A DNA stretch of 64,000 nt from Streptomyces sp. NBC_00820 (lineage in GTDB: Bacteria; Actinomycetota; Actinomycetes; Streptomycetales; Streptomycetaceae): contig NZ_CP108882.1 of the NCBI RefSeq assembly GCF_036347055.1, positions 7,180,001-7,244,000 on the forward strand, written 5' to 3'. Shown one piece after another: positions 1-64,000 of the stretch. The position numbers were made by a program, and so were the translations under genes. The notes beneath the pieces were generated by a model. The model saw only the letters and a program-made list of their open reading frames with translations. It made no database searches and was not told the origin of the DNA. Each line of letters opens with the position of its first letter. The stretch's first letter is position 1.

Positions 1-1
1 C

Positions 2-718
2 ACCGGTCCCGCCGACCCCGCCCAGAGCGTCGGCTTCCACGAGGGCACCGCCTGGCAGTACCAGTGGCTGGTGCCGCAGGACCTGCCCGGCATGGTCGGT
101 CTGATCGGCGGCGAGCGCGCGGCCAACGACCGCCTGGACGCCTTCTTCGCCTACGACCGGCTGCTCGCGGACCCGGCGAAGACCGCGCGCGAGGTGTGGG
201 TGCACGGCAACGCCTACAACTACTACAACGCCGACAAGTACAACCCGATGAACGAGCCCGACCTCATCGCGCCGTACACCTACCTGGCCACCGGCCAGCC
301 CTGGAAGACCACGGACGTCGTGCACGCCGCGCTGACCCTGTTCACCGACGGACCCACCGGCATGACCGGCAACGACGACCTCGGCACCATGTCCGCCTGG
401 AACGTGCTGTCCTCCATCGGCCTCTTCCCGATCCAGCCCGGCTACGACACCTGGGGCCTGTCCACCCCGGTCTTCGACCGCGTCGACCTCGCCCTGGACC
501 GCCGCTTCTGGCCGGGTGGCCGGCTCACCGTCACCGCGCCCGGCACCTCGGCGGGCGACCGCTACGTCCAGGCCGTCCGCGCGGACGGGACACCGCACAC
601 CCGGACCTACCTGACGACACGTGCGCTGCGCTCCACGCGCACCGTCGCCTTCACGGTCGGCCCGCGCCCGTCCGAGTGGGGTACGTCGGCCCAGGCGGCG
701 CCCCCTGTGCTGAGGTGA
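2..718 (+). CDS. GH92 family alpha-mannosidase, C-terminal part (5' end outside window)
   Basis: This is the last 238 residues of a large secreted-type glycoside hydrolase; the reading frame is open from base 2 and stops at 716-718. GH92 enzymes are calcium-dependent exo-acting alpha-mannosidases that trim mannose from N-glycans or yeast mannan. The segment has family landmarks: a region with NAYNYYNADKYNPMNEPDL and the motif GNDDLGTMSAW, in which the acidic pair belongs to the conserved GH92 catalytic/calcium region. A beta-sandwich-like tail follows, without any recognisable extra C-terminal module. A complete GH38 alpha-mannosidase lies further on at 10441, so this region may handle mannosylated glycans. 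A clear hairpin terminator follows at 735-762. The family call is firm; the exact linkage specificity cannot be read. Confidence 0.9.
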   Translation, partial: TGPADPAQSVGFHEGTAWQYQWLVPQDLPGMVGLIGGERAANDRLDAFFAYDRLLADPAKTAREVWVHGNAYNYYNADKYNPMNEPDLIAPYTYLATGQPWKTTDVVHAALTLFTDGPTGMTGNDDLGTMSAWNVLSSIGLFPIQPGYDTWGLSTPVFDRVDLALDRRFWPGGRLTVTAPGTSAGDRYVQAVRADGTPHTRTYLTTRALRSTRTVAFTVGPRPSEWGTSAQAAPPVLR

Positions 719-734
719 CCTCAGAAGTCGTCCG

Positions 735-762
735 AGTCCCGCCGCTTTCTTGGGGCGGGACT
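735..762 (+). terminator. Intrinsic terminator after the GH92 gene
   Basis: A 9-bp perfect stem (AGTCCCGCC, 735-743, with GGCGGGACT, 754-762) encloses a 10-nt loop and is followed by TAATCTTT. It lies 16 bases after the GH92 stop codon. Confidence 0.75.
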
Positions 763-862
763 TAATCTTTCGTTAACTGAGCGTAGGTCGATCGCACTTG
801 ACCGTAATCGCCTGCCGGAGTTTGACTTCAGACCCACCCCGTCACCGACGCGAGGGACGCCC

Positions 863-2194
863 GTGACCTCCGACCTGCTCGCTCCCCTCGATCTGGCCTT
901 CTGGAACATGGAGTCCGACCGGTACCCGATGCACCTCGGCGCGCTCGGTGTCTTCGCCACGCACTCGCCCACCGCGGGCGCCCACGCGGCCGACCTGCTC
1001 GCCGCCCGTGCCGCCGCCGTGCCCGGCCTGCGGATGCGCATCCGCGACGTCTGGCAGCCGATCGGCTTCGGCGGGGCCACCCGGGAGCCCGTCCCGGACT
1101 TCGATCCGCTCGACCACGTACGGCTGCACGCTCCGACCGCCGACTTCCAGGCCGACGCCGGGCGGCTGATGCAGCGGCCGCTGAACCGGGACCGGCCGCC
1201 GTGGGAGGCGCACGTCCTGCCCGGCGAGGACGGTGTCTCCTTCGCCGTCCTGTTCAAGTTCCACCACGCCCTCGCCGACGGCCTGCGCGCGCTGAAGCTG
1301 GCGGCCGGGATCCTCGATCCCGTCGACCTGCCCGAGCGCGGCCCCCGTGCCGTCGAACCGCCGCGCGGCGTGCTGTCCGACCTGCGCGGACTGCCCGGCC
1401 GCGTCCCCGAGCTGGTCAGGGGCACACTGTCCGACGTGGGCCGGGCCCTGGACATCGGTACCTCGCTCGCCCGCTCCACCTTCGGCATGCGGCCCTCCTC
1501 GGCGCTGACCTCCGCGCCCAGCGGAACCCGCCGTACCGGGGGCGTCGTGATCGACATCGACGACGTGCACCGTGTCCGCAAGAGCGCCGGCGGCACCGTC
1601 AACGACGTCCTCATCGCGGTCGTCGCCGGCGCGCTGCGCCGCTGGCTCGACGAACGGGGCGACGGCAGTGAGGGGGTGGCGCCCCGCGCCCTCATCCCCG
1701 TCTCCCGGCGCCGTCCGCGGGCCGCCCAGCCACAGGGAAACCGGCTCTCCGGGTACCTGATACGGCTTCCGGTCGACGACCCCGACCCGCTCGGCCGGCT
1801 GGACACCGTCCGCACCGCGATGGTCCGCAACAAGGACGCCGGGCCGAACCGGGGGGCAGGCGCGGTCGCACTGCTCGCGGACCACGTGCCGGCCCTCGGG
1901 CACCGGCTCGGCGGACCGCTGGTCGGGCAGGCCGCACGGCTCTGGTTCGACATCCTGGTCACCAGCGTGCCGCTGCCGGGGATCGGACTGCGGCTGGGCG
2001 GGCACCAGCTGACCGAGGTGTATCCGTTCGCGCCGCTCGCGCCCGGTCAGGCGCTGGCGGTCGCGATCTCCACGTACCGGGGGCGTGTCCACTACGGGCT
2101 GGTCGCCGACGCGGAGGCGGTACCGGACCTCGACGTGTTCGGGAGGGCGGTGTCGGAGGAGGTGGCGGCGCTGATCGCCGCCTGCGACGCGTGA
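863..2194 (+). CDS. Wax ester synthase/diacylglycerol acyltransferase (WS/DGAT family)
   Basis: The product has 443 residues, the usual length for the bacterial WS/DGAT family, which esterifies acyl-CoA to diacylglycerol or fatty alcohol to form storage lipid at the membrane-lipid droplet interface. The active-site motif HHxxxDG is intact (H134-H135-A-L-A-D139-G140), preceded by FKF as in the family. The N-terminal signature (DLAFWNMESDRYPMHLGALG) and the C-terminal PLPG region also match. GTG at 863 is chosen because GAGGGAC lies at suitable spacing upstream and the conserved N-terminus begins right after. From memory, S. coelicolor has such a gene (SCO0958) in comparable surroundings. It is a single-gene unit with a terminator-like hairpin after it. 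Substrate preference (TAG versus wax ester) cannot be read. Confidence 0.92.
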   Translation: MTSDLLAPLDLAFWNMESDRYPMHLGALGVFATHSPTAGAHAADLLAARAAAVPGLRMRIRDVWQPIGFGGATREPVPDFDPLDHVRLHAPTADFQADAGRLMQRPLNRDRPPWEAHVLPGEDGVSFAVLFKFHHALADGLRALKLAAGILDPVDLPERGPRAVEPPRGVLSDLRGLPGRVPELVRGTLSDVGRALDIGTSLARSTFGMRPSSALTSAPSGTRRTGGVVIDIDDVHRVRKSAGGTVNDVLIAVVAGALRRWLDERGDGSEGVAPRALIPVSRRRPRAAQPQGNRLSGYLIRLPVDDPDPLGRLDTVRTAMVRNKDAGPNRGAGAVALLADHVPALGHRLGGPLVGQAARLWFDILVTSVPLPGIGLRLGGHQLTEVYPFAPLAPGQALAVAISTYRGRVHYGLVADAEAVPDLDVFGRAVSEEVAALIAACDA

Positions 2195-2196
2195 GG

Positions 2197-2216
2197 GCGG
2201 GGGCTCCGGCCCCCGC
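2197..2216 (+). terminator. Hairpin after the WS/DGAT gene
   Basis: GCGGGGGC (2197-2204) pairs perfectly with GCCCCCGC (2209-2216) across a 4-nt loop, starting three bases after the stop codon. There is no T-tract, which is common for Streptomyces terminators. Confidence 0.55.
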
Positions 2217-2372
2217 ACCACCCGTCCGGCCGGTCCGTCCGGCACAGGAGCCCGGCAGCGGGGCGGTGCCGGACCCGTAGCCGTTCGTGCACCCAGGGGC
2301 ACGGCCCGGTCACCTGCGGTTGTCCCGGGTTGACCGTGATTGCCCGAAGTTGTCCAGAGTCACATGAAGGGT

Positions 2373-2403
2373 TTGGCGGTCGGGGTCGCGGCTCCCGTAA
2401 AAT
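2373..2403 (+). promoter_or_regulatory. Possible sigma-70 promoter upstream of the SDR gene
   Basis: TTGGCG (2373-2378) and TAAAAT (2398-2403) are separated by 19 bp, 63 bp ahead of the ATG at 2467. The -10 match is good, the spacing long and the -35 weak. This is a sequence match only. Confidence 0.35.
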
Positions 2404-2466
2404 TCCCTGTTCGAAGGCGGGCGCGAGTCGGAGCGCTGCGCGGGTGACCAGGGAAGCGGCAGCGCG

Positions 2467-4020
2467 ATGACAGTGACAGAGGACGGCGCGACGTCCATGG
2501 GTTCTGTGTCCATGGAGGCCGAGTCCGTGGACTCCATGGCCGTGGACGCCACGTCCGTGGACGAGATGGTCTATGGGCCGGGCATCGACCCGGAGCGGCT
2601 GGCCCTCTGCCTGAGCGTGCTGGAGGAGCTCGACCAGCTCGACGTCGACCACCCCGACGCGATCAAGGTGCGCCGGGCCACCGCGCACATCTACCGCACG
2701 GTCAAGCAGCGCCGCCGCCAGGAACGCCGGGCTGCCAAGACCGCGCACGACCGCGCGGTGACCGAGGCCACGGCCACCGGCTCCGCGGAGCGCATCGACG
2801 ACGAGACCGAGGGCATCCTGCCCTCCTCCAAGATCGAGGAAGGCCGGATCGCGGGCATACTCCAGCGCCCGCGCTCCTGCTACACCTGCAAGCAGCGCTA
2901 CGTCGAGGTCGACTACTTCTACCACCAGCTCTGCCAGGCCTGCGCCGCCGAGAACCGCTCCCGCCGCGACGCCCGCACCGATCTCACCGGCAAGCGCGCC
3001 CTGCTCACCGGAGGCCGCGCCAAGATCGGTATGTACATCGCGCTGCGGCTGCTGCGGGACGGCGCCCACACGACGATCACCACGCGTTTCCCGAAGGACG
3101 CCATCCGCCGCTTCAAGGCCATGGACGACTCGGCGGACTGGATGCACCGGCTGGAGGTCGTCGGCATCGACCTGCGCGACCCCGCGCAGGCCGTGTCTCT
3201 CGCGGATCAGCTCACCGAGGCGGGCCCGCTCGACATCCTGATCAACAACGCGACGCAGACCGTACGCCGCCTGCCCTCCGCCTATGCCGCCCTGGTCGAG
3301 GGGGAGAGCGCTCCGCTGCCCGCCGGGGAGCTTCCCGCCCACCACGTCATCGGCGCCTTCAACTCCGGCGCCGTCGACGGCCTGGCCGCGCTGCCCCTCG
3401 GCACCAGCGGCATCGAGGCCCAGAAGGTCACCGACCTCGCCCTGGTCGCGGGCAACGCCAGTGTCGCCCGGCACCTCGACGGCACCGCCATCGACGCGGG
3501 CGGCCTGCTCCCCGACGTCGTCGACAGCAACACCTGGGTGCAGACCATCGAGCAGATCTCCCCGGTGGAGCTGCTCGAGACCCAGCTGTGCAATTACACG
3601 GCGCCCTTCATCCTGATCAGCAAGCTCCGCCCGGTCATGGCCGAGGCCGCCAGGAAGGCGGCGAGCGGACGCGCGTACGTCGTGAACGTCTCGGCGATGG
3701 AAGGCGTCTTCGGCCGCGGCTACAAGGGTGCGGGCCACCCGAACACGAACGCCGCGAAGGCCGCGATGAACATGGTGACGCGGACCAGCGCCCAGGAGAT
3801 GTTCGAGGCCGACAGCATCCTCATGACCTCGGTCGACACCGGCTGGATCACCGACGAGCGTCCCCACTTCGACAAGCTTCGCCTCGCCGACGAGGGCTTC
3901 CACGCCCCGCTCGACCTGATCGACGGCGCGGCCCGCGTCTACGACCCGATCGTGCGCGGCGAGGAGGGCGAGGACCTGTACGGCGTCTTCATGAAGGACT
4001 ACGCGCCGGGCCAGTGGTGA
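2467..4020 (+). CDS. Long SDR-fold protein with N-terminal zinc-ribbon-like region
   Basis: This 517-residue protein has a C-terminal Rossmann short-chain dehydrogenase domain (nucleotide loop TGGRAKIG at 181-188, LINNAT in place of NNAG, VSAMEG carrying the catalytic-type Ser409). About 170 residues precede it: an acidic start, a charged helical part, and a four-cysteine knuckle C138-x2-C141-x14-C156-x2-C159. In the active-site helix the usual YxxxK reads TNAAK: Lys431 is present but Thr427 sits where Tyr is expected. The fold and cofactor site look kept, but classical SDR catalysis is doubtful. An insertion of about 100 residues sits between the NNA motif and the Ser motif. The ATG at 2467 has GGGAAG upstream. 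Substrate and pathway are unknown; DNA/RNA or protein binding by the ribbon is only a guess. Confidence 0.8.
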   Translation: MTVTEDGATSMGSVSMEAESVDSMAVDATSVDEMVYGPGIDPERLALCLSVLEELDQLDVDHPDAIKVRRATAHIYRTVKQRRRQERRAAKTAHDRAVTEATATGSAERIDDETEGILPSSKIEEGRIAGILQRPRSCYTCKQRYVEVDYFYHQLCQACAAENRSRRDARTDLTGKRALLTGGRAKIGMYIALRLLRDGAHTTITTRFPKDAIRRFKAMDDSADWMHRLEVVGIDLRDPAQAVSLADQLTEAGPLDILINNATQTVRRLPSAYAALVEGESAPLPAGELPAHHVIGAFNSGAVDGLAALPLGTSGIEAQKVTDLALVAGNASVARHLDGTAIDAGGLLPDVVDSNTWVQTIEQISPVELLETQLCNYTAPFILISKLRPVMAEAARKAASGRAYVVNVSAMEGVFGRGYKGAGHPNTNAAKAAMNMVTRTSAQEMFEADSILMTSVDTGWITDERPHFDKLRLADEGFHAPLDLIDGAARVYDPIVRGEEGEDLYGVFMKDYAPGQW

Positions 4021-4138
4021 GCGGACGGGCGTCGCGCCGGTGAGCGGTGGCGGGTTGTGCCGGTGAGCCGGTGAGCCGGTGAGCGGTGGCGGGTCGGGCC
4101 GGAGAGCCGTCGGCGACGGCCGTCCCGCCTCGCACCCG

Positions 4139-4179
4139 CCCGCCCCAGGGGCATCGCGGATGCATGCCCCGGGGGCGGG
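4139..4179. terminator. Bidirectional terminator between convergent genes
   Basis: A 16-bp arm at 4139-4154 (CCCGCCCCAGGGGCAT) pairs with 4164-4179 with a single mismatch across a 9-nt loop. It lies between the convergent SDR gene (ends 4020) and the isomerase-like gene (ends 4278). Confidence 0.6.
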
Positions 4180-4190
4180 ACAGGCCGTGT

Positions 4191-4302
4191 TCAGGGCACG
4201 GTGAACGGTCCCGGATGTGTCAGGGCACGGTGAACGGTCCCGGATGTGTCAGGACACGGTGAACGGTCCCGGATGCTTCAGGGCGCGGTGAACAGTCCGG
4301 GG
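4191..4302. repeat. 29-bp tandem repeat running across the 3' end of the isomerase-like gene
   Basis: Three near-identical 29-bp units occupy 4191-4219, 4220-4248 and 4249-4277; each starts TCAGGGCACGGTGAACGGTC or a one-base variant. A fourth, more diverged copy (4278-4302) is the stop codon and last codons of the minus-strand gene ending at 4278. The array therefore looks like outward copies of the gene's own 3' end. 29 is not a multiple of three. Confidence 0.85.
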
Positions 4303-5117
4303 AAGCGCGGCGCGAGCCACGGCCTGCGGCCCCGCACCAGGATGCGGCCTCGGGCGAGCGCGCCCCACTGTCCGCTTCGGCCGAGTGCCATGAGCAGGAA
4401 AGTCACCGGCTCGATGAAAATCGTGCAGTCCGCCCGCGCCGGCACTCGCGCGTCCACGCGCACCGCACCCGCTTCCACCTGGACGCCGAATCCGCCCCCG
4501 CGCCACAGCCTGACGGCGTAGGAAGCGGTCAGACCGGCCGTGCGGGCCGGGTCGGTCACCCGTTCCATCACCGCCGTCATGAACGGCAGCGTCAGCTCCA
4601 CCCGCCCGGCGGTGAGCATGTGCCGCTGCCCGAGCGCGCGGGCGAGATCGTAGCCGTGACCCAGCATGTGGGTGAGCAGGTACGACCCCAGCGCCTCCCC
4701 GCTCATCTCCCCCAGCGGGGTGACCACCGTGGTGGCCGCGCCGCCCTCTCCCAGCGCGCGGACGCACGCCTCGGCCTGCTCCTCGATCATCGCCGCCAGC
4801 GGTCCGGCCTCCCGCTGCCCGAAATCGGCCAGCGCGCTTTCGTTGGCCCCGGCCAGACTCTGCGGGGTGCCGTCCCCGTACGGCCGCTCGCGCCCCGCCG
4901 CGAGATCCGCCATCAGCTCGTTCGCCAGCGCCAGATGGGCCGCCGCCTCACCGGCGCTCCACTGCGCCCCGGGTATCCGCGCCCCCATACCGTCCGCGCC
5001 CCGGCGCAACAGCGCCGCGATCTCCGCGGCGGTCTCCCGTACGGCCGCCTCCAGCCCCTCGGGCAGCTCCGCCCGTACGCCCCGCCCCGCCGCCGACCCC
5101 ACGTCCAGCCCCTTCAC
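4278..5117 (-). CDS. Maleylpyruvate isomerase/DinB-fold family protein (mycothiol-dependent type)
   Basis: The 279-residue product has the MDMPI N-terminal four-helix layout found in actinobacteria: an N-terminal helix ending IPGAQWSAGEAAAHLALANE, a central PLGEMSGEALGSYLLTHMLGHGYDLARALG segment, and a C-terminal sterol-carrier-like half (VTDPARTAGLTASYAVRLW...). The candidate metal ligands are the His in the AAAHLA helix, a Glu in the middle, and the His pair of THMLGHGYD, as in mycothiol-dependent isomerases and S-transferases. A cytoplasmic thiol-dependent enzyme is likely, with unknown substrate. The GTG at 5115-5117 is chosen because the frame upstream is low-complexity; its ribosome site is weak, so a nearby downstream start is possible. 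Its 3' end is duplicated in the 29-bp array beyond the stop. Confidence 0.75.
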   Translation of the reverse strand: MKGLDVGSAAGRGVRAELPEGLEAAVRETAAEIAALLRRGADGMGARIPGAQWSAGEAAAHLALANELMADLAAGRERPYGDGTPQSLAGANESALADFGQREAGPLAAMIEEQAEACVRALGEGGAATTVVTPLGEMSGEALGSYLLTHMLGHGYDLARALGQRHMLTAGRVELTLPFMTAVMERVTDPARTAGLTASYAVRLWRGGGFGVQVEAGAVRVDARVPARADCTIFIEPVTFLLMALGRSGQWGALARGRILVRGRRPWLAPRFPGLFTAP

Positions 5118-5338
5118 GCCTGTGCCACCGCCCGAACTCGTATGCGTCCCGCGTCGCGGCAGCTCGCTGGCGCCGTCCACGGGGCGTACAGAACACCAGG
5201 GAACCAATGCCGCGGCAAGTCCCGGAACGTGGAGGACGGCCGAAGGTTCAGGTGCCCACCGCCCACGTGCCCTCCGCTCGCGCTCCCACCGGCCACGGTC
5301 CCGCTGCCGGAAGGCCGCGGCGCTGTTCTTCCGGGGCC

Positions 5339-5734
5339 TCAGTCCATCGCGCCGAGGCGCGCGTGGCGGGCCGCGACCAGTTCCAGGACGGTGCGCCAGT
5401 CCTCCAGCACACCGGCGTCGAAGGCCGCCGTGCGGCTGTCCTCGGCGGCCTGGTGCAGTCGCAGCAGATCGTCGTCCGCCGGTTCGCCGTCCCCGCGCAC
5501 CAGCCGGAACACCCGTTCGCCGAGCAGGGCCCTCACCGCCTCCGCGCGACTTCGGGCCCGGCCCGGCCCGTCGCCGGGGTGCGCCGGCGCCGCGATGCCG
5601 TGGACCAGCCCAGCCACCTGGAGCTCCTTGTCCGCCGGACGGCCGCGGCGCAGCAGCGCGGCGGTCCGCAGCGCGTGCTGGTGCCGGCCGGCGTACAGCA
5701 GTTCCATCAGCTCCTCGACGCTGCGCGGCTCCAT
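5339..5734 (-). CDS. HD-domain-like protein lacking the HD aspartate
   Basis: This 131-residue, mostly helical protein resembles small HD-superfamily phosphohydrolases or oxygenases of the inositol-oxygenase/PhnZ type: GRHQHALRTAALLRRG, then VAGLVHGIA, and a C-terminal VLEDWRTVLELVAARH. In active HD proteins the second motif is LLHDIG; here it reads LVHGIA, so the metal-binding Asp is Gly while the preceding His remains. This may be a non-catalytic homolog, or a different residue may serve. The ATG at 5734 has a GGA-containing leader upstream (AAGGACTGACGC). It is in the same direction as the isomerase-like gene downstream, 221 bp apart. Role unknown. Confidence 0.65.
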   Translation of the reverse strand: MEPRSVEELMELLYAGRHQHALRTAALLRRGRPADKELQVAGLVHGIAAPAHPGDGPGRARSRAEAVRALLGERVFRLVRGDGEPADDDLLRLHQAAEDSRTAAFDAGVLEDWRTVLELVAARHARLGAMD

Positions 5735-6228
5735 GCGTCAGTCCTTCCGCGAGAAAGCCGTTGCCGCATGACACCCGATCACGGCGAGCTTGCGATCCGG
5801 CCAACGGCACCTGAACTGCGCCGGGTCGGTGGCGAAGGCCCGTCCCAAGATCGAAGGCGCGTTCGCGACAGTAGGCCAAGTGGGTGATTCACTTCGCTGG
5901 GCGAGTGATGCGCTTTATGGCAAATAGCAGCATATTAGGGACCATTGAGGCGGTGAATGACGCGCGATAGTTACACCTTGTTTTCGCTCCCTATCGAGCG
6001 GGTGTCCGCTCATTTGGTTAATCTGGTGGGGACGGACAGCAGTACGGGTCCCACCCACACCCATCGTCCGTCCCGGGGTGAGCCGGTCGACAACGGCCTG
6101 CTCCGACACGAGGTACCGGCGCCACCGCGACCGAACTGGCCGTCCAACCAGACCCGAGCGGGTGTTGAGAGCCGGAGCGTGGACCGCCCGGCAGGCCCCA
6201 GGGTGACCCGACGTATAAGGAGTGCGCG
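5735..6228. other. Intergenic region, AT-richer than its surroundings
   Basis: These 494 bases separate the minus-strand HD-like gene from the small plus-strand gene at 6229. About 5880-6040 is clearly less GC-rich than the flanks (for example GCAAATAGCAGCATATTAGG near 5920), as expected for divergent promoters. No convincing protein frame is seen, and no -35/-10 pair can be assigned with confidence. The distance leaves room for a long leader ahead of 6229. Confidence 0.5.
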
Positions 6229-6402
6229 GTGACACCGGAGAAGACGAATCGAGAAAAGGGCCCCGAGGAACCCACGGAGGGCAGGCGCCGCCGCCCCGGG
6301 GAGCTCGGCAGCCTCGAAGTGTGGGCCCGTTCCGCCCCCATCCGCCTGGCGGGCTACGAGGAAGACCTCGCCGAGCCGCACATCCTGCCGAGCGTGGACT
6401 GA
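6229..6402 (+). CDS. 57-residue conserved-looking peptide, unknown function
   Basis: A GTG at 6229 follows an excellent ribosome site, AAGGAG at 6217-6222 with a 6-nt gap, and opens a 57-codon frame ending TGA at 6400-6402. Codon third positions are strongly GC-biased, as in real genes of this genome. The N-terminal half is charged and Arg/Glu-rich (REKGPEEPTEGRRRRPGE). The second half is ordered-looking and hydrophobic/acidic (GSLEVWARSAPIRLAGYEED, then LAEPHILPSVD at the C-terminus). There is no signal peptide, membrane helix or cysteine. A leader-core layout like a ribosomally made peptide precursor is conceivable, but no modification enzyme gene lies beside it; the next gene is an acetyltransferase. 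Not recognised. Confidence 0.65.
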   Translation: MTPEKTNREKGPEEPTEGRRRRPGELGSLEVWARSAPIRLAGYEEDLAEPHILPSVD

Positions 6403-6524
6403 ACGTCCCGGCCGGGCGTGGGCCGGCCCCGCCCGGGCCGTGACGGGTCGTGCCCGGCCACGCAGGACCAGCGGTGATCCCTCGCCGTCGTCGTCGCACA
6501 CATGGGCGTGACAGACTCGCGCCC

Positions 6525-7010
6525 ATGCTCATCAGAGAAGCCGCGGCCGAGGACTGGCCGCGGATCTGGCCTTTCTGGCACCGGATCGTCGCCGCCGCCG
6601 AGACCTACGCCTGGGACCCCGACACCTCGCAGGAGGAGGCCCGCGCCCTGTGGATGGGCCCGGCCAAGCGGGTCTACGTGGCCGAGGACGCCACCGGGAC
6701 CGTCGTCGGCTCGGCCTACCTCACGCCGAACCACGGCGGCCCGGCCGCCGGCGTCGCCAACGCCGGCTTCATGGTCGACCCCGACCACGGGGGCCAGGGC
6801 ATCGGCCGCGCCCTCGCCGGGCACCTCCTCACCGAGGCCAAGGCCCACGGCTACCACGCGATGGTCTTCAACGCCGTCGTGGAGACCAATCCCGCCGTCC
6901 ACCTCTGGACGTCCCTCGGCTTCACGATCGTCGGCACGATCCCGGAGGCGTTCGACCATCCCCGGCACGGCAGGGTGGGCCTGCACGTCATGTACAAGGC
7001 ACTGGACTAG
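6525..7010 (+). CDS. GNAT family N-acetyltransferase
   Basis: The 161-residue product is a single GNAT domain. Motif A with the acetyl-CoA pyrophosphate loop is seen as NAGFMVDPDHGGQGIGRALAG (Q/R-x-x-G-x-G/A type: QGIGRA). A C-terminal LWTSLGFTIVGTIPEAF, as in phosphinothricin/amino-acid acetyltransferase relatives, ends in a MYKALD tail. It transfers acetyl from acetyl-CoA to an amine of an unknown small molecule or protein in the cytoplasm. The ATG at 6525 is preferred over the earlier in-frame start at 6450 because the intervening residues are Arg/Pro-rich and the GNAT fold starts at MLIREAAAEDW. Monocistronic, convergent with the amidase gene 50 bp downstream. Confidence 0.88.
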   Translation: MLIREAAAEDWPRIWPFWHRIVAAAETYAWDPDTSQEEARALWMGPAKRVYVAEDATGTVVGSAYLTPNHGGPAAGVANAGFMVDPDHGGQGIGRALAGHLLTEAKAHGYHAMVFNAVVETNPAVHLWTSLGFTIVGTIPEAFDHPRHGRVGLHVMYKALD

Positions 7011-7060
7011 CTGTACTGCCCCGGGGAGGCCGGGGCGGCCCGGGAGGCGGGGCCGGGGAG

Positions 7061-8449
7061 TCAGTCCAGGCCCGCCTGCGGTGCCGTCCGCTGCCACGGG
7101 TGCAGCCGCTCAAGCTCCTCCGCCAGCTCCAGCAGGTCCGCCTCCGTGCCGGGACGGCCCACCAGCTGTACGGCACAGGGGGCGCCCGAGGGCAGCGTGC
7201 CGAACGGGACCGCCATCGCGGGCCAGCCGGTCAGGTTCCACGGTGGGGTGAACGGCGAATAGGCCGTGTTCGCAAGGACGTTGCGCAGCCAGCCCCGCTC
7301 GTGCCAGGGCGCGGACTCGGGGGACCGGCGGGCCAGGGCCGGGGTGAGCAGGATGTCGTGCTCGGCGAAGAACGGGGTCAGGCGGGCGCGCAGCCGCTCG
7401 CGGTGGTCGCCGGCGCGCACCCCCCGCACGAAGCGGCGGCCCACGGCGGCGTGCACCCGGGTCCGCCGGGCCAGCCGCGCCGGGTCGAGGCCCTCCGCGT
7501 CCACCGCCGTACCCGCCGTCCAGTGCCGCAGCGAGGTCAGGCCCAGCGAGAGGGGATAGGGCGGATCAGCCTTGCGGACCCGGTGCCCGGCCCCCGCCAG
7601 CAAGCCAGCCGCCTGCCGCACCGCGGCCGTGTACGGCTTGCTCACGCTCACCCCGGCGAGCGGGCTGCGCAGCGAGACGGCGATCCGTCGCGCCGCACGC
7701 CGCTCCGTCTGCTCCGCTTGCTCTGTCTGCTCCGGCACCTCCCGCCGTACGAACTCGGTGTCCGCGATCACCGAGAGCATCAGGCGCAGATCCTCGACGG
7801 TGGTGGCCAGCGGGCCGTTCTCCGACATGCCGAACCAGTCGCCGTTGCCGATCCCGGCCGGAACCACCCCGTGTCCCGCTTTCAGCGTGACCAGACCACA
7901 GTTGGCCGCCGGGATGCGCAGCGAGCCCATGCCGTCGTTACCGAGCGCGAGAGGCACCATGCCCGCGGCCACCGCCGCCGCGCTGCCGCCCGAGGACCCG
8001 CCCGCCGTACGGGAGGTGTCCCACGGGTTGCGGGCGGTGCCGTGGACGCCCTCCGTGGTGCCGAAGACACACAGTTCGGGCACGTTCGTCAGACCGATGA
8101 CCACCGCACCGGCCGCGCGCAGCCGGGCCACCGTCACATGGTCCTCGGCGGCCGGCGTGTCCGGGGTCGCCGCGGAGCCGTTGCGCAGGGACTCCCCGCG
8201 CACGGACAGGTTGTCCTTCACCGCCACCGGCACGCCGGCGAGGGGGAGTGAGGCCAGATCGGCGCGGGCGGTCAGCTCGTCCGCCTCGGCGAGCGCGGCC
8301 TCGGCGCGGACGACGCGGAAGGCGCCCACCCGCCCGTCGAGCCGCTCGATCCGGGCCAGGTGCTCCGCCACCACCTCACGGGGCGTGACGCGCTTCTCGC
8401 GCACGGCGGCGGCGATCTCGGCGGCGGTCCGGCCGGCCCAGCTGCTCAC
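7061..8449 (-). CDS. Amidase signature family protein
   Basis: The 462-residue enzyme of the amidase signature superfamily hydrolyses carboxamides; the substrate cannot be read. The Ser-cisSer-Lys triad is visible: Lys78 in GVPVAVKDN, the cis-Ser in TAGGSSGGS (152-153), and the nucleophile Ser176 in NDGMGSLRIP. The usual aspartate-containing D-x-G-G-S-I-R box is slightly altered here (NDGMGSLR). The start GTG at 8449 is fixed by AAGGAG five bases upstream; the longer frame to 8683 lacks homology. It is not linked to gatB/gatC genes, so a tRNA-amidotransferase role is unlikely. Convergent with the GNAT gene. Confidence 0.88.
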   Translation of the reverse strand: MSSWAGRTAAEIAAAVREKRVTPREVVAEHLARIERLDGRVGAFRVVRAEAALAEADELTARADLASLPLAGVPVAVKDNLSVRGESLRNGSAATPDTPAAEDHVTVARLRAAGAVVIGLTNVPELCVFGTTEGVHGTARNPWDTSRTAGGSSGGSAAAVAAGMVPLALGNDGMGSLRIPAANCGLVTLKAGHGVVPAGIGNGDWFGMSENGPLATTVEDLRLMLSVIADTEFVRREVPEQTEQAEQTERRAARRIAVSLRSPLAGVSVSKPYTAAVRQAAGLLAGAGHRVRKADPPYPLSLGLTSLRHWTAGTAVDAEGLDPARLARRTRVHAAVGRRFVRGVRAGDHRERLRARLTPFFAEHDILLTPALARRSPESAPWHERGWLRNVLANTAYSPFTPPWNLTGWPAMAVPFGTLPSGAPCAVQLVGRPGTEADLLELAEELERLHPWQRTAPQAGLD

Positions 8450-8776
8450 GGGAACTCCTTGTCGAGGCGAATCGATGGATCGAGGTGCGCGGTCGTGCGG
8501 GGGAGTGGATCGGATCGAGCGGACGTGCAGGAGAACTGTGCACGGTCGGACGCGGTACGTCGAGGGGCGGGGATTCGCAGGGCCCGGAGAAGTGCGCGGC
8601 CGCCGTCTCATGAATCGTGTTTTGAAGCGGTAGCCAAGCATTTGCGCCCTTTGTGGAAACAGGATTTTTGACGCTCTTGTCAAACGAGTCGGCGACCTGC
8701 ATCCTTGTTGATCAAGAGGCGGGTGGAAATGTCATCCGCAGATCAGGCAACCGTACATCGGTCGAGGAGAGAATAA
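8450..8776. other. Intergenic region with divergent promoters; short inverted repeat
   Basis: The 327 bases between the amidase gene (minus) and the inhibitor gene (plus) include an AT-richer part at about 8600-8740. A perfect TTTGAC/GTCAAA inverted repeat (8667-8672 and 8679-8684) lies about 95 bases ahead of the inhibitor start and could be an operator or overlap a -35. No protein frame is supported. Confidence 0.45.
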
Positions 8777-9148
8777 ATGAGAAAGCGCATTGCGGCCGCT
8801 TCCGTCGTGCTGGCTGTCGCCGCCGGATGCTTCACCGCGCCGGCGGCATTTGCGTCCACCTGCTCCGAAAACTATGGGTTCGAGCTGTACTACAACTCCA
8901 ATGAGGGCGGGTCCAGCGCCTGCTTCTACGTCAAGCAGAACTTCGCCGGTGAGGTCTTCACGGAGGCGGGAGCGGGCCAGGGTCAGCCCGTGAAGAACAA
9001 TGCCGCCTCGGCCGACAACTGGGGAGGGCACACCGCTCGGGTGTTCTACAACTCCAACTATGTCGGTCTCTACGATGACGTGCAGGGGGATTCCTGGCGC
9101 AACCTCGCGGACACCTACAACAACAACGCTTCCTGGGAGCGGCTCTAG
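8777..9148 (+). CDS. Secreted peptidase-inhibitor family I36-type protein
   Basis: The 123-residue precursor has a clear Sec signal peptide (MRKRIAAAS, hydrophobic stretch, AAFA|ST cleavage). The mature domain of about 95 residues is rich in Gly, Asn, Tyr and aromatic beta-strand patterns (CSENYGFELYYNSNEGGSSACFYV... WGGHTARVFYNSNYVGLYDDV). This resembles the beta/gamma-crystallin-like inhibitors of family I36 (Streptomyces metalloproteinase inhibitor type), with two cysteines near the N-terminus. It should act outside the cell, against metalloproteases or as a calcium-binding crystallin-like protein. GAGGAGAG lies just ahead of the ATG, and a strong hairpin follows at 9158. Confidence 0.8.
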   Translation: MRKRIAAASVVLAVAAGCFTAPAAFASTCSENYGFELYYNSNEGGSSACFYVKQNFAGEVFTEAGAGQGQPVKNNAASADNWGGHTARVFYNSNYVGLYDDVQGDSWRNLADTYNNNASWERL

Positions 9149-9157
9149 GTTCGGACC

Positions 9158-9206
9158 GGTGCCGGTCCCGGCCCTCACCGTGAGGTGCGGAGCCGGGGCC
9201 GGCGCC
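9158..9206 (+). terminator. Terminator after the I36-type gene
   Basis: A 15-bp stem, 9158-9172 with 9192-9206, includes two G-T wobbles and is followed by TTTGG. It lies between the inhibitor stop (9148) and the next start (9235). Confidence 0.65.
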
Positions 9207-9234
9207 TTTGGCGTGCTGTTGAACAGGGGTTGGT

Positions 9235-10158
9235 GTGGTCGGTAGAAGGTATCGGTTCGGTCTGGCCGGAGTCGTGGTCTCCTGCCTTTCTTTGATGGTG
9301 TCCGGTTGTCAGGCGGGCGGAAAGGTGTCGTCTCCCGGTGCGTCCGGCACGGTTCCGCACCTGCTGGCCGGCGTGGACCTGACTCTCCCTGTCGAGAAGT
9401 ACCTTTTCTCGACAGCGGAGTCGAAAGAGCTGCAAAGTGCTCAGGATGTGCTCGCCGCTCGTTGCATGAAGGGGTTCGGCCTGCATTACGAGGTGCCGGC
9501 ACCCGGCCCTGATGCCGGACCGCGCAGCCTGATGGACCGCAGGTACGGATTGACGGACGAGAAGATGGCCGCGGCCTTCGGATATCATCTCGGAGATAGT
9601 GATCCGCGCAAGGTGAAGACGGTGAATCCCGCCCTTCCCAAGGGGGACGCTCTGGTCGCACTGACCGGGAGATCGGGCAAGGCGGGGAAGTCCGGTGTCC
9701 TGGTCAACGGGAAGAAAGTCGCGCCGGGCGGCTGCTTCCGCACGGCCCGGGAGGCGATCTTCGGGAAGAGCAAGAGAAACACTTCGATCGACGACTTCCC
9801 TCAGGATCTGAACAGGCAGAGTTTCTTCGCCACGAAATCAAGCCCCGATGTGGTGCGGGTTTTCGAAGCGTGGTCCACCTGCATGAAAAAGCACGGATTC
9901 TCGTACCCGGACCCGCTCACCGTCGCCGACGACAAGCGTTTCCTGGGCGCCGATCCGAGCCCTGCCGAAGTCGACGTGGCACGCGCGGACGTCGGGTGCA
10001 AGAAGAAGACCAACCTGGTCGGGGTCTGGTTCTCCGTGGAGACCCGATTCGAGGAAGGAGCCATTCGCCAGAACGCCTCCCGCCTGAACCGTGAGCTGGA
10101 CAGGAAGAAAGAAGCACTCGAAGCGGCTTCGGACGTGGTCCGGAAGGCGGACGGCTGA
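9235..10158 (+). CDS. Putative lipoprotein, unknown function
   Basis: This 307-residue protein has a lipoprotein signal: basic start (VGRRYR), hydrophobic segment and lipobox VSGC, so it is probably exported and lipid-anchored on the outer face of the membrane. The rest is soluble and charged, with four or five spaced cysteines (RCMKGFG, GGCFRTARE, STCMKKHGF, DVGCKKK) and a Lys/Glu-rich helical C-terminus (LNRELDRKKEALEAASDVV). Two segments of the CMKxxGF type suggest an internal duplication. Similar proteins are widespread in Streptomyces without assigned function. The GTG at 9235 follows AGGGG. GC at third positions is somewhat lower than in its neighbours. It stands alone after the I36 gene's terminator. 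Confidence 0.75.
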   Translation: MVGRRYRFGLAGVVVSCLSLMVSGCQAGGKVSSPGASGTVPHLLAGVDLTLPVEKYLFSTAESKELQSAQDVLAARCMKGFGLHYEVPAPGPDAGPRSLMDRRYGLTDEKMAAAFGYHLGDSDPRKVKTVNPALPKGDALVALTGRSGKAGKSGVLVNGKKVAPGGCFRTAREAIFGKSKRNTSIDDFPQDLNRQSFFATKSSPDVVRVFEAWSTCMKKHGFSYPDPLTVADDKRFLGADPSPAEVDVARADVGCKKKTNLVGVWFSVETRFEEGAIRQNASRLNRELDRKKEALEAASDVVRKADG

Positions 10159-10440
10159 GCCCGGGACCACCGGTCGCCGACGCTTACCGGGGAGCTCTCT
10201 CCGTCCCCGGGCCCGAGCTCGGTCAGGGGAGCCGGAGGCACGATTCGAACGGTGCGCGGTGGGGGAGCTGTACAACGCGTCGACTCCCGTGACCGTCGTC
10301 CACCCCTGGCGGCCCGACGGCCGCCGCCCGGTCCCGGCAGCCCGACGCCCCGGCAGCCCGGCGACCGCGGCCCGCCCGCGGCGCACCACCGACCCGCCCC
10401 ACCTGGCAGACCACTTCCGGACCCAGCAGGGAGCACCCGC

Positions 10441-13400
10441 ATGCATGACGACCGCAAGCTCGTCGAAGACCGGCTCCGTCGCGTCCTCGACGAACGCATC
10501 CGTCCCGCCGTGTACCCCGAGTCCGTTCCGCTGGAGGTCGCCGTCTGGCACGCGCCGGGCGAGCCGGTCCCGGTCGAGGAGGGGCTGGCGGCCGAGCCCG
10601 CGCCGATCGAGGTGGGCACCCGGTGGGGTGCTCCCTGGGGCACCAGCTGGTTCCGGGTGACCGGGACCGTGCCCGAGGCCTGGGCGGGCCGGACCGTCGA
10701 GGCCCTGCTCGACCTCGGCTTCGACGAGAACATGCCCGGATTCCAGTGCGAGGGCCTGGTCTACCGGCCCGACGGCACCCCGGTGAAGGGCCTCAACCCG
10801 CGCAACCAGTGGGTGCGCGTCGGCGCGCCGGCCGAGGGCGGCGAGGAGGTGCGCCTGCACATCGAGGCCGCCTCCAACCCGGTCGTCCTCGGCTACCAGC
10901 CGTTCCGGCCCACCCCGCTCGGCGACAAGGACACCGCGGGAGACGAGCCGCAGTACACCCTCACCCGCATGGACCTCGCCGTCCTCGACGAGACCGTGTG
11001 GCACCTCGTGCTGGACCTGGAGGTCCTGGGCGAGCTGATGGCCGAGCTGCCCGTCGACTCCGCGCGCCGCTACGACATCCTGCGCGCCGTCGACCGCGCC
11101 CTGGACGCGCTCGACCTCCAGGACGTGAACGGCACCGCGCAACTGGCCCGCGCCGAACTCGCCGACGCGCTGGCCGCACCGGCCGCGCCCTCCGCCCACC
11201 GGATCAGCGCCGTCGGCCACGCGCACATCGACTCGGCGTGGCTGTGGCCGCTGCGCGAGACCGTGCGCAAGGTGGCCCGCACCACCGCCAACATGACCGC
11301 GCTCATCGAGGACGAGCCGGAGTTCGTCTTCGCCATGTCCCAGGCACAGCAGTGGGCGTGGGTGAAGGAGCACCGGCCCGAGGTGTGGGCGCGGGTGAAG
11401 AAGGCGGTGGCCGAGGGGCGGTTCGTGCCGGCCGGCGGGATGTGGGTGGAGTCGGACACCAACATGCCGGGCTCGGAGGCGATGGCGCGGCAGTTCGTGC
11501 ACGGAAAGCGGTTCTTCCTCGACGAGTTCGGCATCGAGAACGAGGAGGCGTGGCTCCCCGACACCTTCGGGTTCGCCGCCGGCCTGCCGCAGATCATCAA
11601 GGCGGCCGGGTCCAAGTGGCTGCTGACGCAGAAGATCTCCTGGTCACAGACGAACCGGTTCCCGCACCACACCTTCCGCTGGGAGGGCATCGACGGCACC
11701 CGGATCTTCACCCACTTCCCTCCCGCCGACACCTACAACTGCTCCATGAGCGGCAGCCAACTCGCCCACGCGGCACGCAACTTCCGGGACAAGGGCAATG
11801 CCCGGCACTCGCTGGCGCCCACCGGCTGGGGCGACGGCGGTGGCGGTACCACCCGCGAGATGGTCGCCAAGGCGGCCCGGGTGCGCGACCTCGAGGGCTC
11901 CCCGACCGTCGCGTGGGAGACACCCCGCGCGTTCTTCACGAAGGCCGAGGCCGAGTACCCCGAACCGCCCGTCTGGGTGGGCGAGCTGTACCTCGAACTG
12001 CACCGCGCCACCCTCACCAGCCAGGCGAAGACCAAGCAGGGCAACCGCCGCAGCGAACACCTGCTGCGCGAGGCCGAGCTGTGGGCGGCCACCGCCGCCG
12101 TACGCGCCGGATTCCCCTACCCCTACGCGGAGTTGGACCGCATCTGGAAGACGGTCCTGCTGCACCAGTTCCACGACATCCTGCCCGGCTCGTCCATCGC
12201 CTGGGTGCACCGGGAGGCCCGCGCGACCTACGAGCGCGTCGCCGCCGAGCTCACCGCGATCATCGAGGACGCCCAGCGAGCCCTGGCCGGCGAGGGCACC
12301 CGGCCGCTCGTCTTCAACGCCGCCCCGCACCCCCTCGCCGGCGTGCCCGCGGGCGGCGCCGGCCGTCCGGTGACCGAGGGCCGCACCACCCTCGCGCCGC
12401 GCCCGGACGGGGGACACGTCCTGGACAACGGGCTGCTGCGGATCGAGGTCGACGCCCGCGGCCTCGTCGTCTCCGCGTACGACCACGCCGCCGACCGTGA
12501 GACCGTCGCCCCCGGCAAGGCCGCGGGCCTGCTCCAGCTCCACCCGGACTTCCCGAACATGTGGGACGCCTGGGACGTCGACGCCTTCTACCGCAACACC
12601 GTCACCGACCTGACCGGTGTCGACGAACTGAGCGCCGGTGCGGACGGCAACTCGGTGCGGATCGTCCGATCCTTCGGTGACTCGCGCGTCACCCAGGTGC
12701 TGTCGCTGCCGCCGGGGGAGCGCCGGCTGCTCATCGACACCGAGGTCGACTGGCACGAGACGGAGAAGTTCCTCAAACTGGCCTTCCCGCTCGACCTGCA
12801 CGCCGAACGGTACGCCTCGGAGACCCAGTTCGGGCATGTCCACCGTCCCACCCACACCAACACCTCATGGGAGACGGCCAAGTTCGAGGCCTGCAACCAC
12901 CGCTTCGTCCACCTGGAGGAACCGGGCTGGGGCGTCGCGGTCGTCAACGACTCCACGTACGGCCACGACGTGACCCGTACGGTCCGCACCGACGGCGGTA
13001 CGACGACCACGGTCCGCGCCTCCCTCCTGCGCGCGCCCCGCTTCCCCGACCCCGAGACCGACCAGGGCGTCCACCGCTTCCGGCACGCCCTGATCCCCGG
13101 CGCCGGCATCGCCGACGCCGTCCGCGAAGGCTGGCGGATCAACCTGCCCGAACGGCACACGACAGGTGCCGGTGCGGTCGCCCCGCTGGTGACGGCCGAC
13201 AACGAGGCGGTCGTGATCACGGCCGTGAAGCTCGCCGACGACGGCAGCGGTGACGTGATCGTCCGCTTCCACGAGGCACACGGCGGCCGCGCCCGGGCGA
13301 CGCTCACGGCCGGCTTCGCCGTCGACGACGTCACCGTCACGGACCTGCTGGAACGCCCGGACGCCGACGGGGAGCCGCCGCTGCGGGACGGCGAGCGGAT

Positions 13401-13455
13401 CACCGTACGCCTGCGGCCCTTCCAGCTGATGACACTGCGGCTGCGGCGGGCCTGA
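10441..13455 (+). CDS. GH38 family alpha-mannosidase
   Basis: The 1004-residue cytoplasmic-type GH38 enzyme has no signal peptide. It hydrolyses alpha-mannosidic bonds with retention, using a zinc-bound catalytic core. Visible landmarks are the zinc motif HAHIDSAWLWP (H260, H262, D264), the nucleophile region WLPDTFGFAAGLPQI (D374), QKISWSQTNRFPHHTF, and the zinc-ligand region LLHQFHDILPGSSI. C-terminal beta domains follow. The ATG at 10441 is chosen over an earlier in-frame start at 10252 because the family fold begins at HDDRKLVEDRL and GGGAG lies upstream. It probably degrades internalised mannosides. Any dedicated transporter genes would have to be outside this segment, since the adjacent ABC genes appear to belong to another, damaged sugar operon. 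Confidence 0.95.
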   Translation: MHDDRKLVEDRLRRVLDERIRPAVYPESVPLEVAVWHAPGEPVPVEEGLAAEPAPIEVGTRWGAPWGTSWFRVTGTVPEAWAGRTVEALLDLGFDENMPGFQCEGLVYRPDGTPVKGLNPRNQWVRVGAPAEGGEEVRLHIEAASNPVVLGYQPFRPTPLGDKDTAGDEPQYTLTRMDLAVLDETVWHLVLDLEVLGELMAELPVDSARRYDILRAVDRALDALDLQDVNGTAQLARAELADALAAPAAPSAHRISAVGHAHIDSAWLWPLRETVRKVARTTANMTALIEDEPEFVFAMSQAQQWAWVKEHRPEVWARVKKAVAEGRFVPAGGMWVESDTNMPGSEAMARQFVHGKRFFLDEFGIENEEAWLPDTFGFAAGLPQIIKAAGSKWLLTQKISWSQTNRFPHHTFRWEGIDGTRIFTHFPPADTYNCSMSGSQLAHAARNFRDKGNARHSLAPTGWGDGGGGTTREMVAKAARVRDLEGSPTVAWETPRAFFTKAEAEYPEPPVWVGELYLELHRATLTSQAKTKQGNRRSEHLLREAELWAATAAVRAGFPYPYAELDRIWKTVLLHQFHDILPGSSIAWVHREARATYERVAAELTAIIEDAQRALAGEGTRPLVFNAAPHPLAGVPAGGAGRPVTEGRTTLAPRPDGGHVLDNGLLRIEVDARGLVVSAYDHAADRETVAPGKAAGLLQLHPDFPNMWDAWDVDAFYRNTVTDLTGVDELSAGADGNSVRIVRSFGDSRVTQVLSLPPGERRLLIDTEVDWHETEKFLKLAFPLDLHAERYASETQFGHVHRPTHTNTSWETAKFEACNHRFVHLEEPGWGVAVVNDSTYGHDVTRTVRTDGGTTTTVRASLLRAPRFPDPETDQGVHRFRHALIPGAGIADAVREGWRINLPERHTTGAGAVAPLVTADNEAVVITAVKLADDGSGDVIVRFHEAHGGRARATLTAGFAVDDVTVTDLLERPDADGEPPLRDGERITVRLRPFQLMTLRLRRA

Positions 13456-13678
13456 GCCCGTCACCCGCCGCCGGGTGCGAGTTCGGTGAGACGGTCGAGG
13501 ACGTGGCGGGTGCCGGGGTTCCGGGTGCCCGCCCGTCCTGATCCGGCACCCGGCGTGCACCCTCAGGTGCCGACCTCAGGGCGGCCTTCACCCACCGCAG
13601 GCAGGCCGGGCAGGCCAGGCAGGCGGGGCCGGCGGATGTGCGCGCGGAGTCGTCGTACGCGCCCGGCTCACGCCCGCG

Positions 13679-13882
13679 TCACTCGACGGTCAGCCGGTAG
13701 ACCTGCCGTGAACCGCCTTCCGGGCCCGGCTCGGCGGCCTCCGCCGGGGTGAAGCCGAGCCGCTCGTAGAAGACGCGCGCGCCACTGGCCGACGCGCCCG
13801 GGTGATCGGCCCCGAAGGTGACGACCTCGATGGCGCCCGGCCCCCGGACGAACCGGCGCGTCGCCTCCTCCAGCAGCGCAAG
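13679..13882 (-). pseudogene. C-terminal fragment of a GNAT acetyltransferase gene
   Basis: Read on the minus strand from the TGA at 13679, an open frame gives a typical GNAT tail: ALLEEATRRFVRGPGA, then VTFGADHPGASASGARVFYERLGFTPAEA, ending QVYRLTVE. It keeps only about the last 65 residues. At about 13882 the similarity stops abruptly and the plus-strand ABC-ATPase coding sequence begins, so the N-terminal part with the acetyl-CoA motif is missing. The fragment is probably non-functional and marks one side of a deletion. Confidence 0.75.
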
Positions 13883-14865
13883 ACAACCGGGAGATCGAGC
13901 GGCTGTTCACCCGGATGCGTGCCCTCCAGGACGCCGGAGTCACCTTCCTGTTCATCTCCCACCACCTCCAGGAGGTGTACGAGGTCTGCCAGACCGTCAC
14001 CGTGCTGCGCGACGCCCGCTGGATCACCACGGCCCCGGTCGTCGAACTGCCCCGGGCCGCGCTGGTCGAGGCCATGGCCGGGGAGACCGCCGCCACCATC
14101 GCCGCCGCCGGCCGGGCCGGGGCGGGTGTTCCCGCCGACGCCCCGGTCGTCCTCGACGCGCACGGCCTCACCTCCGGGGCGTACCGGGCCGTCGACCTCA
14201 CCGTCCGCCGGGGTGAGGTCGTCGGACTGGCGGGCGGCAGCGGCAGCGGCAAGACCGAACTGGCCGAGACGTTCGCGGGACTGCACACCCCGGTCACGGG
14301 CACCGCCCGACTGGCGGGAAAACGGCTGCCTTTCGGGAACGTACGGGCCGCCCAGGAGGCCGGGGTCGGCTGTGTTCCCCGCGACCGCCACGAGCAGGTA
14401 CTCGTCCCCGGCATGACCGTCGGCGACAACATCACCCTGACGGTCCTGGACCGGCTCGGCCGGTACGGCTTCGTCGCCACCCGTCGTAAGCGGGCCTTCG
14501 CCGCCGAGCTGATCCAGCGTCTCGACATCCACGCCGAGGGACCCGCACAGCCCGTCTCGGACCTGTCGGGCGGCAACGCGCAGAAGGTCGTCATGGCCCG
14601 CGCCCTCGCCTCCGAGCCCGGTCTGCTCGTGCTGATCCACCCCACCGCCGGCGTCGACGTGAAGTCCAAGGAGTCCCTGCTGGCCCGCATGGACAGCGCC
14701 CGCCAGGACGGCACCGCGGTACTTGTTGTCTCCGACGAACTCGACGACCTGCGCCGCTGCGACCGCGTCCTGGTCCTCTTCCACGGGCGCGTCGTCGCCG
14801 AGCACACCGCGGGCTGGCGCGACCACGAGCTGATCGCCTCCATCGAAGGAGTGGACCATGGCTGA
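13882..14865 (+). pseudogene. Sugar ABC transporter ATP-binding protein, 5'-truncated
   Basis: The frame runs from the junction at 13882 (DNREIERLFTRMRALQDAG) to TGA at 14863-14865. It matches the C-terminal two-thirds of RbsA/XylG-type double-domain ATPases (normally about 500 residues). The end of domain 1 is present (LFISHHLQEVYEVC, the H-loop). A second complete domain follows with a Walker-like GGSGSGKTELAE, an LSGGNAQKVVMARAL signature, a Walker B variant and a VVSDELDDL H-loop. The first domain's Walker A, Q-loop and signature are gone, together with the start codon. A GTG/ATG inside (for example ATG 13915) could still start a shorter protein, but ATP-driven transport would be impaired. 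The permease start overlaps its stop by 8 bases. Confidence 0.85.
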
Positions 14866-15552
14866 CCTCAAGGCCGCGCCGCTCACCCCGCCGCGCGTCC
14901 CCGACCGGCGTGCCGCCCGCGCGGTCCTGCTCCGCCGCGCCCGCGAACTCGCCCTCGTCCCGGCCCTGTTGATGCTCCTTCTCCTGGGCTCGCTGGTCAA
15001 CGACTCCTTCCTCACCGAGCGCAACCTGATCTCCGTGCTGGGGGCCTCCGCCGCCCTCGCCATGGTCGTGCTCGCCGAGTCGCTGGTGCTGATCACCGGC
15101 AAGTTCGACCTGTCCCTGGAGTCGGTCGTCGGCGTCGCGCCCGCCGTCGGGGCGCTCCTCGTGCTCCCCGCCGACCGGTCCGGCTGGGGCACCGGGCTGC
15201 CGGCGCCGCTCGCCCTGACGGCGATCCTGGTCGTCGGCGCGGCGGTCGGCGCCTTCAACGGTGTCCTCGTGGTGAGATTCCGGCTCAACGCCTTCATCGT
15301 CACCCTCGCCATGCTGATCGTGCTGCGCGGCCTGCTGGTCGGTGCCACCAAGGGCAAGACCCTCTTCGGGATGCCGGACAGCTTCTCCTCCCTGGCCACC
15401 ACCACCTTCCTGGCCGTCCCGCTGTCGGTGTGGCTCGCCGCCGTCGCCTTCGCCGGCGCCGGACTCGTGCTGCGCTACCACCGTGTCGGCCGTGCCCTGT
15501 ACGCCGTCGGCGGCAACGCGGACGCGGCCCGCGCGGCCGGCATCCGTGTCGA
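14858..15552 (+). pseudogene. Sugar ABC transporter permease, 3'-truncated and fused out of frame
   Basis: The ATG at 14858 opens a normal RbsC-type permease: a short N-terminus, then membrane segments (LALVPALLMLLLLGSLV, GASAALAMVVLAESLVLITG, and others) with the conserved GKFDLSLESVVG and RFRLNAFIVTLAMLIVLRGL. It proceeds through GNADAARAAGIRVERW, where the family normally continues for about 100 more residues. At 15551-15560 the sequence switches to an SDR coding region in another frame. The permease frame stays open to 15994 but then reads unrelated Pro/Ser/Arg-rich text. Roughly the last three membrane helices are missing. A transporter this short would not be expected to work. Confidence 0.85.
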
Positions 15553-16287
15553 GCGCTGGTCACCGGCGGCGCGTCCGGGATCGGCCGGGCCACCGCCGAC
15601 CTCCTCGCCGCCCGCGGCGCACGGGTCGCCGTCCTCGACCTGGACCCGTCCCGGGTGCCCGCGCCCCTCCTCGGCCTGCCCGCCGACGTCACCGACGACG
15701 CCTCGGTCCGCGCGGCCGTCGACCGGGCCACCGACGCCCTCGGCGGGCTCGACATCCTCGTCAACAACGCCGGCGTCGGCGCCCGAGGAAGCGTCGAGGA
15801 CAACGACGACGAGGAGTGGCGGCACGTCTTCGACGCCAACGTCCTCGGCATGGTCCGCACCGCGCGCGCCGCCCTCCCGCACCTGCGCCGCTCCCGGCAC
15901 GCGGCGATCGTCAACACCTGCTCCGTCGCCGCGACCGCCGGCCTGCCACAGCGTGCCCTGTACAGCGCCACCAAGGGTGCCGTGTACTCGCTGACCCTGG
16001 CGATGGCGGCCGACCACGTGCGCGAGGGCATCCGCGTCAACTGCGTCAACCCCGGTACGGTGGACACGCCCTGGGTCGGCAGACTGCTCGACGCGGCCCC
16101 CGATCCGACGGCCGAACGCGGGGCCCTCGCGGCCCGCCAGCCCACCGGGCGCCTGGTCACCCCCGCCGAAGTGGCCGCCGCCATCGCGTATTTGGCCGGC
16201 CCCCACTCCGGCGCCACCACCGGCACCGCCCTCGCCGTCGACGGAGGCATGCAGGGCCTCCGGCTCCGTCCGGCGGCGGACCGGTGA
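15553..16287 (+). CDS. SDR family sugar dehydrogenase, N-terminus lost at a junction
   Basis: From ALVTGGASGIGRATADLLAARG onwards this is a classical SDR of about 244 residues. It has the TGGASGIG cofactor loop, an acidic LDLD at the end of strand 2 (NAD preference), LVNNAGVG, the catalytic Ser in NTCSVAATA and YSATK. By neighbourhood, an L-fucose or similar aldose dehydrogenase role is likely. The first handful of residues and the normal start are missing because the gene abuts the truncated permease. The only upstream in-frame starts (for example GTG 15430) lie inside the permease frame and would add about 40 unrelated Arg-rich residues. The catalytic domain is intact, so expression is possible but uncertain. 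Its stop overlaps the next start (GTGA). Confidence 0.75.
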   Translation, partial: ALVTGGASGIGRATADLLAARGARVAVLDLDPSRVPAPLLGLPADVTDDASVRAAVDRATDALGGLDILVNNAGVGARGSVEDNDDEEWRHVFDANVLGMVRTARAALPHLRRSRHAAIVNTCSVAATAGLPQRALYSATKGAVYSLTLAMAADHVREGIRVNCVNPGTVDTPWVGRLLDAAPDPTAERGALAARQPTGRLVTPAEVAAAIAYLAGPHSGATTGTALAVDGGMQGLRLRPAADR

Positions 16288-17249
16288 CCGTCCTCGGCCG
16301 CGGCGGCGTCCTGACGGGCCCGCTGGGCTTCGGCGCCGCGGGCATCGGCAACCTCTACACGCCGTTGTCCGACGAGCAGGCGTACGAGGCGGTACACATC
16401 GCCTGGGAGCAGGGCATCCGCTACTTCGACACCGCCCCGCACTACGGCCTCGGCCTCTCCGAACGCCGCCTCGGCGCCGCCCTGCGGGCCTACGACCGCG
16501 CCGACTACACCGTCTCCACGAAGGTCGGCCGCCGCCTGGAGCCCGCCGACGGCACCGGCGACGACCTGGCCCACGGCTTCGCCGTCCCCGCGAGCCTGCG
16601 TCGCGTCTGGGACTTCAGCGCCGACGGCATCCGCCGCACCCTGGACGCGAGCCTGGAACGCCTCGGCCTCGACCGTGTCGACATCGTCTACCTGCACGAC
16701 CCCGACGACCACGCCGAGCAGGCCTTCCGCGAGGGCTACCCGGCCCTGGAGAAGCTCCGCTCGCAGGGTGTGGTCCGGGCGATCGGCGCCGGCATGAACC
16801 AGTCCGTGATGCTCACGCGGTTCGTCCGGGACACCGACGTGGACGTGGTGCTGTGCGCCGGCCGCCACACCCTCCTCGACCAGAGCGCCCTCGCCGACCT
16901 GCTCCCGGCCGCGCTGGAACGCGGCACCCCGGTGGTCATCGGCGGCGCCTTCAACTCGGGTCTGCTGGCGAACCCCGGACCGGACGCCACGTACGACTAC
17001 GCGCCGGGCGTCCGGTCGCTGGAGCGGGCCCTGCGGATGCGAGGGGTTGCCGAGCGGCACGGCATCACCCTGCGCGCCGCCGCACTGGCCTTCTGCTCCG
17101 CGCACCCCGCCGTGGCGAGCGTCCTCGTGGGCGCCCGCTCGGCAGCCGAAGTCCGCGACTGTGCAGAGCAGTTCGACGTCCCGGTCCCCGCCGCGTTCTG
17201 GCACGAGCTGCGCGAAACGGGGCTGCTGCCGCCCGAGGAGCCGTCATGA
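16284..17249 (+). CDS. Aldo/keto reductase, L-fucose dehydrogenase type
   Basis: The 321-residue aldo/keto reductase has the catalytic tetrad visible: Asp and Tyr in RYFDTAPHYGLGLSERRLG, Lys in VSTKVGR, His in IVYLHDPDD. The segment VGRRLEPADGTGDDLAHGF and the late VASVLVGARSAAEV are typical of the D-threo-aldose/L-fucose 1-dehydrogenase branch, which oxidises the sugar to its lactone with NAD(P). The GTG at 16284 overlaps the SDR stop, and its own TGA overlaps the ATG of the next gene, so the three downstream genes are translationally coupled. Substrate specificity is inferred from context with the mutarotase-like and lactonase-like genes that follow. Confidence 0.85.
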   Translation: MTVLGRGGVLTGPLGFGAAGIGNLYTPLSDEQAYEAVHIAWEQGIRYFDTAPHYGLGLSERRLGAALRAYDRADYTVSTKVGRRLEPADGTGDDLAHGFAVPASLRRVWDFSADGIRRTLDASLERLGLDRVDIVYLHDPDDHAEQAFREGYPALEKLRSQGVVRAIGAGMNQSVMLTRFVRDTDVDVVLCAGRHTLLDQSALADLLPAALERGTPVVIGGAFNSGLLANPGPDATYDYAPGVRSLERALRMRGVAERHGITLRAAALAFCSAHPAVASVLVGARSAAEVRDCAEQFDVPVPAAFWHELRETGLLPPEEPS

Positions 17250-17578
17250 GGACCGCCCCGCACCCCAAGGCCCGCGCCGACCGTGCCGCCGCCCGCACCG
17301 TCGACCGTGAGGCGGCCCACCACGAGGCGGCCCACCGCGAAGTCCCCGAGGAACTCGCCGACGCCTTCCGCGCGGCCGGGTTCACCTCGTGGACCGTCCG
17401 GCGATGGCGGTCCCCCCTGCCCGCGTGCGAGGACCACGCCCGCCTCCTGGCCGAGCCGGAACGGCTCCCGGCCGGCGTCGCCCGGCGGGCTCACACGGCG
17501 GAACTGCCCGACGTCGTGCACGACCACTCCCGGGGCGGCGCGGACGCAGGGCTGCCCGCCGCACGGGAGCTGCCGTGA
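17246..17578 (+). CDS. L-rhamnose/L-fucose mutarotase-like protein (DUF718), apparently degenerate
   Basis: The 110-residue product matches the dimeric ferredoxin-like mutarotases that interconvert sugar anomers: AAHREVPEELADAFRAAGFTSWT, CEDHARLLAEPERLP, LPDVVHDHS. Several family positions are eroded. The helix motif usually YxxxH reads HEAAH (His kept, Tyr changed). The central strand usually carrying a hydrophobic FHVIEC-like stretch is shortened to SPLPACEDH. Normally aromatic positions read RR, and the tail has lost its usual W/Q pattern. The length is near normal and the frame is intact, with ATGA and GTGA couplings on both sides. It may be inactive but under residual coupling pressure, consistent with decay of the whole operon. 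Confidence 0.65.
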   Translation: MRTAPHPKARADRAAARTVDREAAHHEAAHREVPEELADAFRAAGFTSWTVRRWRSPLPACEDHARLLAEPERLPAGVARRAHTAELPDVVHDHSRGGADAGLPAARELP

Positions 17579-18414
17579 CCGTCGACGCCCACCACCACGT
17601 CTGGGACCTGTCGGTCCGCGACCAGGACTGGATCCGCAGCCCCGAACTACGGTCGCTGCGGCGGAACTTCACCCTCGTCGAGCTGCGGCCCCAGGCGCGG
17701 GCGGCCGGTGTGGACCGTACCGTGCTGGTGCAGACCGTCACCGCGGCCGAGGAGACTCCCGAACTGCTTGCCTTGGCGGACGCGCACGATCTCGTCGCCG
17801 GCGTGGTCGGCTGGACGGACCTGACCTCCCCCCGCATCGCCGAGGAACTGGCCCGCCTGCGCGAACTGCCCGGCGGTACCCGCCTGAAGGGCATCCGCCA
17901 CCAGGTGCAGAGCGAACCCGACCCGCGGTGGCTGTTCCGGGCCGACGTGCGGCGCGGCCTCACCGCCGTGGCCGAGACGGGCCTGGTCTACGACCTCGTC
18001 GTCCTGCCCCACCAGCTGCCGGCCTGCGTCGAGGCGGCCGCGGCTCTGCCCCAGCTCGTTTTCGTGCTCGACCACCTGGGCAAGCCGCCCATCGCCTCCG
18101 ACGCGCGGGAACCCTGGGCGGCGGCCCTGCACGCCCTCGCGGCGCTGCCCAACACCGTCGCGAAGCTCTCAGGCCTGGTCACCGAGGCCGACCACGCCTC
18201 CTGGACGCAGGACGGCCTGCGCCCCTTCACCGAGACCGCGCTGGACGCCTTCGGACCCGACCGCCTGATGTTCGGCTCCGACTGGCCGGTGTGCACCCTG
18301 GCGGCCACGTACGCGGACGTCCACTCCGTCGCACGGGAACTGACCGCGGGCCTCGACGAGACGGAGCGGCAGGCCCTCTTCGAGGAGACCGCGACCCGCG
18401 TCTACGGCCTCTGA
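17575..18414 (+). CDS. Amidohydrolase family lactonase (L-fuconolactonase type)
   Basis: The 279-residue TIM-barrel amidohydrolase has the metal motif DAHHHVWD at its very start, LKGIRHQVQSEPDPRWL in the middle, VLDHLGKPP, and the conserved aspartate in LMFGSDWPV near the end. These are the marks of the amidohydrolase_2 group that includes L-fuconolactone and L-rhamnonolactone hydrolases. With the aldo/keto reductase it would convert L-fucose to L-fuconate. The GTG at 17575 overlaps the preceding stop. The next pathway enzyme, a fuconate dehydratase of the enolase superfamily, is not in the window. The frame is intact, so the enzyme itself may be active. Confidence 0.85.
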   Translation: MTVDAHHHVWDLSVRDQDWIRSPELRSLRRNFTLVELRPQARAAGVDRTVLVQTVTAAEETPELLALADAHDLVAGVVGWTDLTSPRIAEELARLRELPGGTRLKGIRHQVQSEPDPRWLFRADVRRGLTAVAETGLVYDLVVLPHQLPACVEAAAALPQLVFVLDHLGKPPIASDAREPWAAALHALAALPNTVAKLSGLVTEADHASWTQDGLRPFTETALDAFGPDRLMFGSDWPVCTLAATYADVHSVARELTAGLDETERQALFEETATRVYGL

Positions 18415-18453
18415 CCGCGGCGGCGGCCCGGCGGCGAGCTCCGGAACCAGCGG

Positions 18454-18521
18454 GCGACCCGTACGGCCGACCCTGTACGGGCGACCCCGTACGGGCGACC
18501 CCGTACGGGAGGTCCGTACGG
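18454..18521. repeat. Five 14-bp tandem units with a CCGTACGG-type core
   Basis: Units at about 18454-18466, 18467-18480, 18481-18494, 18495-18508 and 18509-18521 have the consensus GCGACCCCGTACGG; two are identical. Most contain the 8-bp palindrome CCGTACGG. The array fills the gap between the convergent lactonase (ends 18414) and lipase-maturation-factor (ends 18526) genes. It could terminate transcription or bind a protein; either is inference. Confidence 0.8.
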
Positions 18522-18525
18522 CCGT

Positions 18526-19947
18526 TCACCACCGTCGCGCCGTCTCCGACAGCCGCGTCGGCGGCAGGTACTCCCGTACGTACGTCCGCTGCCAGCACGC
18601 CCCCGTCTCCCGCAGCTCCTGCCAGGTGGAGTACCGGTAGTGGAAGAGGCGGGCACGGACGTAGCGGGGCGGGGTGTCCGGGGGGAAGGGGGAGCGGCGC
18701 AGGAGCCTCAGGGTGTCGCGGTCGTTGTCCAGCAACCGTTCCACCAGGCCGCCGAACCACTCCCCGGCGTAGGCCGGAGACAGCGCCGCGAACCACATCA
18801 GCCAGTCCAGGCGCAGATGGAAGGGCGCGAACTGGCGCGGCCAGTACCGCAGGTCGCCCGGCTTGCCCCGGAACTCGTACTCCCGCCAGTCCGCGTCCTC
18901 CCGCGGCGCGTCGTCCAGCGTGCCCTCGACCACCACCTCGTAGCGGATCCGGCTGACGCTGCCGAACGCGCCGTAGGTGTTCACCAGGTGCAGCGGATCG
19001 AAGGAGCGGTTCATCACCTGGCGGCGGGAGATCATGTTCGTCACCGGGTGGTAGCTCAGGAAGACCAGCAGCGCGGCCACCGCGAGCACCACGATCTCGT
19101 ACCAGAGCGGCGCCGCGGGCACCGACGGGGCATCGCCGGGGAGCCGGAGCGCCGACAGGGCCAGCACGATGGTGATCCAGTTCAGCCAGGAGAAGTTCCC
19201 GGACAGCACCAGCCACAGCTGCGTCACGATCATCAGCGCGGCGGCGGCCGAGGCGATGGGCTGCGGGGTGAACAGCAGCACCGGGACGACCAGCTGGGTG
19301 AAGTGGTTGGCGGCCACCTCCACCCGGTGCAGGGGCCGGGGCAGATGGTGGAAGAACCAGCTCAGCGGGCCGGGCATCGGCTGCGTCTCGTGGTGGTAGT
19401 ACAGGCAGGTCAGCTTCCGCCAGCAGGCGTCGCCCCGGAGTTTGATCAGCCCGGCGCCGAACTCGACCCGGAACAGGATCCAGCGCAGCAGGAACAGGAC
19501 GACGACCGGGGGCGCGACCTCGTCGTTGCCGAGGAACGCCGCCAGGAAGCCGGTCTCCAGCAGCAGCGACTCCCAGCCGAAGGCGTACCACGTCTGGCCC
19601 ACGTTGACGATCGAGAGGTACAGCGCCCACGGCACCAGCCACAGCAGGATGCCGCCCCACAGCGGCAGCAGCGAGTCCGCGCCGGCCAGCAGCGCCGCCG
19701 ACACCACGCACCCGGCCCAGGCGCACCCGGCGAAGAAACGGTCCGAGTAGTGCAGGTGGAACAGACTCGGCGCCCGCTTGAAGGAGACCCGCGCGGTGTA
19801 GCGGGGGACCGGCAGCATGCCGCGCTCGCCCAGCAGGGCCCGGAACTGCGTCACCGCGACCAGGAACGCGACGAGGTACACGGCGGCCAGAGCCCGCTGG
19901 AAGACCAGCCGGCTCAGCCAGTAGTCGGGTGCGGTGAACCAGTCCAC
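18526..19947 (-). CDS. Lipase maturation factor family membrane protein
   Basis: This 473-residue polytopic membrane protein is like LMF1, which in animals assists lipase folding in the ER; the bacterial role is unknown. Landmarks are the N-terminal WFTAPDYWLSRLVFQRALA, RFRALLGERGMLPVP-type loops, FGWESLLLETGFLAAFL, LLRWILFRVEFGAGLIKLRGD, and the soluble end with VRYRYEVVVEGT-like strands and W-rich FRGKPGDLRYWPRQFAPFHLRLDWLMWF. About eight hydrophobic segments are seen. The GTG at 19947 is chosen because the family N-terminus starts at DWFTAPDYW and GGAG lies nine bases upstream; an in-frame GTG 45 bases earlier is possible. Divergent from the SpoIIE-type gene. Confidence 0.88.
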   Translation of the reverse strand: MDWFTAPDYWLSRLVFQRALAAVYLVAFLVAVTQFRALLGERGMLPVPRYTARVSFKRAPSLFHLHYSDRFFAGCAWAGCVVSAALLAGADSLLPLWGGILLWLVPWALYLSIVNVGQTWYAFGWESLLLETGFLAAFLGNDEVAPPVVVLFLLRWILFRVEFGAGLIKLRGDACWRKLTCLYYHHETQPMPGPLSWFFHHLPRPLHRVEVAANHFTQLVVPVLLFTPQPIASAAAALMIVTQLWLVLSGNFSWLNWITIVLALSALRLPGDAPSVPAAPLWYEIVVLAVAALLVFLSYHPVTNMISRRQVMNRSFDPLHLVNTYGAFGSVSRIRYEVVVEGTLDDAPREDADWREYEFRGKPGDLRYWPRQFAPFHLRLDWLMWFAALSPAYAGEWFGGLVERLLDNDRDTLRLLRRSPFPPDTPPRYVRARLFHYRYSTWQELRETGACWQRTYVREYLPPTRLSETARRW

Positions 19948-20112
19948 GGCCGTGCGCTCCTGCCTCCATTGTGACCACTCCAGGCCCGTCACTGCCTGTA
20001 CCGCGTCTCGCCGCCCGCGTAACCCCGGAGACCGGACCGCCCCCGGTCCCGCCGTCGTCCGCACCGCCCCGGCCCACTCGAAGAATCGGACAAATACTGG
20101 CAAGGTGGCCCC

Positions 20113-22227
20113 ATGGTCGAACGGGGAGCGAGCGCCCCGTCACTGCCGGAGGACTGGCCCGCCCACCCGGATCCCATCCTGGCGCTCAACCGCATGGGCA
20201 GCTTCGACTGGGACCTGGACGCGGGCCTGTTCCACATGGACGCCCAGGCCCACGAGGTCTTCGACCTGCTCCCCGGCGAATTCGACGGCCGGCCCGAGTC
20301 CCTGGCGATGCGCGTGCCGCAGCCCGAGGGCGCCCGGCTGGACGCGGTGGTGGCGCGGGCCATCAAGGAGGGCCGGGAGAACTACGGCGCCTACTTCCGC
20401 ATCCGCCGCCGCGACGGCACCTGGCGCTGGACCCACACCCAGGGCTACATCCGGCGCGACGAGACCGGCCGGCCGCGCCGGATCGTCGGCATCGTCCGCG
20501 ACGCCACCCAGGAGCTCGCCGACAGTGGCGCGCGCAGCGCACGGACCGCGCAGGACGACGCCTTCCGCAGGCAGACCAACGTCGTCCAGGTCGTCTCCGC
20601 CGCCCTCGCCCACGCGCGCAGCGTCCAGGACGTCATCGACGTCCTCAAGGACACCCACGGCATCCGCCACGTGGGCGCGGCCAGCCTGGTCATGGGCCTG
20701 GTGGAGGCCGGACGGATCCGGCTCGTGGCGGAGGGCCCCGCCGGCAGCTTCGTGCCCGGCACCGGCGTCACCCGGATCGACGAGCCGTACCCGATGAGCG
20801 AGGTCGTCCGCACGCTCGCCCCGCGCTTCATCGAGTCCCCCGAGGAGTTCGCCGACTGCTACCCCGACCTCTGGCGGGAGATCACCGACCTGCACATCAC
20901 CTCCGCCGCCTACCTGCCGCTGATCGCCCAAGCCCGCCCCATCGGCGCCATCGGGCTGCTCTATAACGACCGGCGCGGCTTCTCGGCCGAGGAGCGGGCC
21001 GTGCTGGTCGCGCTCGGCGGCAGCATCGCGCAGAGCCTGCAGCGGGCCATGCTGTACGAGCAGGAGAAGGACCTCGCCCAGGGTCTCCAGCAGGCGATGC
21101 TGCCCCGCACCATCCCCAGCGTCCCCGGCGCCGAGGTGGCCGTACGCTACCGTTCGGCGGCCCTCGGCCGGGACATCGGCGGCGACTGGTACGACCTGAT
21201 CCCGCTGCCCGGAGGCCAGGTCGGCGCGGTCATCGGGGACGTCCAGGGCCACGACACGCACGCGGCGGCCGTGATGGGCCAGCTGCGGATCGTGCTGCGC
21301 GCCTACGCCGCCGAGGGGCACCCTCCGGCCACCGTGATGGTCCGCGCCTCCGTCTTCCTGCGCGATCTCGACACCGACCGCTTCGCCACCTGCCTGTACG
21401 CGCAGGCCGACCTGTCCACCGGCATCGTCCAGGTGGTCCGCGCCGGGCACCTCGACCCGCTCGTCCGCGACTCCGACGGCAGCTGCCGTCGGGTGCCGGT
21501 CGAGGGCGGGCTGCCGCTCGGCCTGTCCGCGGAGTTCGGCCGGCTGGAGTACCCCGTCACCACCCTGGAGCTCGAGACCGGCGACACCCTGCTGCTGTGC
21601 ACCGACGGGCTCGTCGAGGAGCCCGGCGCCGACCTCGACGACGGCATGCGCGACCTGGCCGCGCTCGTGGTCGGCAGCCCGCGGGACGACGTGCAGGGCC
21701 TCGCCGACCGGCTGATCGAGGCGGCCGAGCAGCGCGGTGGCGACGACGACGTCGCCCTGCTCCTGCTGCGCCGCGGCGGTCCCGAGTCGCCGCGGGCCGG
21801 CGGCCGGCTGCGCAGTCACGTGGCCCCCGGCGATCCAGAGGCGCTCTCCCGGACCCGCCACCTCATCCGGGCCGCGGTGCGCGCGTGGCACGCCGGGAGC
21901 CGGGCCGACGACATCGAACTGGTCACCGACGAACTGGTCACCAACGTGCTGATGCACACCGAAAGCGCCGCCGCCGTCACCCTGCGGCTCCTGGAGGGCG
22001 GCGACCGCCGCGTGCGCATCGAGGTGGAGGACTCCTCCAGTGCCCTGCCGCGCCGCCGTGAGGCGAGGGCGGACGGGGTCTCGGGACGCGGGCTGCTCCT
22101 CGTCGACCGGCTCGCCGACGCGTGGGGCGTCGAGGCGCGCGGCGGCGGCAAGGCCGTGTGGTGCGAGTTCCGGGTGCCACCGGACTCGGAGCGCGCCGCC
22201 GGGGACGTCGCCGGGGACCACACCTGA
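20113..22227 (+). CDS. PAS-GAF-PP2C (SpoIIE) phosphatase with C-terminal histidine-kinase-like ATPase
   Basis: The 704-residue regulator contains, in order, a PAS domain (about 20-130, DGTWRWTHTQGYIRRDETG), a GAF domain (about 155-310, ITSAAYLPLIAQARPIGAIGLL), a SpoIIE-type PP2C domain (about 325-555) and a HATPase_c anti-sigma-like domain (about 580-695). PP2C metal residues are visible in GGDWYDLIPL, IGDVQGHD, CTDGLVEEP and DDDVALLLL. The ATPase N-box reads LVTDELVTNVLMHT, and GRGLLLVDRLADAWG follows. Such proteins act in partner-switching control of sigma factors, dephosphorylating an anti-anti-sigma factor while the kinase domain phosphorylates it or binds a sigma factor. No anti-anti-sigma gene is adjacent, so the target is elsewhere. 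Cytoplasmic; the signal is unknown. Confidence 0.92.
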   Translation: MVERGASAPSLPEDWPAHPDPILALNRMGSFDWDLDAGLFHMDAQAHEVFDLLPGEFDGRPESLAMRVPQPEGARLDAVVARAIKEGRENYGAYFRIRRRDGTWRWTHTQGYIRRDETGRPRRIVGIVRDATQELADSGARSARTAQDDAFRRQTNVVQVVSAALAHARSVQDVIDVLKDTHGIRHVGAASLVMGLVEAGRIRLVAEGPAGSFVPGTGVTRIDEPYPMSEVVRTLAPRFIESPEEFADCYPDLWREITDLHITSAAYLPLIAQARPIGAIGLLYNDRRGFSAEERAVLVALGGSIAQSLQRAMLYEQEKDLAQGLQQAMLPRTIPSVPGAEVAVRYRSAALGRDIGGDWYDLIPLPGGQVGAVIGDVQGHDTHAAAVMGQLRIVLRAYAAEGHPPATVMVRASVFLRDLDTDRFATCLYAQADLSTGIVQVVRAGHLDPLVRDSDGSCRRVPVEGGLPLGLSAEFGRLEYPVTTLELETGDTLLLCTDGLVEEPGADLDDGMRDLAALVVGSPRDDVQGLADRLIEAAEQRGGDDDVALLLLRRGGPESPRAGGRLRSHVAPGDPEALSRTRHLIRAAVRAWHAGSRADDIELVTDELVTNVLMHTESAAAVTLRLLEGGDRRVRIEVEDSSSALPRRREARADGVSGRGLLLVDRLADAWGVEARGGGKAVWCEFRVPPDSERAAGDVAGDHT

Positions 22228-22297
22228 GGCGGGTTCCCGGGAGCGTGGGGACGGCGGCTCGTGTGGCCCTGTCGGTGGCGGATGGCACTCTGGACGT

Positions 22298-23161
22298 ATG
22301 CCGGAACTGCCCGAGGTGGAAGCGCTGAAGGACTTCCTCGCCGAGCACCTGGTCGGACGCCGGGTGGCGCGGGTGCTGCCGGTCGCCGTCAGCGTCCTGA
22401 AGACCTACGACCCTCCCCTCACCGCCTTGGAGGGCGGCGAGGTCGCCGCCGTGCACCGGTACGGCAAGTTCCTCGGTCTGGAGACGGACGGCGGCCCGCA
22501 TCTGGTGACCCACCTGGCCCGCGCCGGCTGGCTCCAGTGGCGGGACCGCCTCCCGGACGGCCCGCCGCATCCCGGCAAGGGCCCGCTGGCGCTGCGCGTG
22601 GCCCTGGAGACCGGCGAGGGCTTCGACCTCACCGAGGCGGGCACGCAGAAGCGCCTCGCGGTGTACGTCGTCCACGACCCGGGGGAGGTTCCCGGCATCG
22701 CCCGCCTCGGGCCCGACCCGCTGGCACCCGCGTTCGACGAGGCCCGCTTCGCCGCCCTGCTCAAGGAGGAGAGACGTCGGCTGAAGGGCGCGCTGCGCGA
22801 CCAGTCCCTGATCGCGGGGGTCGGCAACGCCTACAGCGACGAGATCCTGCACGCCGCGAAGATGTCCCCGTACAAGCTCGCCGCGTCCCTGACCCCCGAG
22901 GAGACCGCGTCGCTCTACGCGGCGCTGCGCTCCACCCTCACCGAGGCGGTCGAGCGCTCCCGGGGCCTCGCGGCGGGCCGCCTGAAGGCGGAGAAGAAGA
23001 GCGGCCTGCGCGTCCACGGCCGTACGGGTGAACCGTGCCCGGTGTGCGGCGACACCGTCCGCGAGGTCTCCTTCAGCGACTCCTCGCTCCAGTACTGCCC
23101 CACCTGCCAGACCGGCGGCAAGCCGCTCGCTGACCGCCGGATGTCCCGGCTGCTGAAGTGA
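22298..23161 (+). CDS. Fpg/Nei family DNA glycosylase
   Basis: The 287-residue base-excision-repair glycosylase/AP lyase begins PELPEVEALK, carrying the catalytic N-terminal Pro and the following Glu. The conserved Lys region (HRYGKFLGLETDGG), the helix-two-turn-helix with LIAGVGNAYSDEILHAAKMSP and the C-terminal zinc finger C-x2-C...C-x2-C (CPVCGDTVREV, YCPTCQTGG) are all present. It would excise oxidised bases and nick the AP site. The ATG at 22298 is set by the required PELPE start. It is 70 bp after the SpoIIE gene in the same direction, possibly with its own promoter. Fpg versus Nei specificity is not decided; the long linker and KSGLRVHGRTG tail are seen in actinobacterial paralogs. Confidence 0.92.
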   Translation: MPELPEVEALKDFLAEHLVGRRVARVLPVAVSVLKTYDPPLTALEGGEVAAVHRYGKFLGLETDGGPHLVTHLARAGWLQWRDRLPDGPPHPGKGPLALRVALETGEGFDLTEAGTQKRLAVYVVHDPGEVPGIARLGPDPLAPAFDEARFAALLKEERRRLKGALRDQSLIAGVGNAYSDEILHAAKMSPYKLAASLTPEETASLYAALRSTLTEAVERSRGLAAGRLKAEKKSGLRVHGRTGEPCPVCGDTVREVSFSDSSLQYCPTCQTGGKPLADRRMSRLLK

Positions 23162-23216
23162 GCCCTGCCCCGGCCTGGGCGGTCCCGGGGGCTCCGCCGC
23201 CGTTGTCCCGGTGTGG

Positions 23217-23870
23217 CTACCGCGCCCGCAGCGTCACCAGCCGCTGTCCGTCCGAGGTGCGCACCTCGTAGCGGGCGATCTCGTCCGGGTGCAGCCACGA
23301 ACCGGCCGTGGCCGTGGTCGTGCCGGTGTCGTGCGTGCCGATGTCCCAGCCGCCGACGACCTGTTCCGAGCCGTCCTGCCCGACGACCACCAGCCGGCAG
23401 GAGTGCGGTCCGGAGGCGTCCTTCACGCTGAGGCCCAGTGCGCTGCCCCACTCCTCGTCCTCGGCGGTGACCTGTGCCCACACCCCGGTCCGCGCGTCCG
23501 TCGCCGCGGTGATCCCCGGGGCGGTCCGGCTCTGCCCGGCGTAGAACAGCACCCCGGGACCGGCCACGGCCAGCACCACGGAGGCGGCCAGGCCGTACAG
23601 GAAGCGGCGGCGGCGCGCCCGGTCGCGGTGGGCGATCCCGTCGAGCAGCCGGTCCAGCAGCCGGGGGCCGGGCTGGGTCAGGGCCGGCACGAAACGCGGC
23701 GTGGCCTGCCGGTACAGCATCAACTGCCGTGCCGTGGGGCCGAATCCGGTCACGTGTGCCGTGCACTGCGGGCACTCCATGAGGTGGTCCTCGAAGCGGA
23801 AGGCCTCCGCCTCGTCCAGCACGCCGAGCGCGTACGCGCCGACGTCGCGATGCCTTTCCAGGGACCTCAT
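23217..23870 (-). CDS. Zinc-finger (zf-HC2) transmembrane anti-sigma factor
   Basis: The 217-residue protein starts with an anti-sigma zinc-binding domain, H29-x3-C33-x2-C36 (FEDHLMECPQC). Helical residues to about 85 precede a single membrane helix (about 88-108, FLYGLAASVVLAVAGPGVLFYAG), and an extracytoplasmic beta-rich domain follows, ending SDGQRLVTLRAR. This is the layout of membrane-bound ECF anti-sigma factors that hold the sigma at the membrane until a signal arrives. The ECF sigma gene at 24854-25402 lies upstream in the same direction, with one hypothetical gene between, so the three probably form one regulatory unit. The start ATG is at 23868-23870. Confidence 0.9.
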   Translation of the reverse strand: MRSLERHRDVGAYALGVLDEAEAFRFEDHLMECPQCTAHVTGFGPTARQLMLYRQATPRFVPALTQPGPRLLDRLLDGIAHRDRARRRRFLYGLAASVVLAVAGPGVLFYAGQSRTAPGITAATDARTGVWAQVTAEDEEWGSALGLSVKDASGPHSCRLVVVGQDGSEQVVGGWDIGTHDTGTTTATAGSWLHPDEIARYEVRTSDGQRLVTLRAR

Positions 23871-24130
23871 GCCGAATCCTCGTGCCTATGGGTGCGGGTG
23901 GGGTTACTCGTTGCACCCACCGGTACGCAGGGGACGGCCGAATCACTCAAGCCACGCACGGAAATCACGGCCAAGGGATTCGGAGCGGTCCGGGCCGCGG
24001 ATTGGTGCGATTTCCAGAAAGTTTCGGGGGCTCTCGCCGGGGGTCCGGGGCCGGGTCCAGGGCTGCGTCCGGGGCGGTGTTCGGCGCCGTGCCCGGTGTC
24101 GTGTCAGGTGCCGTGTCCGACGCCGGGTCA

Positions 24131-24244
24131 GAGGCCGGAACGGGCGACGGCGAGGCGTCGGAACGGTGGACGGCGAGGTGCCGGAACGGCGGACCGCGAG
24201 GCGTCAGAACAGATGGATGGCGAGGTGCCCGAGCGGCAGTCCGA
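24131..24244. repeat. About 23-bp tandem repeat spanning the 3' end of the 171-residue gene
   Basis: Five imperfect units (24131, 24152, 24175, 24198, 24222) start GAGG and share GGAACGG...GGC. The last two lie across and inside the minus-strand gene that stops at 24204; the others extend past the stop. This makes up most of the identifiable content of the gene-free stretch 23871-24203, which is otherwise GC-rich and low in complexity. Confidence 0.75.
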
Positions 24245-24719
24245 GCTGCCACGCCGGCGTCCACACCTTGGGCCCGTCGTCCTCCCCGGGCACCGAACCG
24301 CAGCCCGGCACCGCGTCCAGATCGGGCGCGAGCAGCTCGGTCTCCTCCAGCCAGCGCCACGCGTCCCCCGCCAGCGCCAGGTCCGGCGAGGGTGCGCCCG
24401 ACCGGACCGCCTCGGCCGTCAGCTCGGTCAGCCGGTCCCGCACCCAGTCCTGCCACGGCTGGTCGTACGCCGTCAGCGACATCCATGTCTCCAGCTGCGA
24501 GACCACCCGGACGCAGGAGAGTTCGCCCTCGGTGTCGGAGAGGAAGACGGTCAGCGCCAGCGCGTCCCGGCCCGCCCGGAACTCGAAGGACGTCGGCGGC
24601 ATCAGGTCGCCGGTGCGCAGCAGCTCGTCGGCGATGTACTCGGCGTACAACCAGGCCATCGGTACGGCCAGTTCACCACCGCCGGTGTCGCCCGTGCTCT
24701 CGTGCCCTCTGTGCAGCAT
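24204..24719 (-). CDS. Hypothetical protein between ECF sigma and anti-sigma genes
   Basis: The 171-residue acidic soluble protein has no signal peptide, membrane helix or cysteine motif. It is rich in Trp and Leu (AMAWLYAEYIADELLRTG, WMSLTAYDQPWQDWVRDRL, DAWRWLEETELLAPDL, KVWTPAWQLGLPLGHLAIHLF), suggesting a compact helical fold. The ATG at 24719 has GGAGGAGGG upstream. It lies 134 bp downstream of the ECF sigma gene and ahead of the anti-sigma gene, all on the same strand, so it may be co-expressed; a role in the sigma system is only inferred. Its last codons take part in the 23-bp repeat array that continues past its stop. Family not recognised. Confidence 0.7.
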   Translation of the reverse strand: MLHRGHESTGDTGGGELAVPMAWLYAEYIADELLRTGDLMPPTSFEFRAGRDALALTVFLSDTEGELSCVRVVSQLETWMSLTAYDQPWQDWVRDRLTELTAEAVRSGAPSPDLALAGDAWRWLEETELLAPDLDAVPGCGSVPGEDDGPKVWTPAWQLGLPLGHLAIHLF

Positions 24720-24853
24720 CCCGTCCCGCCCTCCTCCGGTGCGTGCGCGTCGCCCGAACCTGACCCCGCCCGGAAACACGGATGAGGACAGCTGACTGCC
24801 CGGACGGGGTTGGCGGCAAGGCGCTTTGCCGAGCCTTGACCCGGCAGCCGGTT

Positions 24854-25402
24854 TCAACGCGGATCGGTCGCGTATCCCGGAAGAACCCGGCGCAGGGCAC
24901 GCAGCGCGTAGTACGCGCGGGACTTCACGGTACCCGGTGGAATTCCGAGGGTATGTGCCGCTTCCGCCACGCTGGCCCCGCGGAAGTACACGAGTACGAG
25001 CACGTCACGGTGTTCCGGCGTGAGGGTCTTCACGGCCTCGCGGACGTCGAGCGTGGCGACGGCCCGCTCGGCGTGGTCCGCGGTCACCCGCGCGTCCTCC
25101 GGCACCTCGTCCCCGACCTCGGGCGGCCGGGCCCGCCGCGCCCGCCGGGCGTCGATCGCGAGGCGCCGGGCGACGGTCAGCAGCCAGGGGCGGACGGAGT
25201 CGAAGTCCTCGGCGTGCAGGGCCTCGGGATGCTGCCAGGCCCGCACCAGGGTCTCCTGCACGAGATCCTCGGCGCGCTGCCGGTCACCGTCACTCAACCG
25301 GAGCAGCAGCGCGAAGAGTGGCCGGCCGTGCTCGCGCTGGAGTGCGGCCAGCTCGTGCTCGGCGGTCGTGGTCCCGTGGGCAGTCGTGGTTGCGGCCGTC
25401 AT
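24854..25402 (-). CDS. ECF-type RNA polymerase sigma factor
   Basis: The 182-residue sigma-70 family ECF factor has region 2 with LLRLSDGDRQRAEDLVQETLVRAWQHPEAL (core binding and -10 recognition) and RPWLLTVARRLAIDARRARRAR. A linker and region 4 follow with AVKTLTPEHRDVLVLVYFRGASVAEAAHTLGIPPGTVKSRAYYALRALRRVL, a helix-turn-helix for -35 recognition. It probably directs RNA polymerase to stress or cell-envelope promoters and is held by the zf-HC2 anti-sigma encoded downstream. The start ATG is at 25402; its ribosome site is weak. The gene is divergent from the CapA-like gene, which may be one of its targets, but no GGAAC/GTT-type promoter was identified. Confidence 0.92.
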   Translation of the reverse strand: MTAATTTAHGTTTAEHELAALQREHGRPLFALLLRLSDGDRQRAEDLVQETLVRAWQHPEALHAEDFDSVRPWLLTVARRLAIDARRARRARPPEVGDEVPEDARVTADHAERAVATLDVREAVKTLTPEHRDVLVLVYFRGASVAEAAHTLGIPPGTVKSRAYYALRALRRVLPGYATDPR

Positions 25403-25626
25403 GTCCCGTATGGCAGCGCAGGCCGGAGCCGGGGGACAGGGGCCGTACCCGGCTGTGCGACGGGCGGTCGATCGGGGCGGTGAACGGTCGGCCGGCGGTC
25501 GGCCGGCGGACGGCCGGAAGGTCCATGACCGTGTGGGTCCGGCACCGGATGGGCTAATGAGGGCGCCGGGACTGTTTGCGCCGCGAGCCAGTTTCGTACC
25601 CATATGCCTGTCACAACTTTGTCTGC

Positions 25627-25660
25627 CAATACGACAACTCAGGCAATACGACAACTCAGG
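25627..25660 (+). repeat. Perfect 17-bp tandem duplication ahead of the CapA-like gene
   Basis: CAATACGACAACTCAGG occurs at 25627-25643 and again at 25644-25660, directly followed by GGTGAGCAG and the ATG at 25670. The first codons are duplicated as well: ATGATCGGACGC occurs at 25670 and 25685 (unit 15 bp). The repeats lie in the leader and initiation region, so they may affect translation or bind a regulator. Confidence 0.9.
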
Positions 25661-25669
25661 GGTGAGCAG

Positions 25670-26758
25670 ATGATCGGACGCAGGATGATCGGACGCCGTC
25701 ACCAGGTGGCTCTGGCGCTGACCGCCCTCCTGGCGGCGGCCGCCGCCTGCCAGAACCAGGAGCGGAAGGAGCCTGCCGCCACCGCGCACCCGGCGCCGCC
25801 CGCCGCCCGCGGCTTCACCCTCGTCGCCTCCGGCGACATCCTTCCGCACACCTCCGTCCTGGAACGGGCGAACTACGACGCCGGAGGCAACGGCTACGAC
25901 TTCCGCCCGATGCTCGCCGCGGTCCAGCCGGTCGTCGCCCGGGCCGACCTGGCGCTGTGCCATCTGGAGACGCTCTCCGCCCAGCCGGCCCTCACGCCCC
26001 CGCCGCAGCTGGCGTGGGACCTGGCCGCGGCCGGCTACGACGGATGCTCCACCGCCTCCGACGGCTCCCTGGACGACGGGATCCGGGCCGCCCTGTCCGC
26101 CATGGACCAGGCCGGCCTGCGGCACGCCGGGACCGCCCGCAGCGAGGACGAGGCCCGCACGGTCACCCTGCTGCGCGCGGGCCCGGCGAAGGTCGCGCAC
26201 CTGTCGTACCCCTACGACACCGACGAGAACCTGATGATCGCCGACGCCCGGGCCGCCCGGCGGGCGGGCGCCGACGTGGTGGTCGTCTCGATCCGGTGGG
26301 GGACCTCCTGGCAGGACGCCCCCGACCAGCGGCAGCTGAGCCTCGCCCAGGACCTGACGGCCTCGAAGACCGCCGGCCGCCCGGACGTCGACCTGATCCT
26401 CGGCACCCACACCCACGTCCCGCAGGCGTACGAGAAGGTCAACGGAACCTGGGTGGTCTACGGACTCGGCGACCAGATCGCGGGCGAGACGACCAACCCC
26501 GGCGGCGCCCGCGACTCCCGCGGCGACGAGTCCACGGTCGGCCGCTTCACGTTCGCCGCGCCGGCCCGCCCCGGCGGCCGCTGGGAGGTCACCCGGGCCG
26601 AGTTCCTGCCGCAGATCTACGACGTCGACGCCGGCCGCGTCGTCGACCTCGGCCGGGCGATCGCCGGCGGCGCCGAACTGACCGCGGCGCGCGACCGGGT
26701 CCGGGACGTCGTCCTCAGCCGGGGAGCCGCGGAGAGCGGCCTCGTGGCGGGACGGTGA
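25670..26758 (+). CDS. CapA-like (PGA synthesis/metallophosphatase-fold) lipoprotein with altered active-site motifs
   Basis: The 362-residue protein has a lipoprotein signal (two copies of MIGRR, hydrophobic stretch, AAAAC lipobox) and a CapA/PGA_cap domain. CapA proteins are membrane-attached and linked to poly-gamma-glutamate or similar polymers, with a calcineurin-like metal centre. Domain order is kept: VASGDILPHTSVL, ALCHLETLSA, a third motif, LSYPYDTDEN, VVVSIRWGTSW, LILGTHTHVPQAYEKVNGTWVVYGLGD. In the third motif the usual ANNHxxD reads ASDGSLDD, and the usual HWG reads RWG, so several metal ligands are replaced. It may be a non-catalytic binder. The ATG at 25670 (rather than 25604) is chosen for the signal peptide; ATG 25685 is equally possible. 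Its stop directly abuts the convergent permease stop. Confidence 0.78.
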   Translation: MIGRRMIGRRHQVALALTALLAAAAACQNQERKEPAATAHPAPPAARGFTLVASGDILPHTSVLERANYDAGGNGYDFRPMLAAVQPVVARADLALCHLETLSAQPALTPPPQLAWDLAAAGYDGCSTASDGSLDDGIRAALSAMDQAGLRHAGTARSEDEARTVTLLRAGPAKVAHLSYPYDTDENLMIADARAARRAGADVVVVSIRWGTSWQDAPDQRQLSLAQDLTASKTAGRPDVDLILGTHTHVPQAYEKVNGTWVVYGLGDQIAGETTNPGGARDSRGDESTVGRFTFAAPARPGGRWEVTRAEFLPQIYDVDAGRVVDLGRAIAGGAELTAARDRVRDVVLSRGAAESGLVAGR

Positions 26759-28183
26759 TCACTCGGCGGGCGGCCGCCCGCCCAGCGCCGAATGCCGGTA
26801 GGAGTACCCGAAGTAGATCACGCAGCCGATCACGAACCAGACGGCGAACCGCACCCACGTCTGCCACGTCAGGAACGTGATCAGCCAGATCGAGAAGACG
26901 GCACCCAGCGCGGGCACGAACGGCATCCACGGCGTGCGGAAGGTGCGCGGCAGGTCGGGCTGCCGGCGGCGCAGCGCGATCACCGCCACGCACACCACCA
27001 CGAACGCCAGCAGGATGCCGATGTTCGTCAGTTCGGCCGCCTGGCCGATCGGCACGAATCCGGCGATCGCCGCCGACCCCACCCCGACGATCCACGTCAC
27101 CCGGGTCGGCACGTGCCGTGTCGGGTGCGTCTTGGCGAACCACTTCGGCAGCAGCCCGTCCCTCGCCATCGAGAACCACACCCGCGTCACACCCAGCATG
27201 AACGTGAACATCACGGTGAGGATGCCGATGATCGCGCCCACCGCGACCACGTCCGCGAACCCGCCCAGCCCGACCGCCTTGAACGCCGACGAGAAACCGC
27301 TCTCCGGGTCGATGTGCTCGTAACTCTGCATGCCCGTCAGCACCAGGCAGGCCGCCACGTACAGCACCATCGCGATGATCAGCGAGTAGATGATCGCCTT
27401 CGGCATGTGCCGCTGCGCGTCCTTCGACTCCTCCGCCGCCGTCGACATGGCGTCGTACCCGAACACGGCGAAGAACACCGTCGCCGCGCCGGTGAAGGTC
27501 CCCCCGACGCCGTACGGGAAGAAGGGGTGGTAGTTCCCGGTGTCGATGTGGTAGACGCCCACGCCGATCACCAGCAGCACCACCAGCACCTTCAGCGCGA
27601 CCACGAACGTCTCGAACCGGGCCGCGCTGCGCATGCCCCGGTTGAGCAGCCAGGCGATCAGCAGACACAGCACGGCCGCGAACAGGTCGAACCGGTGCCC
27701 CGATCCGGTGCCGGGCGCGCCCTGCATCCAGTCGGGCAGGTTCGCGCCCATGTCCTCGACCAGGAAACCGAAGTACCCGGAGATGCCGATGGCGACCACC
27801 GCCACGATCGCGGTGTACTCCAGCAGCAGGTCCCAGCCGATGAACCAGCCCGCGAACTCGCCCAGCACCGCGTACCCGTAGGTGTAGGCCGAGCCCGCCT
27901 GCGGGATCAGCCCCGCGAACTCGGCGTACGACAGCGCCGCGCAGGCGCTCGCGACACCGGCGATCAGGAACGAGAGCAGTACCGAGGGCCCGGCCGTCTG
28001 GTTGGCCACCGTGCCGGCCAGCGTGAAGATGCCCGCCCCGATGATCCCGCCCACGCCGATCGCGGTGAGCTGCCACAGCCCGAGCGTCCGTTCGAGTTCC
28101 GCCCCCGCACCGGCCTCGGTCTCCTCGATGTGCTCGATCGGTTTGCGGCGGAGAATCCCCTCACCCATACGGATCTTGGCCAT
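26759..28183 (-). CDS. APC superfamily amino acid permease
   Basis: The 474-residue, roughly 12-helix permease is of the cationic amino-acid transporter group. The soluble start (MAKIRMGEGILRRKPIEHIEETEAG) leads to the first helix pair with IGVGGIIGAGIFTLAG, the unwound glycine-rich substrate site of APC transporters. The conserved AEFAGLIPQAGSAYTYGYAVLGEF-type segment and VFFAVFGYDAMSTAAEESKDAQRHMPKAI also support the family. It would import an amino acid, probably by proton symport. The ATG at 28183 (AAGGGGTGAGG upstream) is preferred to the in-frame ATG at 28228. It ends immediately beside the convergent CapA-like gene, with no room for a separate terminator. Confidence 0.92.
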   Translation of the reverse strand: MAKIRMGEGILRRKPIEHIEETEAGAGAELERTLGLWQLTAIGVGGIIGAGIFTLAGTVANQTAGPSVLLSFLIAGVASACAALSYAEFAGLIPQAGSAYTYGYAVLGEFAGWFIGWDLLLEYTAIVAVVAIGISGYFGFLVEDMGANLPDWMQGAPGTGSGHRFDLFAAVLCLLIAWLLNRGMRSAARFETFVVALKVLVVLLVIGVGVYHIDTGNYHPFFPYGVGGTFTGAATVFFAVFGYDAMSTAAEESKDAQRHMPKAIIYSLIIAMVLYVAACLVLTGMQSYEHIDPESGFSSAFKAVGLGGFADVVAVGAIIGILTVMFTFMLGVTRVWFSMARDGLLPKWFAKTHPTRHVPTRVTWIVGVGSAAIAGFVPIGQAAELTNIGILLAFVVVCVAVIALRRRQPDLPRTFRTPWMPFVPALGAVFSIWLITFLTWQTWVRFAVWFVIGCVIYFGYSYRHSALGGRPPAE

Positions 28184-28503
28184 ACGCCTCACCCCTTCAC
28201 CGATGGCAAACGGCTGACGGCCGATCATGATGGCTCAGGGCCGCCCCGGACGGAAGACGCCACGCACACCCGGATCCGGCCCGTCCTGACCAGAGCGGCG
28301 CCCGCCCCTGACCGGACCGGCGCCCAGCCGTGTCCAGACCGGCCCCCGGGCCGCCCACGCCGCATGTCCGGGCAGTACGGCCCCGCCCGCGCCGTCCCCT
28401 GCCCCGGCGGCCCGCTCGGCGCCCGCGTCGCCCGGCCGGGCCGGGGCCCGCTCCTCGAGGCCCCGCCGGTGCGGCGCGGCCCCGCCGCTGCCGCCTGGGC
28501 CCG
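28184..28503. other. GC-rich intergenic stretch
   Basis: These 320 bases separate the permease start from the stop of the universal stress gene, both on the minus strand. They are Pro/Arg/Gly-codon-rich in every frame. No supported gene, hairpin or clear promoter is seen, though the permease promoter should lie near 28190-28260. Confidence 0.4.
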
Positions 28504-28983
28504 CTACGGGACGACCGTCACCGGCCACCGCCCCGCCTTCACCAACCGGATCGCCACCGAGCCGATGATGCGGTGTCCCGCCTGCTCGGACGCCCCCACC
28601 ACCACGGCGTCCGCCTTCAGTTCCTCGGCCGCCCGCACCAGGCCGTTGTAGGGATCGCCGCGGAAGGTGTGGAACTCCCAGCGCACCTCGTATATCCCCT
28701 TGAGCCGTTCGGCCGCCGCCCGGATCTGCGCGATCAGGTCCTCGGCGATCTCGTCGGTCACCTCCGCCACGGGCGCCCCGAACGCCGCTCCCGCGGCCAG
28801 CACCGGCTGGATGTACACCACCGCCAGCAGTGCGTTCTGACGCCGGGCCAGACCGCTCGCGTACGCGGCCGCGCGCAACGAGGAGTCGGAGCCGTCCACC
28901 CCGACCACGATGACCTTCGGCCCGTCCGTGCCCCGTTCGAACCGGTGCGCGTGCTGTTCGTGCTGCTCGTGCTGTTCCGCCAC
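28504..28983 (-). CDS. Universal stress protein (UspA family)
   Basis: The 159-residue single-domain UspA protein has VIVVGVDGSDSSLRAAAYASGLA at the start of the fold. The ATP-binding signature near the C-terminus is ADAVVVGASEQAGHRIIGSVAIRLVKAGRWPVTVVP, matching G-x2-G-x9-G(S/T) only loosely, as GA...G..IGS. Such proteins bind ATP or AMP and aid survival under stress in the cytoplasm. An unusual short His/Gln-rich lead (AEQHEQHEQHAHRFERG) precedes the fold. The GTG at 28983 is chosen because it opens this segment; the ribosome site is poor, so the real start could be later or leaderless. It stands alone upstream of the permease gene. Confidence 0.85.
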   Translation of the reverse strand: MAEQHEQHEQHAHRFERGTDGPKVIVVGVDGSDSSLRAAAYASGLARRQNALLAVVYIQPVLAAGAAFGAPVAEVTDEIAEDLIAQIRAAAERLKGIYEVRWEFHTFRGDPYNGLVRAAEELKADAVVVGASEQAGHRIIGSVAIRLVKAGRWPVTVVP

Positions 28984-29235
28984 GGCCGTGAGGCTATCGG
29001 AAGCGGCGGCTCCGTTCAGTGCCCGGCCCCGCTCGACGGTCCGGCTCCCCGCTCGACGGTCCGGCGCACCGGCCGGTGAACCGGACCCCCGCCGACGGGT
29101 ACACCCGCCGTGTGCCGCCGCCGGGGGACCTGAGCCGCTGCGAGAGGGACCCGCGCTGCGCCGACCGGGTGTATTCCCGCCGCCGCACCGGTTGAGTTGT
29201 GGGGCGTCGACCGCTCTCCGGGCGACTGATGGGTC

Positions 29236-30069
29236 ATGCAGAAGGATCAGTTGTTCACACGGCGCCGGCTGCTGCTCGCCGGCTCCGCCGCTCTGGGAGC
29301 CGCGGCCACCGCGGGGATCGTCGTGGCGGGGGACGAGGAGAAACCGGCGCGGGCCGCCGTCCTCGCGGGCCCCCAGGCACGCCAGACGCTCAAGTCGTCC
29401 GCCTTCCGGCTCCAGCCGCTCACCGGATACGGCCCCCCGCGCGCCAAGCCCCACAAACCCAAGGTGCGTCACGAACCCATCCTGCGGATCTCCGGAAGCG
29501 GCCGGCACATGATGCTGACCTTCGACGACGGACCGCATCCGGACTACACCCCGCACATCCTGGAGACCCTCGCCAAGTACCGCGTGCGGGCCATGTTCTT
29601 CGTGTGCGGCGAGTGCGTCGTCGAGAACAGGGAGCTGCTGGCCCGGATGGCCGACGAGGGGCACGTCGTCGGCAACCACACCTGGACGCACCCTCTGCTG
29701 ACCGAGCTGAGCCGCAAGGAGATCCGCTCGGAGATGGAGCGGACCAGCGACGCCATCGAGGACGCCTACGGGGACCGCCCGCAGTGGTTCCGCGCCCCCT
29801 ACGGCGCCTGGAACCGCACCGCCTTCCAACTGGGCGCCGACATGGGCATGGAACCGATGGCCTGGACCGTCGACAGCCTCGACTGGACCACCCCCGGCAC
29901 CGGCACCATCGTCGACCGCGTCGAGGGCGGCGCCGCCCCCGGCGTCGTGGTGCTCTCCCACGACGCCGGAGGCGACCGGACGCAGAGCGTGCGCGCGATC
30001 CGTGAGTACCTGCCGTATCTGCTCGACTCCGGCTACCGCTTCTCCGTGCCGCGCCGCCGCGTGGCCTGA
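29236..30069 (+). CDS. Exported polysaccharide deacetylase (NodB/CE4 family), Tat signal
   Basis: The 277-residue protein begins with a twin-arginine signal (FTRRRLLLAGSAALG...AAA), so it is folded before export. The CE4 deacetylase domain has motif 1 MLTFDDGPHPD (Asp base and metal Asp), motif 2 VGNHTWTHPLLTELS (metal His pair), motif 3 RAPYGAWN, and a late VVLSHDAGG (motif 5-like). It removes acetyl groups from chitin, peptidoglycan or other N-acetylglucosamine polymers outside the membrane. The ATG at 29236 fits the Tat signal. Convergent with the sortase gene 51 bp downstream. The linker (about 35-85, Lys/Pro-rich) is typical of cell-wall-associated forms. Confidence 0.92.
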   Translation: MQKDQLFTRRRLLLAGSAALGAAATAGIVVAGDEEKPARAAVLAGPQARQTLKSSAFRLQPLTGYGPPRAKPHKPKVRHEPILRISGSGRHMMLTFDDGPHPDYTPHILETLAKYRVRAMFFVCGECVVENRELLARMADEGHVVGNHTWTHPLLTELSRKEIRSEMERTSDAIEDAYGDRPQWFRAPYGAWNRTAFQLGADMGMEPMAWTVDSLDWTTPGTGTIVDRVEGGAAPGVVVLSHDAGGDRTQSVRAIREYLPYLLDSGYRFSVPRRRVA

Positions 30070-30120
30070 GAAGCGTGCCGACGACTCCTCAGGAGCCTCG
30101 TGCCGCCTGGTCGCGGTGGC

Positions 30121-30792
30121 TCAACCGACCGTGACCAGGCGGGCGAAGACGACGACGTTGCCGTCGTAACCGTTCTGCTTCGAGAAACCGCCGCCGCAGG
30201 TGATCACCCGCAGCTCCGGCGTGCCCTTCGAGCCGTAGACGCGGTCGCCGGGGAACTTGCTCTTCTCGAACACCTCGATGCCGTAGATCTCGAACACCGC
30301 GGTCCTCCCGTCCTTGCGTACGACCTCGACGCGGTTCCCCTTCTTCAGCGCCCCGAGGCCGTAGAACACGGCGGGGCCCTGCTGGTTGTCGACGTGGCCG
30401 ACGATCACGGCGGTGCCCTTCTCGCCGGGGGAGACCGCGCCCGTGAACCAGCCCGCGAGGTTGGGGTTCTCGGGCGGCGGGGCGCCGACCCAGCCGTTCG
30501 CGTCCAGGCCGACGGACATGACGGGGGCGTCGACCCGGATCGCGGGGATGCGGACCCGGTCGGCGGGGGAGAACGACAGCGCCGCGGGCTCCGCGACGAA
30601 GGTGTCCGGCGTCGCCCGGGTGTCCGGCGCGGCGGCCGCCGCGGGCTGGGGCGGCCCGGTGTCGAACTCTCCCGAACCGTTGCGGATGAGCGCCAGGCCG
30701 GTCAGCAGAACGAGCGCGATCACGCCCCAGGGCGCGCGCCTTCGCCGCCGCTCCTCCTCTTCGGCCCACTCGGCCGGCTCGGACGCAGACAT
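30121..30792 (-). CDS. Class F sortase
   Basis: The 223-residue protein has an N-terminal cytoplasmic charged part (EEEERRRRRAPW), one membrane helix (GVIALVLLTGLALI) and an extracytoplasmic sortase domain. The catalytic His is in VIVGHVDNQQGPAVF, the Cys in ELRVITCGGGFSKQNGYDGN (TC motif) and an Arg follows in VVFARLV, as in actinobacterial class F enzymes. It would attach a surface protein to the cell wall. Its likely partner is encoded divergently at 31126, although that protein lacks an obvious LPXTG. The ATG at 30792 has AGAGGGGA upstream; an in-frame start at 30837 is less likely. Confidence 0.92.
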   Translation of the reverse strand: MSASEPAEWAEEEERRRRRAPWGVIALVLLTGLALIRNGSGEFDTGPPQPAAAAAPDTRATPDTFVAEPAALSFSPADRVRIPAIRVDAPVMSVGLDANGWVGAPPPENPNLAGWFTGAVSPGEKGTAVIVGHVDNQQGPAVFYGLGALKKGNRVEVVRKDGRTAVFEIYGIEVFEKSKFPGDRVYGSKGTPELRVITCGGGFSKQNGYDGNVVVFARLVTVG

Positions 30793-31125
30793 TCGCCATC
30801 CCCTCTCGACGCGGCCGTCACCACGTCCCGCACGCATGGGAGAACGCTAAGTCCCCCGCGCCCGGTGGGCGACGGGCCCACGGGCGAACGGGTGGCCCGT
30901 CAGCCTTTCGGTCGGCCATCCGAGTTGCAGTCCGGAGATAATTTCTGACGGTCCGTGACCTGCGGCAACATCCGATTGTGTGGTTATCCCGCAGGGGGTC
31001 GTATCACCAGGACGGACCATTCTCGACGTGCGGGCGTGTTCCGGGGGTCTGAGGGTTTGGCTGGGAGGTGCTTTCTCGCCGATCGCCCGGGTACGGGACC
31101 CGGGGTGCCTCCCGCGGAGGATCAC
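30793..31125. other. Divergent promoter region between sortase and surface-protein genes
   Basis: The 333 bases contain an AT-richer patch at about 30925-30995 (GATAATTTCTGACGG, GATTGTGTGGTTATCC). A good ribosome site, GGAGG at 31116-31120, lies at the plus-strand end. No gene is supported. The promoters for both genes should lie here, but exact elements are not assigned. Confidence 0.5.
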
Positions 31126-31998
31126 ATGCGAAACCAACGTGCCCTGGCGGCCGCGTGCGCCGCGGTCGCCATGCTCGGGTTGGCCGCCCCCGTGGCGGTC
31201 GCGGACGGAATGGGCAACGGGGGCGGCCCATCCACCGGCAACGGGGTCAGCCCGAACTCCGGGACCGCCGTCATCGGCGGCGGCACCGGGATCGGCGGCA
31301 CCGGAATCGGTGGCACCGGAATCGGCCCGGGCGGAGCCGGCGTCATCATCGGCGGCGGCAACGGCAACTTCAACGGGAACGGAAACTTCTGCAACGGAAA
31401 TTTCAACGGGAACGGGAACGGCAATTTCAACGGCAACGGCAACGGCAACTTCAATGGGAACTGCCGGGGCAACGACAACTTCGGCAATGGCAATGGCAGG
31501 GGCAACGAGAACGGCAGGGGCAACGACAACGGCAGGGGCAACGACAACGGCCGGGGGAACGACAACTTCGGCCGCGGTGGCGATTTCGGCGGTCACGGCG
31601 ACGGCAACGTGCGCAACATCATCGTCACGCCGAACGTGGTACCCGCCGGTGGCCGGCTCACCATCACCGTGGAGGGCTGCAACGGAGGCACGGTGTCCTC
31701 GCGCGCCTTCCGCACCACCCCGCTCACACCGGTCGACGACGACCTCTCGCGGGCCCACGTCACCGTCGACCGCGACACCCGTCCCGGCCGGTACGACATC
31801 ACGGTCAACTGCAACGGTCGCAGCCTGACGCGCTCCTGGGCCTTCACCGTGCTCGGCGGCGTCCAGGGCGGCCTCGGCGGCAGCAGCACCGCCGGGGCCA
31901 CCCGGACCGACATGGCCATCGGCGGCGGCCTCGTGGCCTCGGCCGTGTTCGGGGGCGGCGCGTTCTGGCTGCGCCGCCGCAACGAGAGGGAGATCTGA
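31126..31998 (+). CDS. Secreted Asn/Gly-repeat surface protein with C-terminal membrane anchor
   Basis: The 290-residue precursor has a Sec signal (MRNQRALAAACAAVAMLGLAAPVAVA|DG). A low-complexity region of about 130 residues follows, built of Gly-Ile-Gly and then Asn-Gly-Asn-Phe and Arg-Gly-Asn-Asp-Asn-Gly repeats. Next is a beta domain of about 80 residues (IIVTPNVVPAGGRLTITVEGC...GRYDITVNCNGRSLTRSWAFTV), a short linker, a hydrophobic helix (MAIGGGLVASAVFGGGAFW) and the basic tail LRRRNEREI, as in cell-wall sorting regions. No clear LPXTG precedes the helix (it reads AGATRTD). Four cysteines lie in the repeat and beta regions. Strong ribosome site GGAGG; terminator at 32050. Probably displayed on the cell surface and linked functionally to the divergent sortase. 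Confidence 0.82.
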   Translation: MRNQRALAAACAAVAMLGLAAPVAVADGMGNGGGPSTGNGVSPNSGTAVIGGGTGIGGTGIGGTGIGPGGAGVIIGGGNGNFNGNGNFCNGNFNGNGNGNFNGNGNGNFNGNCRGNDNFGNGNGRGNENGRGNDNGRGNDNGRGNDNFGRGGDFGGHGDGNVRNIIVTPNVVPAGGRLTITVEGCNGGTVSSRAFRTTPLTPVDDDLSRAHVTVDRDTRPGRYDITVNCNGRSLTRSWAFTVLGGVQGGLGGSSTAGATRTDMAIGGGLVASAVFGGGAFWLRRRNEREI

Positions 31999-32049
31999 CC
32001 CGGTCCCGGTCTCCCCGCCAGGAGAGCCCGGGACCCGGCGCACATCGGC

Positions 32050-32092
32050 AGGCCTTCGCCCCCGGCCCCCACGGGACCGGGGGCGAAGGCCT
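32050..32092 (+). terminator. Strong terminator after the Asn/Gly-repeat gene
   Basis: A perfect 16-bp stem (32050-32065, AGGCCTTCGCCCCCGG, with 32077-32092) encloses an 11-nt loop, 52 bases after the stop codon. Confidence 0.8.
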
Positions 32093-32230
32093 GTGCCGTG
32101 CCGGGGCCCCGCGGCACTAGGGTCTTTCTTCCGGATCAGGCCGGCTCCGGTCTGCGGTGCCTTCTGGCCGGCCCGAGCGGGGTCTGGTGCGTGCGGCTGC
32201 CAGGCGGAGGAGGGAGTCGACGCGGCGCGA

Positions 32231-32325
32231 TGGGGGTCCCTCCCTGCTCGAGCGAAGCCGAGAGCTTGGGGGAGAGTGACGACAACGCCGCTGGGGGTAC
32301 CCCCTGCTCGCAGAGCTTGGGGGAG
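32231..32325. repeat. Two copies of a palindromic intergenic repeat (TGCTCG...GAGCTTGGGGGAG type)
   Basis: Copies at 32231-32274 and 32292-32325 share GGGGGTxCC-CTGCTCG...AGAGCTTGGGGGAG; the second is shorter. Elements of this look are scattered in many Streptomyces genomes (recalled, not searched). They sit in the 372-base gap 31999-32370 between a terminator and the DUF4239 stop. The rest of the gap holds nothing recognisable. Confidence 0.7.
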
Positions 32326-32370
32326 TGCGTGCCAGGCCCCGCGACCCCGGCAAGATCCGGAAGACAGGCC

Positions 32371-33135
32371 CTAACCCTTGACGTTCGGGAACAGGTCGAG
32401 GAACGGTCCCGCGGTCGCCGCGATGCCCCGGCTGAAGGGGGCGTCGAAGTCCCAGATGAGGAACAGCATGAAGGCGATGGTCGCCGAGAACAGCCCGGCG
32501 AGGATCAGCTCGCGTGCGGTGCGCCGGATCTGCAGCGCGAAGACCATGCCGATGGTGATGACCGCCCCCGCCAGCAGCCCCCACCACACCACGGACGGCA
32601 TGGTGGCCCCGGTCGAGTCCGCGCGCGCGTTGCGCGCCTGGTCGGCGGCGGCCATCTGGTCCAGCACCGGCTGGTAGGCCTGCGCCTCGAAGTCGTTCTT
32701 CGGCTGGTAGTCGGTGACGTCCTGGCGGAGACGGTCCAGGAGCTGCCCACCGCGGTCGGTGACCCGGTCGTGGTCCGTCATCGACTTCCACTCGGTGTCC
32801 ACGACGTACCCGACATAGGTGTCGATGTCGTCGCGGATACGGTCACGCACGTCCGGCGGATAGACCCGGACCCGCGCCGAGATCTCGTGCAGCGCCTGGG
32901 CCTCGGCCTGCACATGGTCCTGGGCGGCGCTGCGCGCCTCCCACACACCGGCGATGGCCAGGCCCAGGACGATGGCGTACACCACGCCGATCCACATCGT
33001 CATGTACTCGATGACGTCCGGCGTCTCGTTGGGATCCTCGTCCTCGGGAGCCCGCTTGGACCGTACGACGGTGATGACGACCACCACGGCACACGCCCCC
33101 AGCATCCCGAGGACGAGAACAAGCCAATCCGACAA
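32371..33135 (-). CDS. DUF4239 (bestrophin-like) membrane protein, TTG start
   Basis: The 254-residue protein has two N-terminal membrane helices (WLVLVLGMLGACAVVVVITVV; YMTMWIGVVYAIVLGLAIAGVW), a soluble helical part of about 120 residues (QAEAQALHEISARVRVYPPDVRDRIRDDIDTYV...), and two C-terminal helices (MPSVVWWGLLAGAVITIGMVFAL; LILAGLFSATIAFMLFLIW). This is the DUF4239 pattern of unknown, possibly channel-related function. The start is a TTG at 33135 because no ATG/GTG fits and GGAGG lies six bases upstream. The polyproline gene begins upstream and ends 34 bp before it, so they are probably co-transcribed. Confidence 0.85.
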   Translation of the reverse strand: MSDWLVLVLGMLGACAVVVVITVVRSKRAPEDEDPNETPDVIEYMTMWIGVVYAIVLGLAIAGVWEARSAAQDHVQAEAQALHEISARVRVYPPDVRDRIRDDIDTYVGYVVDTEWKSMTDHDRVTDRGGQLLDRLRQDVTDYQPKNDFEAQAYQPVLDQMAAADQARNARADSTGATMPSVVWWGLLAGAVITIGMVFALQIRRTARELILAGLFSATIAFMLFLIWDFDAPFSRGIAATAGPFLDLFPNVKG

Positions 33136-33169
33136 CTGATGCCTCCAGGAGGTGAGAGCGGCCGACGCG

Positions 33170-33820
33170 TCAGCGCGGGCGCAGCGCCGCGACGGCGACG
33201 ATCGCGGGAATGGTGATGAGCAGGACGTAGGTGACGGGTGACGTGGGGGAGGGCGTCTGGTGCGGGATGGGCCGGGGGTGGTACGCGGGGTAGCTCACCG
33301 GGGTCACGGAGGGGCGCGGGGTGGGCTTGGGCGGCGGGGTCGGCTTCGGCTTCGGTGCCGGAGGTGGCGGTGGTGGGGGCGGTGGCGGAGGAGGAGGCGG
33401 GGGGACCGGCCGGGGCGCGGGCGGCGCAGGGGCGGGCCGGACGGGCGGCTTCGGCTTCGGCGGCGGCTTCGGGGCCGGCGTCGGCCGTGGCCTGGGCGTC
33501 GGCTTGGGCGTCGGCTTCGGCGGAGGGGGCGGCGGGGGTGGAGGCGGGGGCGGGGGTGGAGGCGGGGGCGGGGTGGGTGTCGGCGTGGGCGGGCAGGGCG
33601 GCGGCTTGGGCCTCGGGCAGTGCGGAAGATGCCCGTGGCCACCGCCGGCCACGGCCACCGCCACCGTGCCGCCCGAGCCCGTCGACGCGTACGCGCAGGC
33701 ATCGGCCGACGCGCTGCCGGTCGGGCAGCCCACCAGGGTCCAGGTCAGTGCCAGCAGCGCCAACACCCGTATGGCGGGGGCACATCGGGTCGCTTCGGGT
33801 CCATGCACGTCGGAGAGCAT
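33170..33820 (-). CDS. Exported polyproline protein with C-terminal membrane segment
   Basis: The 216-residue protein has an N-terminal export signal (VLALLALTWTLVGC, a possible lipobox LVGC, or cleavage after ASA). A Gly/His stretch (GGGHGHLPHC) follows, then about 110 residues of Pro-rich repeat with two uninterrupted proline runs of roughly 15-18 residues and PKPTP/PRPTP spacers. A C-terminal hydrophobic helix (YVLLITIPAIVAVAAL) and a short basic end complete it. It probably spans or lines the cell wall as a rigid rod anchored in the membrane. Translation of such runs would need EF-P. It is upstream of and probably co-transcribed with the DUF4239 gene. Start ATG 33820 has no good ribosome site, so a GTG a few codons inside is possible. 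Confidence 0.75.
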   Translation of the reverse strand: MLSDVHGPEATRCAPAIRVLALLALTWTLVGCPTGSASADACAYASTGSGGTVAVAVAGGGHGHLPHCPRPKPPPCPPTPTPTPPPPPPPPPPPPPPPPPPKPTPKPTPRPRPTPAPKPPPKPKPPVRPAPAPPAPRPVPPPPPPPPPPPPPPPAPKPKPTPPPKPTPRPSVTPVSYPAYHPRPIPHQTPSPTSPVTYVLLITIPAIVAVAALRPR

Positions 33821-34083
33821 GAGGCGCGCGGGGCACTCTCACTCCACAGTGAGCCGGGATTGGTCCGAATGAGGGATAAAGCGTGATCCGTGGTTTGACG
33901 TACAGAAGTGTCGCGAGTGGCTTGTTCGGGTGCCTGTGCGACAGACAGCGCCCCGGGGTCGAACGGCGCCCGGAAGGAAAAATCACGCCGTGTTTGAACA
34001 CTCCGTCCCCGGGCCCCGTATCCATGGCCGTGCGGCGGCGCGGCAGGGCGCTGCAATATCCAGGCGAATATGGGGAGTTGACG

Positions 34084-35028
34084 ATGAAGACCTCGTGGCG
34101 GACCGCCTCACTGGTGGCCACGGCCGTCTCGGTGCTGGCACTGACGACGGCGTGTGGTCAGGAGAACGCCGCGGCGCCTGCGTCGGCGGCCCAGAACGTC
34201 GGGGCGACCACCGCCGCGGGCGGCTACGGCAGCTCGGCCACCGACACGGGCAACGGCTACGGCGCCGACAGCAACCAGGGCGCCGGCTCCCGGGCCCCCG
34301 CGGGCAAGCTGACCGTGGCCAGCAACGCCGACCTGGGCAGCGTGCTCACCGACGGCGCGGGTGTGACCCTGTACCGGTTCGACAGCGACACCGCCAATCC
34401 CCCCAAGTCGAGCTGCGACGGCGACTGCGCCACCACCTGGCCGCCGGTCCCCGCCGACGACGCCTCCGCCGGCGCCGGAATCGACAAGGCGCTGCTCGGC
34501 GAGGTCACCCGTACCGACGGCACCAAGCAGCTGACCGTCGGCGGCTGGCCCGCCTACCGCTACGCCAAGGACGCCAACCCCGGTGACGTCAACGGCCAGG
34601 GTGTCGGCGGCAAGTGGTTCGCGCTCGCCCCCAACGGCAAGAAGGCCTCCCTCTCCGCCGTGCCCGGCCTGTCCGTGCGCAAGGACGGCAAGCTGGGCGA
34701 CATCGTCGTCGACAAGAACGGCATGACGGTCTACCGCTTCCTCAAGGACAAGGCGTGGCCGAAGTCCGTCTCCAACTGCACCGGCGCCTGCCTGGAGAAG
34801 TGGCCCGCCGTCGCCCCCGTCAGGACCGAGGACACCGAGGGCGTGCAGAAGAAGGGGCTGATGGGCTTCACCCGGCCCGACGGGGTCAAGCAGATGACCG
34901 TCAACTGCTGGCCGATCTACACCTTCTCCGGTGACAAGACGCCCGGGGACACCAACGGTCAGGGTGTGGGCGGCACTTGGTACGCCGTCTCGCCCGACGG
35001 CAAGCCGGTCGGCGCGCCGGGCAAGTAA
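34084..35028 (+). CDS. SCO0930-type lipoprotein with duplicated secreted repeat
   Basis: The 314-residue lipoprotein has a signal ending in the lipobox LTTAC. A Gly/Ser/Asn linker follows, then two tandem copies of a domain of about 110 residues (COG4315-like). Copy 1 is LTVASNADLGSVLTDGAGVTLYRFDSDTANPPKSSCDGDCATTWPPV...GGWPAYRYAKDANPGDVNGQGVGGKWFALAPNG; copy 2 is LSVRKDGKLGDIVVDKNGMTVYRFLKD...CTGACLEKWPAV...CWPIYTFSGDKTPGDTNGQGVGGTWYAVSPDG. Each has the paired cysteines and the GDxNGQGVGGxWYAV end. The role is unknown; surface redox or binding functions have been suggested for such repeats. The ATG at 34084 follows GGGGAG. A terminator at 35081 separates it from the rmdA pair. Confidence 0.88.
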   Translation: MKTSWRTASLVATAVSVLALTTACGQENAAAPASAAQNVGATTAAGGYGSSATDTGNGYGADSNQGAGSRAPAGKLTVASNADLGSVLTDGAGVTLYRFDSDTANPPKSSCDGDCATTWPPVPADDASAGAGIDKALLGEVTRTDGTKQLTVGGWPAYRYAKDANPGDVNGQGVGGKWFALAPNGKKASLSAVPGLSVRKDGKLGDIVVDKNGMTVYRFLKDKAWPKSVSNCTGACLEKWPAVAPVRTEDTEGVQKKGLMGFTRPDGVKQMTVNCWPIYTFSGDKTPGDTNGQGVGGTWYAVSPDGKPVGAPGK

Positions 35029-35080
35029 GGATCCCCCTCCCCAGGGCCGATCGCCCCGCCCCGCCCGGCACCCGGCCACA

Positions 35081-35122
35081 GGTCCGCCCCCTCCGCACCC
35101 CGCGGAGGGGGCGGACCGTTTT
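35081..35122 (+). terminator. Strong intrinsic terminator with T-tract
   Basis: A perfect 16-bp stem (35081-35096 with 35102-35117) encloses a 5-nt loop, followed by GTTTTCG. The remaining gap to 35385 (about 265 bases) holds no gene. It presumably carries the promoter of the methyltransferase-rmdA unit. Confidence 0.85.
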
Positions 35123-35385
35123 CGTCGTACGGGCCATGGCGCCGCGCTAGCGCGAACAGCCGCACCGGACGTCGTGAGGGAGGACCTGCCGCGCGGGACG
35201 CGACGAGCGCGACGAGCGGGCCCGCGCCGGCCGTCACCCAGCGGGGTCGCACGGGCACTTGCCGCAGGCAGTGACCGGGAACGGATGGTCAATTTCCGGT
35301 TCGGGTCGCTCCTTTGGCGGGCGATCAGTAGCCTCAGCTCGAACACCGGATCGCCTGTCCCTGTCGCCTACGCCTGGAGAGATAC

Positions 35386-36198
35386 ATGGAGCGTCCCGCC
35401 TGGGCCCCACGGAACATCGACATCTCTGTGCCGAGCGTCTCGCGTATCTACGACTACTACCTGGGCGGTTCGCACAACTTCGAGGTCGACCGGGAAGCGG
35501 CCCGCAAGGCGATGGAGTTCCTGCCGGGCCTGCCGAAGATCATGCAGGCCAACCGCGCGTTCATGCGCCGGGCCGTGCGCTTCGCGGCCGCGGAGGGCAT
35601 CACCCAGTTCCTCGACATCGGCTCCGGCATCCCCACGTTCGGCAACGTCCACGAGATCGCCCAGGCCACCGTGCCGGATGCCCGGGTCGTCTACGTCGAC
35701 CACGACCCGGTGGCCGTGGCGCACAGCCAGGCCGTGCTGACGGACAACCCGCACGCGGACGTGATCGCCGCCGATCTGCGCAAGCCGCACGAGATCCTCG
35801 CCGATCCCCGGCTGGAGGCGCTGATCGACCTGAACCGTCCGGTGGCCCTGCTGCTCGTTGCCATACTGCACTTCGTGGAAGACGCGGACGACCCCCGCAG
35901 CGCGGTGGCCGAACTGAGCGCGGCGCTCGCGCCTGGCAGCCTGCTGATCCTCACCCATGCCTCGTACGAGGGAATCCCGTTGCCGGCGGAGCGGGCCGGT
36001 GGCGCGGTGGACGTATACAAGGACATTCGCAACCCGCTGATCATGCGTTCGCGCGAGGAGATCGCGCGGTTCTTCGAGGGGTACGACATGGTGGAACCCG
36101 GACTGGTGCCGATGCCGCGCTGGCGACCGGAGACGGCACCGGAGGACGAGGATCCGTACGCCTTCTCCGGATTCGCCGGCGTGGGGCGCACAGCGTGA
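35386..36198 (+). CDS. S-adenosyl methyltransferase (PF04672/DUF574 family)
   Basis: The 270-residue protein of the actinobacterial SAM methyltransferase family often found in many copies in Streptomyces. Landmarks are DISVPSVSRIYDYYLGGSHNFEVDREAA near the N-terminus, the SAM-binding loop TQFLDIGSGIPTFGNVHE, acidic VVYVDHDPVAVAHSQA, and VALLLVAILHFVEDADDP. It should transfer a methyl group from SAM, but the substrate is unknown for the family. Its TGA overlaps the GTG of the c-di-GMP protein (GTGA), so the two are translationally coupled. This suggests a functional link, for example co-regulation during development. The start ATG at 35386 follows GGAGAGATAC. Confidence 0.88.
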   Translation: MERPAWAPRNIDISVPSVSRIYDYYLGGSHNFEVDREAARKAMEFLPGLPKIMQANRAFMRRAVRFAAAEGITQFLDIGSGIPTFGNVHEIAQATVPDARVVYVDHDPVAVAHSQAVLTDNPHADVIAADLRKPHEILADPRLEALIDLNRPVALLLVAILHFVEDADDPRSAVAELSAALAPGSLLILTHASYEGIPLPAERAGGAVDVYKDIRNPLIMRSREEIARFFEGYDMVEPGLVPMPRWRPETAPEDEDPYAFSGFAGVGRTA

Positions 36199-38339
36199 GC
36201 GCGGAGCCGGACGGCCCGGAGGACAGACTGCGCAGGCTGACGACGATCTGGGGCCGGGCGGTCTTCCCGGTCACCTCCACGTCGCTGACCCGCCCGGAGT
36301 TCGAGGAGCGACTGCTGCCCCTCGCCCGCCGGTTGAGCGCGCTGCTGCGCGCGCGCAGCTTCGACGCCGAGGAGGCGAAGGCGGTCGGCGCCGCCCTCGT
36401 CGGGGCCCACTGCACCGACCCCGAGGCGCTCACCCGCACCCTGGACTGCGTCGACGCCTATCTGGTCCTGTACTGCGGCGAGGACGGCCCGCAGGACGAA
36501 CTGCGCATGCGCTCCTCCCGGTTGCAGCACGCGATGGCCGCCGGGTACGCCGAGGCGCTGCGCGAGCGTACGCTCGCCGAGCAGGAGGCCATCGCCCAGG
36601 CCGCGTTGCGGGCCCAGGGCGTGGTGGCGAAGGCGCTGCACGCCAGCGAGGCCCGCTTCCGCGCGGTCTTCGAGGGCGCGGCCATAGGGATCGGCATCGC
36701 CGACCTCGACGGCAACGTGCTCCAGGTCAACAGGGCGCTGCTGCGCATGTTCGGGCTGTCCGAGCCCACCCTGCGCGCCCGCCGCACCCTTGACTGGACG
36801 CATCCGGAGGACGCGCCGCAGACCTGGAAGCTGTACGAGGAACTCGTGCGCGGCGAGCGCGACCACTACCACGTGGAGAAGGCCTTCAACCGGCCCGACG
36901 GCACGGTCCTGTGGACCAACCTGACGGTCTCCCTGCTGCGCGACGCCGACGGCAACCCGCAGTACCAGCTCGCCCTCATGGAGGACACCACCGAGCGCCG
37001 CCTGCTGCACCTGCGGCTGCGCTACGAGGCCACGCACGACGCCCTCACCGGCCTGCCCAACCGTTCACTGTTCTTCGAGCGTCTGGAGAAGGCCCTGGCG
37101 GCGGGCGAGGGTCAGCGGTTCGGCCTGTGCTACCTCGACCTGGACGGCTTCAAGACCATCAACGACAGCCTCGGGCACGCGGCCGGCGACCGGCTGCTGG
37201 TGGAGGTCGCCGACCGGCTGCAGTCCTGCGCGACCGCTCCCGGCGAGATGGTCGCGCGGCTCGGCGGCGACGAGTTCGTGGCCCTGACCACCGGGCCCGG
37301 CACAGAGCGCGCGGTCGACGAACTCGCCGAGCGCATCATGCACGCGCTCGTCACCCCGATCAGTATCGACGGCCGTGACCTGCTGGTACGCGGCAGCCTC
37401 GGCATCGTCGAGGGCACGGCCGGCGAGCGCACCGCGGCGGAGGTCCTGCGCAGCGCGGACATCACCATGTACCGGGCCAAGTCGGCGGGCGGCAACCGGT
37501 GGGAGATGGCGGACCCCGAGGCCGACGCCCGCGCGATCACCCGCCACGGCCTGACCACCGCCCTGCCGACGGCGCTGGAACGCGGTGAGTTCTTCATCGA
37601 GTACCAGCCGCTGGTCCACCTCGGCGACGGCAGCGTCCGCGGCGCCGAGGCGCTCGTCCGCTGGCTGCACCCGCAGCACGGCGTCCTCAGCCCCGACCGG
37701 TTCATCCCGCTCGCCGAGCACACCGGACTGATCGTGCCGCTCGGCCGCTGGGTCCTGGAGGAGTCCATCCGCCAGGCCCGCGCCTGGCGGATGCGCGAGG
37801 ACTTCGGGTCGGCGGCCGGCCCGCTGCGCATCAACGTCAACCTCTCGCCCTGCCAGCTCACCCATCCCGGGCTGGTCCAGGACACCGTCGACATCCTGGA
37901 ATGCGCGGGTGTCACCCCCGACGCCCTCTGCCTGGAGGTCACCGAGTCCGCCCTCATCGGGGCCGACGACGACCTCCTCAAGCCCCTGCGCCGGCTCGCC
38001 GACATGGGCGTCGACATCGCCCTCGACGACTTCGGCACCGGCTACTCCAACCTCGCCAACCTCCGCCGCCTCCCGGTGAGCATCCTCAAGCTGGACCGCT
38101 CCTTCACCCGGGGCATGCAGCAGTTCCCGGCCGACCCCGTCGACCTCAAGATCGTCGAGGGCATCGTCTCCCTGGCCCACAGTCTCGACCTCGCGGTCAC
38201 CGTCGAGGGCGTGGAGACGGGCGCCCAGGCCGAACAGCTGCGCGTCCTGGGCTGCGACACGGCCCAGGGCTGGTACTACGCCCGCCCGGGCCCGCCCGAG
38301 CGGCTGCACGACCTGGCACTCGTCGACGCGACGGGCTGA
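36195..38339 (+). CDS. rmdA: PAS-GGDEF-EAL c-di-GMP turnover protein, RmdA-like
   Basis: The 714-residue cytoplasmic protein has an N-terminal helical region of about 150 residues, a PAS domain (about 155-275, FRAVFEGAAIGIGIADLDGNVLQVN), a GGDEF domain with the intact motif GGDEF (357-361, preceded by RL) and an EAL domain with EAL at 485-487 and DDFGTG at 611-616. Both cyclase and phosphodiesterase motifs look complete. In S. coelicolor, RmdA (recalled as SCO0928, next to SCO0929/SCO0930) has this architecture and affects morphology and development, which fits the neighbours here. The GTG at 36195 is fixed by the overlap with the methyltransferase stop. The PAS domain is probably the sensor; its ligand is not visible. 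Confidence 0.9.
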   Translation: MSAEPDGPEDRLRRLTTIWGRAVFPVTSTSLTRPEFEERLLPLARRLSALLRARSFDAEEAKAVGAALVGAHCTDPEALTRTLDCVDAYLVLYCGEDGPQDELRMRSSRLQHAMAAGYAEALRERTLAEQEAIAQAALRAQGVVAKALHASEARFRAVFEGAAIGIGIADLDGNVLQVNRALLRMFGLSEPTLRARRTLDWTHPEDAPQTWKLYEELVRGERDHYHVEKAFNRPDGTVLWTNLTVSLLRDADGNPQYQLALMEDTTERRLLHLRLRYEATHDALTGLPNRSLFFERLEKALAAGEGQRFGLCYLDLDGFKTINDSLGHAAGDRLLVEVADRLQSCATAPGEMVARLGGDEFVALTTGPGTERAVDELAERIMHALVTPISIDGRDLLVRGSLGIVEGTAGERTAAEVLRSADITMYRAKSAGGNRWEMADPEADARAITRHGLTTALPTALERGEFFIEYQPLVHLGDGSVRGAEALVRWLHPQHGVLSPDRFIPLAEHTGLIVPLGRWVLEESIRQARAWRMREDFGSAAGPLRINVNLSPCQLTHPGLVQDTVDILECAGVTPDALCLEVTESALIGADDDLLKPLRRLADMGVDIALDDFGTGYSNLANLRRLPVSILKLDRSFTRGMQQFPADPVDLKIVEGIVSLAHSLDLAVTVEGVETGAQAEQLRVLGCDTAQGWYYARPGPPERLHDLALVDATG

Positions 38340-38362
38340 CCGGCCGCCACGGGCGCCCCCTC

Positions 38363-38428
38363 GCCCGTGACGTGCCCCCGCTCGTGACGTACCCCGCCCG
38401 TGACGTGTCCCGTCCGTGACGTGTCCCC
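38363..38428 (+). repeat. Four imperfect CGTGACGT-CCC tandem units after rmdA
   Basis: CGTGACGT followed by GC/AC/GT and CCC recurs four times at about 15-18 bp spacing between the rmdA stop and the next small frame. The last unit contains the candidate GTG start at 38416. Confidence 0.6.
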
Positions 38429-38745
38429 GGCCGCGAAGCCGCCCGGGTCCGCCCGTTCCTGACGGCGCCCCCTGGGACCTCGAGGACGGCCACCTGGTGC
38501 GGGGGCTCGCCCTGAGCGAGGGCGTTTCGGCGGACGTCGTGGCGTACGAGGAGCGCTACGGCCTCCTGGTCGCCTGTGTGCGGCGGCCCGAGAACTCCTA
38601 CCGGCCGGTCGCGTGGGACCGCGCCACCTGGGACGTCGTGACCGATGTGGACCTCGCGCCGCTGTCCTGGGGGACGGACATCGTGTACGACCGGCTGCTC
38701 CCGTACCCCGGGCCGAGGCGGCTGCCCCCGGGAGTGCGGCGGTAG
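38416..38745 (+). CDS. Small hypothetical protein
   Basis: An open frame of 109 codons has strongly GC-biased third positions, from DLEDGHLVRGLALSEGVSADVVAYEERYG to VDLAPLSWGTDIVYDRLLPYPGPRRLPPG. No family is recognised and there is no signal peptide or membrane segment. The first 20 residues from GTG 38416 are Pro/Arg-rich and partly encoded by the tandem repeat. A later GTG at 38497, eight bases after GAGGA, is a better start and would give 82 residues. It lies between rmdA and the LysR gene. It could be the remnant of a longer gene. Confidence 0.5.
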   Translation: MTCPRPRSRPGPPVPDGAPWDLEDGHLVRGLALSEGVSADVVAYEERYGLLVACVRRPENSYRPVAWDRATWDVVTDVDLAPLSWGTDIVYDRLLPYPGPRRLPPGVRR

Positions 38746-38751
38746 GTCAAC

Positions 38752-38919
38752 GTGAGCGACCCCGGGGACATCGTGGCCGTTCCGCCGCGCGGTGTTCCCG
38801 CCGGGTTCCAGCAGGTCACGGCCGACCTCACCCACTCCGTCGGCGTGTTCGACTTCCACCGCGCGACGGGGTACCCGGGGTGCGCGGCGGTGGCGGGAGT
38901 GCTCGCCGCCCACCTGTGA
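38752..38919 (+). CDS. Possible 55-residue protein or gene remnant
   Basis: A GTG at 38752, six bases after the previous stop, opens a 55-codon frame with coding-like third-position bias (SDPGDIVAVPPRGVPAGFQQ...VFDFHRATGYPGCAAVAG). The ribosome site is not evident. Together with the frame at 38416 it may represent a broken gene. Not recognised. Confidence 0.35.
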   Translation: MSDPGDIVAVPPRGVPAGFQQVTADLTHSVGVFDFHRATGYPGCAAVAGVLAAHL

Positions 38920-39048
38920 CGTGCCGTTCGCCGGGGAAGCTCTTCGGGGGCTCGGCGACGGCGACGGAGCGGGTGGCTCGGCGACGGCGGCTGCGGGCCC
39001 GGCGTCTCCGTGACGGACGGAGACCGGTGTCGCGGTGACGGGCGAGCG

Positions 39049-39933
39049 TCAGCGCTTCAGCAGCATGCGCTGCAGCTCCCTCGCGGCCCGGGGCGGAGCC
39101 ACGTCGCTGCGGTGCGCCAGCCCGATGGTCCGGTGCAGGCCCGGCCGGGCCAGCGGAGTCACCCGCAACCGCCGCCCGGACCCGGTGGCGACCATGCGCG
39201 GCACGACGGCGACCCCGAGCCCCGCCCGTACGAACCCCAGCACCGCGTCCATCTCGCCGCCCTCCACCGCGAAGTCCGGCTCGAACCCGGCGGAGCGGCA
39301 CGCGGCCACGGTCAGCTCCCGCAGGTCGTACCCGTGCCGGAACATCACCAGCCGCTCGCCCTCCAGATCGGTGATGTCGACCGCCTTCCCGCCCCGTCCG
39401 GGCGCCGGGGCGTCCGGCGAGGACACCACCACGAGATCCTCCCGGAGCAGTTCCACCGTGGTCAGCGCGGGCGCCGACGGCGGCAGCGGCAGCACGACGA
39501 GGGCGAGGTCCAGGGCGCCCCGCGCCAGCTCGCGCACCAGGTCGTGCGAGCCGCCCTCCTCGATCATCAGCTGGATCCCCGGATACCGGTCGTGGAAGGC
39601 CCGCAGTACGTCCGGCAGCAGGCCCGTGCACAGACTCGGCGTCGCCCCCAGCCGGACCCGACCCCGTCGTAGCTGCGCCAGCTCCTGCACCTCGTGCCGG
39701 GCCGTGTCCGCGTCGGCGAGGATGCGCCGCGCCAGCGGCAGCAGCGCCTCGCCCGCGTCGGTGAGGGTGATGTTGCCCCGGGCGCGCAGGAACAGGTCGG
39801 CGCCCAGTTCCCGCTCCAGGGCCTTGATCTGCTGGGACAGCGACGGCTGGGCGACGTGGACCAGCTCGGCGGCCCGGGTGAAGTGCCGGGTCTCGGCGAC
39901 GGCCACGAAGTACTGGAGCTGCTGGAACTGCAC
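39049..39933 (-). CDS. LysR family transcriptional regulator, likely controls the sdh operon
   Basis: The 294-residue LysR protein has an N-terminal winged HTH (QFQQLQYFVAVAETRHFTRAAELVHVAQPSLSQQIKALERELG). The effector-binding domain is marked by VRLGATPSLCTGLLPDVLRAFHDRYPGIQLMIEEGG and VLGFVRAGLGVAVVPRMVA. It is transcribed divergently from the succinate dehydrogenase genes with an 83-bp gap, the standard arrangement for a LysR regulator and its target. The effector is unknown. The GTG at 39933 is chosen for the conserved MQFQQLQYF start; GGAGG sits almost directly against it, so the mRNA may be read from this site or the upstream ATG at 39975. Confidence 0.9.
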   Translation of the reverse strand: MQFQQLQYFVAVAETRHFTRAAELVHVAQPSLSQQIKALERELGADLFLRARGNITLTDAGEALLPLARRILADADTARHEVQELAQLRRGRVRLGATPSLCTGLLPDVLRAFHDRYPGIQLMIEEGGSHDLVRELARGALDLALVVLPLPPSAPALTTVELLREDLVVVSSPDAPAPGRGGKAVDITDLEGERLVMFRHGYDLRELTVAACRSAGFEPDFAVEGGEMDAVLGFVRAGLGVAVVPRMVATGSGRRLRVTPLARPGLHRTIGLAHRSDVAPPRAARELQRMLLKR

Positions 39934-40016
39934 CCCTCCAGGATAGCCGGAGCCTATGGAAACAAGGCGAACCATGTCTTGGACCGATCAGCGTCTCTGG
40001 CTCTAGCGTCCTGTCC
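39934..40016. promoter_or_regulatory. Divergent control region between LysR gene and sdhC
   Basis: This 83-bp AT-richer segment includes CTATGGAAACAAGGCGAACC followed by ATGTC, with the inverted halves ATGG and CCAT 12 bp apart, compatible with a LysR T-N11-A-like site. Promoters for both directions must fit here. The assignment rests on position and the short dyad only. Confidence 0.45.
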
Positions 40017-40724
40017 ATGGCTCTGGCAACGCGGACGGACCGACGGTCGTCCATGGCGCGCACGATGTGGGACAGCTCCGTCGGCAAGAAGACGGTGATG
40101 GCCGTCAGCGGTCTGGTCATGCTGCTCTACCTGGTCGCGCACATGATCGGAAACCTGAAGATCTACTTCGGGGCGGGCGAGTTCAACCACTACGCCCAGT
40201 GGCTGCGCACCGTCGGCGAACCGTTCATGCACTACGAGTGGACCCTCTGGATCATCCGGGTCGTCCTCGTCGTCGCCGTGATCGCCCACGCGGCCTCCGC
40301 CTACCAGCTCAGCCGCCGCGACATCAGGGCACGCCCCGTCCAGTACGTGCACAAGAGGCCGCGCGCGAGCTACGCCACCCGCACCATGCGCTGGGGCGGG
40401 ATCATCCTCGGCCTGTTCATCGTCTGGCACGTCCTGGACCTGACCACCGGCACCGTGCACCCCGGCGGCTTCCAGGAGGGCCACCCCTACCAGAACGTGG
40501 TGGACACCTTCTCCACCTGGTACGGCGACACCGTCTACATCGTCGCGATGCTCGCGCTCGGCCTGCACATCCGGCACGGCTTCTGGAGCGCCGCCCAGAC
40601 CCTCGGCGCCGGCAGCCGTGCCCGCGACCGCGCGCTGAAGACCGTCGCCAACGTCCTCGCACTACTGCTCACGGCCGGCTTCATCGCCGTACCCGTGGGC
40701 GTCATGACCGGAGTGGTGAGCTGA
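40017..40724 (+). CDS. sdhC: Succinate dehydrogenase cytochrome b subunit
   Basis: The 235-residue membrane anchor is of the single-subunit, five-helix type. It begins [36 protein letters not shown] and has later helices with [14 protein letters not shown] and [18 protein letters not shown]. Conserved His residues ([25 protein letters not shown]) are candidate haem ligands. It passes electrons between the Fe-S subunit and menaquinone. The ATG at 40017 begins in the LysR/sdh control region. The flavoprotein gene follows after two bases. The set resembles the actinobacterial second succinate dehydrogenase (M. tuberculosis Sdh1 type; recalled as SCO0922-SCO0924 in S. coelicolor). Confidence 0.92.
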
Positions 40725-40726
40725 CC

Positions 40727-42681
<1,955 letters not shown>

Positions 42682-42685
<4 letters not shown>

Positions 42686-43431
42686 AGCTCACCCTGCGCG
42701 TCTGGCGGCAGAAGCATGCCGACGCCGACGGCGCCATGTCCACGTACGAGGTGGACGGCATCTCGCCCGACATGTCCTTCCTGGAGATGCTGGACGTCCT
42801 CAACGAGCGTCTCATCCTCGCCGGCGAGGAGCCCGTCGCCTTCGACCACGACTGCCGCGAGGGCATCTGCGGCGCGTGCAGCCTGGTCATCAACGGCGAC
42901 GCGCACGGCCCCGAGCGCACCACCACCTGCCAGCTGCACATGCGGTCCTTCGAGGACGGCGACACGATCGACGTCGAACCGTGGCGGGCGGCCGCGTTCC
43001 CGGTGATCAAGGACCTGGTCGTCGACCGGTCCGCGTTCGACCGGATCATCCAGGCCGGCGGCTACGTCACCGCACCCACCGGCTCGGCGCCGGAGGCCCA
43101 CGCCACCGCGGTGCCGAAGGCGGACGCCGACTACGCCTTCGAGCACGCGGAGTGCATCGGGTGCGGCGCCTGTGTGGCCGCCTGCCCCAACGGCGCGGCG
43201 ATGCTCTTCACCTCCGCCAAGGTCAACCACCTGGGTGTGCTGCCCCAGGGCGCGCCCGAGCGGGAGACCCGGGTGCTGGACATGGTGGCCCAGATGGACA
43301 CGGAGGGATTCGGCGGATGCACGCTCACCGGTGAGTGCGCGACCGCCTGCCCGAAGGGGATTCCGCTGATGTCGATCACCAGCATGAACCGCGAGTGGCT
43401 GCGGGCGACCCGCAAGTCACGCAAGCGGTAG
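42682..43431 (+). CDS. sdhB: Succinate dehydrogenase/fumarate reductase iron-sulfur subunit
   Basis: The 249-residue Fe-S subunit has a 2Fe-2S domain with [10 protein letters not shown] and a further Cys in TTCQLH. The ferredoxin-type domain has [15 protein letters not shown] and later [17 protein letters not shown], providing ligands for the 4Fe-4S and 3Fe-4S centres. It carries electrons from FAD to the membrane subunit. The ATGA overlap with sdhA couples their translation, and a terminator-like hairpin follows at 43461. Confidence 0.95.
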
Positions 43432-43460
43432 AGACGTTCGCCGGCAGACAGGCGGACGGG

Positions 43461-43492
43461 CGGGGCCGGGGGCAGGTGCTCTCCCGGCCCCG
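43461..43492 (+). terminator. Terminator-like hairpin after sdhB
   Basis: CGGGGCCGGG (43461-43470) pairs perfectly with CCCGGCCCCG (43483-43492) across a 12-nt loop, then GTCTGGCTT. It lies between convergent sdhB and the conflict operon's last gene, so it may act both ways. Confidence 0.6.
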
Positions 43493-43554
43493 TCTGGCTT
43501 ACGGACGCCCGACGCGGGCCACAACCGCAGGGACCGCCGCGGGAGTTCCCCGGG

Positions 43555-46500
43555 TCATGACGTCTCCGGCTCCGGCGGCAGCGGTCGTACGACCAGGTCC
43601 GCCAGCTGGAGCAAGGCGCTCACGGTGGCCGCGCGAAGGTCTCCGAGCCGCCAGTGCGGGGACTGCAGAGCGCTGTCGAAGGGCACGTGCACGACCTGCT
43701 CGGACCGGAGGCGCAGCCGCAGCGCGAAGTCCTCGGCCGGCCCACGGGGGTAGGAGCCGTCGGTCCGCGTCGCCACGACCACCGCGTCGTCCGCCAGGCG
43801 GTGGCGTCCGGCCTCCCGCAGCAGGCCGAGGGTGCGCACCGCCGCGTCCCTGAACCAGTCGGTCGTGCCGCAGCACACGATCAGCCGGTCCGTGTGGTCC
43901 AGGACCACGTCCAGCGGCCGGTCGACACGGACCGGTGCCCAGTCGGTCAGGACGAAGCCGTAGTAGGGCGCCGTGTGGGAGAGCACGCGCGTGTACTCCT
44001 GCGCGTGTGCGGAGTTCGGCCCGAAGTGGCCCGCGGGGTGGGCCGTCACTTCGAGGCCCGAGGCGAGCCGCGTGGTGTGGGCGCGGACCTCCTCGTACGA
44101 CGGACCGAGCGGCAGGGCCGCCAGATCGCGCGGGACGGCCCGGTTGCGACCGGACGGCAGGAACGCGCCCAGCGCCCCTTCGGTGGCCGCTCCGTCCAGG
44201 GCCAGGACGGGCTCGTCCCGCACCGTGGCCAGCAGCGAGCCCAGCGCCATGGTGGTGGTCGCCCGGCCGCTGTAGTGCTCGGCGCCGATCAGGGTCAGCC
44301 GCCTGCTGTGCGTGAGCGGGGTACGAAGCCGGGCGAGGCGCTCCTGGGCGAGGGTCCGTGCCCCACCGAAGCGGGGCAGCGGGAGCCGCCGCCCCGCCGC
44401 CGGGGAATCCGCAGGCCGGGGCGGCGGAGTGAGCGGCACCGAAGGCGCCGTCCTGCCGCCGGCCGTCGGGACGGGTTGCGCGGAGCCGCCGTGCCGCATG
44501 CGGGCCTGGGCGATGTACCGGGCCAGCACGTCGGCGACCTCGCTCGCCGTCGGGCACCCGGCCGGGTCCTCGTCCAGGCAGCGCGCGACCAGACCGCGGA
44601 GCTGCTCCCAGCCGTCCCCCTGCCACAGATGCATGCCCTCCGGCAGGTTCGGGACCTCCACCCCCGCCTTGCTGCTGATGAGTTTGAGCATCACGCCCAG
44701 GGAACGCATGCTGCTCGCGACACTCGGCGCGGGACCGGAGCCCAGATAGTCGCCGTCCACGGCGTAGTCGGACAGGTCGGCGAGCGCGACGGTGCGACGC
44801 AGGACGAACACGTTGTCCATCCCGAAGTCCGCGGGTACCAGTCCGCCGGCGTGGCACAGGGCGAGCGCGTTCGCCAGATGCCAGGAGACCAGCAGGCCGC
44901 GCACCAGGTCGAAGGGGGCGGTGCCCCGCTGCAGGGCCCCGGCGAAGACCTCGGCGAGACGAGGCGGCTGGACGTCCGGCGCGTCCGCGTCCTGGATCGG
45001 GGTCATCGCGAGCCAGGGCGGGGAGTCGTCGAGTCCGGTGGCGAGCAGCGCGGGCGCGTACTGGCCCTGGAGCCGGGCCAGCGCCTCCGCCTCCACCGCG
45101 ATCAACTGGGCGTTGGCGGCAGGCAGATCGGGGCGCGGGATCCGCAGTACTGCCTCCGTGCCGTTCGGGTCGACGCCCCGGTAGACCACCGTGCGTCGGC
45201 CGCGGCGCCGGCCGCGCAGGCGGTAGGCGCCGAGCCGGGCGGGGTCCGTGTCGGTGAGCGGTTCCCAGCCGTCGGTCGTGGCCGCGGCGGGCCCGGACGC
45301 GGCGGTGGGCAGGGCGGGCGTCCGCGCGAACGACACCCCGAACCGGGTGAGCAGCCGTTTCTCGACGCTCGTGAACGGCTGGTGCGAGCCGGGAAGATGG
45401 GCGGAGCCGTCCGGATGGGCCAGCCAGGCGGGGAAGTCAGGGGAGTTGCCCGCGAGTTGCTCGAGATGACGGCCGATCCGGCGGCTCGTGCGCAGGAGTT
45501 CGTCCTGCGGGACCGCGTCGAGGAGCACGGCCTTGGCCCCCTCGGAGAAGTCGAACACCCGGTGCTTGGCGGGCAGCGGACCCGGCACCGGCGCCGGATG
45601 CGGTCGCACCAGCCCGCCCAGGAACACCTCGGCCAGGTGCGAGGTCGTGGCGGTCCAGGGCACGGCCGACTGCACCAGCCGCATCACCGGCACCGAGAGC
45701 GGGGAGACCGCCGCGAGGTGCGCGGCGAGCCGGTACGCCTCCGGACTCGCCGCGTCCCGGAAGTGCTGGGCGCTGGTCAGGTCCCGGGCGGCGGCCACGC
45801 TGCCGTACTGGTCGGGCAGGGACAGCAGGGGCAGTTCCGCGGTGGTGCCGGGGGAGGAGAGCAGACGGGCCCAGTCCCGCAGCGAGGCCGGGACCGGCTC
45901 CAGCACGGGAACCGGCACGCCCTCGAACGCGGAGAGCTCCGCCGGCAGCACCGGATCCCTTATCTCCCACGAGGAGTTGGCGCCCCCGATGCGGCGCGTG
46001 GTGACCTCCCACCGCTCCGCGGCGATGCCGGAGGCCTCCCACATGTCGGGCGGCAGTGTCTGCAGGACCGCGACGGGCCCGCGCTTCGCCCAGCCGGCCA
46101 GCAGCCCGTGCACGGCACCGGACCGCCAGGCGGCGCCCATGCCGTCACTGACGACGAGGATGAGCCCGCGGCCCGAAGGGTCGTTGACGGAACTCAGCGG
46201 CACGGGGCTGCTGTCGGGCCGGAACGGGCGTGCGCGCAGACCCGGTTCGCGCGCGGCGCGGGTGTCGAGGCCGAGGACGCGGGTCGTGGCGAAGGCGCCC
46301 AGGCGCTCCAGCAGGGAGCGCAGTTCGGCACTGAGCCGGTGCCACAGCAGCATCGACAGCCCGTCGTCGACGAGCAGGGTGAGGTTCAGCCAGCGCTCCC
46401 GCACCGGCCGCTCCACCACGTCGGGCAGATTCGTCTCCGCGACCTGGTCGGCCGTGCGCTCCTCGTCCGTCTCCAGGCGGTGCCGGCTGTCCACGCGCAG

Positions 46501-46917
46501 CCGCAGAGGCTTCAGGGCCCGGCCCAGTTCGAGCTCGTCGGCGAGGGCCTTGTCCTCGGGCACCCGCACCGGCATCGCCCGCCGGGCCTCCGGGGGAGAG
46601 GAGACGACACGCACCTCGGGGACCGGGGTCTGCCGGGCCGCCGCGTACAGGTCGGGAGCGGTGAGGTCGGGCAGGTCCGGATCGTCGTGCTCCGGCTCCT
46701 TGGGCCGCGGAGCGGCCCGGTCGGGCTCGGGGACGGACTCCGGTGCGCAGGGCCGCGGCGAGGGTGATTCCTGCCGCAACGGCGCACCGGCCCCCACGGG
46801 CAGCCGGCGGGCGAGCCACAACACGTCCAGGACCTGGTGGGCGTCCAGGTCGTGACCGCAGGCCGACAGGACCCGCAGCGCCTCGGCCAGCCGGTCACCG
46901 CCGCCCGCCATGGTCAC
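43555..46917 (-). CDS. SAV_2336-type multidomain protein: vWA-like region, pseudokinase, MinD-like domain
   Basis: The 1120-residue protein is the last gene of the four-gene conflict operon. The N-terminal part (about 1-130) resembles SAV_2336 N-terminal proteins. A vWA-like part follows (WLNLTLLVDDGLSMLLWHRL, RGLILVVSDGMGAAW), whose MIDAS DxSxS reads DDGLS. A helical region leads to a protein-kinase-like domain (about 590-830): the VAIK lysine is Arg (AVLRIPRP), HRDLKPxN reads PADFGMDN and DFG reads DLS. This pattern suggests a pseudokinase. The C-terminal about 230 residues look like a MinD/ParA ATPase with the P-loop changed to YSGRATTTMALG (no Walker lysine). It is probably the large regulatory/effector platform working with MoxR. 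GTG 46917 overlaps the MoxR stop; ATG two codons later is also possible. Confidence 0.8.
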   Translation of the reverse strand: MTMAGGGDRLAEALRVLSACGHDLDAHQVLDVLWLARRLPVGAGAPLRQESPSPRPCAPESVPEPDRAAPRPKEPEHDDPDLPDLTAPDLYAAARQTPVPEVRVVSSPPEARRAMPVRVPEDKALADELELGRALKPLRLRVDSRHRLETDEERTADQVAETNLPDVVERPVRERWLNLTLLVDDGLSMLLWHRLSAELRSLLERLGAFATTRVLGLDTRAAREPGLRARPFRPDSSPVPLSSVNDPSGRGLILVVSDGMGAAWRSGAVHGLLAGWAKRGPVAVLQTLPPDMWEASGIAAERWEVTTRRIGGANSSWEIRDPVLPAELSAFEGVPVPVLEPVPASLRDWARLLSSPGTTAELPLLSLPDQYGSVAAARDLTSAQHFRDAASPEAYRLAAHLAAVSPLSVPVMRLVQSAVPWTATTSHLAEVFLGGLVRPHPAPVPGPLPAKHRVFDFSEGAKAVLLDAVPQDELLRTSRRIGRHLEQLAGNSPDFPAWLAHPDGSAHLPGSHQPFTSVEKRLLTRFGVSFARTPALPTAASGPAAATTDGWEPLTDTDPARLGAYRLRGRRRGRRTVVYRGVDPNGTEAVLRIPRPDLPAANAQLIAVEAEALARLQGQYAPALLATGLDDSPPWLAMTPIQDADAPDVQPPRLAEVFAGALQRGTAPFDLVRGLLVSWHLANALALCHAGGLVPADFGMDNVFVLRRTVALADLSDYAVDGDYLGSGPAPSVASSMRSLGVMLKLISSKAGVEVPNLPEGMHLWQGDGWEQLRGLVARCLDEDPAGCPTASEVADVLARYIAQARMRHGGSAQPVPTAGGRTAPSVPLTPPPRPADSPAAGRRLPLPRFGGARTLAQERLARLRTPLTHSRRLTLIGAEHYSGRATTTMALGSLLATVRDEPVLALDGAATEGALGAFLPSGRNRAVPRDLAALPLGPSYEEVRAHTTRLASGLEVTAHPAGHFGPNSAHAQEYTRVLSHTAPYYGFVLTDWAPVRVDRPLDVVLDHTDRLIVCCGTTDWFRDAAVRTLGLLREAGRHRLADDAVVVATRTDGSYPRGPAEDFALRLRLRSEQVVHVPFDSALQSPHWRLGDLRAATVSALLQLADLVVRPLPPEPETS

Positions 46918-47864
46918 ATCGCCCCGGTCAGCTGGTGCAGAACGGCGTCCAGGAGACCGTCCGCGTCCAGGTCGACGCCTCCGGCGCGCAGGAACACGGC
47001 GTTGAGGAGCTGGTCGGTGGCCAGCTCGCCCAGGGCGCGCCGGCGCAGGAAGGCGTCGACCAGGTCGTCCGCCTCCCGCAGCGCCTCCTCACCCAGGTGT
47101 GCCGCGACGATGGTGCGCAGCCGGTCCTCGTCGGGCACCGGCAGTTCGAGCCGCAGACAGCGGCGCAGGAACGCGGGCGGGAAGTCCCGCTCGCCGTTGC
47201 TGGTGATCACCACGACGGGGAACTCCGTGCACTGCACCAGCCCCTGATGCACCCGGACGGTGCCCCGGTGGTCCAGCGTCTGCACCTCCACGTCGGCCAT
47301 GTCCGCGGGGAGCCGGACCAGCTCACCGATCTCGAAGTAGCCCTCCTCGAAGACGGTGAGCAGGTCGTTGGGCAGGTCCACGTCGCCCTTGTCCATCTCG
47401 TCGATCAGCAGACAGCGGGGGGCGGCGGAGGCCACCAGCGCGGTGCCGAGCGCCCCGAGCCGGATGAACGAGCCGATGGACGCCTGCTCCTCGCCGCGGT
47501 CCCGGTTGAGCGTGGTCTCCCGCAGCCGGCCGATCGCGTCGTACTTGTACAGCGCGTCCTGCACGGTGGAACGGCTGGTGACGGACCAGCGCAGCAGCTC
47601 GCCCAGGCGCAGCTCGTGCGCGATGGCCCGGGCCAGGGACGACTTGCCCGTGCCGGCGGGACCGGTCACCAGCAGCGGACGGCGCAGATGCAGCGCGGCG
47701 TTGACGACGTCCGCGTGCCGGGGATCGATCACGTACGGCTGTTCGGGGCGCAGCGCCGGTGCCGGGGTGAAGCGGCGCCAGGGCGGAGCCGGCGGGAGCG
47801 TGACGGCCCTGGGCACACCGTCACCTCGGAACAGTTGCCAGTCGGCCTCGGCGGCGGATGTCAT
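46914..47864 (-). CDS. MoxR-family AAA+ ATPase
   Basis: The 316-residue AAA+ ATPase of the MoxR group has Walker A LLVTGPAGTGKSSLARAIA, Walker B CLLIDEMDKGDVDLPNDLL, sensor-1 region VVVITSNGERDFPPAFLRRCLRLELPVPDEDRL with an arginine finger, and a helical lid (LVDAFLRRRALGELATDQLLNAV). MoxR ATPases remodel vWA-containing partners; here the vWA-like partner is the SAV_2336-type protein encoded just downstream. The ATG at 47864 has AGGAGA upstream and overlaps the stop of the trypsin-like gene (ATGA); its own TGA overlaps the next GTG (GTGA). Such tight coupling suggests a complex made in fixed proportions. Confidence 0.92.
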   Translation of the reverse strand: MTSAAEADWQLFRGDGVPRAVTLPPAPPWRRFTPAPALRPEQPYVIDPRHADVVNAALHLRRPLLVTGPAGTGKSSLARAIAHELRLGELLRWSVTSRSTVQDALYKYDAIGRLRETTLNRDRGEEQASIGSFIRLGALGTALVASAAPRCLLIDEMDKGDVDLPNDLLTVFEEGYFEIGELVRLPADMADVEVQTLDHRGTVRVHQGLVQCTEFPVVVITSNGERDFPPAFLRRCLRLELPVPDEDRLRTIVAAHLGEEALREADDLVDAFLRRRALGELATDQLLNAVFLRAGGVDLDADGLLDAVLHQLTGAM

Positions 47865-50005
47865 GCGCTCTCCTGAGGTTCTGTCAGGTGCAGTCGGGGC
47901 ACGTCGCGGTCGGCGTCGGCCCAGGCGAGAACGGGCCGGCCGGGGAACTCGGGCGGATTGGCCTTGGCGTTGGCGCGATAGGTGTGCACTCCGTCGGGCA
48001 GTTCCGGGGTGGCCACCCGCGCCATGTGCCGCAGGCTCGGCGAGGTGCCGTCCCGGCAGCGGTCCCACATCACCACAGGTATGCCCAGGGCGAGGCAGGT
48101 CTGCACGATGCCGTCCCGGGTGCCGGGCGGTACGTCCACGGAGACGCGTACGGTGTCGAGTTGGTTGACAAGCCGGGAGTACAGGGTGTCCCGGTCCATG
48201 GGTTCGGAGACGACGAACTCCTTGCCGGAGTCCAGCCGGTTCCATCTGCTGCGCCAGCGCGAGACGAACCGCCCGTTGCGGCGCAGGAGTTCCGGACAGT
48301 GCATCACCAGGGGGAACTCCACGCCGAGCACGCCGGGCAGTGATCCGTCCGGATCGCGCGCCGCCCACTCGTCGACCGGCAGGTTCAGACCGCCGCGGTC
48401 CACGAGCACCTCCACCAGAGGCGGACGTTCGTCCTCGGGCGAGGGGGTGAGCGAGTCGAGGACACGCAGTACCTCGCGGGCCGCCTCGGCGTCCGAGAAG
48501 GATTGGACGCTGTCCGTGGAAACCTGGCGGGGCCCGGCGCCCTCGTCGCACCAGATACGGATCCGGTGCCGGTTCCGGCCTGCCCTCGTCACCTGGACCA
48601 GCACGCGTACGCGCAGGGCACGGGCCAGCACCGAACGCCCCCACTCCTGCGCGTCGTAGCGCCGTTCCGCCAGCGCCGACCGCTCGATCCCGAGGCGGCG
48701 CGACACCCCGTCCGCCCACATGCGCAAGTACGCCCGTCCGGTGTCGGGGCACAGCGCGCTCAGGTACTCGATCACCCGGAGCAGCGCGGGCACCCGGCGC
48801 TCCCCGGCGCCCGCGTGACCGTCCCCCGGCAGCGCCTCCAGGCGGTCGATCAGCGCGTCCAGGGTGTCCGCGCCGGGCAGCGCCGCGAGGTGCGGCAGCG
48901 CCGCGCGCACCGCCTCGGGAAACCGGCCGAGGACGGCCGGGTCCATGGCACGCAGCTGGTCGTGCAGCTCGCCGTACTCCGCCGGGGAGAGCAGCCGGGG
49001 CACGCGGGAGAGGGCGCCCGCCGCCAGGATGTGCTCGGCCGCCCGCGGGTCGTCGCGGCGCAGAATGCCGGCCAGGGCGGCCAGCGCGCGCGGGTGCGCC
49101 AGGAGGAACGCCACGAACTCCTCCGGGGAGGGAGGTACGACGTCGCTGCCGTGCCCCACACCGCAGGCCCGGGCCAGCCGGCGGGCGCAGTCACCCCGGC
49201 TGCTCGGTGACGGGAACACGTCCTCGATCGCGTCCAGCAGGAGCCGGAACGCGGGCTCGCCGGTGTCGACCGGAGCGGGCCGTACGCCGTCCAGCACGCC
49301 GAGCGGGCGCAGTTCGGCCTCGACGGCCTGCCAGGGGATGGCCCAGCTGCGGCGGATGACGCGCTGCGGGTCGAACTCCACCGGGGCGCCGCTCGCCCGC
49401 TCCCGCGGCATGAAGTGCGCGACGACGAGTCCCACCACGGCCTCCTCCCGCGCACACCACAGCGGGCTGCCGCTGTAGCCGGGGCCGACCGCCATACCCG
49501 TCGGTGCGCCGTCCACGTAGCCGTGCGAGCCGTGGAGCGCGGTCACGCTGAGCCGGGCGAACGTGGCGGCACGGCCGCTGCCGTGCCAGGCGCCGACCTC
49601 CTGCCCGACCGTCATGTGGGCCTGGCGGGGAGCGGCGGGCAGGCCGAAGGCAGGTCCGTCCACGCGCAGGACGGCCAGGTCACCGTGCCACTCGCCGGCC
49701 CCGGGGGCCGGTGCCCCGCCGTTCTGCGCGCGCGGCGGAATCCAGTGCGCCACGCGTGCGACGCGGCCCTGCCTGCCCGCCCTTTCGGCGCGCATCTCGA
49801 CGGGCACCTCGACGACGCCCGGTGCCCTGGACTCGAACGGGGCCCGGCCCAGTGCCGCGTTGACGACGTGCGCGCAGGTCAGCACCGTGTCCGGGGCCAG
49901 CAGGAAGCCGGCTCCGGCGGCCTTGCCGTCGCCCGGCAGCCGTACCGACACGACATGGTGGGACGGGTCGTCGGCACCGTTCCCCACGGCTTTGAACCAC
50001 CCCAC
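47861..50005 (-). CDS. Trypsin-like serine protease with VMAP-C-type C-terminal region
   Basis: The 714-residue protein has, at its N-terminus, a trypsin-like fold without a signal peptide. The catalytic triad is visible: His in DTVLTCAHVVNAA, Asp in WHGDLAVLRVDG, Ser in VGPGYSGSPLW. A helical middle part of about 200 residues follows (death/effector-associated-like, PSPEEFVAFLLAHPRALAALAGIL). The C-terminal about 300 residues have the character of vWA-MoxR-associated proteins: RIWCDEGAGPRQV, PPLVEVLVDRGGLNLPVDEW, GVEFPLVMHCPEL, GIPVVMWDRC. By the known logic of such systems it would be an intracellular protease effector or switch gated by the MoxR/vWA pair. GTG 50005 lies three bases after the CU044_2847 stop. 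Confidence 0.85.
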   Translation of the reverse strand: MGWFKAVGNGADDPSHHVVSVRLPGDGKAAGAGFLLAPDTVLTCAHVVNAALGRAPFESRAPGVVEVPVEMRAERAGRQGRVARVAHWIPPRAQNGGAPAPGAGEWHGDLAVLRVDGPAFGLPAAPRQAHMTVGQEVGAWHGSGRAATFARLSVTALHGSHGYVDGAPTGMAVGPGYSGSPLWCAREEAVVGLVVAHFMPRERASGAPVEFDPQRVIRRSWAIPWQAVEAELRPLGVLDGVRPAPVDTGEPAFRLLLDAIEDVFPSPSSRGDCARRLARACGVGHGSDVVPPSPEEFVAFLLAHPRALAALAGILRRDDPRAAEHILAAGALSRVPRLLSPAEYGELHDQLRAMDPAVLGRFPEAVRAALPHLAALPGADTLDALIDRLEALPGDGHAGAGERRVPALLRVIEYLSALCPDTGRAYLRMWADGVSRRLGIERSALAERRYDAQEWGRSVLARALRVRVLVQVTRAGRNRHRIRIWCDEGAGPRQVSTDSVQSFSDAEAAREVLRVLDSLTPSPEDERPPLVEVLVDRGGLNLPVDEWAARDPDGSLPGVLGVEFPLVMHCPELLRRNGRFVSRWRSRWNRLDSGKEFVVSEPMDRDTLYSRLVNQLDTVRVSVDVPPGTRDGIVQTCLALGIPVVMWDRCRDGTSPSLRHMARVATPELPDGVHTYRANAKANPPEFPGRPVLAWADADRDVPRLHLTEPQESA

Positions 50006-50008
50006 GCG

Positions 50009-50479
50009 TCACCCCGTGGTGGTGGTCGGGCCGGCGCCCGCCGGGGGCTTCCAGCTGGCGGTGACCGTGAGGTGCGCCTGCCCCGCCGCGCCGACGATGC
50101 CGAACTTGAGGTCCTGTCCCACCTGAATGCCGAAGGTGACGGTCAGTTCCGTGGGCGGCCGCGGCACGGCGGTGGCGGCGTTGTGGACCTCCTGCAGCAA
50201 CGGGGCGACGGGCCGGAGCGCGCCGCGCAGGGCATCGCCCGTGAAGTTCGCCACCGCGGTGCCGAAGCTGCCCACGGGCACGGCCGTGCCCAGGCCCTCG
50301 GGCAGGTCGTCGTCCGGCGAGGCCGGCGGTGGCGGTGCCTGCGCCGGGCCCGCCGCGGACACGAGCACGAAGCGGACGGGAGTGCCGTCGTCGAGGTCTA
50401 CGTCGAGATCGAGGCCGAGATCGGGATCGAGGTCGGGGTCGGGAACGGGATCGGCGTCGGGATCGGGTGAGGTGGACAC
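50009..50479 (-). CDS. CU044_2847-type protein with Asp/Pro-repeat N-terminus
   Basis: The 156-residue first gene of the operon matches the small CU044_2847 family common in VMAP-type loci: strand LDDGTPVRFVLVSAAG, a middle helix (FGTAVANFTGDALRGALRPVAPLLQEVHNAA) and a C-terminal beta part PTELTVTFGIQVGQDLKFGIVGAAGQAHLTVTASWK. Its first 30 residues form an unusual acidic repeat (PDPDADPVPDPDLDPDLGLD...), encoded by near-repeats of GATC/GTCGG at 50395-50475. The family is thought to regulate or sense for the ternary machinery; the mechanism is unknown. GTG start at 50479, no clear ribosome site, possibly leaderless. A gap of only three bases to the protease gene indicates co-transcription. Confidence 0.82.
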   Translation of the reverse strand: MSTSPDPDADPVPDPDLDPDLGLDLDVDLDDGTPVRFVLVSAAGPAQAPPPPASPDDDLPEGLGTAVPVGSFGTAVANFTGDALRGALRPVAPLLQEVHNAATAVPRPPTELTVTFGIQVGQDLKFGIVGAAGQAHLTVTASWKPPAGAGPTTTTG

Positions 50480-50636
50480 GACCGCATTGTCCGTCAGGGG
50501 ACACGTGTCCGAGGCGGTGATTGCACAACTCGGTTACCGGATCGATGCACAGGGTGAGGGAAGGCGGGGCGCCCGGAATCGGACGGAACACGCGGCGCCT
50601 GAAGTGGGCGTGACGAGCGGCTCCCGGCGCGGGCAG

Positions 50637-50717
50637 GTCTCGGGCGGGCCCGGCGCGGACAGGTATCAGTCTCAGGCGGGCCCGGCGCGGGCAGGTCTCA
50701 GGCAAGCCCCGGCGCGG
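50637..50717. repeat. Direct repeats derived from the 3' end of the UvrA-like gene
   Basis: Copies at about 50637-50662, 50669-50694 and 50696-50717 share GTCTC(A/G)GGC...CCCGGCGCGG; the last covers the minus-strand stop codon (50698) and final codons. A partial fourth lies at 50617-50636. The array sits in the 218-bp space that must also hold the promoter of the conflict operon. Confidence 0.7.
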
Positions 50718-53064
50718 TCGGCATGGCCTTCGCCAGATAGGGCGCCGTCGCGCTGCCCTCCGCCGCCGCGACGAGCCGCGGCGGACCGGCCGCCACGATA
50801 CGGCCGCCCCGGTCACCGCCCCCGGGCCCCAGGTCGACCACCCAGTCCGCGTCCGCGACGACCGTCATGTCGTGCTCGACCACGACGACCGTGTTCCCCG
50901 CGTCGACGAGCCCGTGCAGCCGGTCCATCAGCACCTCCACGTCGGCCGGGTGCAGGCCGGTCGTCGGCTCGTCCAGAAGGTAGAGGGTGTTCCCGCGCCG
51001 GCCGCGCTGCAACTCACTGGCCAGCTTGATCCGCTGGGCCTCGCCGCCGGACAGCTCGGTCGCGGGCTGGCCCAGGCGCAGATAGCCGAGCCCCACGTCC
51101 AGCAGCGCGCCCAGGCTCCGGGCGGCGGCCGGGATGTCCGTGAAGAACTCCGCCGCCTCCTCGACCGTCATGTCCAGCACCTCGGCGATGTTCCGTCCCC
51201 GGTACGGGACTTGCAGCGTCTCGGGGTTGTAGCGGGCGCCCCCGCAGTCCGGGCAGGGCGCGTACGAGGTCGGCAGGAACAGCAGCTCCACGCTGACGAA
51301 CCCCTCGCCCTGGCAGGTCTCGCAGCGTCCCCCCGCCACGTTGAAGGAGAACCGCCCGACCCCGTAACCGCGTTCGCGGGCCTCGTCGGTGGCGGCGAAC
51401 ACCTTCCGTACGACGTCGAACAGGCCCGTGTAGGTGGCCAGGTTGGAGCGCGGAGTGCGCCCGATCGGCTTCTGGTCCACCCGGACCAGGCGCTCGACAC
51501 CCTCCAGCTCCTCCGACAACTCACCGATGAGCGTGGACTTTCCGGAGCCGGACACCCCGGTGACGGCGGTGAACACGCCCAGCGGGAACTCGGCCGTCAC
51601 CTCGCGCAGATTGTGCCGGGTCACCGGTCCCACCCGCGCCCAGCCGCGCGGCTCACGGAGCGGGCGGGGCGGTTCGGTGGCCCGGTCGAACAGGAAGCGG
51701 GCCGTCGCCGAGCCGGGCACGGAGGCCAGGCCGGGCACCGGGCCGCTGTACAGCACCTGCCCGCCGTGCTCGCCCGCGCCGGGACCCACGTCCACCAGCC
51801 AGTCCGCTCCGCGCACCACCTCCAGGTGGTGCTCCACCACGAACACCGAGTTGCCGGCGGCCTTGAGCCGCTCCAGCACCGCGATCAGGGCCTCGGTGTC
51901 CGCCGGGTGCAGCCCGGCCGACGGCTCGTCCAGGACGTACAGCACGCCGAACAGCCCCGAGCGCAACTGCGTTGCCAGGCGCAGTCGTTGCAGCTCGCCG
52001 GCCGAGAGCGTGGGGGCCGTACGGTCCAGGCTGAGGTAGCCGAGGCCGAGTTCGACGACGGGCGCGATCCGCGCGGTGAGGTCCTCGGTGAGCAGCCGTG
52101 CCGTCTCGGACGTGGCGTCGCCCCGCGCCGCGTCCCGCAGCCGCTCGACCAGGTCGGTCAGCGGCAGCGCCGCCAGCTCGGCGATGTTGCCGCCCGCGAA
52201 CGTCACCTCCAGTGCCTCCGGGCGCAGTCTGGTGCCGTGGCACGCCGGACACGGCGCGGTGACCAGGAATCGCTCGGCCTTCGCCCGCAGCGCCGGGCTC
52301 TTGGAGTCCGAGAACGTCTTCAGCACATACCGGTCGGCGCTCATGTACGTGCCCTGGTACGACCGCTGCACCTTGTCGGCGTCCCGCACCGGATGCACCG
52401 TGACCACCGGCGTCTTGTCCGTGAACAGGATCCACTCCCGCTGCTCGGGATCCAGCTCGCGCCACGGCCGGTCGACGTCGATGCCGAGCGTGTCCAGGAT
52501 GTCGCGCAGGTTCTTGCCCTGCCACGCGCCGGGCCACGCGGCGATCGCGCCCTCCCGGATCGACAGCGAGGGATCGGGGACCATCAGTTCCTCGGTGGTC
52601 CAGTGGACCGTGCCCAGACCGTGGCACTCCTCGCAGGCGCCGATCGGCGTGTTCGGGGAGAAGGCGTCCGAGTACAGCGGTTCGGCGCCCGGCGGGTAGT
52701 CACCGGCGCGTGAGAACAGCATGCGCAGATAGTTGGAGAGGCTGGTGACCGTGCCGACGGACGAGCGCGAGCCGGGGTTCGAGCGCCGCTGCTGGAGCGA
52801 GACGGCCGGCGGCAGCCCGGTGATCTCGCCGACCTTGGGCGCGCCGACCTGGTGGATCAGCCTGCGCGCGTACGGAGCCACCGACTCGAAGTAGCGCCGC
52901 TGCGCCTCGGCGTACACGGTCCCGAACGCCAGCGACGACTTTCCCGAGCCGGACACGCCGGTGAACACGGCCAGCACGTCCCGCGGGATGTCCACGTCGA
53001 CGCCCTTGAGATTGTGCTCGCGGGCGCCGTGGACGCGGACGTAGTCGTCATGCTGACTGTGCAT
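50698..53064 (-). CDS. UvrA-like ABC-class ATPase, short (UvrA2/DrrC-like) form
   Basis: The 788-residue protein, well below the about 950 of housekeeping UvrA, has two ABC ATPase halves. Half 1 has Walker [30 protein letters not shown], signature [15 protein letters not shown] and Walker [14 protein letters not shown]. Half 2 has [26 protein letters not shown] and [13 protein letters not shown]. Zinc-binding cysteine pairs ([35 protein letters not shown]) are present. Part of the UvrB-interaction region seems to be missing, as in class II UvrA paralogs linked to DNA repair or drug resistance. Start ATG 53064. It is co-directional with and upstream of the conflict operon, but separated by 218 bp. 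Confidence 0.9.
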
Positions 53065-53133
53065 CGAGGTGACACTCCGTACAGGATCGGCCGGACCGGC
53101 GGAAACCCCGACGATGCCAGTCGCCCTGGAGCG

Positions 53134-53331
53134 CTACGGCTGCGGGGGGTTGTCGCGCGGCGGGCGCGTGCCGAATTCGTCCCGCATCTTGTCCTGAGCG
53201 GTGTCGACCTGGGACTGGTACTTGTTGCCGGTCCGCTTGTCGGCGTAGTCGCCGGCCTGGTCGATGCCCTTGTCGGCCATGCCCTCATGACCCTTGAGCA
53301 TGCCCTTGATCTTGTCCATGAAGGACGACAT
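53134..53331 (-). CDS. Small Rv0909/MT0933-like antitoxin family protein
   Basis: The 65-residue hydrophilic protein reads SSFMDKIKGMLKGHEGMADKGIDQAGDYADKRTGNKY, then QVDTAQDKMRDEFG. This resembles the MT0933-type antitoxin family (a CsbD-like amphipathic helical repeat around G-x-x-D-K-x-I-D-x-A-G). In mycobacteria the relative pairs with an SRPBCC-type toxin, but no such gene is adjacent here; many Streptomyces carry solitary copies that may be stress proteins instead. ATG 53331 is preceded by GAGGAGGG. Single gene between the LLM and UvrA-like genes. Confidence 0.75.
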   Translation of the reverse strand: MSSFMDKIKGMLKGHEGMADKGIDQAGDYADKRTGNKYQSQVDTAQDKMRDEFGTRPPRDNPPQP

Positions 53332-53368
53332 GACAGCCCTCCTCGTTGTTGAGGCTTCTCTCCCAGGG

Positions 53369-54406
53369 TCACCGGGGTACGTCCGCTTCGCATCTCGGGC
53401 GTCCGTCGCCCGGAGCGAACAGCGACGCGAGCCGCCGGTAGGAGTCGAGCAGCTCAGCACGCCCGTAGGTACTGGTCGTGACCAGCACCTCGTCGGCGCC
53501 CGTCTCCTTCAGCACCGACTCCAGCCCGGCGGCGACCTCCTCCTCGGTGCCGGCGAGCTGCCCCGCCAGACCCCGCTCGTACAGATCGCGTTCCTTCGCG
53601 GTCATCGCACGGGCCTCGATATCCGCCACGGGGGCCAGCGGCGGGAAGGTGCCGTGCGTCCGCGCGTACGCCATCGCCCAGGCCTCCGGAGCCAGCAGGC
53701 GCCGCGCCGCGTCCGGGGTGCCGGCGACCGCGACCGTGCCGGAGACGATGACGTACGGCTCGGCCGCCCAGGGGGAGGGACGGAACAGGGAGCGGTACTG
53801 GTCGATGCCGCGCAGCATCCGCTCCCGGTCACGCAGATCACCGATCACCATCGGCAGCCCGGCACCGGCCGCGATCCGCGCGCCCTCGCCCATGGCCAGC
53901 ACGAACGGCGGCACCCGCAGACCCTCCGCCGGACGGGCCCGCACCCCGGTCGGTGAGGCCCCCTCGAACCAGCCGAGCAGCTCACCGAGCTGCGCCGCGA
54001 AGTCCTCGGCGACGTCCTTGTCCCGGCCGAGCGCCCTGCGCACACCGTCGGTGAAGCCCACCGAGCGGCCCAGACCCATGTCGATCCGGCCCGGGAAGAG
54101 CGCCTCCAGCACCCCGAACTGCTCGGCGACGACCAGAGGTTGATGGTTGGGCAGCATCACCCCGCCGGTGCCGACCCGGATCGCCCGGGTGGCACCGGCC
54201 ACCGCGGCGGCGAGCACCGTCGGCGCGGACCCGGCGACCCCGGGTACGCCGTGGTGCTCCGCCACCCAGAACCGGTGGTAACCGAGCGCCTCCGCCTCCC
54301 GCGCCAGCGCGACGGTGTCCCGCAACGCCTCGCCGGGCGGACGCCCCGCGCGCGTACGGGAGCGGTCGAGAACGGAGAACCTGGTCCGGGAGATCACTGC
54401 ACTCAC
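53369..54406 (-). CDS. LLM-class flavin-dependent oxidoreductase (luciferase-like, MsnO8-type)
   Basis: The 345-residue TIM-barrel monooxygenase of the bacterial luciferase family has an early FSVLDRSRTRAGRPPGEALRDTVALAREAEALGYHRFWVAEHHG, the segment PTVLAAAVAGATRAIRVGTGGVMLPNHQPLVVAEQFG and PGRIDMGLGRSVG, as in the MsnO8 subgroup. It uses reduced FMN and oxygen; the substrate is unknown. GTG 54406 is chosen at the family N-terminus; the ribosome site is weak. Two 27-bp direct repeats with palindromic cores lie 23-81 bp upstream, suggesting a repressor. Divergent from the exported-protein module. Confidence 0.88.
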   Translation of the reverse strand: MSAVISRTRFSVLDRSRTRAGRPPGEALRDTVALAREAEALGYHRFWVAEHHGVPGVAGSAPTVLAAAVAGATRAIRVGTGGVMLPNHQPLVVAEQFGVLEALFPGRIDMGLGRSVGFTDGVRRALGRDKDVAEDFAAQLGELLGWFEGASPTGVRARPAEGLRVPPFVLAMGEGARIAAGAGLPMVIGDLRDRERMLRGIDQYRSLFRPSPWAAEPYVIVSGTVAVAGTPDAARRLLAPEAWAMAYARTHGTFPPLAPVADIEARAMTAKERDLYERGLAGQLAGTEEEVAAGLESVLKETGADEVLVTTSTYGRAELLDSYRRLASLFAPGDGRPRCEADVPR

Positions 54407-54428
54407 ACCGGTTTCAACGCCGTGACGG

Positions 54429-54487
54429 GCCCGGGATTCCCGAGACGGAGGGAAAGGCTGGCCCGGGATTCCCGAGGCGGAGAGAAA
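54429..54487. promoter_or_regulatory. Paired palindromic operators upstream of the LLM gene
   Basis: Two 27-bp direct repeats (54429-54455 and 54461-54487) differ at two positions. Each contains the perfect 11-bp palindrome CGGGATTCCCG (54432-54442 and 54464-54474), with centres 32 bp apart, about three helical turns. The position is right for control of the minus-strand LLM gene, and possibly the plus-strand module at 54695. Confidence 0.65.
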
Positions 54488-54694
54488 AGGGCCGCAGCCG
54501 GAGCCGGCGGCACACCACACGCCTTTGATCTTCATCAGACCTCAGCACGAGATCGGTGGCGACGTTGTGCCGAGTACCCGGTGAGGTGAAGAGTTGCTAG
54601 CGTGCGGCAAACGCTCCCGCGAGTCACATCCGGGTCCCGGAGACCGATGGGAGCGGACGGCAGCCGATGGCGGTCACGGGGAGGGGTTCCACTG

Positions 54695-55150
54695 GTGGCT
54701 TGGGACGAATGGGAACAGTTGAAAGGTGACGCCCAGCAGCGCCGGCAAGGCTCACCGCATATGCAGCTCAACCACATTCCGCCCGACCCTGGCGGGACGG
54801 TCAACCCTCAGGGAGACCTCCGCGTCAACCAGGCAGACCTCGCTGCGGTCGGCAACGCCGCGTACGAGTTACATCAGGCCTTTCAGCACGACAGCGACCT
54901 GGCCCGGATGAACTCGCTCAAGGCTGCTGACGGTTTGAAGGGCGAGGGGTTCGAAATCGGCTCCGCGCTCGACCATGTCGCACAGCATTGGGTGGACCAG
55001 GTTCAGACGCTCCTCGATGCCACGGCACACATCTCCAACCACCTCGACTACACCAAGGGCGCGCACGCCGAGGACGAGGCCTACATCGCCGGCACGCTGA
55101 GCAGCATCGCCACGCTCGACCAGGGATTCGACGAGCGGAAGGGCAGCTGA
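54695..55150 (+). CDS. ESX/WXG-like small helical protein, first gene of an exported-protein module
   Basis: The 151-residue protein without an N-terminal signal peptide starts AWDEWEQLKGDAQQR, a lead common to a Streptomyces family found just ahead of large DUF-type proteins. Two long helical stretches follow (DLRVNQADLAAVGNAAYELHQAFQHD; FEIGSALDHVAQHWVDQVQTLLDATAHISNHLDYTKGAHAEDE). The helical hairpin feel, a central Trp and a co-transcribed large partner recall WXG100/ESX substrates of type VII secretion, but a strict WXG motif is not seen. GTG 54695 follows GGGGAGGGG. The large gene begins five bases after its stop. Confidence 0.72.
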   Translation: MAWDEWEQLKGDAQQRRQGSPHMQLNHIPPDPGGTVNPQGDLRVNQADLAAVGNAAYELHQAFQHDSDLARMNSLKAADGLKGEGFEIGSALDHVAQHWVDQVQTLLDATAHISNHLDYTKGAHAEDEAYIAGTLSSIATLDQGFDERKGS

Positions 55151-55154
55151 GCCG

Positions 55155-57443
55155 ATGGATCTCGACGCACTCCGTCACGGCAACTTTCATCAGCTCGGTG
55201 AGTCGATCACCGACTGGCGGAACATGGCGAAGAAGCTCAAGGCCCTCGCCGAGGACGCCGAGAAGAACCTCAAGCGCAAGGCTCACAAGGCCAATTGGGC
55301 GGGCGTGAACGCCACTGTGACTCGTGAGTTCATCGACAAGACGGCCGGCGAGTTCTCCGACGCCCACACGCAGGCCGACACCGTCGCAAACATCCTCGGC
55401 GACACCCGTGACGAACTCGTCGGCTACCGTGACCAGGTTCAGGCGGCCATCGAGCGGGGCACGAATCAGCATCACCTGACCGTGATGGACACCGGCAGTG
55501 GAAGCTTCGTGGTCACGCAGAGCACCCGCCCCGACTGGGCGTCCGATCCCAGCGGTAAGGCCGGCGCGACGGACCAGCGGGTTGTCGACGACCTGCGCGA
55601 CGAGATCCAGCGCATCCTGGACAAGGCCACCGAAAGCGACTCCACCGCCGCAAAGGCACTGCGCCTCATCGTGGACCAGGCCGCATTCGGTTTCGCGGAC
55701 GCCGGCTACGAGGACCGGGATTCCGCGGCGAAGACCGTCGCAGACGCCGACAGGCTCGCCAAGATCCTCGCGAAGAACCCGCACGACGTGACGAACACGG
55801 AGCTCGCCTCACTCAACGCGACCCTGGCCAAGTACAAGAACGACCCGCTCTTCGCCGAGGAGTTCGCCGAGCAGGCCGGCCCCAAGAAGGTTCTCACCTT
55901 CTACGCGGGGATCGCCGACCCCTATCAGGGCGGCTACGACCCCGAACGCGGCAAGCAGGCCAAGCAGCTCCAGAAGAACCTCGGCATCGTCATCGGTGAG
56001 GCCACGCTTTCGGACAGCGACAAGATGCAGAGCTGGGAACGTCGGATGATCAAGCTGGGCCCGGGCCAGCTCGGCATCGACGATGCCGGCAATCCGACCG
56101 GCTACGCGGTCATGAGCAACCTGATGCGCTTCGGTGACTACGACGACCAGTTCCTCAACGGCTATGGCGACAAGCTCCTTGCCTACGACAAGCAGGTCAA
56201 CGGCGAGGGCATCAGTCTGTGGGTCAACAACGCCCACCAGAGCAACCTCAACCTCTGGGACTACAAGAACGATCGTGGCTGCGATCCCGTGACCGGCTTC
56301 CTGGAGGCGCTGGGCCACAACCCGGACGCCTCGGCACAGTTCTTCGCCCAACCCGACGGCGCGGGTGACAAGGTCGACAAGGCATCTGAGGTCAACGACC
56401 ACCTGAAGTACCTGACCAAGGAGCGCGTCTGGGCCTCCGACGTGGGGATGGGGGGCAAGCACGACTACGTCGCAGGACGCAACTCGCTCGGTCACGCGCT
56501 GGAGGCCGCCACGACCGGGTACGCGTACGACGTCAGCACGGATGCCGTCAAGGCCGGTGGCGACCACCGCACCGGCGCGACCGCCGCAGTGATGGAACAG
56601 GTGGCCTATCTATACGGCAGCGAAGACGCCCCCAAGATGTTGCACGGCCAGCCCGAGCTGGCAGACAGCCTGGGCAAGATCGCCGGGGCATACATCGACG
56701 ACATCGACTACGAATTGTCCGGCATCGGAGACCACAGCAAGGACGCGACCGATTTTCCGGCCCGGTACGCCGGACGCGCGCAGCTCGGGAACCAGGGAGC
56801 CATCGACTTCCTGAGCGTCCTCGGCCAGAACGAGGACTCGCACAAGGCTGTGACGGCCGCACAGCACCTCTACACCTTGAGCATGCTGGATGCCCATCCG
56901 CCCACCAGCGAAGCCAACATGAACCATGCCCGGGACATCATGGCGGTCGGCGCGGAGGCCCGTGGAATACTGGACAACTCCCGGGTGGAGCAGGCGGAAA
57001 CCACCTACAAAGCGGACTCCGAGGACGCCAACAAGGCGCTGGGCCGTTCGGCCGACTGGAAGAAACTGGTGGCGGGAGCTGTCATCGCGGGCGGTGTCGC
57101 CGCCGTCCCGCTGCCGGGTTCGACGGCCGCCGCACTCGTGATCGCCCCTCTCGCCGCGGACACGCTCACGGACGCCGCCAACACGTTGGTCGGACACGAG
57201 ATCGACAAGGCCACGGACGCAGCGGAAGCCGACCCGATCGGCCAGTCGCAGATGACCAGCCGGGAGTTCTATGGCAGGGGGGTCGACGACCTCGGAACGA
57301 CCTACGACGCCTATTTCAAGGGCCACCCGAGGGCGAGAGGGACGGCTGACGACCAGCAGTGGATCGAAGAAACGAAGAGCAGCTATCTGGGTACGGGCTC
57401 GCATGAGAACGACTACCGAGGTCGACCTCCGTACAAGGACTGA
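55155..57443 (+). CDS. Large DUF6571-like protein, possible type VII secretion/toxin-like substrate
   Basis: The 762-residue protein starts with an ESX-like helical region (MDLDALRHGNFHQLGESITDW, KANWAGVNATVTREFIDKTAGEFSDAHTQADTVANILGDTRDELVGY). A long family-specific region of tandem helices follows (VDDLRDEIQRILDKATESDSTAAKALRLIVDQA; NLGIVIGEATLSDSDKMQSWERRMIKLG; AVMSNLMRFGDYDDQFLNGYGDKL). Near the end is a hydrophobic Ala/Gly/Pro segment at about 636-672 (VAGAVIAGGVAAVPLPGSTAAALVIAP), then a charged tail. No Sec signal is present. Many Streptomyces carry such proteins in pairs with the AWDEWEQLK protein; function unknown, though membrane insertion by the late segment is plausible. The family name is from memory. 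GC bias is slightly weaker than in the flanking genes. Confidence 0.72.
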   Translation: MDLDALRHGNFHQLGESITDWRNMAKKLKALAEDAEKNLKRKAHKANWAGVNATVTREFIDKTAGEFSDAHTQADTVANILGDTRDELVGYRDQVQAAIERGTNQHHLTVMDTGSGSFVVTQSTRPDWASDPSGKAGATDQRVVDDLRDEIQRILDKATESDSTAAKALRLIVDQAAFGFADAGYEDRDSAAKTVADADRLAKILAKNPHDVTNTELASLNATLAKYKNDPLFAEEFAEQAGPKKVLTFYAGIADPYQGGYDPERGKQAKQLQKNLGIVIGEATLSDSDKMQSWERRMIKLGPGQLGIDDAGNPTGYAVMSNLMRFGDYDDQFLNGYGDKLLAYDKQVNGEGISLWVNNAHQSNLNLWDYKNDRGCDPVTGFLEALGHNPDASAQFFAQPDGAGDKVDKASEVNDHLKYLTKERVWASDVGMGGKHDYVAGRNSLGHALEAATTGYAYDVSTDAVKAGGDHRTGATAAVMEQVAYLYGSEDAPKMLHGQPELADSLGKIAGAYIDDIDYELSGIGDHSKDATDFPARYAGRAQLGNQGAIDFLSVLGQNEDSHKAVTAAQHLYTLSMLDAHPPTSEANMNHARDIMAVGAEARGILDNSRVEQAETTYKADSEDANKALGRSADWKKLVAGAVIAGGVAAVPLPGSTAAALVIAPLAADTLTDAANTLVGHEIDKATDAAEADPIGQSQMTSREFYGRGVDDLGTTYDAYFKGHPRARGTADDQQWIEETKSSYLGTGSHENDYRGRPPYKD

Positions 57444-57456
57444 GCGAGGACACACA

Positions 57457-58146
57457 ATGCGTCGACTCTCGGCATGTGGCGTACGTGCGCGAGCCCTCTG
57501 TTGCGTGGCGGTGGCCGTTCTTGTGGGCGGTTGCAGCGACGACTCCGGCAAGGGGGACGGTCGCGAGCCGAACGCGAACATGGCGGCCAGCAAGGTCTGT
57601 GAGGGAACACTCGATCATTCGGCTGCCGCGGCGCTGCAACACCTGTCCGGCGTGGATCGGTTCGATGAACTCACCGGGACCAATGAGGCCGGTGAGTCCA
57701 ACACGTTCTCCTTGAGCGGAGCGGTCGGGCATCTGCACGACGAGTACCTCGAGCGAAGCGCGTGCCGGGTGTACAAGAGCGGTGACGGGAGTGGAGAACC
57801 ACTGCTCGAGGTCCGGTTCTCGGCCTCCGTCAACCATCCCCCGAGTCCCGAAGCCGGCGGCGACAGGGTCAGTTATCTCCTGGGTGTGTACGCGTTGGCC
57901 GGTCCCACGGGAGCCGATCTCTTCTTCCGCTGTCCGACCAAGCCGACGCGCGATGGCGCGGTCGTCGGCGACACGGACTACGTGAAGGCGGAGATGGCGG
58001 CGCCGGCCGGCCGGATGAGGGGGGACAGCGTGGACAGAGACCGGATGGTGATCCTCAACTCGATGGCGAGAAGCGTCGCCGAAGCCGCGGGTTGCGCGTC
58101 CACCGCCGCGCTGCCGGCGCAGGTGCCGGAGGGCAAGGACAGCTGA
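57457..58146 (+). CDS. Lipoprotein, third gene of the exported-protein module
   Basis: The 229-residue lipoprotein has a signal with lipobox LVGGC followed by SDDSGKGDGR. The mature part contains KVCEGTLDHSAAAALQHLSG, an extended region around FSLSGAVGHLHDEYLERSACRVYKSGDG and a beta-rich end with FFRCPTKPT, giving three further cysteines. Lipoproteins of this type (KVCxGTLxxxAAxAL) are typical companions of the large DUF-type gene upstream and may act as immunity, receptor or wall-side partner; this is inferred from position. GAGGA lies ahead of ATG 57457, 13 bases after the preceding stop, so the three genes form one operon. Confidence 0.78.
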   Translation: MRRLSACGVRARALCCVAVAVLVGGCSDDSGKGDGREPNANMAASKVCEGTLDHSAAAALQHLSGVDRFDELTGTNEAGESNTFSLSGAVGHLHDEYLERSACRVYKSGDGSGEPLLEVRFSASVNHPPSPEAGGDRVSYLLGVYALAGPTGADLFFRCPTKPTRDGAVVGDTDYVKAEMAAPAGRMRGDSVDRDRMVILNSMARSVAEAAGCASTAALPAQVPEGKDS

Positions 58147-58210
58147 ACCGCCGACGCCCCAGGCGGTCGACGAGAAGCCGAACCACCTGTGCGACGGCCT
58201 TGACCGGACA

Positions 58211-58224
58211 CCGAACCGGTTCGG
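58211..58224. promoter_or_regulatory. 14-bp perfect palindrome in the gap after the module
   Basis: CCGAACCGGTTCGG at 58211-58224 is a perfect palindrome, lying 65 bases after the lipoprotein gene in an otherwise featureless 272-bp gap. It could be a short terminator stem or a binding site. Confidence 0.35.
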
Positions 58225-58418
58225 ACCGCTGCCTGAGCCCGGCGGTCTTCTCCGCTGCCACCGCTCGTGCGGGGCCTGCCCGAGGCCGCGTCCACATGCG
58301 GGGCAACGCCCACCGCAGGCCCGCCCGGTTCACCGGACTGGAGATCCTGTGCCGCTCGCCCGCGACGGGGAGGGCCGGACCTGCGGGCGGGAGCGGGGCA
58401 GGCGGTGTCCGTCGTCAG

Positions 58419-58634
58419 TCAGGCGGAGTCCTCCAGGCGGAAGCCCACCTTCATGCACACCTGGTAGTGCTCGATCCGCCCGTTCTCGATCTGGCCGCGG
58501 ACCTGCGTCACCTCGAACCAGTCCAGGTTGCGCAGGGTCTGGTCCGCGCGGGTGACGCCGTTGCGGATGGCCTGGTCGATGCCCTCGTGCGAGGTGCCGA
58601 CGATCTCGGTGACCCGGTAGGTGTTGTTCGTCAT
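58419..58634 (-). CDS. Dodecin family flavin-binding protein
   Basis: The 71-residue protein matches dodecin in length and pattern: TYRVTEIVGTSHEGIDQAIRNGVTRADQTLRNLDWFEVTQVRGQIENGRIEHYQVCMKVGFRLED. Dodecins form hollow dodecamers that store riboflavin or FMN (and CoA in some bacteria). The central Trp40-type residue that stacks on flavin is present in LDWFEV, and the Gln/Arg segment of the binding site is retained. ATG 58634 follows GGAG. Same strand as, and 144 bp downstream of, egtD; probably independently transcribed. Confidence 0.92.
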   Translation of the reverse strand: MTNNTYRVTEIVGTSHEGIDQAIRNGVTRADQTLRNLDWFEVTQVRGQIENGRIEHYQVCMKVGFRLEDSA

Positions 58635-58778
58635 GCGAGTGCTCCTCTCCGCCGCGGGACCGCGGCGGCGTGCCTCATGGCCTCATGTCCCTCGTGACCG
58701 GTATGTCACGCCGTATTCCACCGTGCCGCATCACCGTCCGGCGCGCGAGGCGTCGCCGCCGTCCGCGCGCCCGGCCCC

Positions 58779-59741
58779 TCAGCGGGCCACGCTCAGCGAC
58801 AGCGCGAAGCGGCCCTTGGCATCCGTCCACCAGTGGGTCAGCTCCAGGTCGGCCTTCGCCAGTTCCGCGGCGACGCCCTGCTCGCGGAACTTCGCCGACA
58901 CCTCGGTACGCAGGTCCTCGCCCGCCGCGAAGTGCACGGCGAGGTCCAGCGCGGGCACCTTGACCGTCTGTGCCACGCGTGAGCGCAGCCGCATCTCGAT
59001 CCACTCCCGCTCCGCGTCCCACAGCGCCACGTGGTCGAAGGCGTCGAGGTCGAAGTCGGCGCCCAGCTCGCGGTTGACGACGGCCAGGACGTTCTTGTCG
59101 AAGGCGGCGGTCACCCCCAGCATGTCGTTGTACGCGAGGACCAGGACCCGCTCGTCCTTCACCAGGTCCGTGCCGAGCAGCAGGCTGTCGCCCGGCGAGA
59201 GCAGGGAGCGCACGGAGGAGAGGAAGTCGGCCCGTTCGGCGGGCAGCAGGTTGCCGATCGTGCCGCCGAGGAAGGCCACCATGCGCGGCCCGGGTGTCTC
59301 GGGCAGCGCGAGCGGGGCGGTGAAGTCCGCGATCAGCGCGTGCACTTCGAGGCCGGGCCGCTCCTCGATGAGCGCGTGGCCGGCCTGGACGAGGGCGCTC
59401 TCGCTGACGTCGACCGGGACGTAGGCCTGAAGCGAGGTGAGCGCGTCGATGAGATAGCGGGTCTTCTCCGAGGAACCGGAGCCGAGTTCGACCAGGGTCC
59501 GGGCACCGCTCGCGGCGGCGATCTCGTCGGAGCGCGCGGCGAGGATCTCGCGTTCGGCCCGGGTCGGGTAGTACTCGGGCAACCGCGTGATCTTCTCGAA
59601 CAGCTCGCTGCCCCGGGCGTCGTAGAACCACTTGGGCGGCAGCCATTTGGGGGTGGCGGTGAGGCCGGCGAGGACGTCGGCGCGCAGCGCGGCGTCCGTC
59701 GCGTCCTCGGCGAGGGTGCGGGTGACGTGCAGGGGGCTCAC
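58779..59741 (-). CDS. egtD: L-histidine N-alpha-methyltransferase, ergothioneine biosynthesis
   Basis: The 320-residue methyltransferase converts histidine to hercynine with three SAM molecules. EgtD hallmarks are GLTATPKWLPPKWFYDARGSELFEKITRLPEYYPTRAERE, the SAM loop TLVELGSGSSEKTRYLIDAL, YVPVDVSESAL, AFLGGTIGNLLPAERADFL and, near the end, TEVSAKFREQG (Glu/Ser histidine-binding region). The GTG at 59741 is supported by AAGGAG eight bases upstream and overlaps the egtC stop (GTGA). Last gene of egtABCD. Confidence 0.95.
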   Translation of the reverse strand: MSPLHVTRTLAEDATDAALRADVLAGLTATPKWLPPKWFYDARGSELFEKITRLPEYYPTRAEREILAARSDEIAAASGARTLVELGSGSSEKTRYLIDALTSLQAYVPVDVSESALVQAGHALIEERPGLEVHALIADFTAPLALPETPGPRMVAFLGGTIGNLLPAERADFLSSVRSLLSPGDSLLLGTDLVKDERVLVLAYNDMLGVTAAFDKNVLAVVNRELGADFDLDAFDHVALWDAEREWIEMRLRSRVAQTVKVPALDLAVHFAAGEDLRTEVSAKFREQGVAAELAKADLELTHWWTDAKGRFALSLSVAR

Positions 59742-60604
59742 GTACAGGACTCCTTCGGGAGGGCGGAGGCGGGCTCCCCGGCCACCGGGGCCGGTGTGCC
59801 CAGTGAGGCTGGAGCGGCCGCGGTGGTGGCTGTGGGGGTGGGTGCGGCCGTAGTGGCGCCCGGCGCGGCCGGAGCCAGGCGCACGCCGGTGCGGTCGGCG
59901 GTGAGGACGGTGCGGTCGGGGACCTCCTGCCACAGGGGATCGTCGTCGTACGGCTCCGACGCGACGACCACGTCCCGGCCGGGCTCCGCGCGGTACCAGA
60001 GGCTGTCGCCCCAGGCGGTCGCGGTGATGGTGGCGCCGTCGGTCAGCAGCAGGTTGAGACGGGCTTCCGGAGCCGCCTCGGCGATCTGCCGCACCGTCGT
60101 GCACAGCGCCCGGTCCGGCGCGTCCCCGGCGCGCAGCCGGTGCAGGACCAGGGCCCAGACGAACGCCGAGTCGGTGCGCGCCTGGAGCGAGAGCAGGTCG
60201 GCCGGGGGCAGCGCGGGCACCAGCGGGGCCGCGGAGTCCGGCCAGCCCGGGACCGCCCCGTTGTGGCTGAACAGCCACCGCCCGGAGGCGAAGGGCGCCG
60301 CGGCGGCCTCGCCGTCCGCGCCCGCCAGCGTCGCGTCGCGCACGGCGGCCAGGACGGCGCCGGAGCGTACGACGCGGGCCAGGTCGGCGAAGGACAGGTC
60401 CGCCCAGATCGGCCCGGCCCGCCGGTAGCGGGCCGGCACCGGATCGTCCGCGGCGTACCAGCCCACCCCGAAACCGTCGGCGTTGACCGTCCCGTACCGC
60501 TGCCGTCGCGGGGCCCACGACTGCCGGAGCAGGCTGTGCGGGGGCTCCGTCAGCAGCCGGCCGAGCGGCTCCTCGGGGCCGAGATAGGCCAGGTGGCGGC
60601 ACAT
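59738..60604 (-). CDS. egtC: Gamma-glutamyl-hercynylcysteine sulfoxide amidohydrolase
   Basis: The 288-residue class II glutamine-amidotransferase-fold hydrolase removes glutamate from gamma-glutamyl-hercynylcysteine sulfoxide. It starts MCRHLAYLG, so Cys2 is the N-terminal nucleophile. NADGFGVGWY, FSHNGAVPGW and LSLQARTDSAFVWALVL follow, as in EgtC. Its ATG shares one base with the egtB stop. The C-terminal about 35 residues are an Ala/Thr/Pro-rich low-complexity extension (TTAAPTPTATTAAAPASLG) outside the fold. Confidence 0.95.
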   Translation of the reverse strand: MCRHLAYLGPEEPLGRLLTEPPHSLLRQSWAPRRQRYGTVNADGFGVGWYAADDPVPARYRRAGPIWADLSFADLARVVRSGAVLAAVRDATLAGADGEAAAAPFASGRWLFSHNGAVPGWPDSAAPLVPALPPADLLSLQARTDSAFVWALVLHRLRAGDAPDRALCTTVRQIAEAAPEARLNLLLTDGATITATAWGDSLWYRAEPGRDVVVASEPYDDDPLWQEVPDRTVLTADRTGVRLAPAAPGATTAAPTPTATTAAAPASLGTPAPVAGEPASALPKESCT

Positions 60605-61938
60605 CAGGCGGTCTCCGGGCGGGCGGTGCGGAACCCGGAGAAGATCTGCCGGCGGACCGGGTAGTCCCAGTTGCGGAACGTGCCCCGGCAGGCCACCGGG
60701 TCGACCGCGAACGAACCGCCGCGCAGCACCTTGTACTCGGGGCCGAAGAACACCTGCGAGTACTCCTTGTACGGGAACGCCGTGAACCCCGGGTACGGCG
60801 TGAGGTCACTCGCCGTCCACTCCCACACGTCGCCGATCAACTGCCGCACACCGAGCGGGGATTCACCGGCCGGGTAGCTCCCGGCGGGGGCCGGCCCGAG
60901 GTGTCGCTGACCCAGGTTGGCGTGCTCGGGGGAGGGGTCGGCGTCGCCCCACGGGTAGCGCCGCGAGCGGCCGGTCGCCGGGTCGTGCCGGGCGGCCTTC
61001 TCCCACTCCGCCTCGGTGGGCAGCCGGCGCCCGGCCCAGCGGGCGTAGGCGTCCGCCTCGTACCAGCACACGTGCAGCACCGGCTCGTCGGGCGGTACGG
61101 CCTCGGTGACGCCGAAGCGGCGCCTGAGCCACTGGCCGCCGCCGTCCCGGTGCCAGAACAGCGGGGCCGTGAGGGAGTGCTTCTGTACGTGCGCCCAGCC
61201 CTCCGGCGTCCACCAGCGCTCGGTGTCGTAGCCGCCGTCCTCGATGAACGCCAGGTAGGCCGCGTTCGTCACCGGGGCCGTGTCGATCCAGAAGGGCGCC
61301 ACCTCCCGGGAGTGCGCCGGGCGTTCGTTGTCCAGCGCCCACGGCTCCGTGGAGGTGCCCATGGTGAACGGGCCACCGGGGACGAGGACTTCGGCCGGTC
61401 CGGTGAAGGCGGGGGCCGGGCCGGGGTCGGGCGCGGTCAGGACCGGTGGCCCCGTGCGCAGCTGATGGGTGATCAGCATCGTCTCGTCGTGCTGCTGTTC
61501 GTGCTGCGCGATCATCCCGAACGCGAAACCCGCCTCGGTCAGCCGGGTGCCGTGGAAGTCCGCGGTCTCCAGCAGGTCCAGGGCCCGCTTGCGCACCTCG
61601 GCCGCGTAATGGCGGGCTTCCCCGGGCGGCAGCAGCGGTAGCGAGGGGCGTTCGGATCTCGGGTGCTCGAAGGCGTCGTACAGGCCGTCGATCTCCGGCC
61701 GCATCGCCTCCAGGCCGCCGACCGCCCGCAGCAGCCACAGCTCTTCCTGGTTGCCGATGTGCGCGAGGTCCCAGACCAGCGGTGACATCAGCGGGGAGTG
61801 CTGGGCGGTGAGGTCGGGGTCCTCGACGCAGCTGGTCAGCAGCGTGGTCCGGGCGCGGGCGGTGGTGAGCGAGGCGAGCGCGCGGTCGCGCAGCGCCTCG
61901 GCGCCGGCCACGGGCGTGCCGGTCTCCGGGGCGGTCAT
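60604..61938 (-). CDS. egtB: Hercynine oxygenase (ergothioneine biosynthesis protein EgtB)
   Basis: The 444-residue non-haem iron sulfoxide synthase joins gamma-glutamylcysteine (or cysteine) to hercynine using oxygen. The N-terminal DinB-like domain has SPLVWDLAHIGNQEELWLLRAVGG and AQHEQQHDETML, giving the three-His iron site. The C-terminal FGE-sulfatase domain includes PFTMGTSTEPWALDNERPAH, WVCWYEADAYARWAGRRLPTEAEWEKAAR-like text and GDVWEWTASDLTPYPGF, then EYKVLRGGSFAVDP. ATG 61938 overlaps the egtA stop (ATGA) and has GGAAGGA upstream. The EgtE lyase is not in the window. Confidence 0.95.
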   Translation of the reverse strand: MTAPETGTPVAGAEALRDRALASLTTARARTTLLTSCVEDPDLTAQHSPLMSPLVWDLAHIGNQEELWLLRAVGGLEAMRPEIDGLYDAFEHPRSERPSLPLLPPGEARHYAAEVRKRALDLLETADFHGTRLTEAGFAFGMIAQHEQQHDETMLITHQLRTGPPVLTAPDPGPAPAFTGPAEVLVPGGPFTMGTSTEPWALDNERPAHSREVAPFWIDTAPVTNAAYLAFIEDGGYDTERWWTPEGWAHVQKHSLTAPLFWHRDGGGQWLRRRFGVTEAVPPDEPVLHVCWYEADAYARWAGRRLPTEAEWEKAARHDPATGRSRRYPWGDADPSPEHANLGQRHLGPAPAGSYPAGESPLGVRQLIGDVWEWTASDLTPYPGFTAFPYKEYSQVFFGPEYKVLRGGSFAVDPVACRGTFRNWDYPVRRQIFSGFRTARPETA

Positions 61939-63248
61939 GTGCGGATGTCCTTCCTCCCGTGGGCACGGTGGTCCGTGCGGCGCAGGCGGTCCAGCAGGTC
62001 GTCGGCGGGGCAGCGGCCCTGGATGACGTACCGGCCCAGGTACGCGGCCACGGCGTCGGTGACCGCGCGGGTGGCGCCGAGCCGGGGCAGCGCCTGGAGC
62101 GCCGCCGAGAAACAGGTGACGGCGGCGTCGCGCAGCTCGGGGTCGGTGAGACCGTCCCGGGCCGCGTCGGCCCACAGCGGGTTGTGCGGGGCGGGCAGGT
62201 TCAGCGCGCGCTCCGCCAGGGGCTTCACGGCCCGGTGGGCCGTCTCGGCGGCCTCGGCGTCGTCGAACAGTGCCGCCGTCACCGCGAGCGGGACGATCCA
62301 GCCGTCGTCGCCGGGTTGTGCGTCGATCATCCTCAGCTCCAGATGGCCACGCGGCCTGACCGGCGGGAACAGTGTGGTCAGGTGGTAGTCGAGGTCCGCC
62401 CGGGTGGGCGGCCGGGGGGAGTGCGAGCGGGTCCACTCGCGGAAGGTCAGCTCTTCGGGGACCTCCCACGGGCCGTCGTCCCCGCGGACGCACATGACGG
62501 GTGAGTCCAGGACGTGCCGCGCCCAGCCGGCCCGCGGGTCGCCGTCCGGCGGTGGCGCACCGGCGCGGCCCGCGCCGATCTCCATCCACACCAGCTGCCG
62601 GGTGGACCGCCAGCCCGTGGGCCGCCGCCCGACCACGGGGGAGTTGGCGAACGCGGCCACCAGAACCGCGCCCAGCTGGTGCGCCAGCCACCAGCGCTCC
62701 TCGTGCCCCAGCGGGCCCGGCTCCTCGTACCCGGCGTCCAGGCACACCTGGACGGAGGCCGAGGCGCACATCATGTGCCGGCCGGCCGTGCCCGTGCGGT
62801 CCAGGCACGCCTCCATGGCGTCATAGCGAGGTTCGTGAAGGAAACGGCGGGGTGCGTGCCAGGGGTCATGTCCCACGCCGACCAGTCCCAGGTCGTCCTC
62901 GGCGAGGACGGCGCGGACGGTGTCCAGGTCGGCGGAGACGAGGTCCACGCACTCCATCAGGGAGGCGGCGGGGGGCGAGCTGAGCTCCAGCTGCCCGCCG
63001 GGTTCGACGGTGAGCGCCGAGTGCAGCGGCACCGTCCGCAGGGCGGTGTAGGCCGCTGCGAGTCGTTCGGGTGTCACGGGGAGCTGCGGCAGCCGCAGCT
63101 CGTGGACGAGCCATTCCACCTCGACCCCGAGCGTGCGGGGCGGGCCGGTCTTGAAGCAGATTCCCCGTACGAGGGCTTCCACCTCGGCCTCGGTGACGGC
63201 GGTACGACTTTCCGTACATTCACCGCCATCGCTCAATGAGTTGGACAT
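61935..63248 (-). CDS. egtA: Glutamate-cysteine ligase EgtA (GCS2 family)
   Basis: The 437-residue GCS2-type ligase makes gamma-glutamylcysteine, the sulfur donor used by EgtB. Visible family features are LGVEVEWLVHEL near the start, HDPWHAPRRFLHEPRYDAMEACLDRTGTAGRHMMCASASVQVCLDAGY (substrate/ATP-site region), FANSPVVGRRPTGWRSTRQLVW and GHLELRMIDAQPGDDGWIVP. First gene of the operon. ATG 63248 is chosen for AGGAGG eight bases upstream; in-frame ATGs at 63275 and further up lack such a site. Divergent from the TIGR02452 gene. Confidence 0.93.
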   Translation of the reverse strand: MSNSLSDGGECTESRTAVTEAEVEALVRGICFKTGPPRTLGVEVEWLVHELRLPQLPVTPERLAAAYTALRTVPLHSALTVEPGGQLELSSPPAASLMECVDLVSADLDTVRAVLAEDDLGLVGVGHDPWHAPRRFLHEPRYDAMEACLDRTGTAGRHMMCASASVQVCLDAGYEEPGPLGHEERWWLAHQLGAVLVAAFANSPVVGRRPTGWRSTRQLVWMEIGAGRAGAPPPDGDPRAGWARHVLDSPVMCVRGDDGPWEVPEELTFREWTRSHSPRPPTRADLDYHLTTLFPPVRPRGHLELRMIDAQPGDDGWIVPLAVTAALFDDAEAAETAHRAVKPLAERALNLPAPHNPLWADAARDGLTDPELRDAAVTCFSAALQALPRLGATRAVTDAVAAYLGRYVIQGRCPADDLLDRLRRTDHRAHGRKDIRT

Positions 63249-63493
63249 GTCGGGATCCTCCTGAGATTCCACCATGTCGCCGTCCCGGCTTTCGGTGGGC
63301 CGGGCAGGCACTCGTCCCACCCAAGACCCTCGCACCGAATCGCACAAGGGCGCCCATCGGGACGTTCGGGATCGGTCATCACCGCTTCCTCGCGCGTTTC
63401 CGCCCGCTTCGGGCCAGGGAAACTCCGTTGCATCGCCTCACCAGCATCACTCAGGATGCGTGCGTGAGCACGACGGGGAAGAACACGAGGTCC

Positions 63494-63530
63494 GCGCTCA
63501 TGGCGCCCACGGGGGTGGCGCCATGAGCGC
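63494..63530 (+). promoter_or_regulatory. 14-bp perfect hairpin enclosing the TIGR02452 start codon
   Basis: GCGCTCATGGCGCC (63494-63507) is perfectly complementary to GGCGCCATGAGCGC (63517-63530) with a 9-nt loop. The right arm holds the ATG (63523) of the TIGR02452 gene; the left arm holds the ATG (63500) of a tiny upstream ORF. In mRNA it would hide the start codon. Confidence 0.8.
63500..63526 (+). CDS. Eight-codon upstream ORF (MAPTGVAP) overlapping the next start
   Basis: ATG 63500 is preceded by GAGG (63487-63490) at nine bases and encodes MAPTGVAP, ending with the TGA of an ATGA overlap at 63523-63526. Translating it would open the hairpin and pass ribosomes to the overlapping ATG. 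Whether it is translated is unknown. Confidence 0.5.
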   Translation: MAPTGVAP

Positions 63531-64000
63531 GCGGCTGCGCGGGATCGCGGCGGAGACCGAGGCGATCGTGGCGGCGGGGGGCTACCGCGCGCCGGACGGC
63601 GCGGAGGTGTCCCTGACGGCGGAGGTCGAGGCCGCCAGGGCGGCGACAAGGATGTACGGCCCCGAACCGGTCCTGGTGCCGGCGGGGGCGCCCGGAGCGC
63701 CTGAGACCGGCACGTTCTTCGAGGTCACCGGCGAGAGCAGCCTGGAGGCCGCCCGCCGACTGGCCGCCGGCGCACCGGTGGCCGTCCTCAACTTCTCCTC
63801 GGCCCGGAACCCGGGCGGCGGCTACCTGAACGGCGCCCAGGCCCAGGAAGAGGCCCTCTGCCGCGCCTCGGCGCTGTACACCTGTCTGCTCCAGGCCCGC
63901 GCCTTCTACGACCACCACCGCGCGCACCGTGACCCGCTCTACTCCGACCGGGTGATCCACAGCCCGGCCGTGCCGGTGTTCCGCGACGACCGGGGCCGGC
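63523..64000 (+). CDS. TIGR02452 family protein (microbial PARG/macrodomain-like), 3' end outside window
   Basis: The first 159 residues of a TIGR02452-type protein are present: a helical lead (RLRGIAAETEAIVAAGGYRAPDGAEVSL), then VTGESSLEAARRLAAGAPVAVLNFSSARNPGGGYLNGAQAQEEALCRASALYTCL, and a final DPLYSDRVIHSPAVPVFRDDRG. NFSSARNPGGGYLNGAQAQEE corresponds to the PARG signature GGGx(6-8)QEE, so ADP-ribose glycohydrolase activity is likely. Such enzymes reverse ADP-ribosylation or act in NAD-related defence. Start ATG 63523 is within the hairpin described above. Divergent from egtA with a 274-bp gap containing both promoters. Confidence 0.9.
   Translation, partial: MSARLRGIAAETEAIVAAGGYRAPDGAEVSLTAEVEAARAATRMYGPEPVLVPAGAPGAPETGTFFEVTGESSLEAARRLAAGAPVAVLNFSSARNPGGGYLNGAQAQEEALCRASALYTCLLQARAFYDHHRAHRDPLYSDRVIHSPAVPVFRDDRGR

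Follow-up and report, generated by a model that had tools for sequence, protein, structure and literature searches.

A predicted VMAP-type MoxR-vWA ternary operon of the trypsin/Trypco1 type in Streptomyces and a conserved control-like element in front of it

The operon at 43555-50479 of the window (the whole stretch of 64,000 nucleotides that was analysed) is, on the reading of its sequence, a complete VMAP MoxR-vWA ternary system of the trypsin/Trypco1 type, the VMAP-type conflict systems having been described by Kaur et al. (2020, eLife; PMC7159879). Intact and ordinary, it belongs to a large family of bacterial operons, each combining a protease with an ATPase motor and an adaptor protein, that are predicted to serve self-defence. 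A group of related strains shares an unexpected addition in front of it, a 27-bp element that appears to be of a control-like kind.

Four genes and their families

The four genes lie on the minus strand, and the tight spacing described in the first-pass annotation was found where it had been claimed: all four frames are open in the ORF reading of the window, A and B are 3 bp apart, and the B/C and C/D junctions are 4-bp overlaps (ATGA and GTGA, respectively). The genes and their domains are as follows.

50009-50479, minus strand: gene A, Trypco1/CU044_2847 protein, 156 aa
50045-50401, minus strand: Trypco1 domain of gene A, profile match
47861-50005, minus strand: gene B, 714 aa, VMAP protein with a fused trypsin-like peptidase
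49427-49915, minus strand: trypsin domain of B (H46, D109, S178)
48659-48988, minus strand: weak VMAP-M0 of B, below the Pfam cut-off
47912-48571, minus strand: VMAP-C of B, profile match
46914-47864, minus strand: gene C, MoxR-type AAA+ ATPase, 316 aa
43555-46917, minus strand: gene D, SAV_2336-type vWA protein, 1120 aa
45847..46395, minus strand: predicted vWA domain in D, about residues 175-357, with MIDAS D184, S188 and D258
45334..45774, minus strand: C-terminal helical extension of the vWA protein, about residues 382-528, its fold weakly matching part of CED-4
44494..45246, minus strand: domain of D that is probably a pseudokinase, about residues 558-808
43588..44310, minus strand: MinD/ParA-like domain of D, about residues 870-1110, with Arg in place of the Walker A lysine

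Profile searches placed all four proteins in the families first proposed for them. Protein A matched Trypco1 (PF19493, 63.7 bits against a cut-off of 24.6) and CU044_2847 (48.1 against 23); protein B matched Trypsin_2 (45.2 against 27.6) and VMAP-C (130.6 against 27), with VMAP-M0, a precomputed label of many close relatives, under its cut-off (21.8 against 25.9); protein C exceeded the cut-offs of three general AAA models, with bpMoxR under its own (19.4 against 27); and protein D, which has no Pfam match, reached 382.9 bits with SAV_2336_NTERM (cut-off 200). Together with the fold comparison and the kept residues described below, these matches uphold the earlier identification of a complete VMAP-type MoxR-vWA set. 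The PADLOC-DB 2.0 profiles gave only short P-loop and marginal matches to the operon proteins at E <= 0.01, none of them convincing.

The neighbourhood is conserved, as had been expected. We compared 40 other loci with a relative of MoxR (18 nearer gene B matches and 24 further loci, minus the fragment L118 and L043, which is the same place as L108 and is also left out of the ACAAT counts below). In 39 of them the four genes follow one another as A-B-C-D on a single strand, so that the arrangement is not a matter of chance, and the fortieth has B-C-D with A not detectable; the order VMAP-MoxR-vWA is common to the window and all 40.

At the level of residues, the earlier view that this copy looks functional was borne out for both the protease and the motor. 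The quoted protease motifs (TCAHVV, GDLAVL and GYSGSP) are present, with the catalytic H, D and S invariant in 41 of 41 aligned operons, and the triad H46, D109 and S178 is found in 118 of 118 sequences when the window is aligned with the gene B relatives of at least 600 aa among the best 120 of 236. The Walker A lysine, Walker B Asp-Glu and sensor Asn of MoxR are kept in all 41 operons, the window included, in keeping with the Walker motifs having been called intact. W9, F12, G14, W29, R30, F32 and arginines 234/235 are equally invariant, and one of these two arginines would, by our own assignment, be the arginine finger. The N-terminal stretches WQLFRG and PPWRRF correspond to the two motifs of VMAP-type MoxR proteins, WxhapG and PsWRxa (PMC7159879).

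Protein D had been described as vWA/kinase-like. Both folds were recovered, but that description missed a C-terminal ParA fold, also given by fold comparison of the D model, and did not note that both tail domains are degenerate. The vWA domain is moderately supported by modelling: the best Foldseek match of a separate vWA model was the vWA chain of the NorQ-NorD MoxR complex (E 0.0086), with no match to the vWA part at E <= 0.001, and by sequence this part found nothing useful among solved structures (best E 0.29); the whole-protein fold search lists no vWA chains because kinases fill the matches listed. The MIDAS residues, including two aspartates, are kept in 113 of 113 gene D sequences, namely the window and the relatives of at least 1000 aa among the best 120 of 360. 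In the same alignment the position of the kinase VAIK lysine is never K (0/113), which makes probable pseudokinase a better term than kinase-like, and that of the HRD histidine is always P or L; DFG reads DLS in the window. Both catalytic aspartates are kept in the window, and in 61 of the 113 rows, and the domain may therefore still bind nucleotide to some degree or be a kinase of an unusual sort. The ParA Walker A lysine (GKT) is replaced by Arg in 112 of 113. Both tail domains look like kept folds with degenerate enzymes. At the N-terminus of D, an LD...LDxLW stretch (L24, D25, L30, D31, L33 and W34 invariant in 50 rows) fits only inexactly the spacing of [D/E]xxx[D/E]xxxa, the motif of the N-terminal helical extension of vWA proteins in VMAP systems (PMC7159879).

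Distribution and the upstream element

VMAP-C was found in 124 of 150 genomes of the genus, so this kind of protein is common, and a relative of gene B at E <= 1e-20 was found in 32 of the 150, ten of which (the window's own genome included) have at least 48% identity over the whole of protein B. Regions were compared in 17 of the best-ranked genomes and in G096, with weaker, partial or contig-end matches left out. Mean pairwise identity, calculated without L110 (no A), L051-L058 and L061, falls from 0.84 for MoxR to 0.58-0.59 for the trypsin, VMAP-M and ParA-like parts, the VMAP middle region being among the fastest-evolving parts of the operon. The chromosomal site of the operon differs between genomes, and in all eight relatives whose site was compared the operon is missing there; such patchy spread and changing sites may be likened to those of defence cassettes. 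The locus lies 11% of the way in from one contig end, whereas 33% is reported as the preferred contig position (PMC7159879). An origin from a plasmid or phage was considered and rejected, as no match was found among the phage sequences searched and a plasmid search gave four records, all below 60% identity, one of which spans the whole protein at 46%.

Two features stand in front of gene A.

50526..50552, minus strand: 27-bp conserved element, window copy agreeing at 23 of 25 specified consensus positions
50486..50490, minus strand: ACAAT core resembling a promoter -10 box, 6 nt upstream of the GTG start codon of gene A

From the position of ACAAT we infer a leaderless-type layout. Of 40 operons, 29 have ACAAT in a 61-nt span ahead of the Trypco1 domain, where shuffles expect 0.9; that of the window is not among the 29, since it falls outside the span because of the N-terminal extension of gene A, an Asp/Pro/Leu-rich stretch built from tandem repeats. 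The upstream counts leave out L118 (D only) and L110 (no A), and L141, L143 and L145, which share upstream DNA with L120, L104 and L102, are not counted as distinct. A 12-bp palindrome just upstream of gene A, GGACACGTGTCC, which resembles a doubled WhiA-type GACAC site, was dropped, as by eye it is not kept in other operons. Also set aside was an upstream RNA structure: 17 sequences share a consensus fold of -1.1 kcal/mol, its four pairs lying near the start, against -0.07 kcal/mol (sd 0.19) in 50 column shuffles of the same alignment, which is lower than chance gives but by too little to rest a claim on.

The 27-bp element lies 32-35 nt before the promoter-like core and is present at 20 or more of the 25 positions in 16 of 40 distinct operons, whereas 200 shuffles of each upstream stretch never scored above 17/25 against this consensus, itself derived from these same sequences. 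An exact match to its core is present in 5 of 392 genomes of the genus, in one copy each and always ahead of gene A, and only one of these copies is new beyond the operons compared earlier. The element travels with the cassette to differing chromosomal sites. In a comparison of the flanks for a regulator gene linked to the element, 13 of the 14 largest shared clusters listed come from one shared site of six genomes, which carries genes resembling tsaB and tsaD by eye; the fourteenth is a LacI-like gene at seven of the 16 element loci, six of which are this site again. No second core copy with one mismatch or none is present in the window's own genome, which argues against an attachment site. 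With up to three mismatches there are 16 further matches (two with two, 14 with three), compared with none for a backward control pattern; no operon gene lies within 1.5 kb of any of them, and they are presumed to be chance matches in coding DNA. A coding leader was rejected because, by eye, several copies have frames with no start or with an early stop. MtrA and BldN were considered as readers of the element because of a resemblance, and set aside. It is conceivable, if unlikely, that the element is a private operator read by a product of the operon itself, for which Trypco1 and the winged-helix-like extension in the vWA protein would be candidates. The complex would in that case sense the state it is in, or that an invader has disrupted it, and reset its own transcription wherever the cassette lands. 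Among the papers searched, none contains the 12-mer GTAACCGAGTTG. The words promoter, operator, leaderless and 'upstream of' are all absent from the main text of PMC7159879, and by this word search the element is apparently not discussed there.

Known systems and possible modes of action

We found no difference between the protein set of the operon and the systems of Kaur et al. (PMC7159879): both have VMAP-C, a MoxR with both N-terminal motifs, a vWA protein, the VMAP-MoxR-vWA order, Trypco1 beside a trypsin VMAP, and a mostly inactive kinase coupled to an inactive MinD/ParA. The DGR-linked ternary systems of Thiohalocapsa, in the excerpts of PMC10907252 used here, share the VMAP with N-terminal trypsin, the MoxR and the vWA protein, but the last bears a hypervariable C-type lectin domain in place of the pseudokinase and ParA-like domains of D. 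Other VMAP sets adjoin CRISPR loci with CARF proteins (excerpt of PMC10910872). The AAA+/vWA pairs NorQ-NorD, which acts in metal insertion (excerpt of PMC13036017), and midasin, which acts in ribosome assembly, have the same vWA fold with a MIDAS site and an AAA+ partner but, unlike the window operon, are without VMAP and protease. Among the matches listed from open-licence PMC papers, no experimental test of any VMAP system was found.

We hypothesise, with middling confidence, that the operon is a VMAP MoxR-vWA conflict system with the trypsin domain as executor and the tail of D or the VMAP middle region as binding module. The vWA protein and VMAP would be held together with the MoxR ring, and the pseudokinase/ParA tail and/or the VMAP middle region would bind an invader product or a host complex that has been disturbed. 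MoxR, driven by ATP and acting via the vWA site, could then remodel the assembly and free the trypsin domain, which would cleave proteins of the cell or the invader and lead to growth stop or cell death. Trypco1 may be the dedicated partner of the protease, as inhibitor, activator or substrate adaptor. Because the tail enzymes are degenerate, no activities other than those of the protease and the motor retain all their residues, and this pattern of conservation favours, without deciding, the trypsin domain as the putative executor. That role is one of two published proposals, the order ending in the trypsin being the alternative put forward in the excerpted text of PMC10907252. The weak points of the conflict account are the VMAP-M0 match under its cut-off, the moderate vWA fold match, the kinase aspartates that the window retains and the PADLOC search.

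Less probable, but the nearest competitor, is the opposite direction proposed in PMC7159879, in which VMAP would do the sensing and have its protease cleave the vWA protein, and the pseudokinase/ParA tail set free in this way would become a dominant-negative decoy acting on cell division, partition or kinase signalling. The tail domains resemble inactive host enzymes, a point stressed in that paper, and the linkers at 531-556 and 803-860 of D are poorly conserved (identity 0.31 and 0.38) and partly low-confidence in the predicted model, so they could be cut. The fast evolution of the VMAP middle region would suit a sensor; however, the D tail is also fast-evolving and apparently binding-only, which suits a sensor too. 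The conservation pattern of protease and motor would likewise arise if the protease merely releases the tail.

The frequency of VMAP-C in the genus is high for a defence system and counts against the conflict account. It speaks instead, as does the operon having its own conserved upstream element, for a developmental or stress switch of mycelial bacteria built from the same parts, but we consider this improbable, since relatives of the operon are patchy and the related genomes compared lack it at the same site, which would not be expected of a core developmental gene. That the copy is decayed and inert is very hard to credit, as the repeat extension of gene A is its one unusual feature, against four open frames, intact protease and motor residues and clearly constrained relatives. 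Weakest of all is a role as chaperone in the maturation of succinate dehydrogenase, whose genes sdhCAB are the next ones past gene D, in the manner of MoxR-vWA pairs that aid respiratory enzymes, a reading that the changing neighbourhood already nearly refutes, with only L100 also having sdhB nearby among the flanks compared (18 loci besides two paralogues, plus 24) and sdh genes present without the operon in eight genomes; we know of no place for VMAP and a trypsin in such a chaperone.

Of the conflict systems predicted in mycelial bacteria, those of the VMAP type are some of the commonest, and the window operon, with its intact protease and motor and sharply defined control-like element, offers a clean test case for them. 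As the tail enzymes are degenerate in every aligned relative, a few mutants can separate the executor from the binding module, and the control-like element would provide a handle on when the operon is switched on.

Operon and gene order

The operon occupies the minus strand of the window (G000:C1:7180001-7244000, within a single-contig genome of 8.106 Mb) from 50479 to 43555. Its four genes are joined by one 3-bp spacing and two 4-bp overlaps, in keeping with the tight junctions described in the first-pass annotation, and family profiles agree with the families named there. The features considered here are:

Gene A, minus strand: 156 aa, Trypco1/CU044_2847
Gene B, minus strand: 714 aa, Trypsin_2 and VMAP-C
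Gene C, minus strand: 316 aa, AAA+ protein
Gene D, minus strand: 1120 aa, SAV_2336 N-terminal domain
27-bp element, window 50526-50552, minus strand: upstream of gene A, found in one clade

Named close relatives of the window's proteins come from Streptomyces. The N-terminal stretch of gene A is rich in Asp, Pro and Leu, from 6/12/18-bp tandem repeats at window 50391-50467; many of its relatives, among the matches listed, are shorter (about 120-150 aa). Conserved neighbourhood, on which the original reading had been made to depend, was found: in 40 other distinct places, drawn from named GTDB contigs and the nearer matches among the genus genomes and each holding a MoxR relative, A-B-C-D lie on one strand in 39 and B-C-D in the remaining one.

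Chromosomal site and further VMAP loci

The genes flanking the operon are mostly variable between loci. No sdhB, LLM gene or close relative of the window's uvrA was found near any of the 18 other operons of a first comparison set, and only L100, among the 24 loci of a second, has such flank genes. In eight genomes that lack the operon at the window's site, sdhCAB is always present, and seven of them have the uvrA-like gene farther along, at a distance of 59 nt in G005 and 1.6-3.0 kb in the other six; in G013 no uvrA-like gene was found in the 18 kb examined. The cassette therefore occupies a gap of variable size, bounded by sdhB and a uvrA-like gene. The L100 operon lies in the same gap, and next to that of L142 the uvrA-like gene is present on the one side visible, while six other operons have in common a site different from the window's. 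Across genomes the gap ranges from 59 nt to 7.3 kb (window 43431-50698; L092-L099), and it is possibly an insertion hot spot. An imperfect 32-bp tandem repeat at window 50623-50717 covers the end of the uvrA-like gene and continues past it, before the element.

With dnaA at 4.21 Mb, the operon is about 0.88 Mb (11%) from the right contig end, and two further VMAP loci lie 33% from the right end and 26% from the left. The former (L059, about 5.41-5.42 Mb) encodes a trypsin-VMAP, and a vWA protein with no further Pfam match, followed by an FxsB-type radical SAM enzyme and a HExxH peptide hydroxylase. The latter (L060, 2.12-2.13 Mb) encodes a vWA-TerD protein and a VMAP-M2 protein that matches caspase weakly, with a weak alpha/beta-hydrolase match adjoining; neither match reaches its cut-off. 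Because the three loci differ in design, this one genome seems to hold three published VMAP subtypes.

The 27-bp element

The element consensus, CAATGCATCGATCnnGTAACCGAGTTG, was derived by reading the same upstream sequences that were then scored. Sixteen of the 40 distinct operons with gene A match it at 20 or more of 25 positions, L045 has the right half alone (score 16, no better than its own shuffles), and the remaining 23 score 11-14. Shuffled sequences never exceeded 17 (200 shuffles per upstream stretch), which argues against chance and not for function, as the consensus was drawn from the scored rows. Per position, the element carries 1.57 bits of information, compared with 0.46 bits in the sequence preceding it and 0.58 bits in the spacer (20 rows, three of them repeats).

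Five of 392 genus genomes contain the exact core, RTCGATNNNGTAACCGAGT, each in a single copy directly ahead of gene A: in the window, in three operons already seen under other names, and in L142, which brings the distinct element copies to 17. Five is a lower bound, because variant copies, such as that of G070, which reads ATAAC, escape the pattern. With mismatches allowed, single occurrence holds for the window's genome, the one so searched: up to one mismatch gives only the exact match, and two or three mismatches give 16 further sites, all away from operon genes. The element accompanies the operon at differing chromosomal sites. In the MoxR+VMAP tree it is limited to a single cluster (support 92/87, below firm), where all but three of the 19 rows have it; those three, L042, L109 and L110, either lack the element or were not scorable.

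An ACAAT or ATAAT core follows the element after 32-35 nt in 16 of 16 operons. The window's copy has its centre 60 nt ahead of the gene A GTG and about 49 nt ahead of the ACAAT core, with the core lying 6 nt ahead of that start codon; this layout resembles an activator site at a putative leaderless promoter.

Catalytic residues and a possible mechanism

The protease triad and the MoxR Walker motifs, described at first as intact, are invariant: the triad is kept in 41 of 41 operons and in 118 of 118 VMAP rows (from the best 120 of 236 relatives), and the MoxR Walker A lysine, Walker B acids and double arginine in 41 of 41 operons. The tail of the vWA protein (gene D) looks degenerate among 113 rows from the best 120 of 360 relatives. 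In its probable pseudokinase the lysine position is never Lys (0/113), the HRD histidine position is Pro or Leu in all, and both catalytic aspartates are retained in 61, the window included; in its ParA-like domain the Walker lysine position is Arg in 112. It has already been stated that kinase domains of VMAP systems are mostly disrupted and MinD/ParA domains inactive (PMC7159879), so that what is new here is not the degeneracy but the counts of lost residues for this subfamily.

Mean pairwise identity across the nearer 31 of the 41 operons is 0.84 for MoxR, 0.78 for the helical extension, 0.74 for vWA, 0.70 for VMAP-C, 0.69 for Trypco1 and 0.63 for the pseudokinase; trypsin (0.59), VMAP-M (0.59) and the ParA-like domain (0.58) are little apart, and linkers fall at 0.31-0.45.

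Two orders of action have been proposed for these putative defence systems. In one, VMAP is the sensor and its protease frees the vWA-protein tail (PMC7159879), which we consider the less likely order for this operon. In the other, the vWA tail is the sensor and the VMAP N-terminal domain the executor (PMC10907252). Among the papers listed in searches of the open-licence literature, we recognised no experimental test of a VMAP system. We favour the second order over tail release, at about even confidence and from residue conservation: only the protease and the motor fully retain their enzyme residues, which leans towards the VMAP N-terminal domain as executor, and the tail retains its folds without full catalysis, which would suit a sensor. 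The vWA tail would thus sense, and the trypsin domain would then execute.
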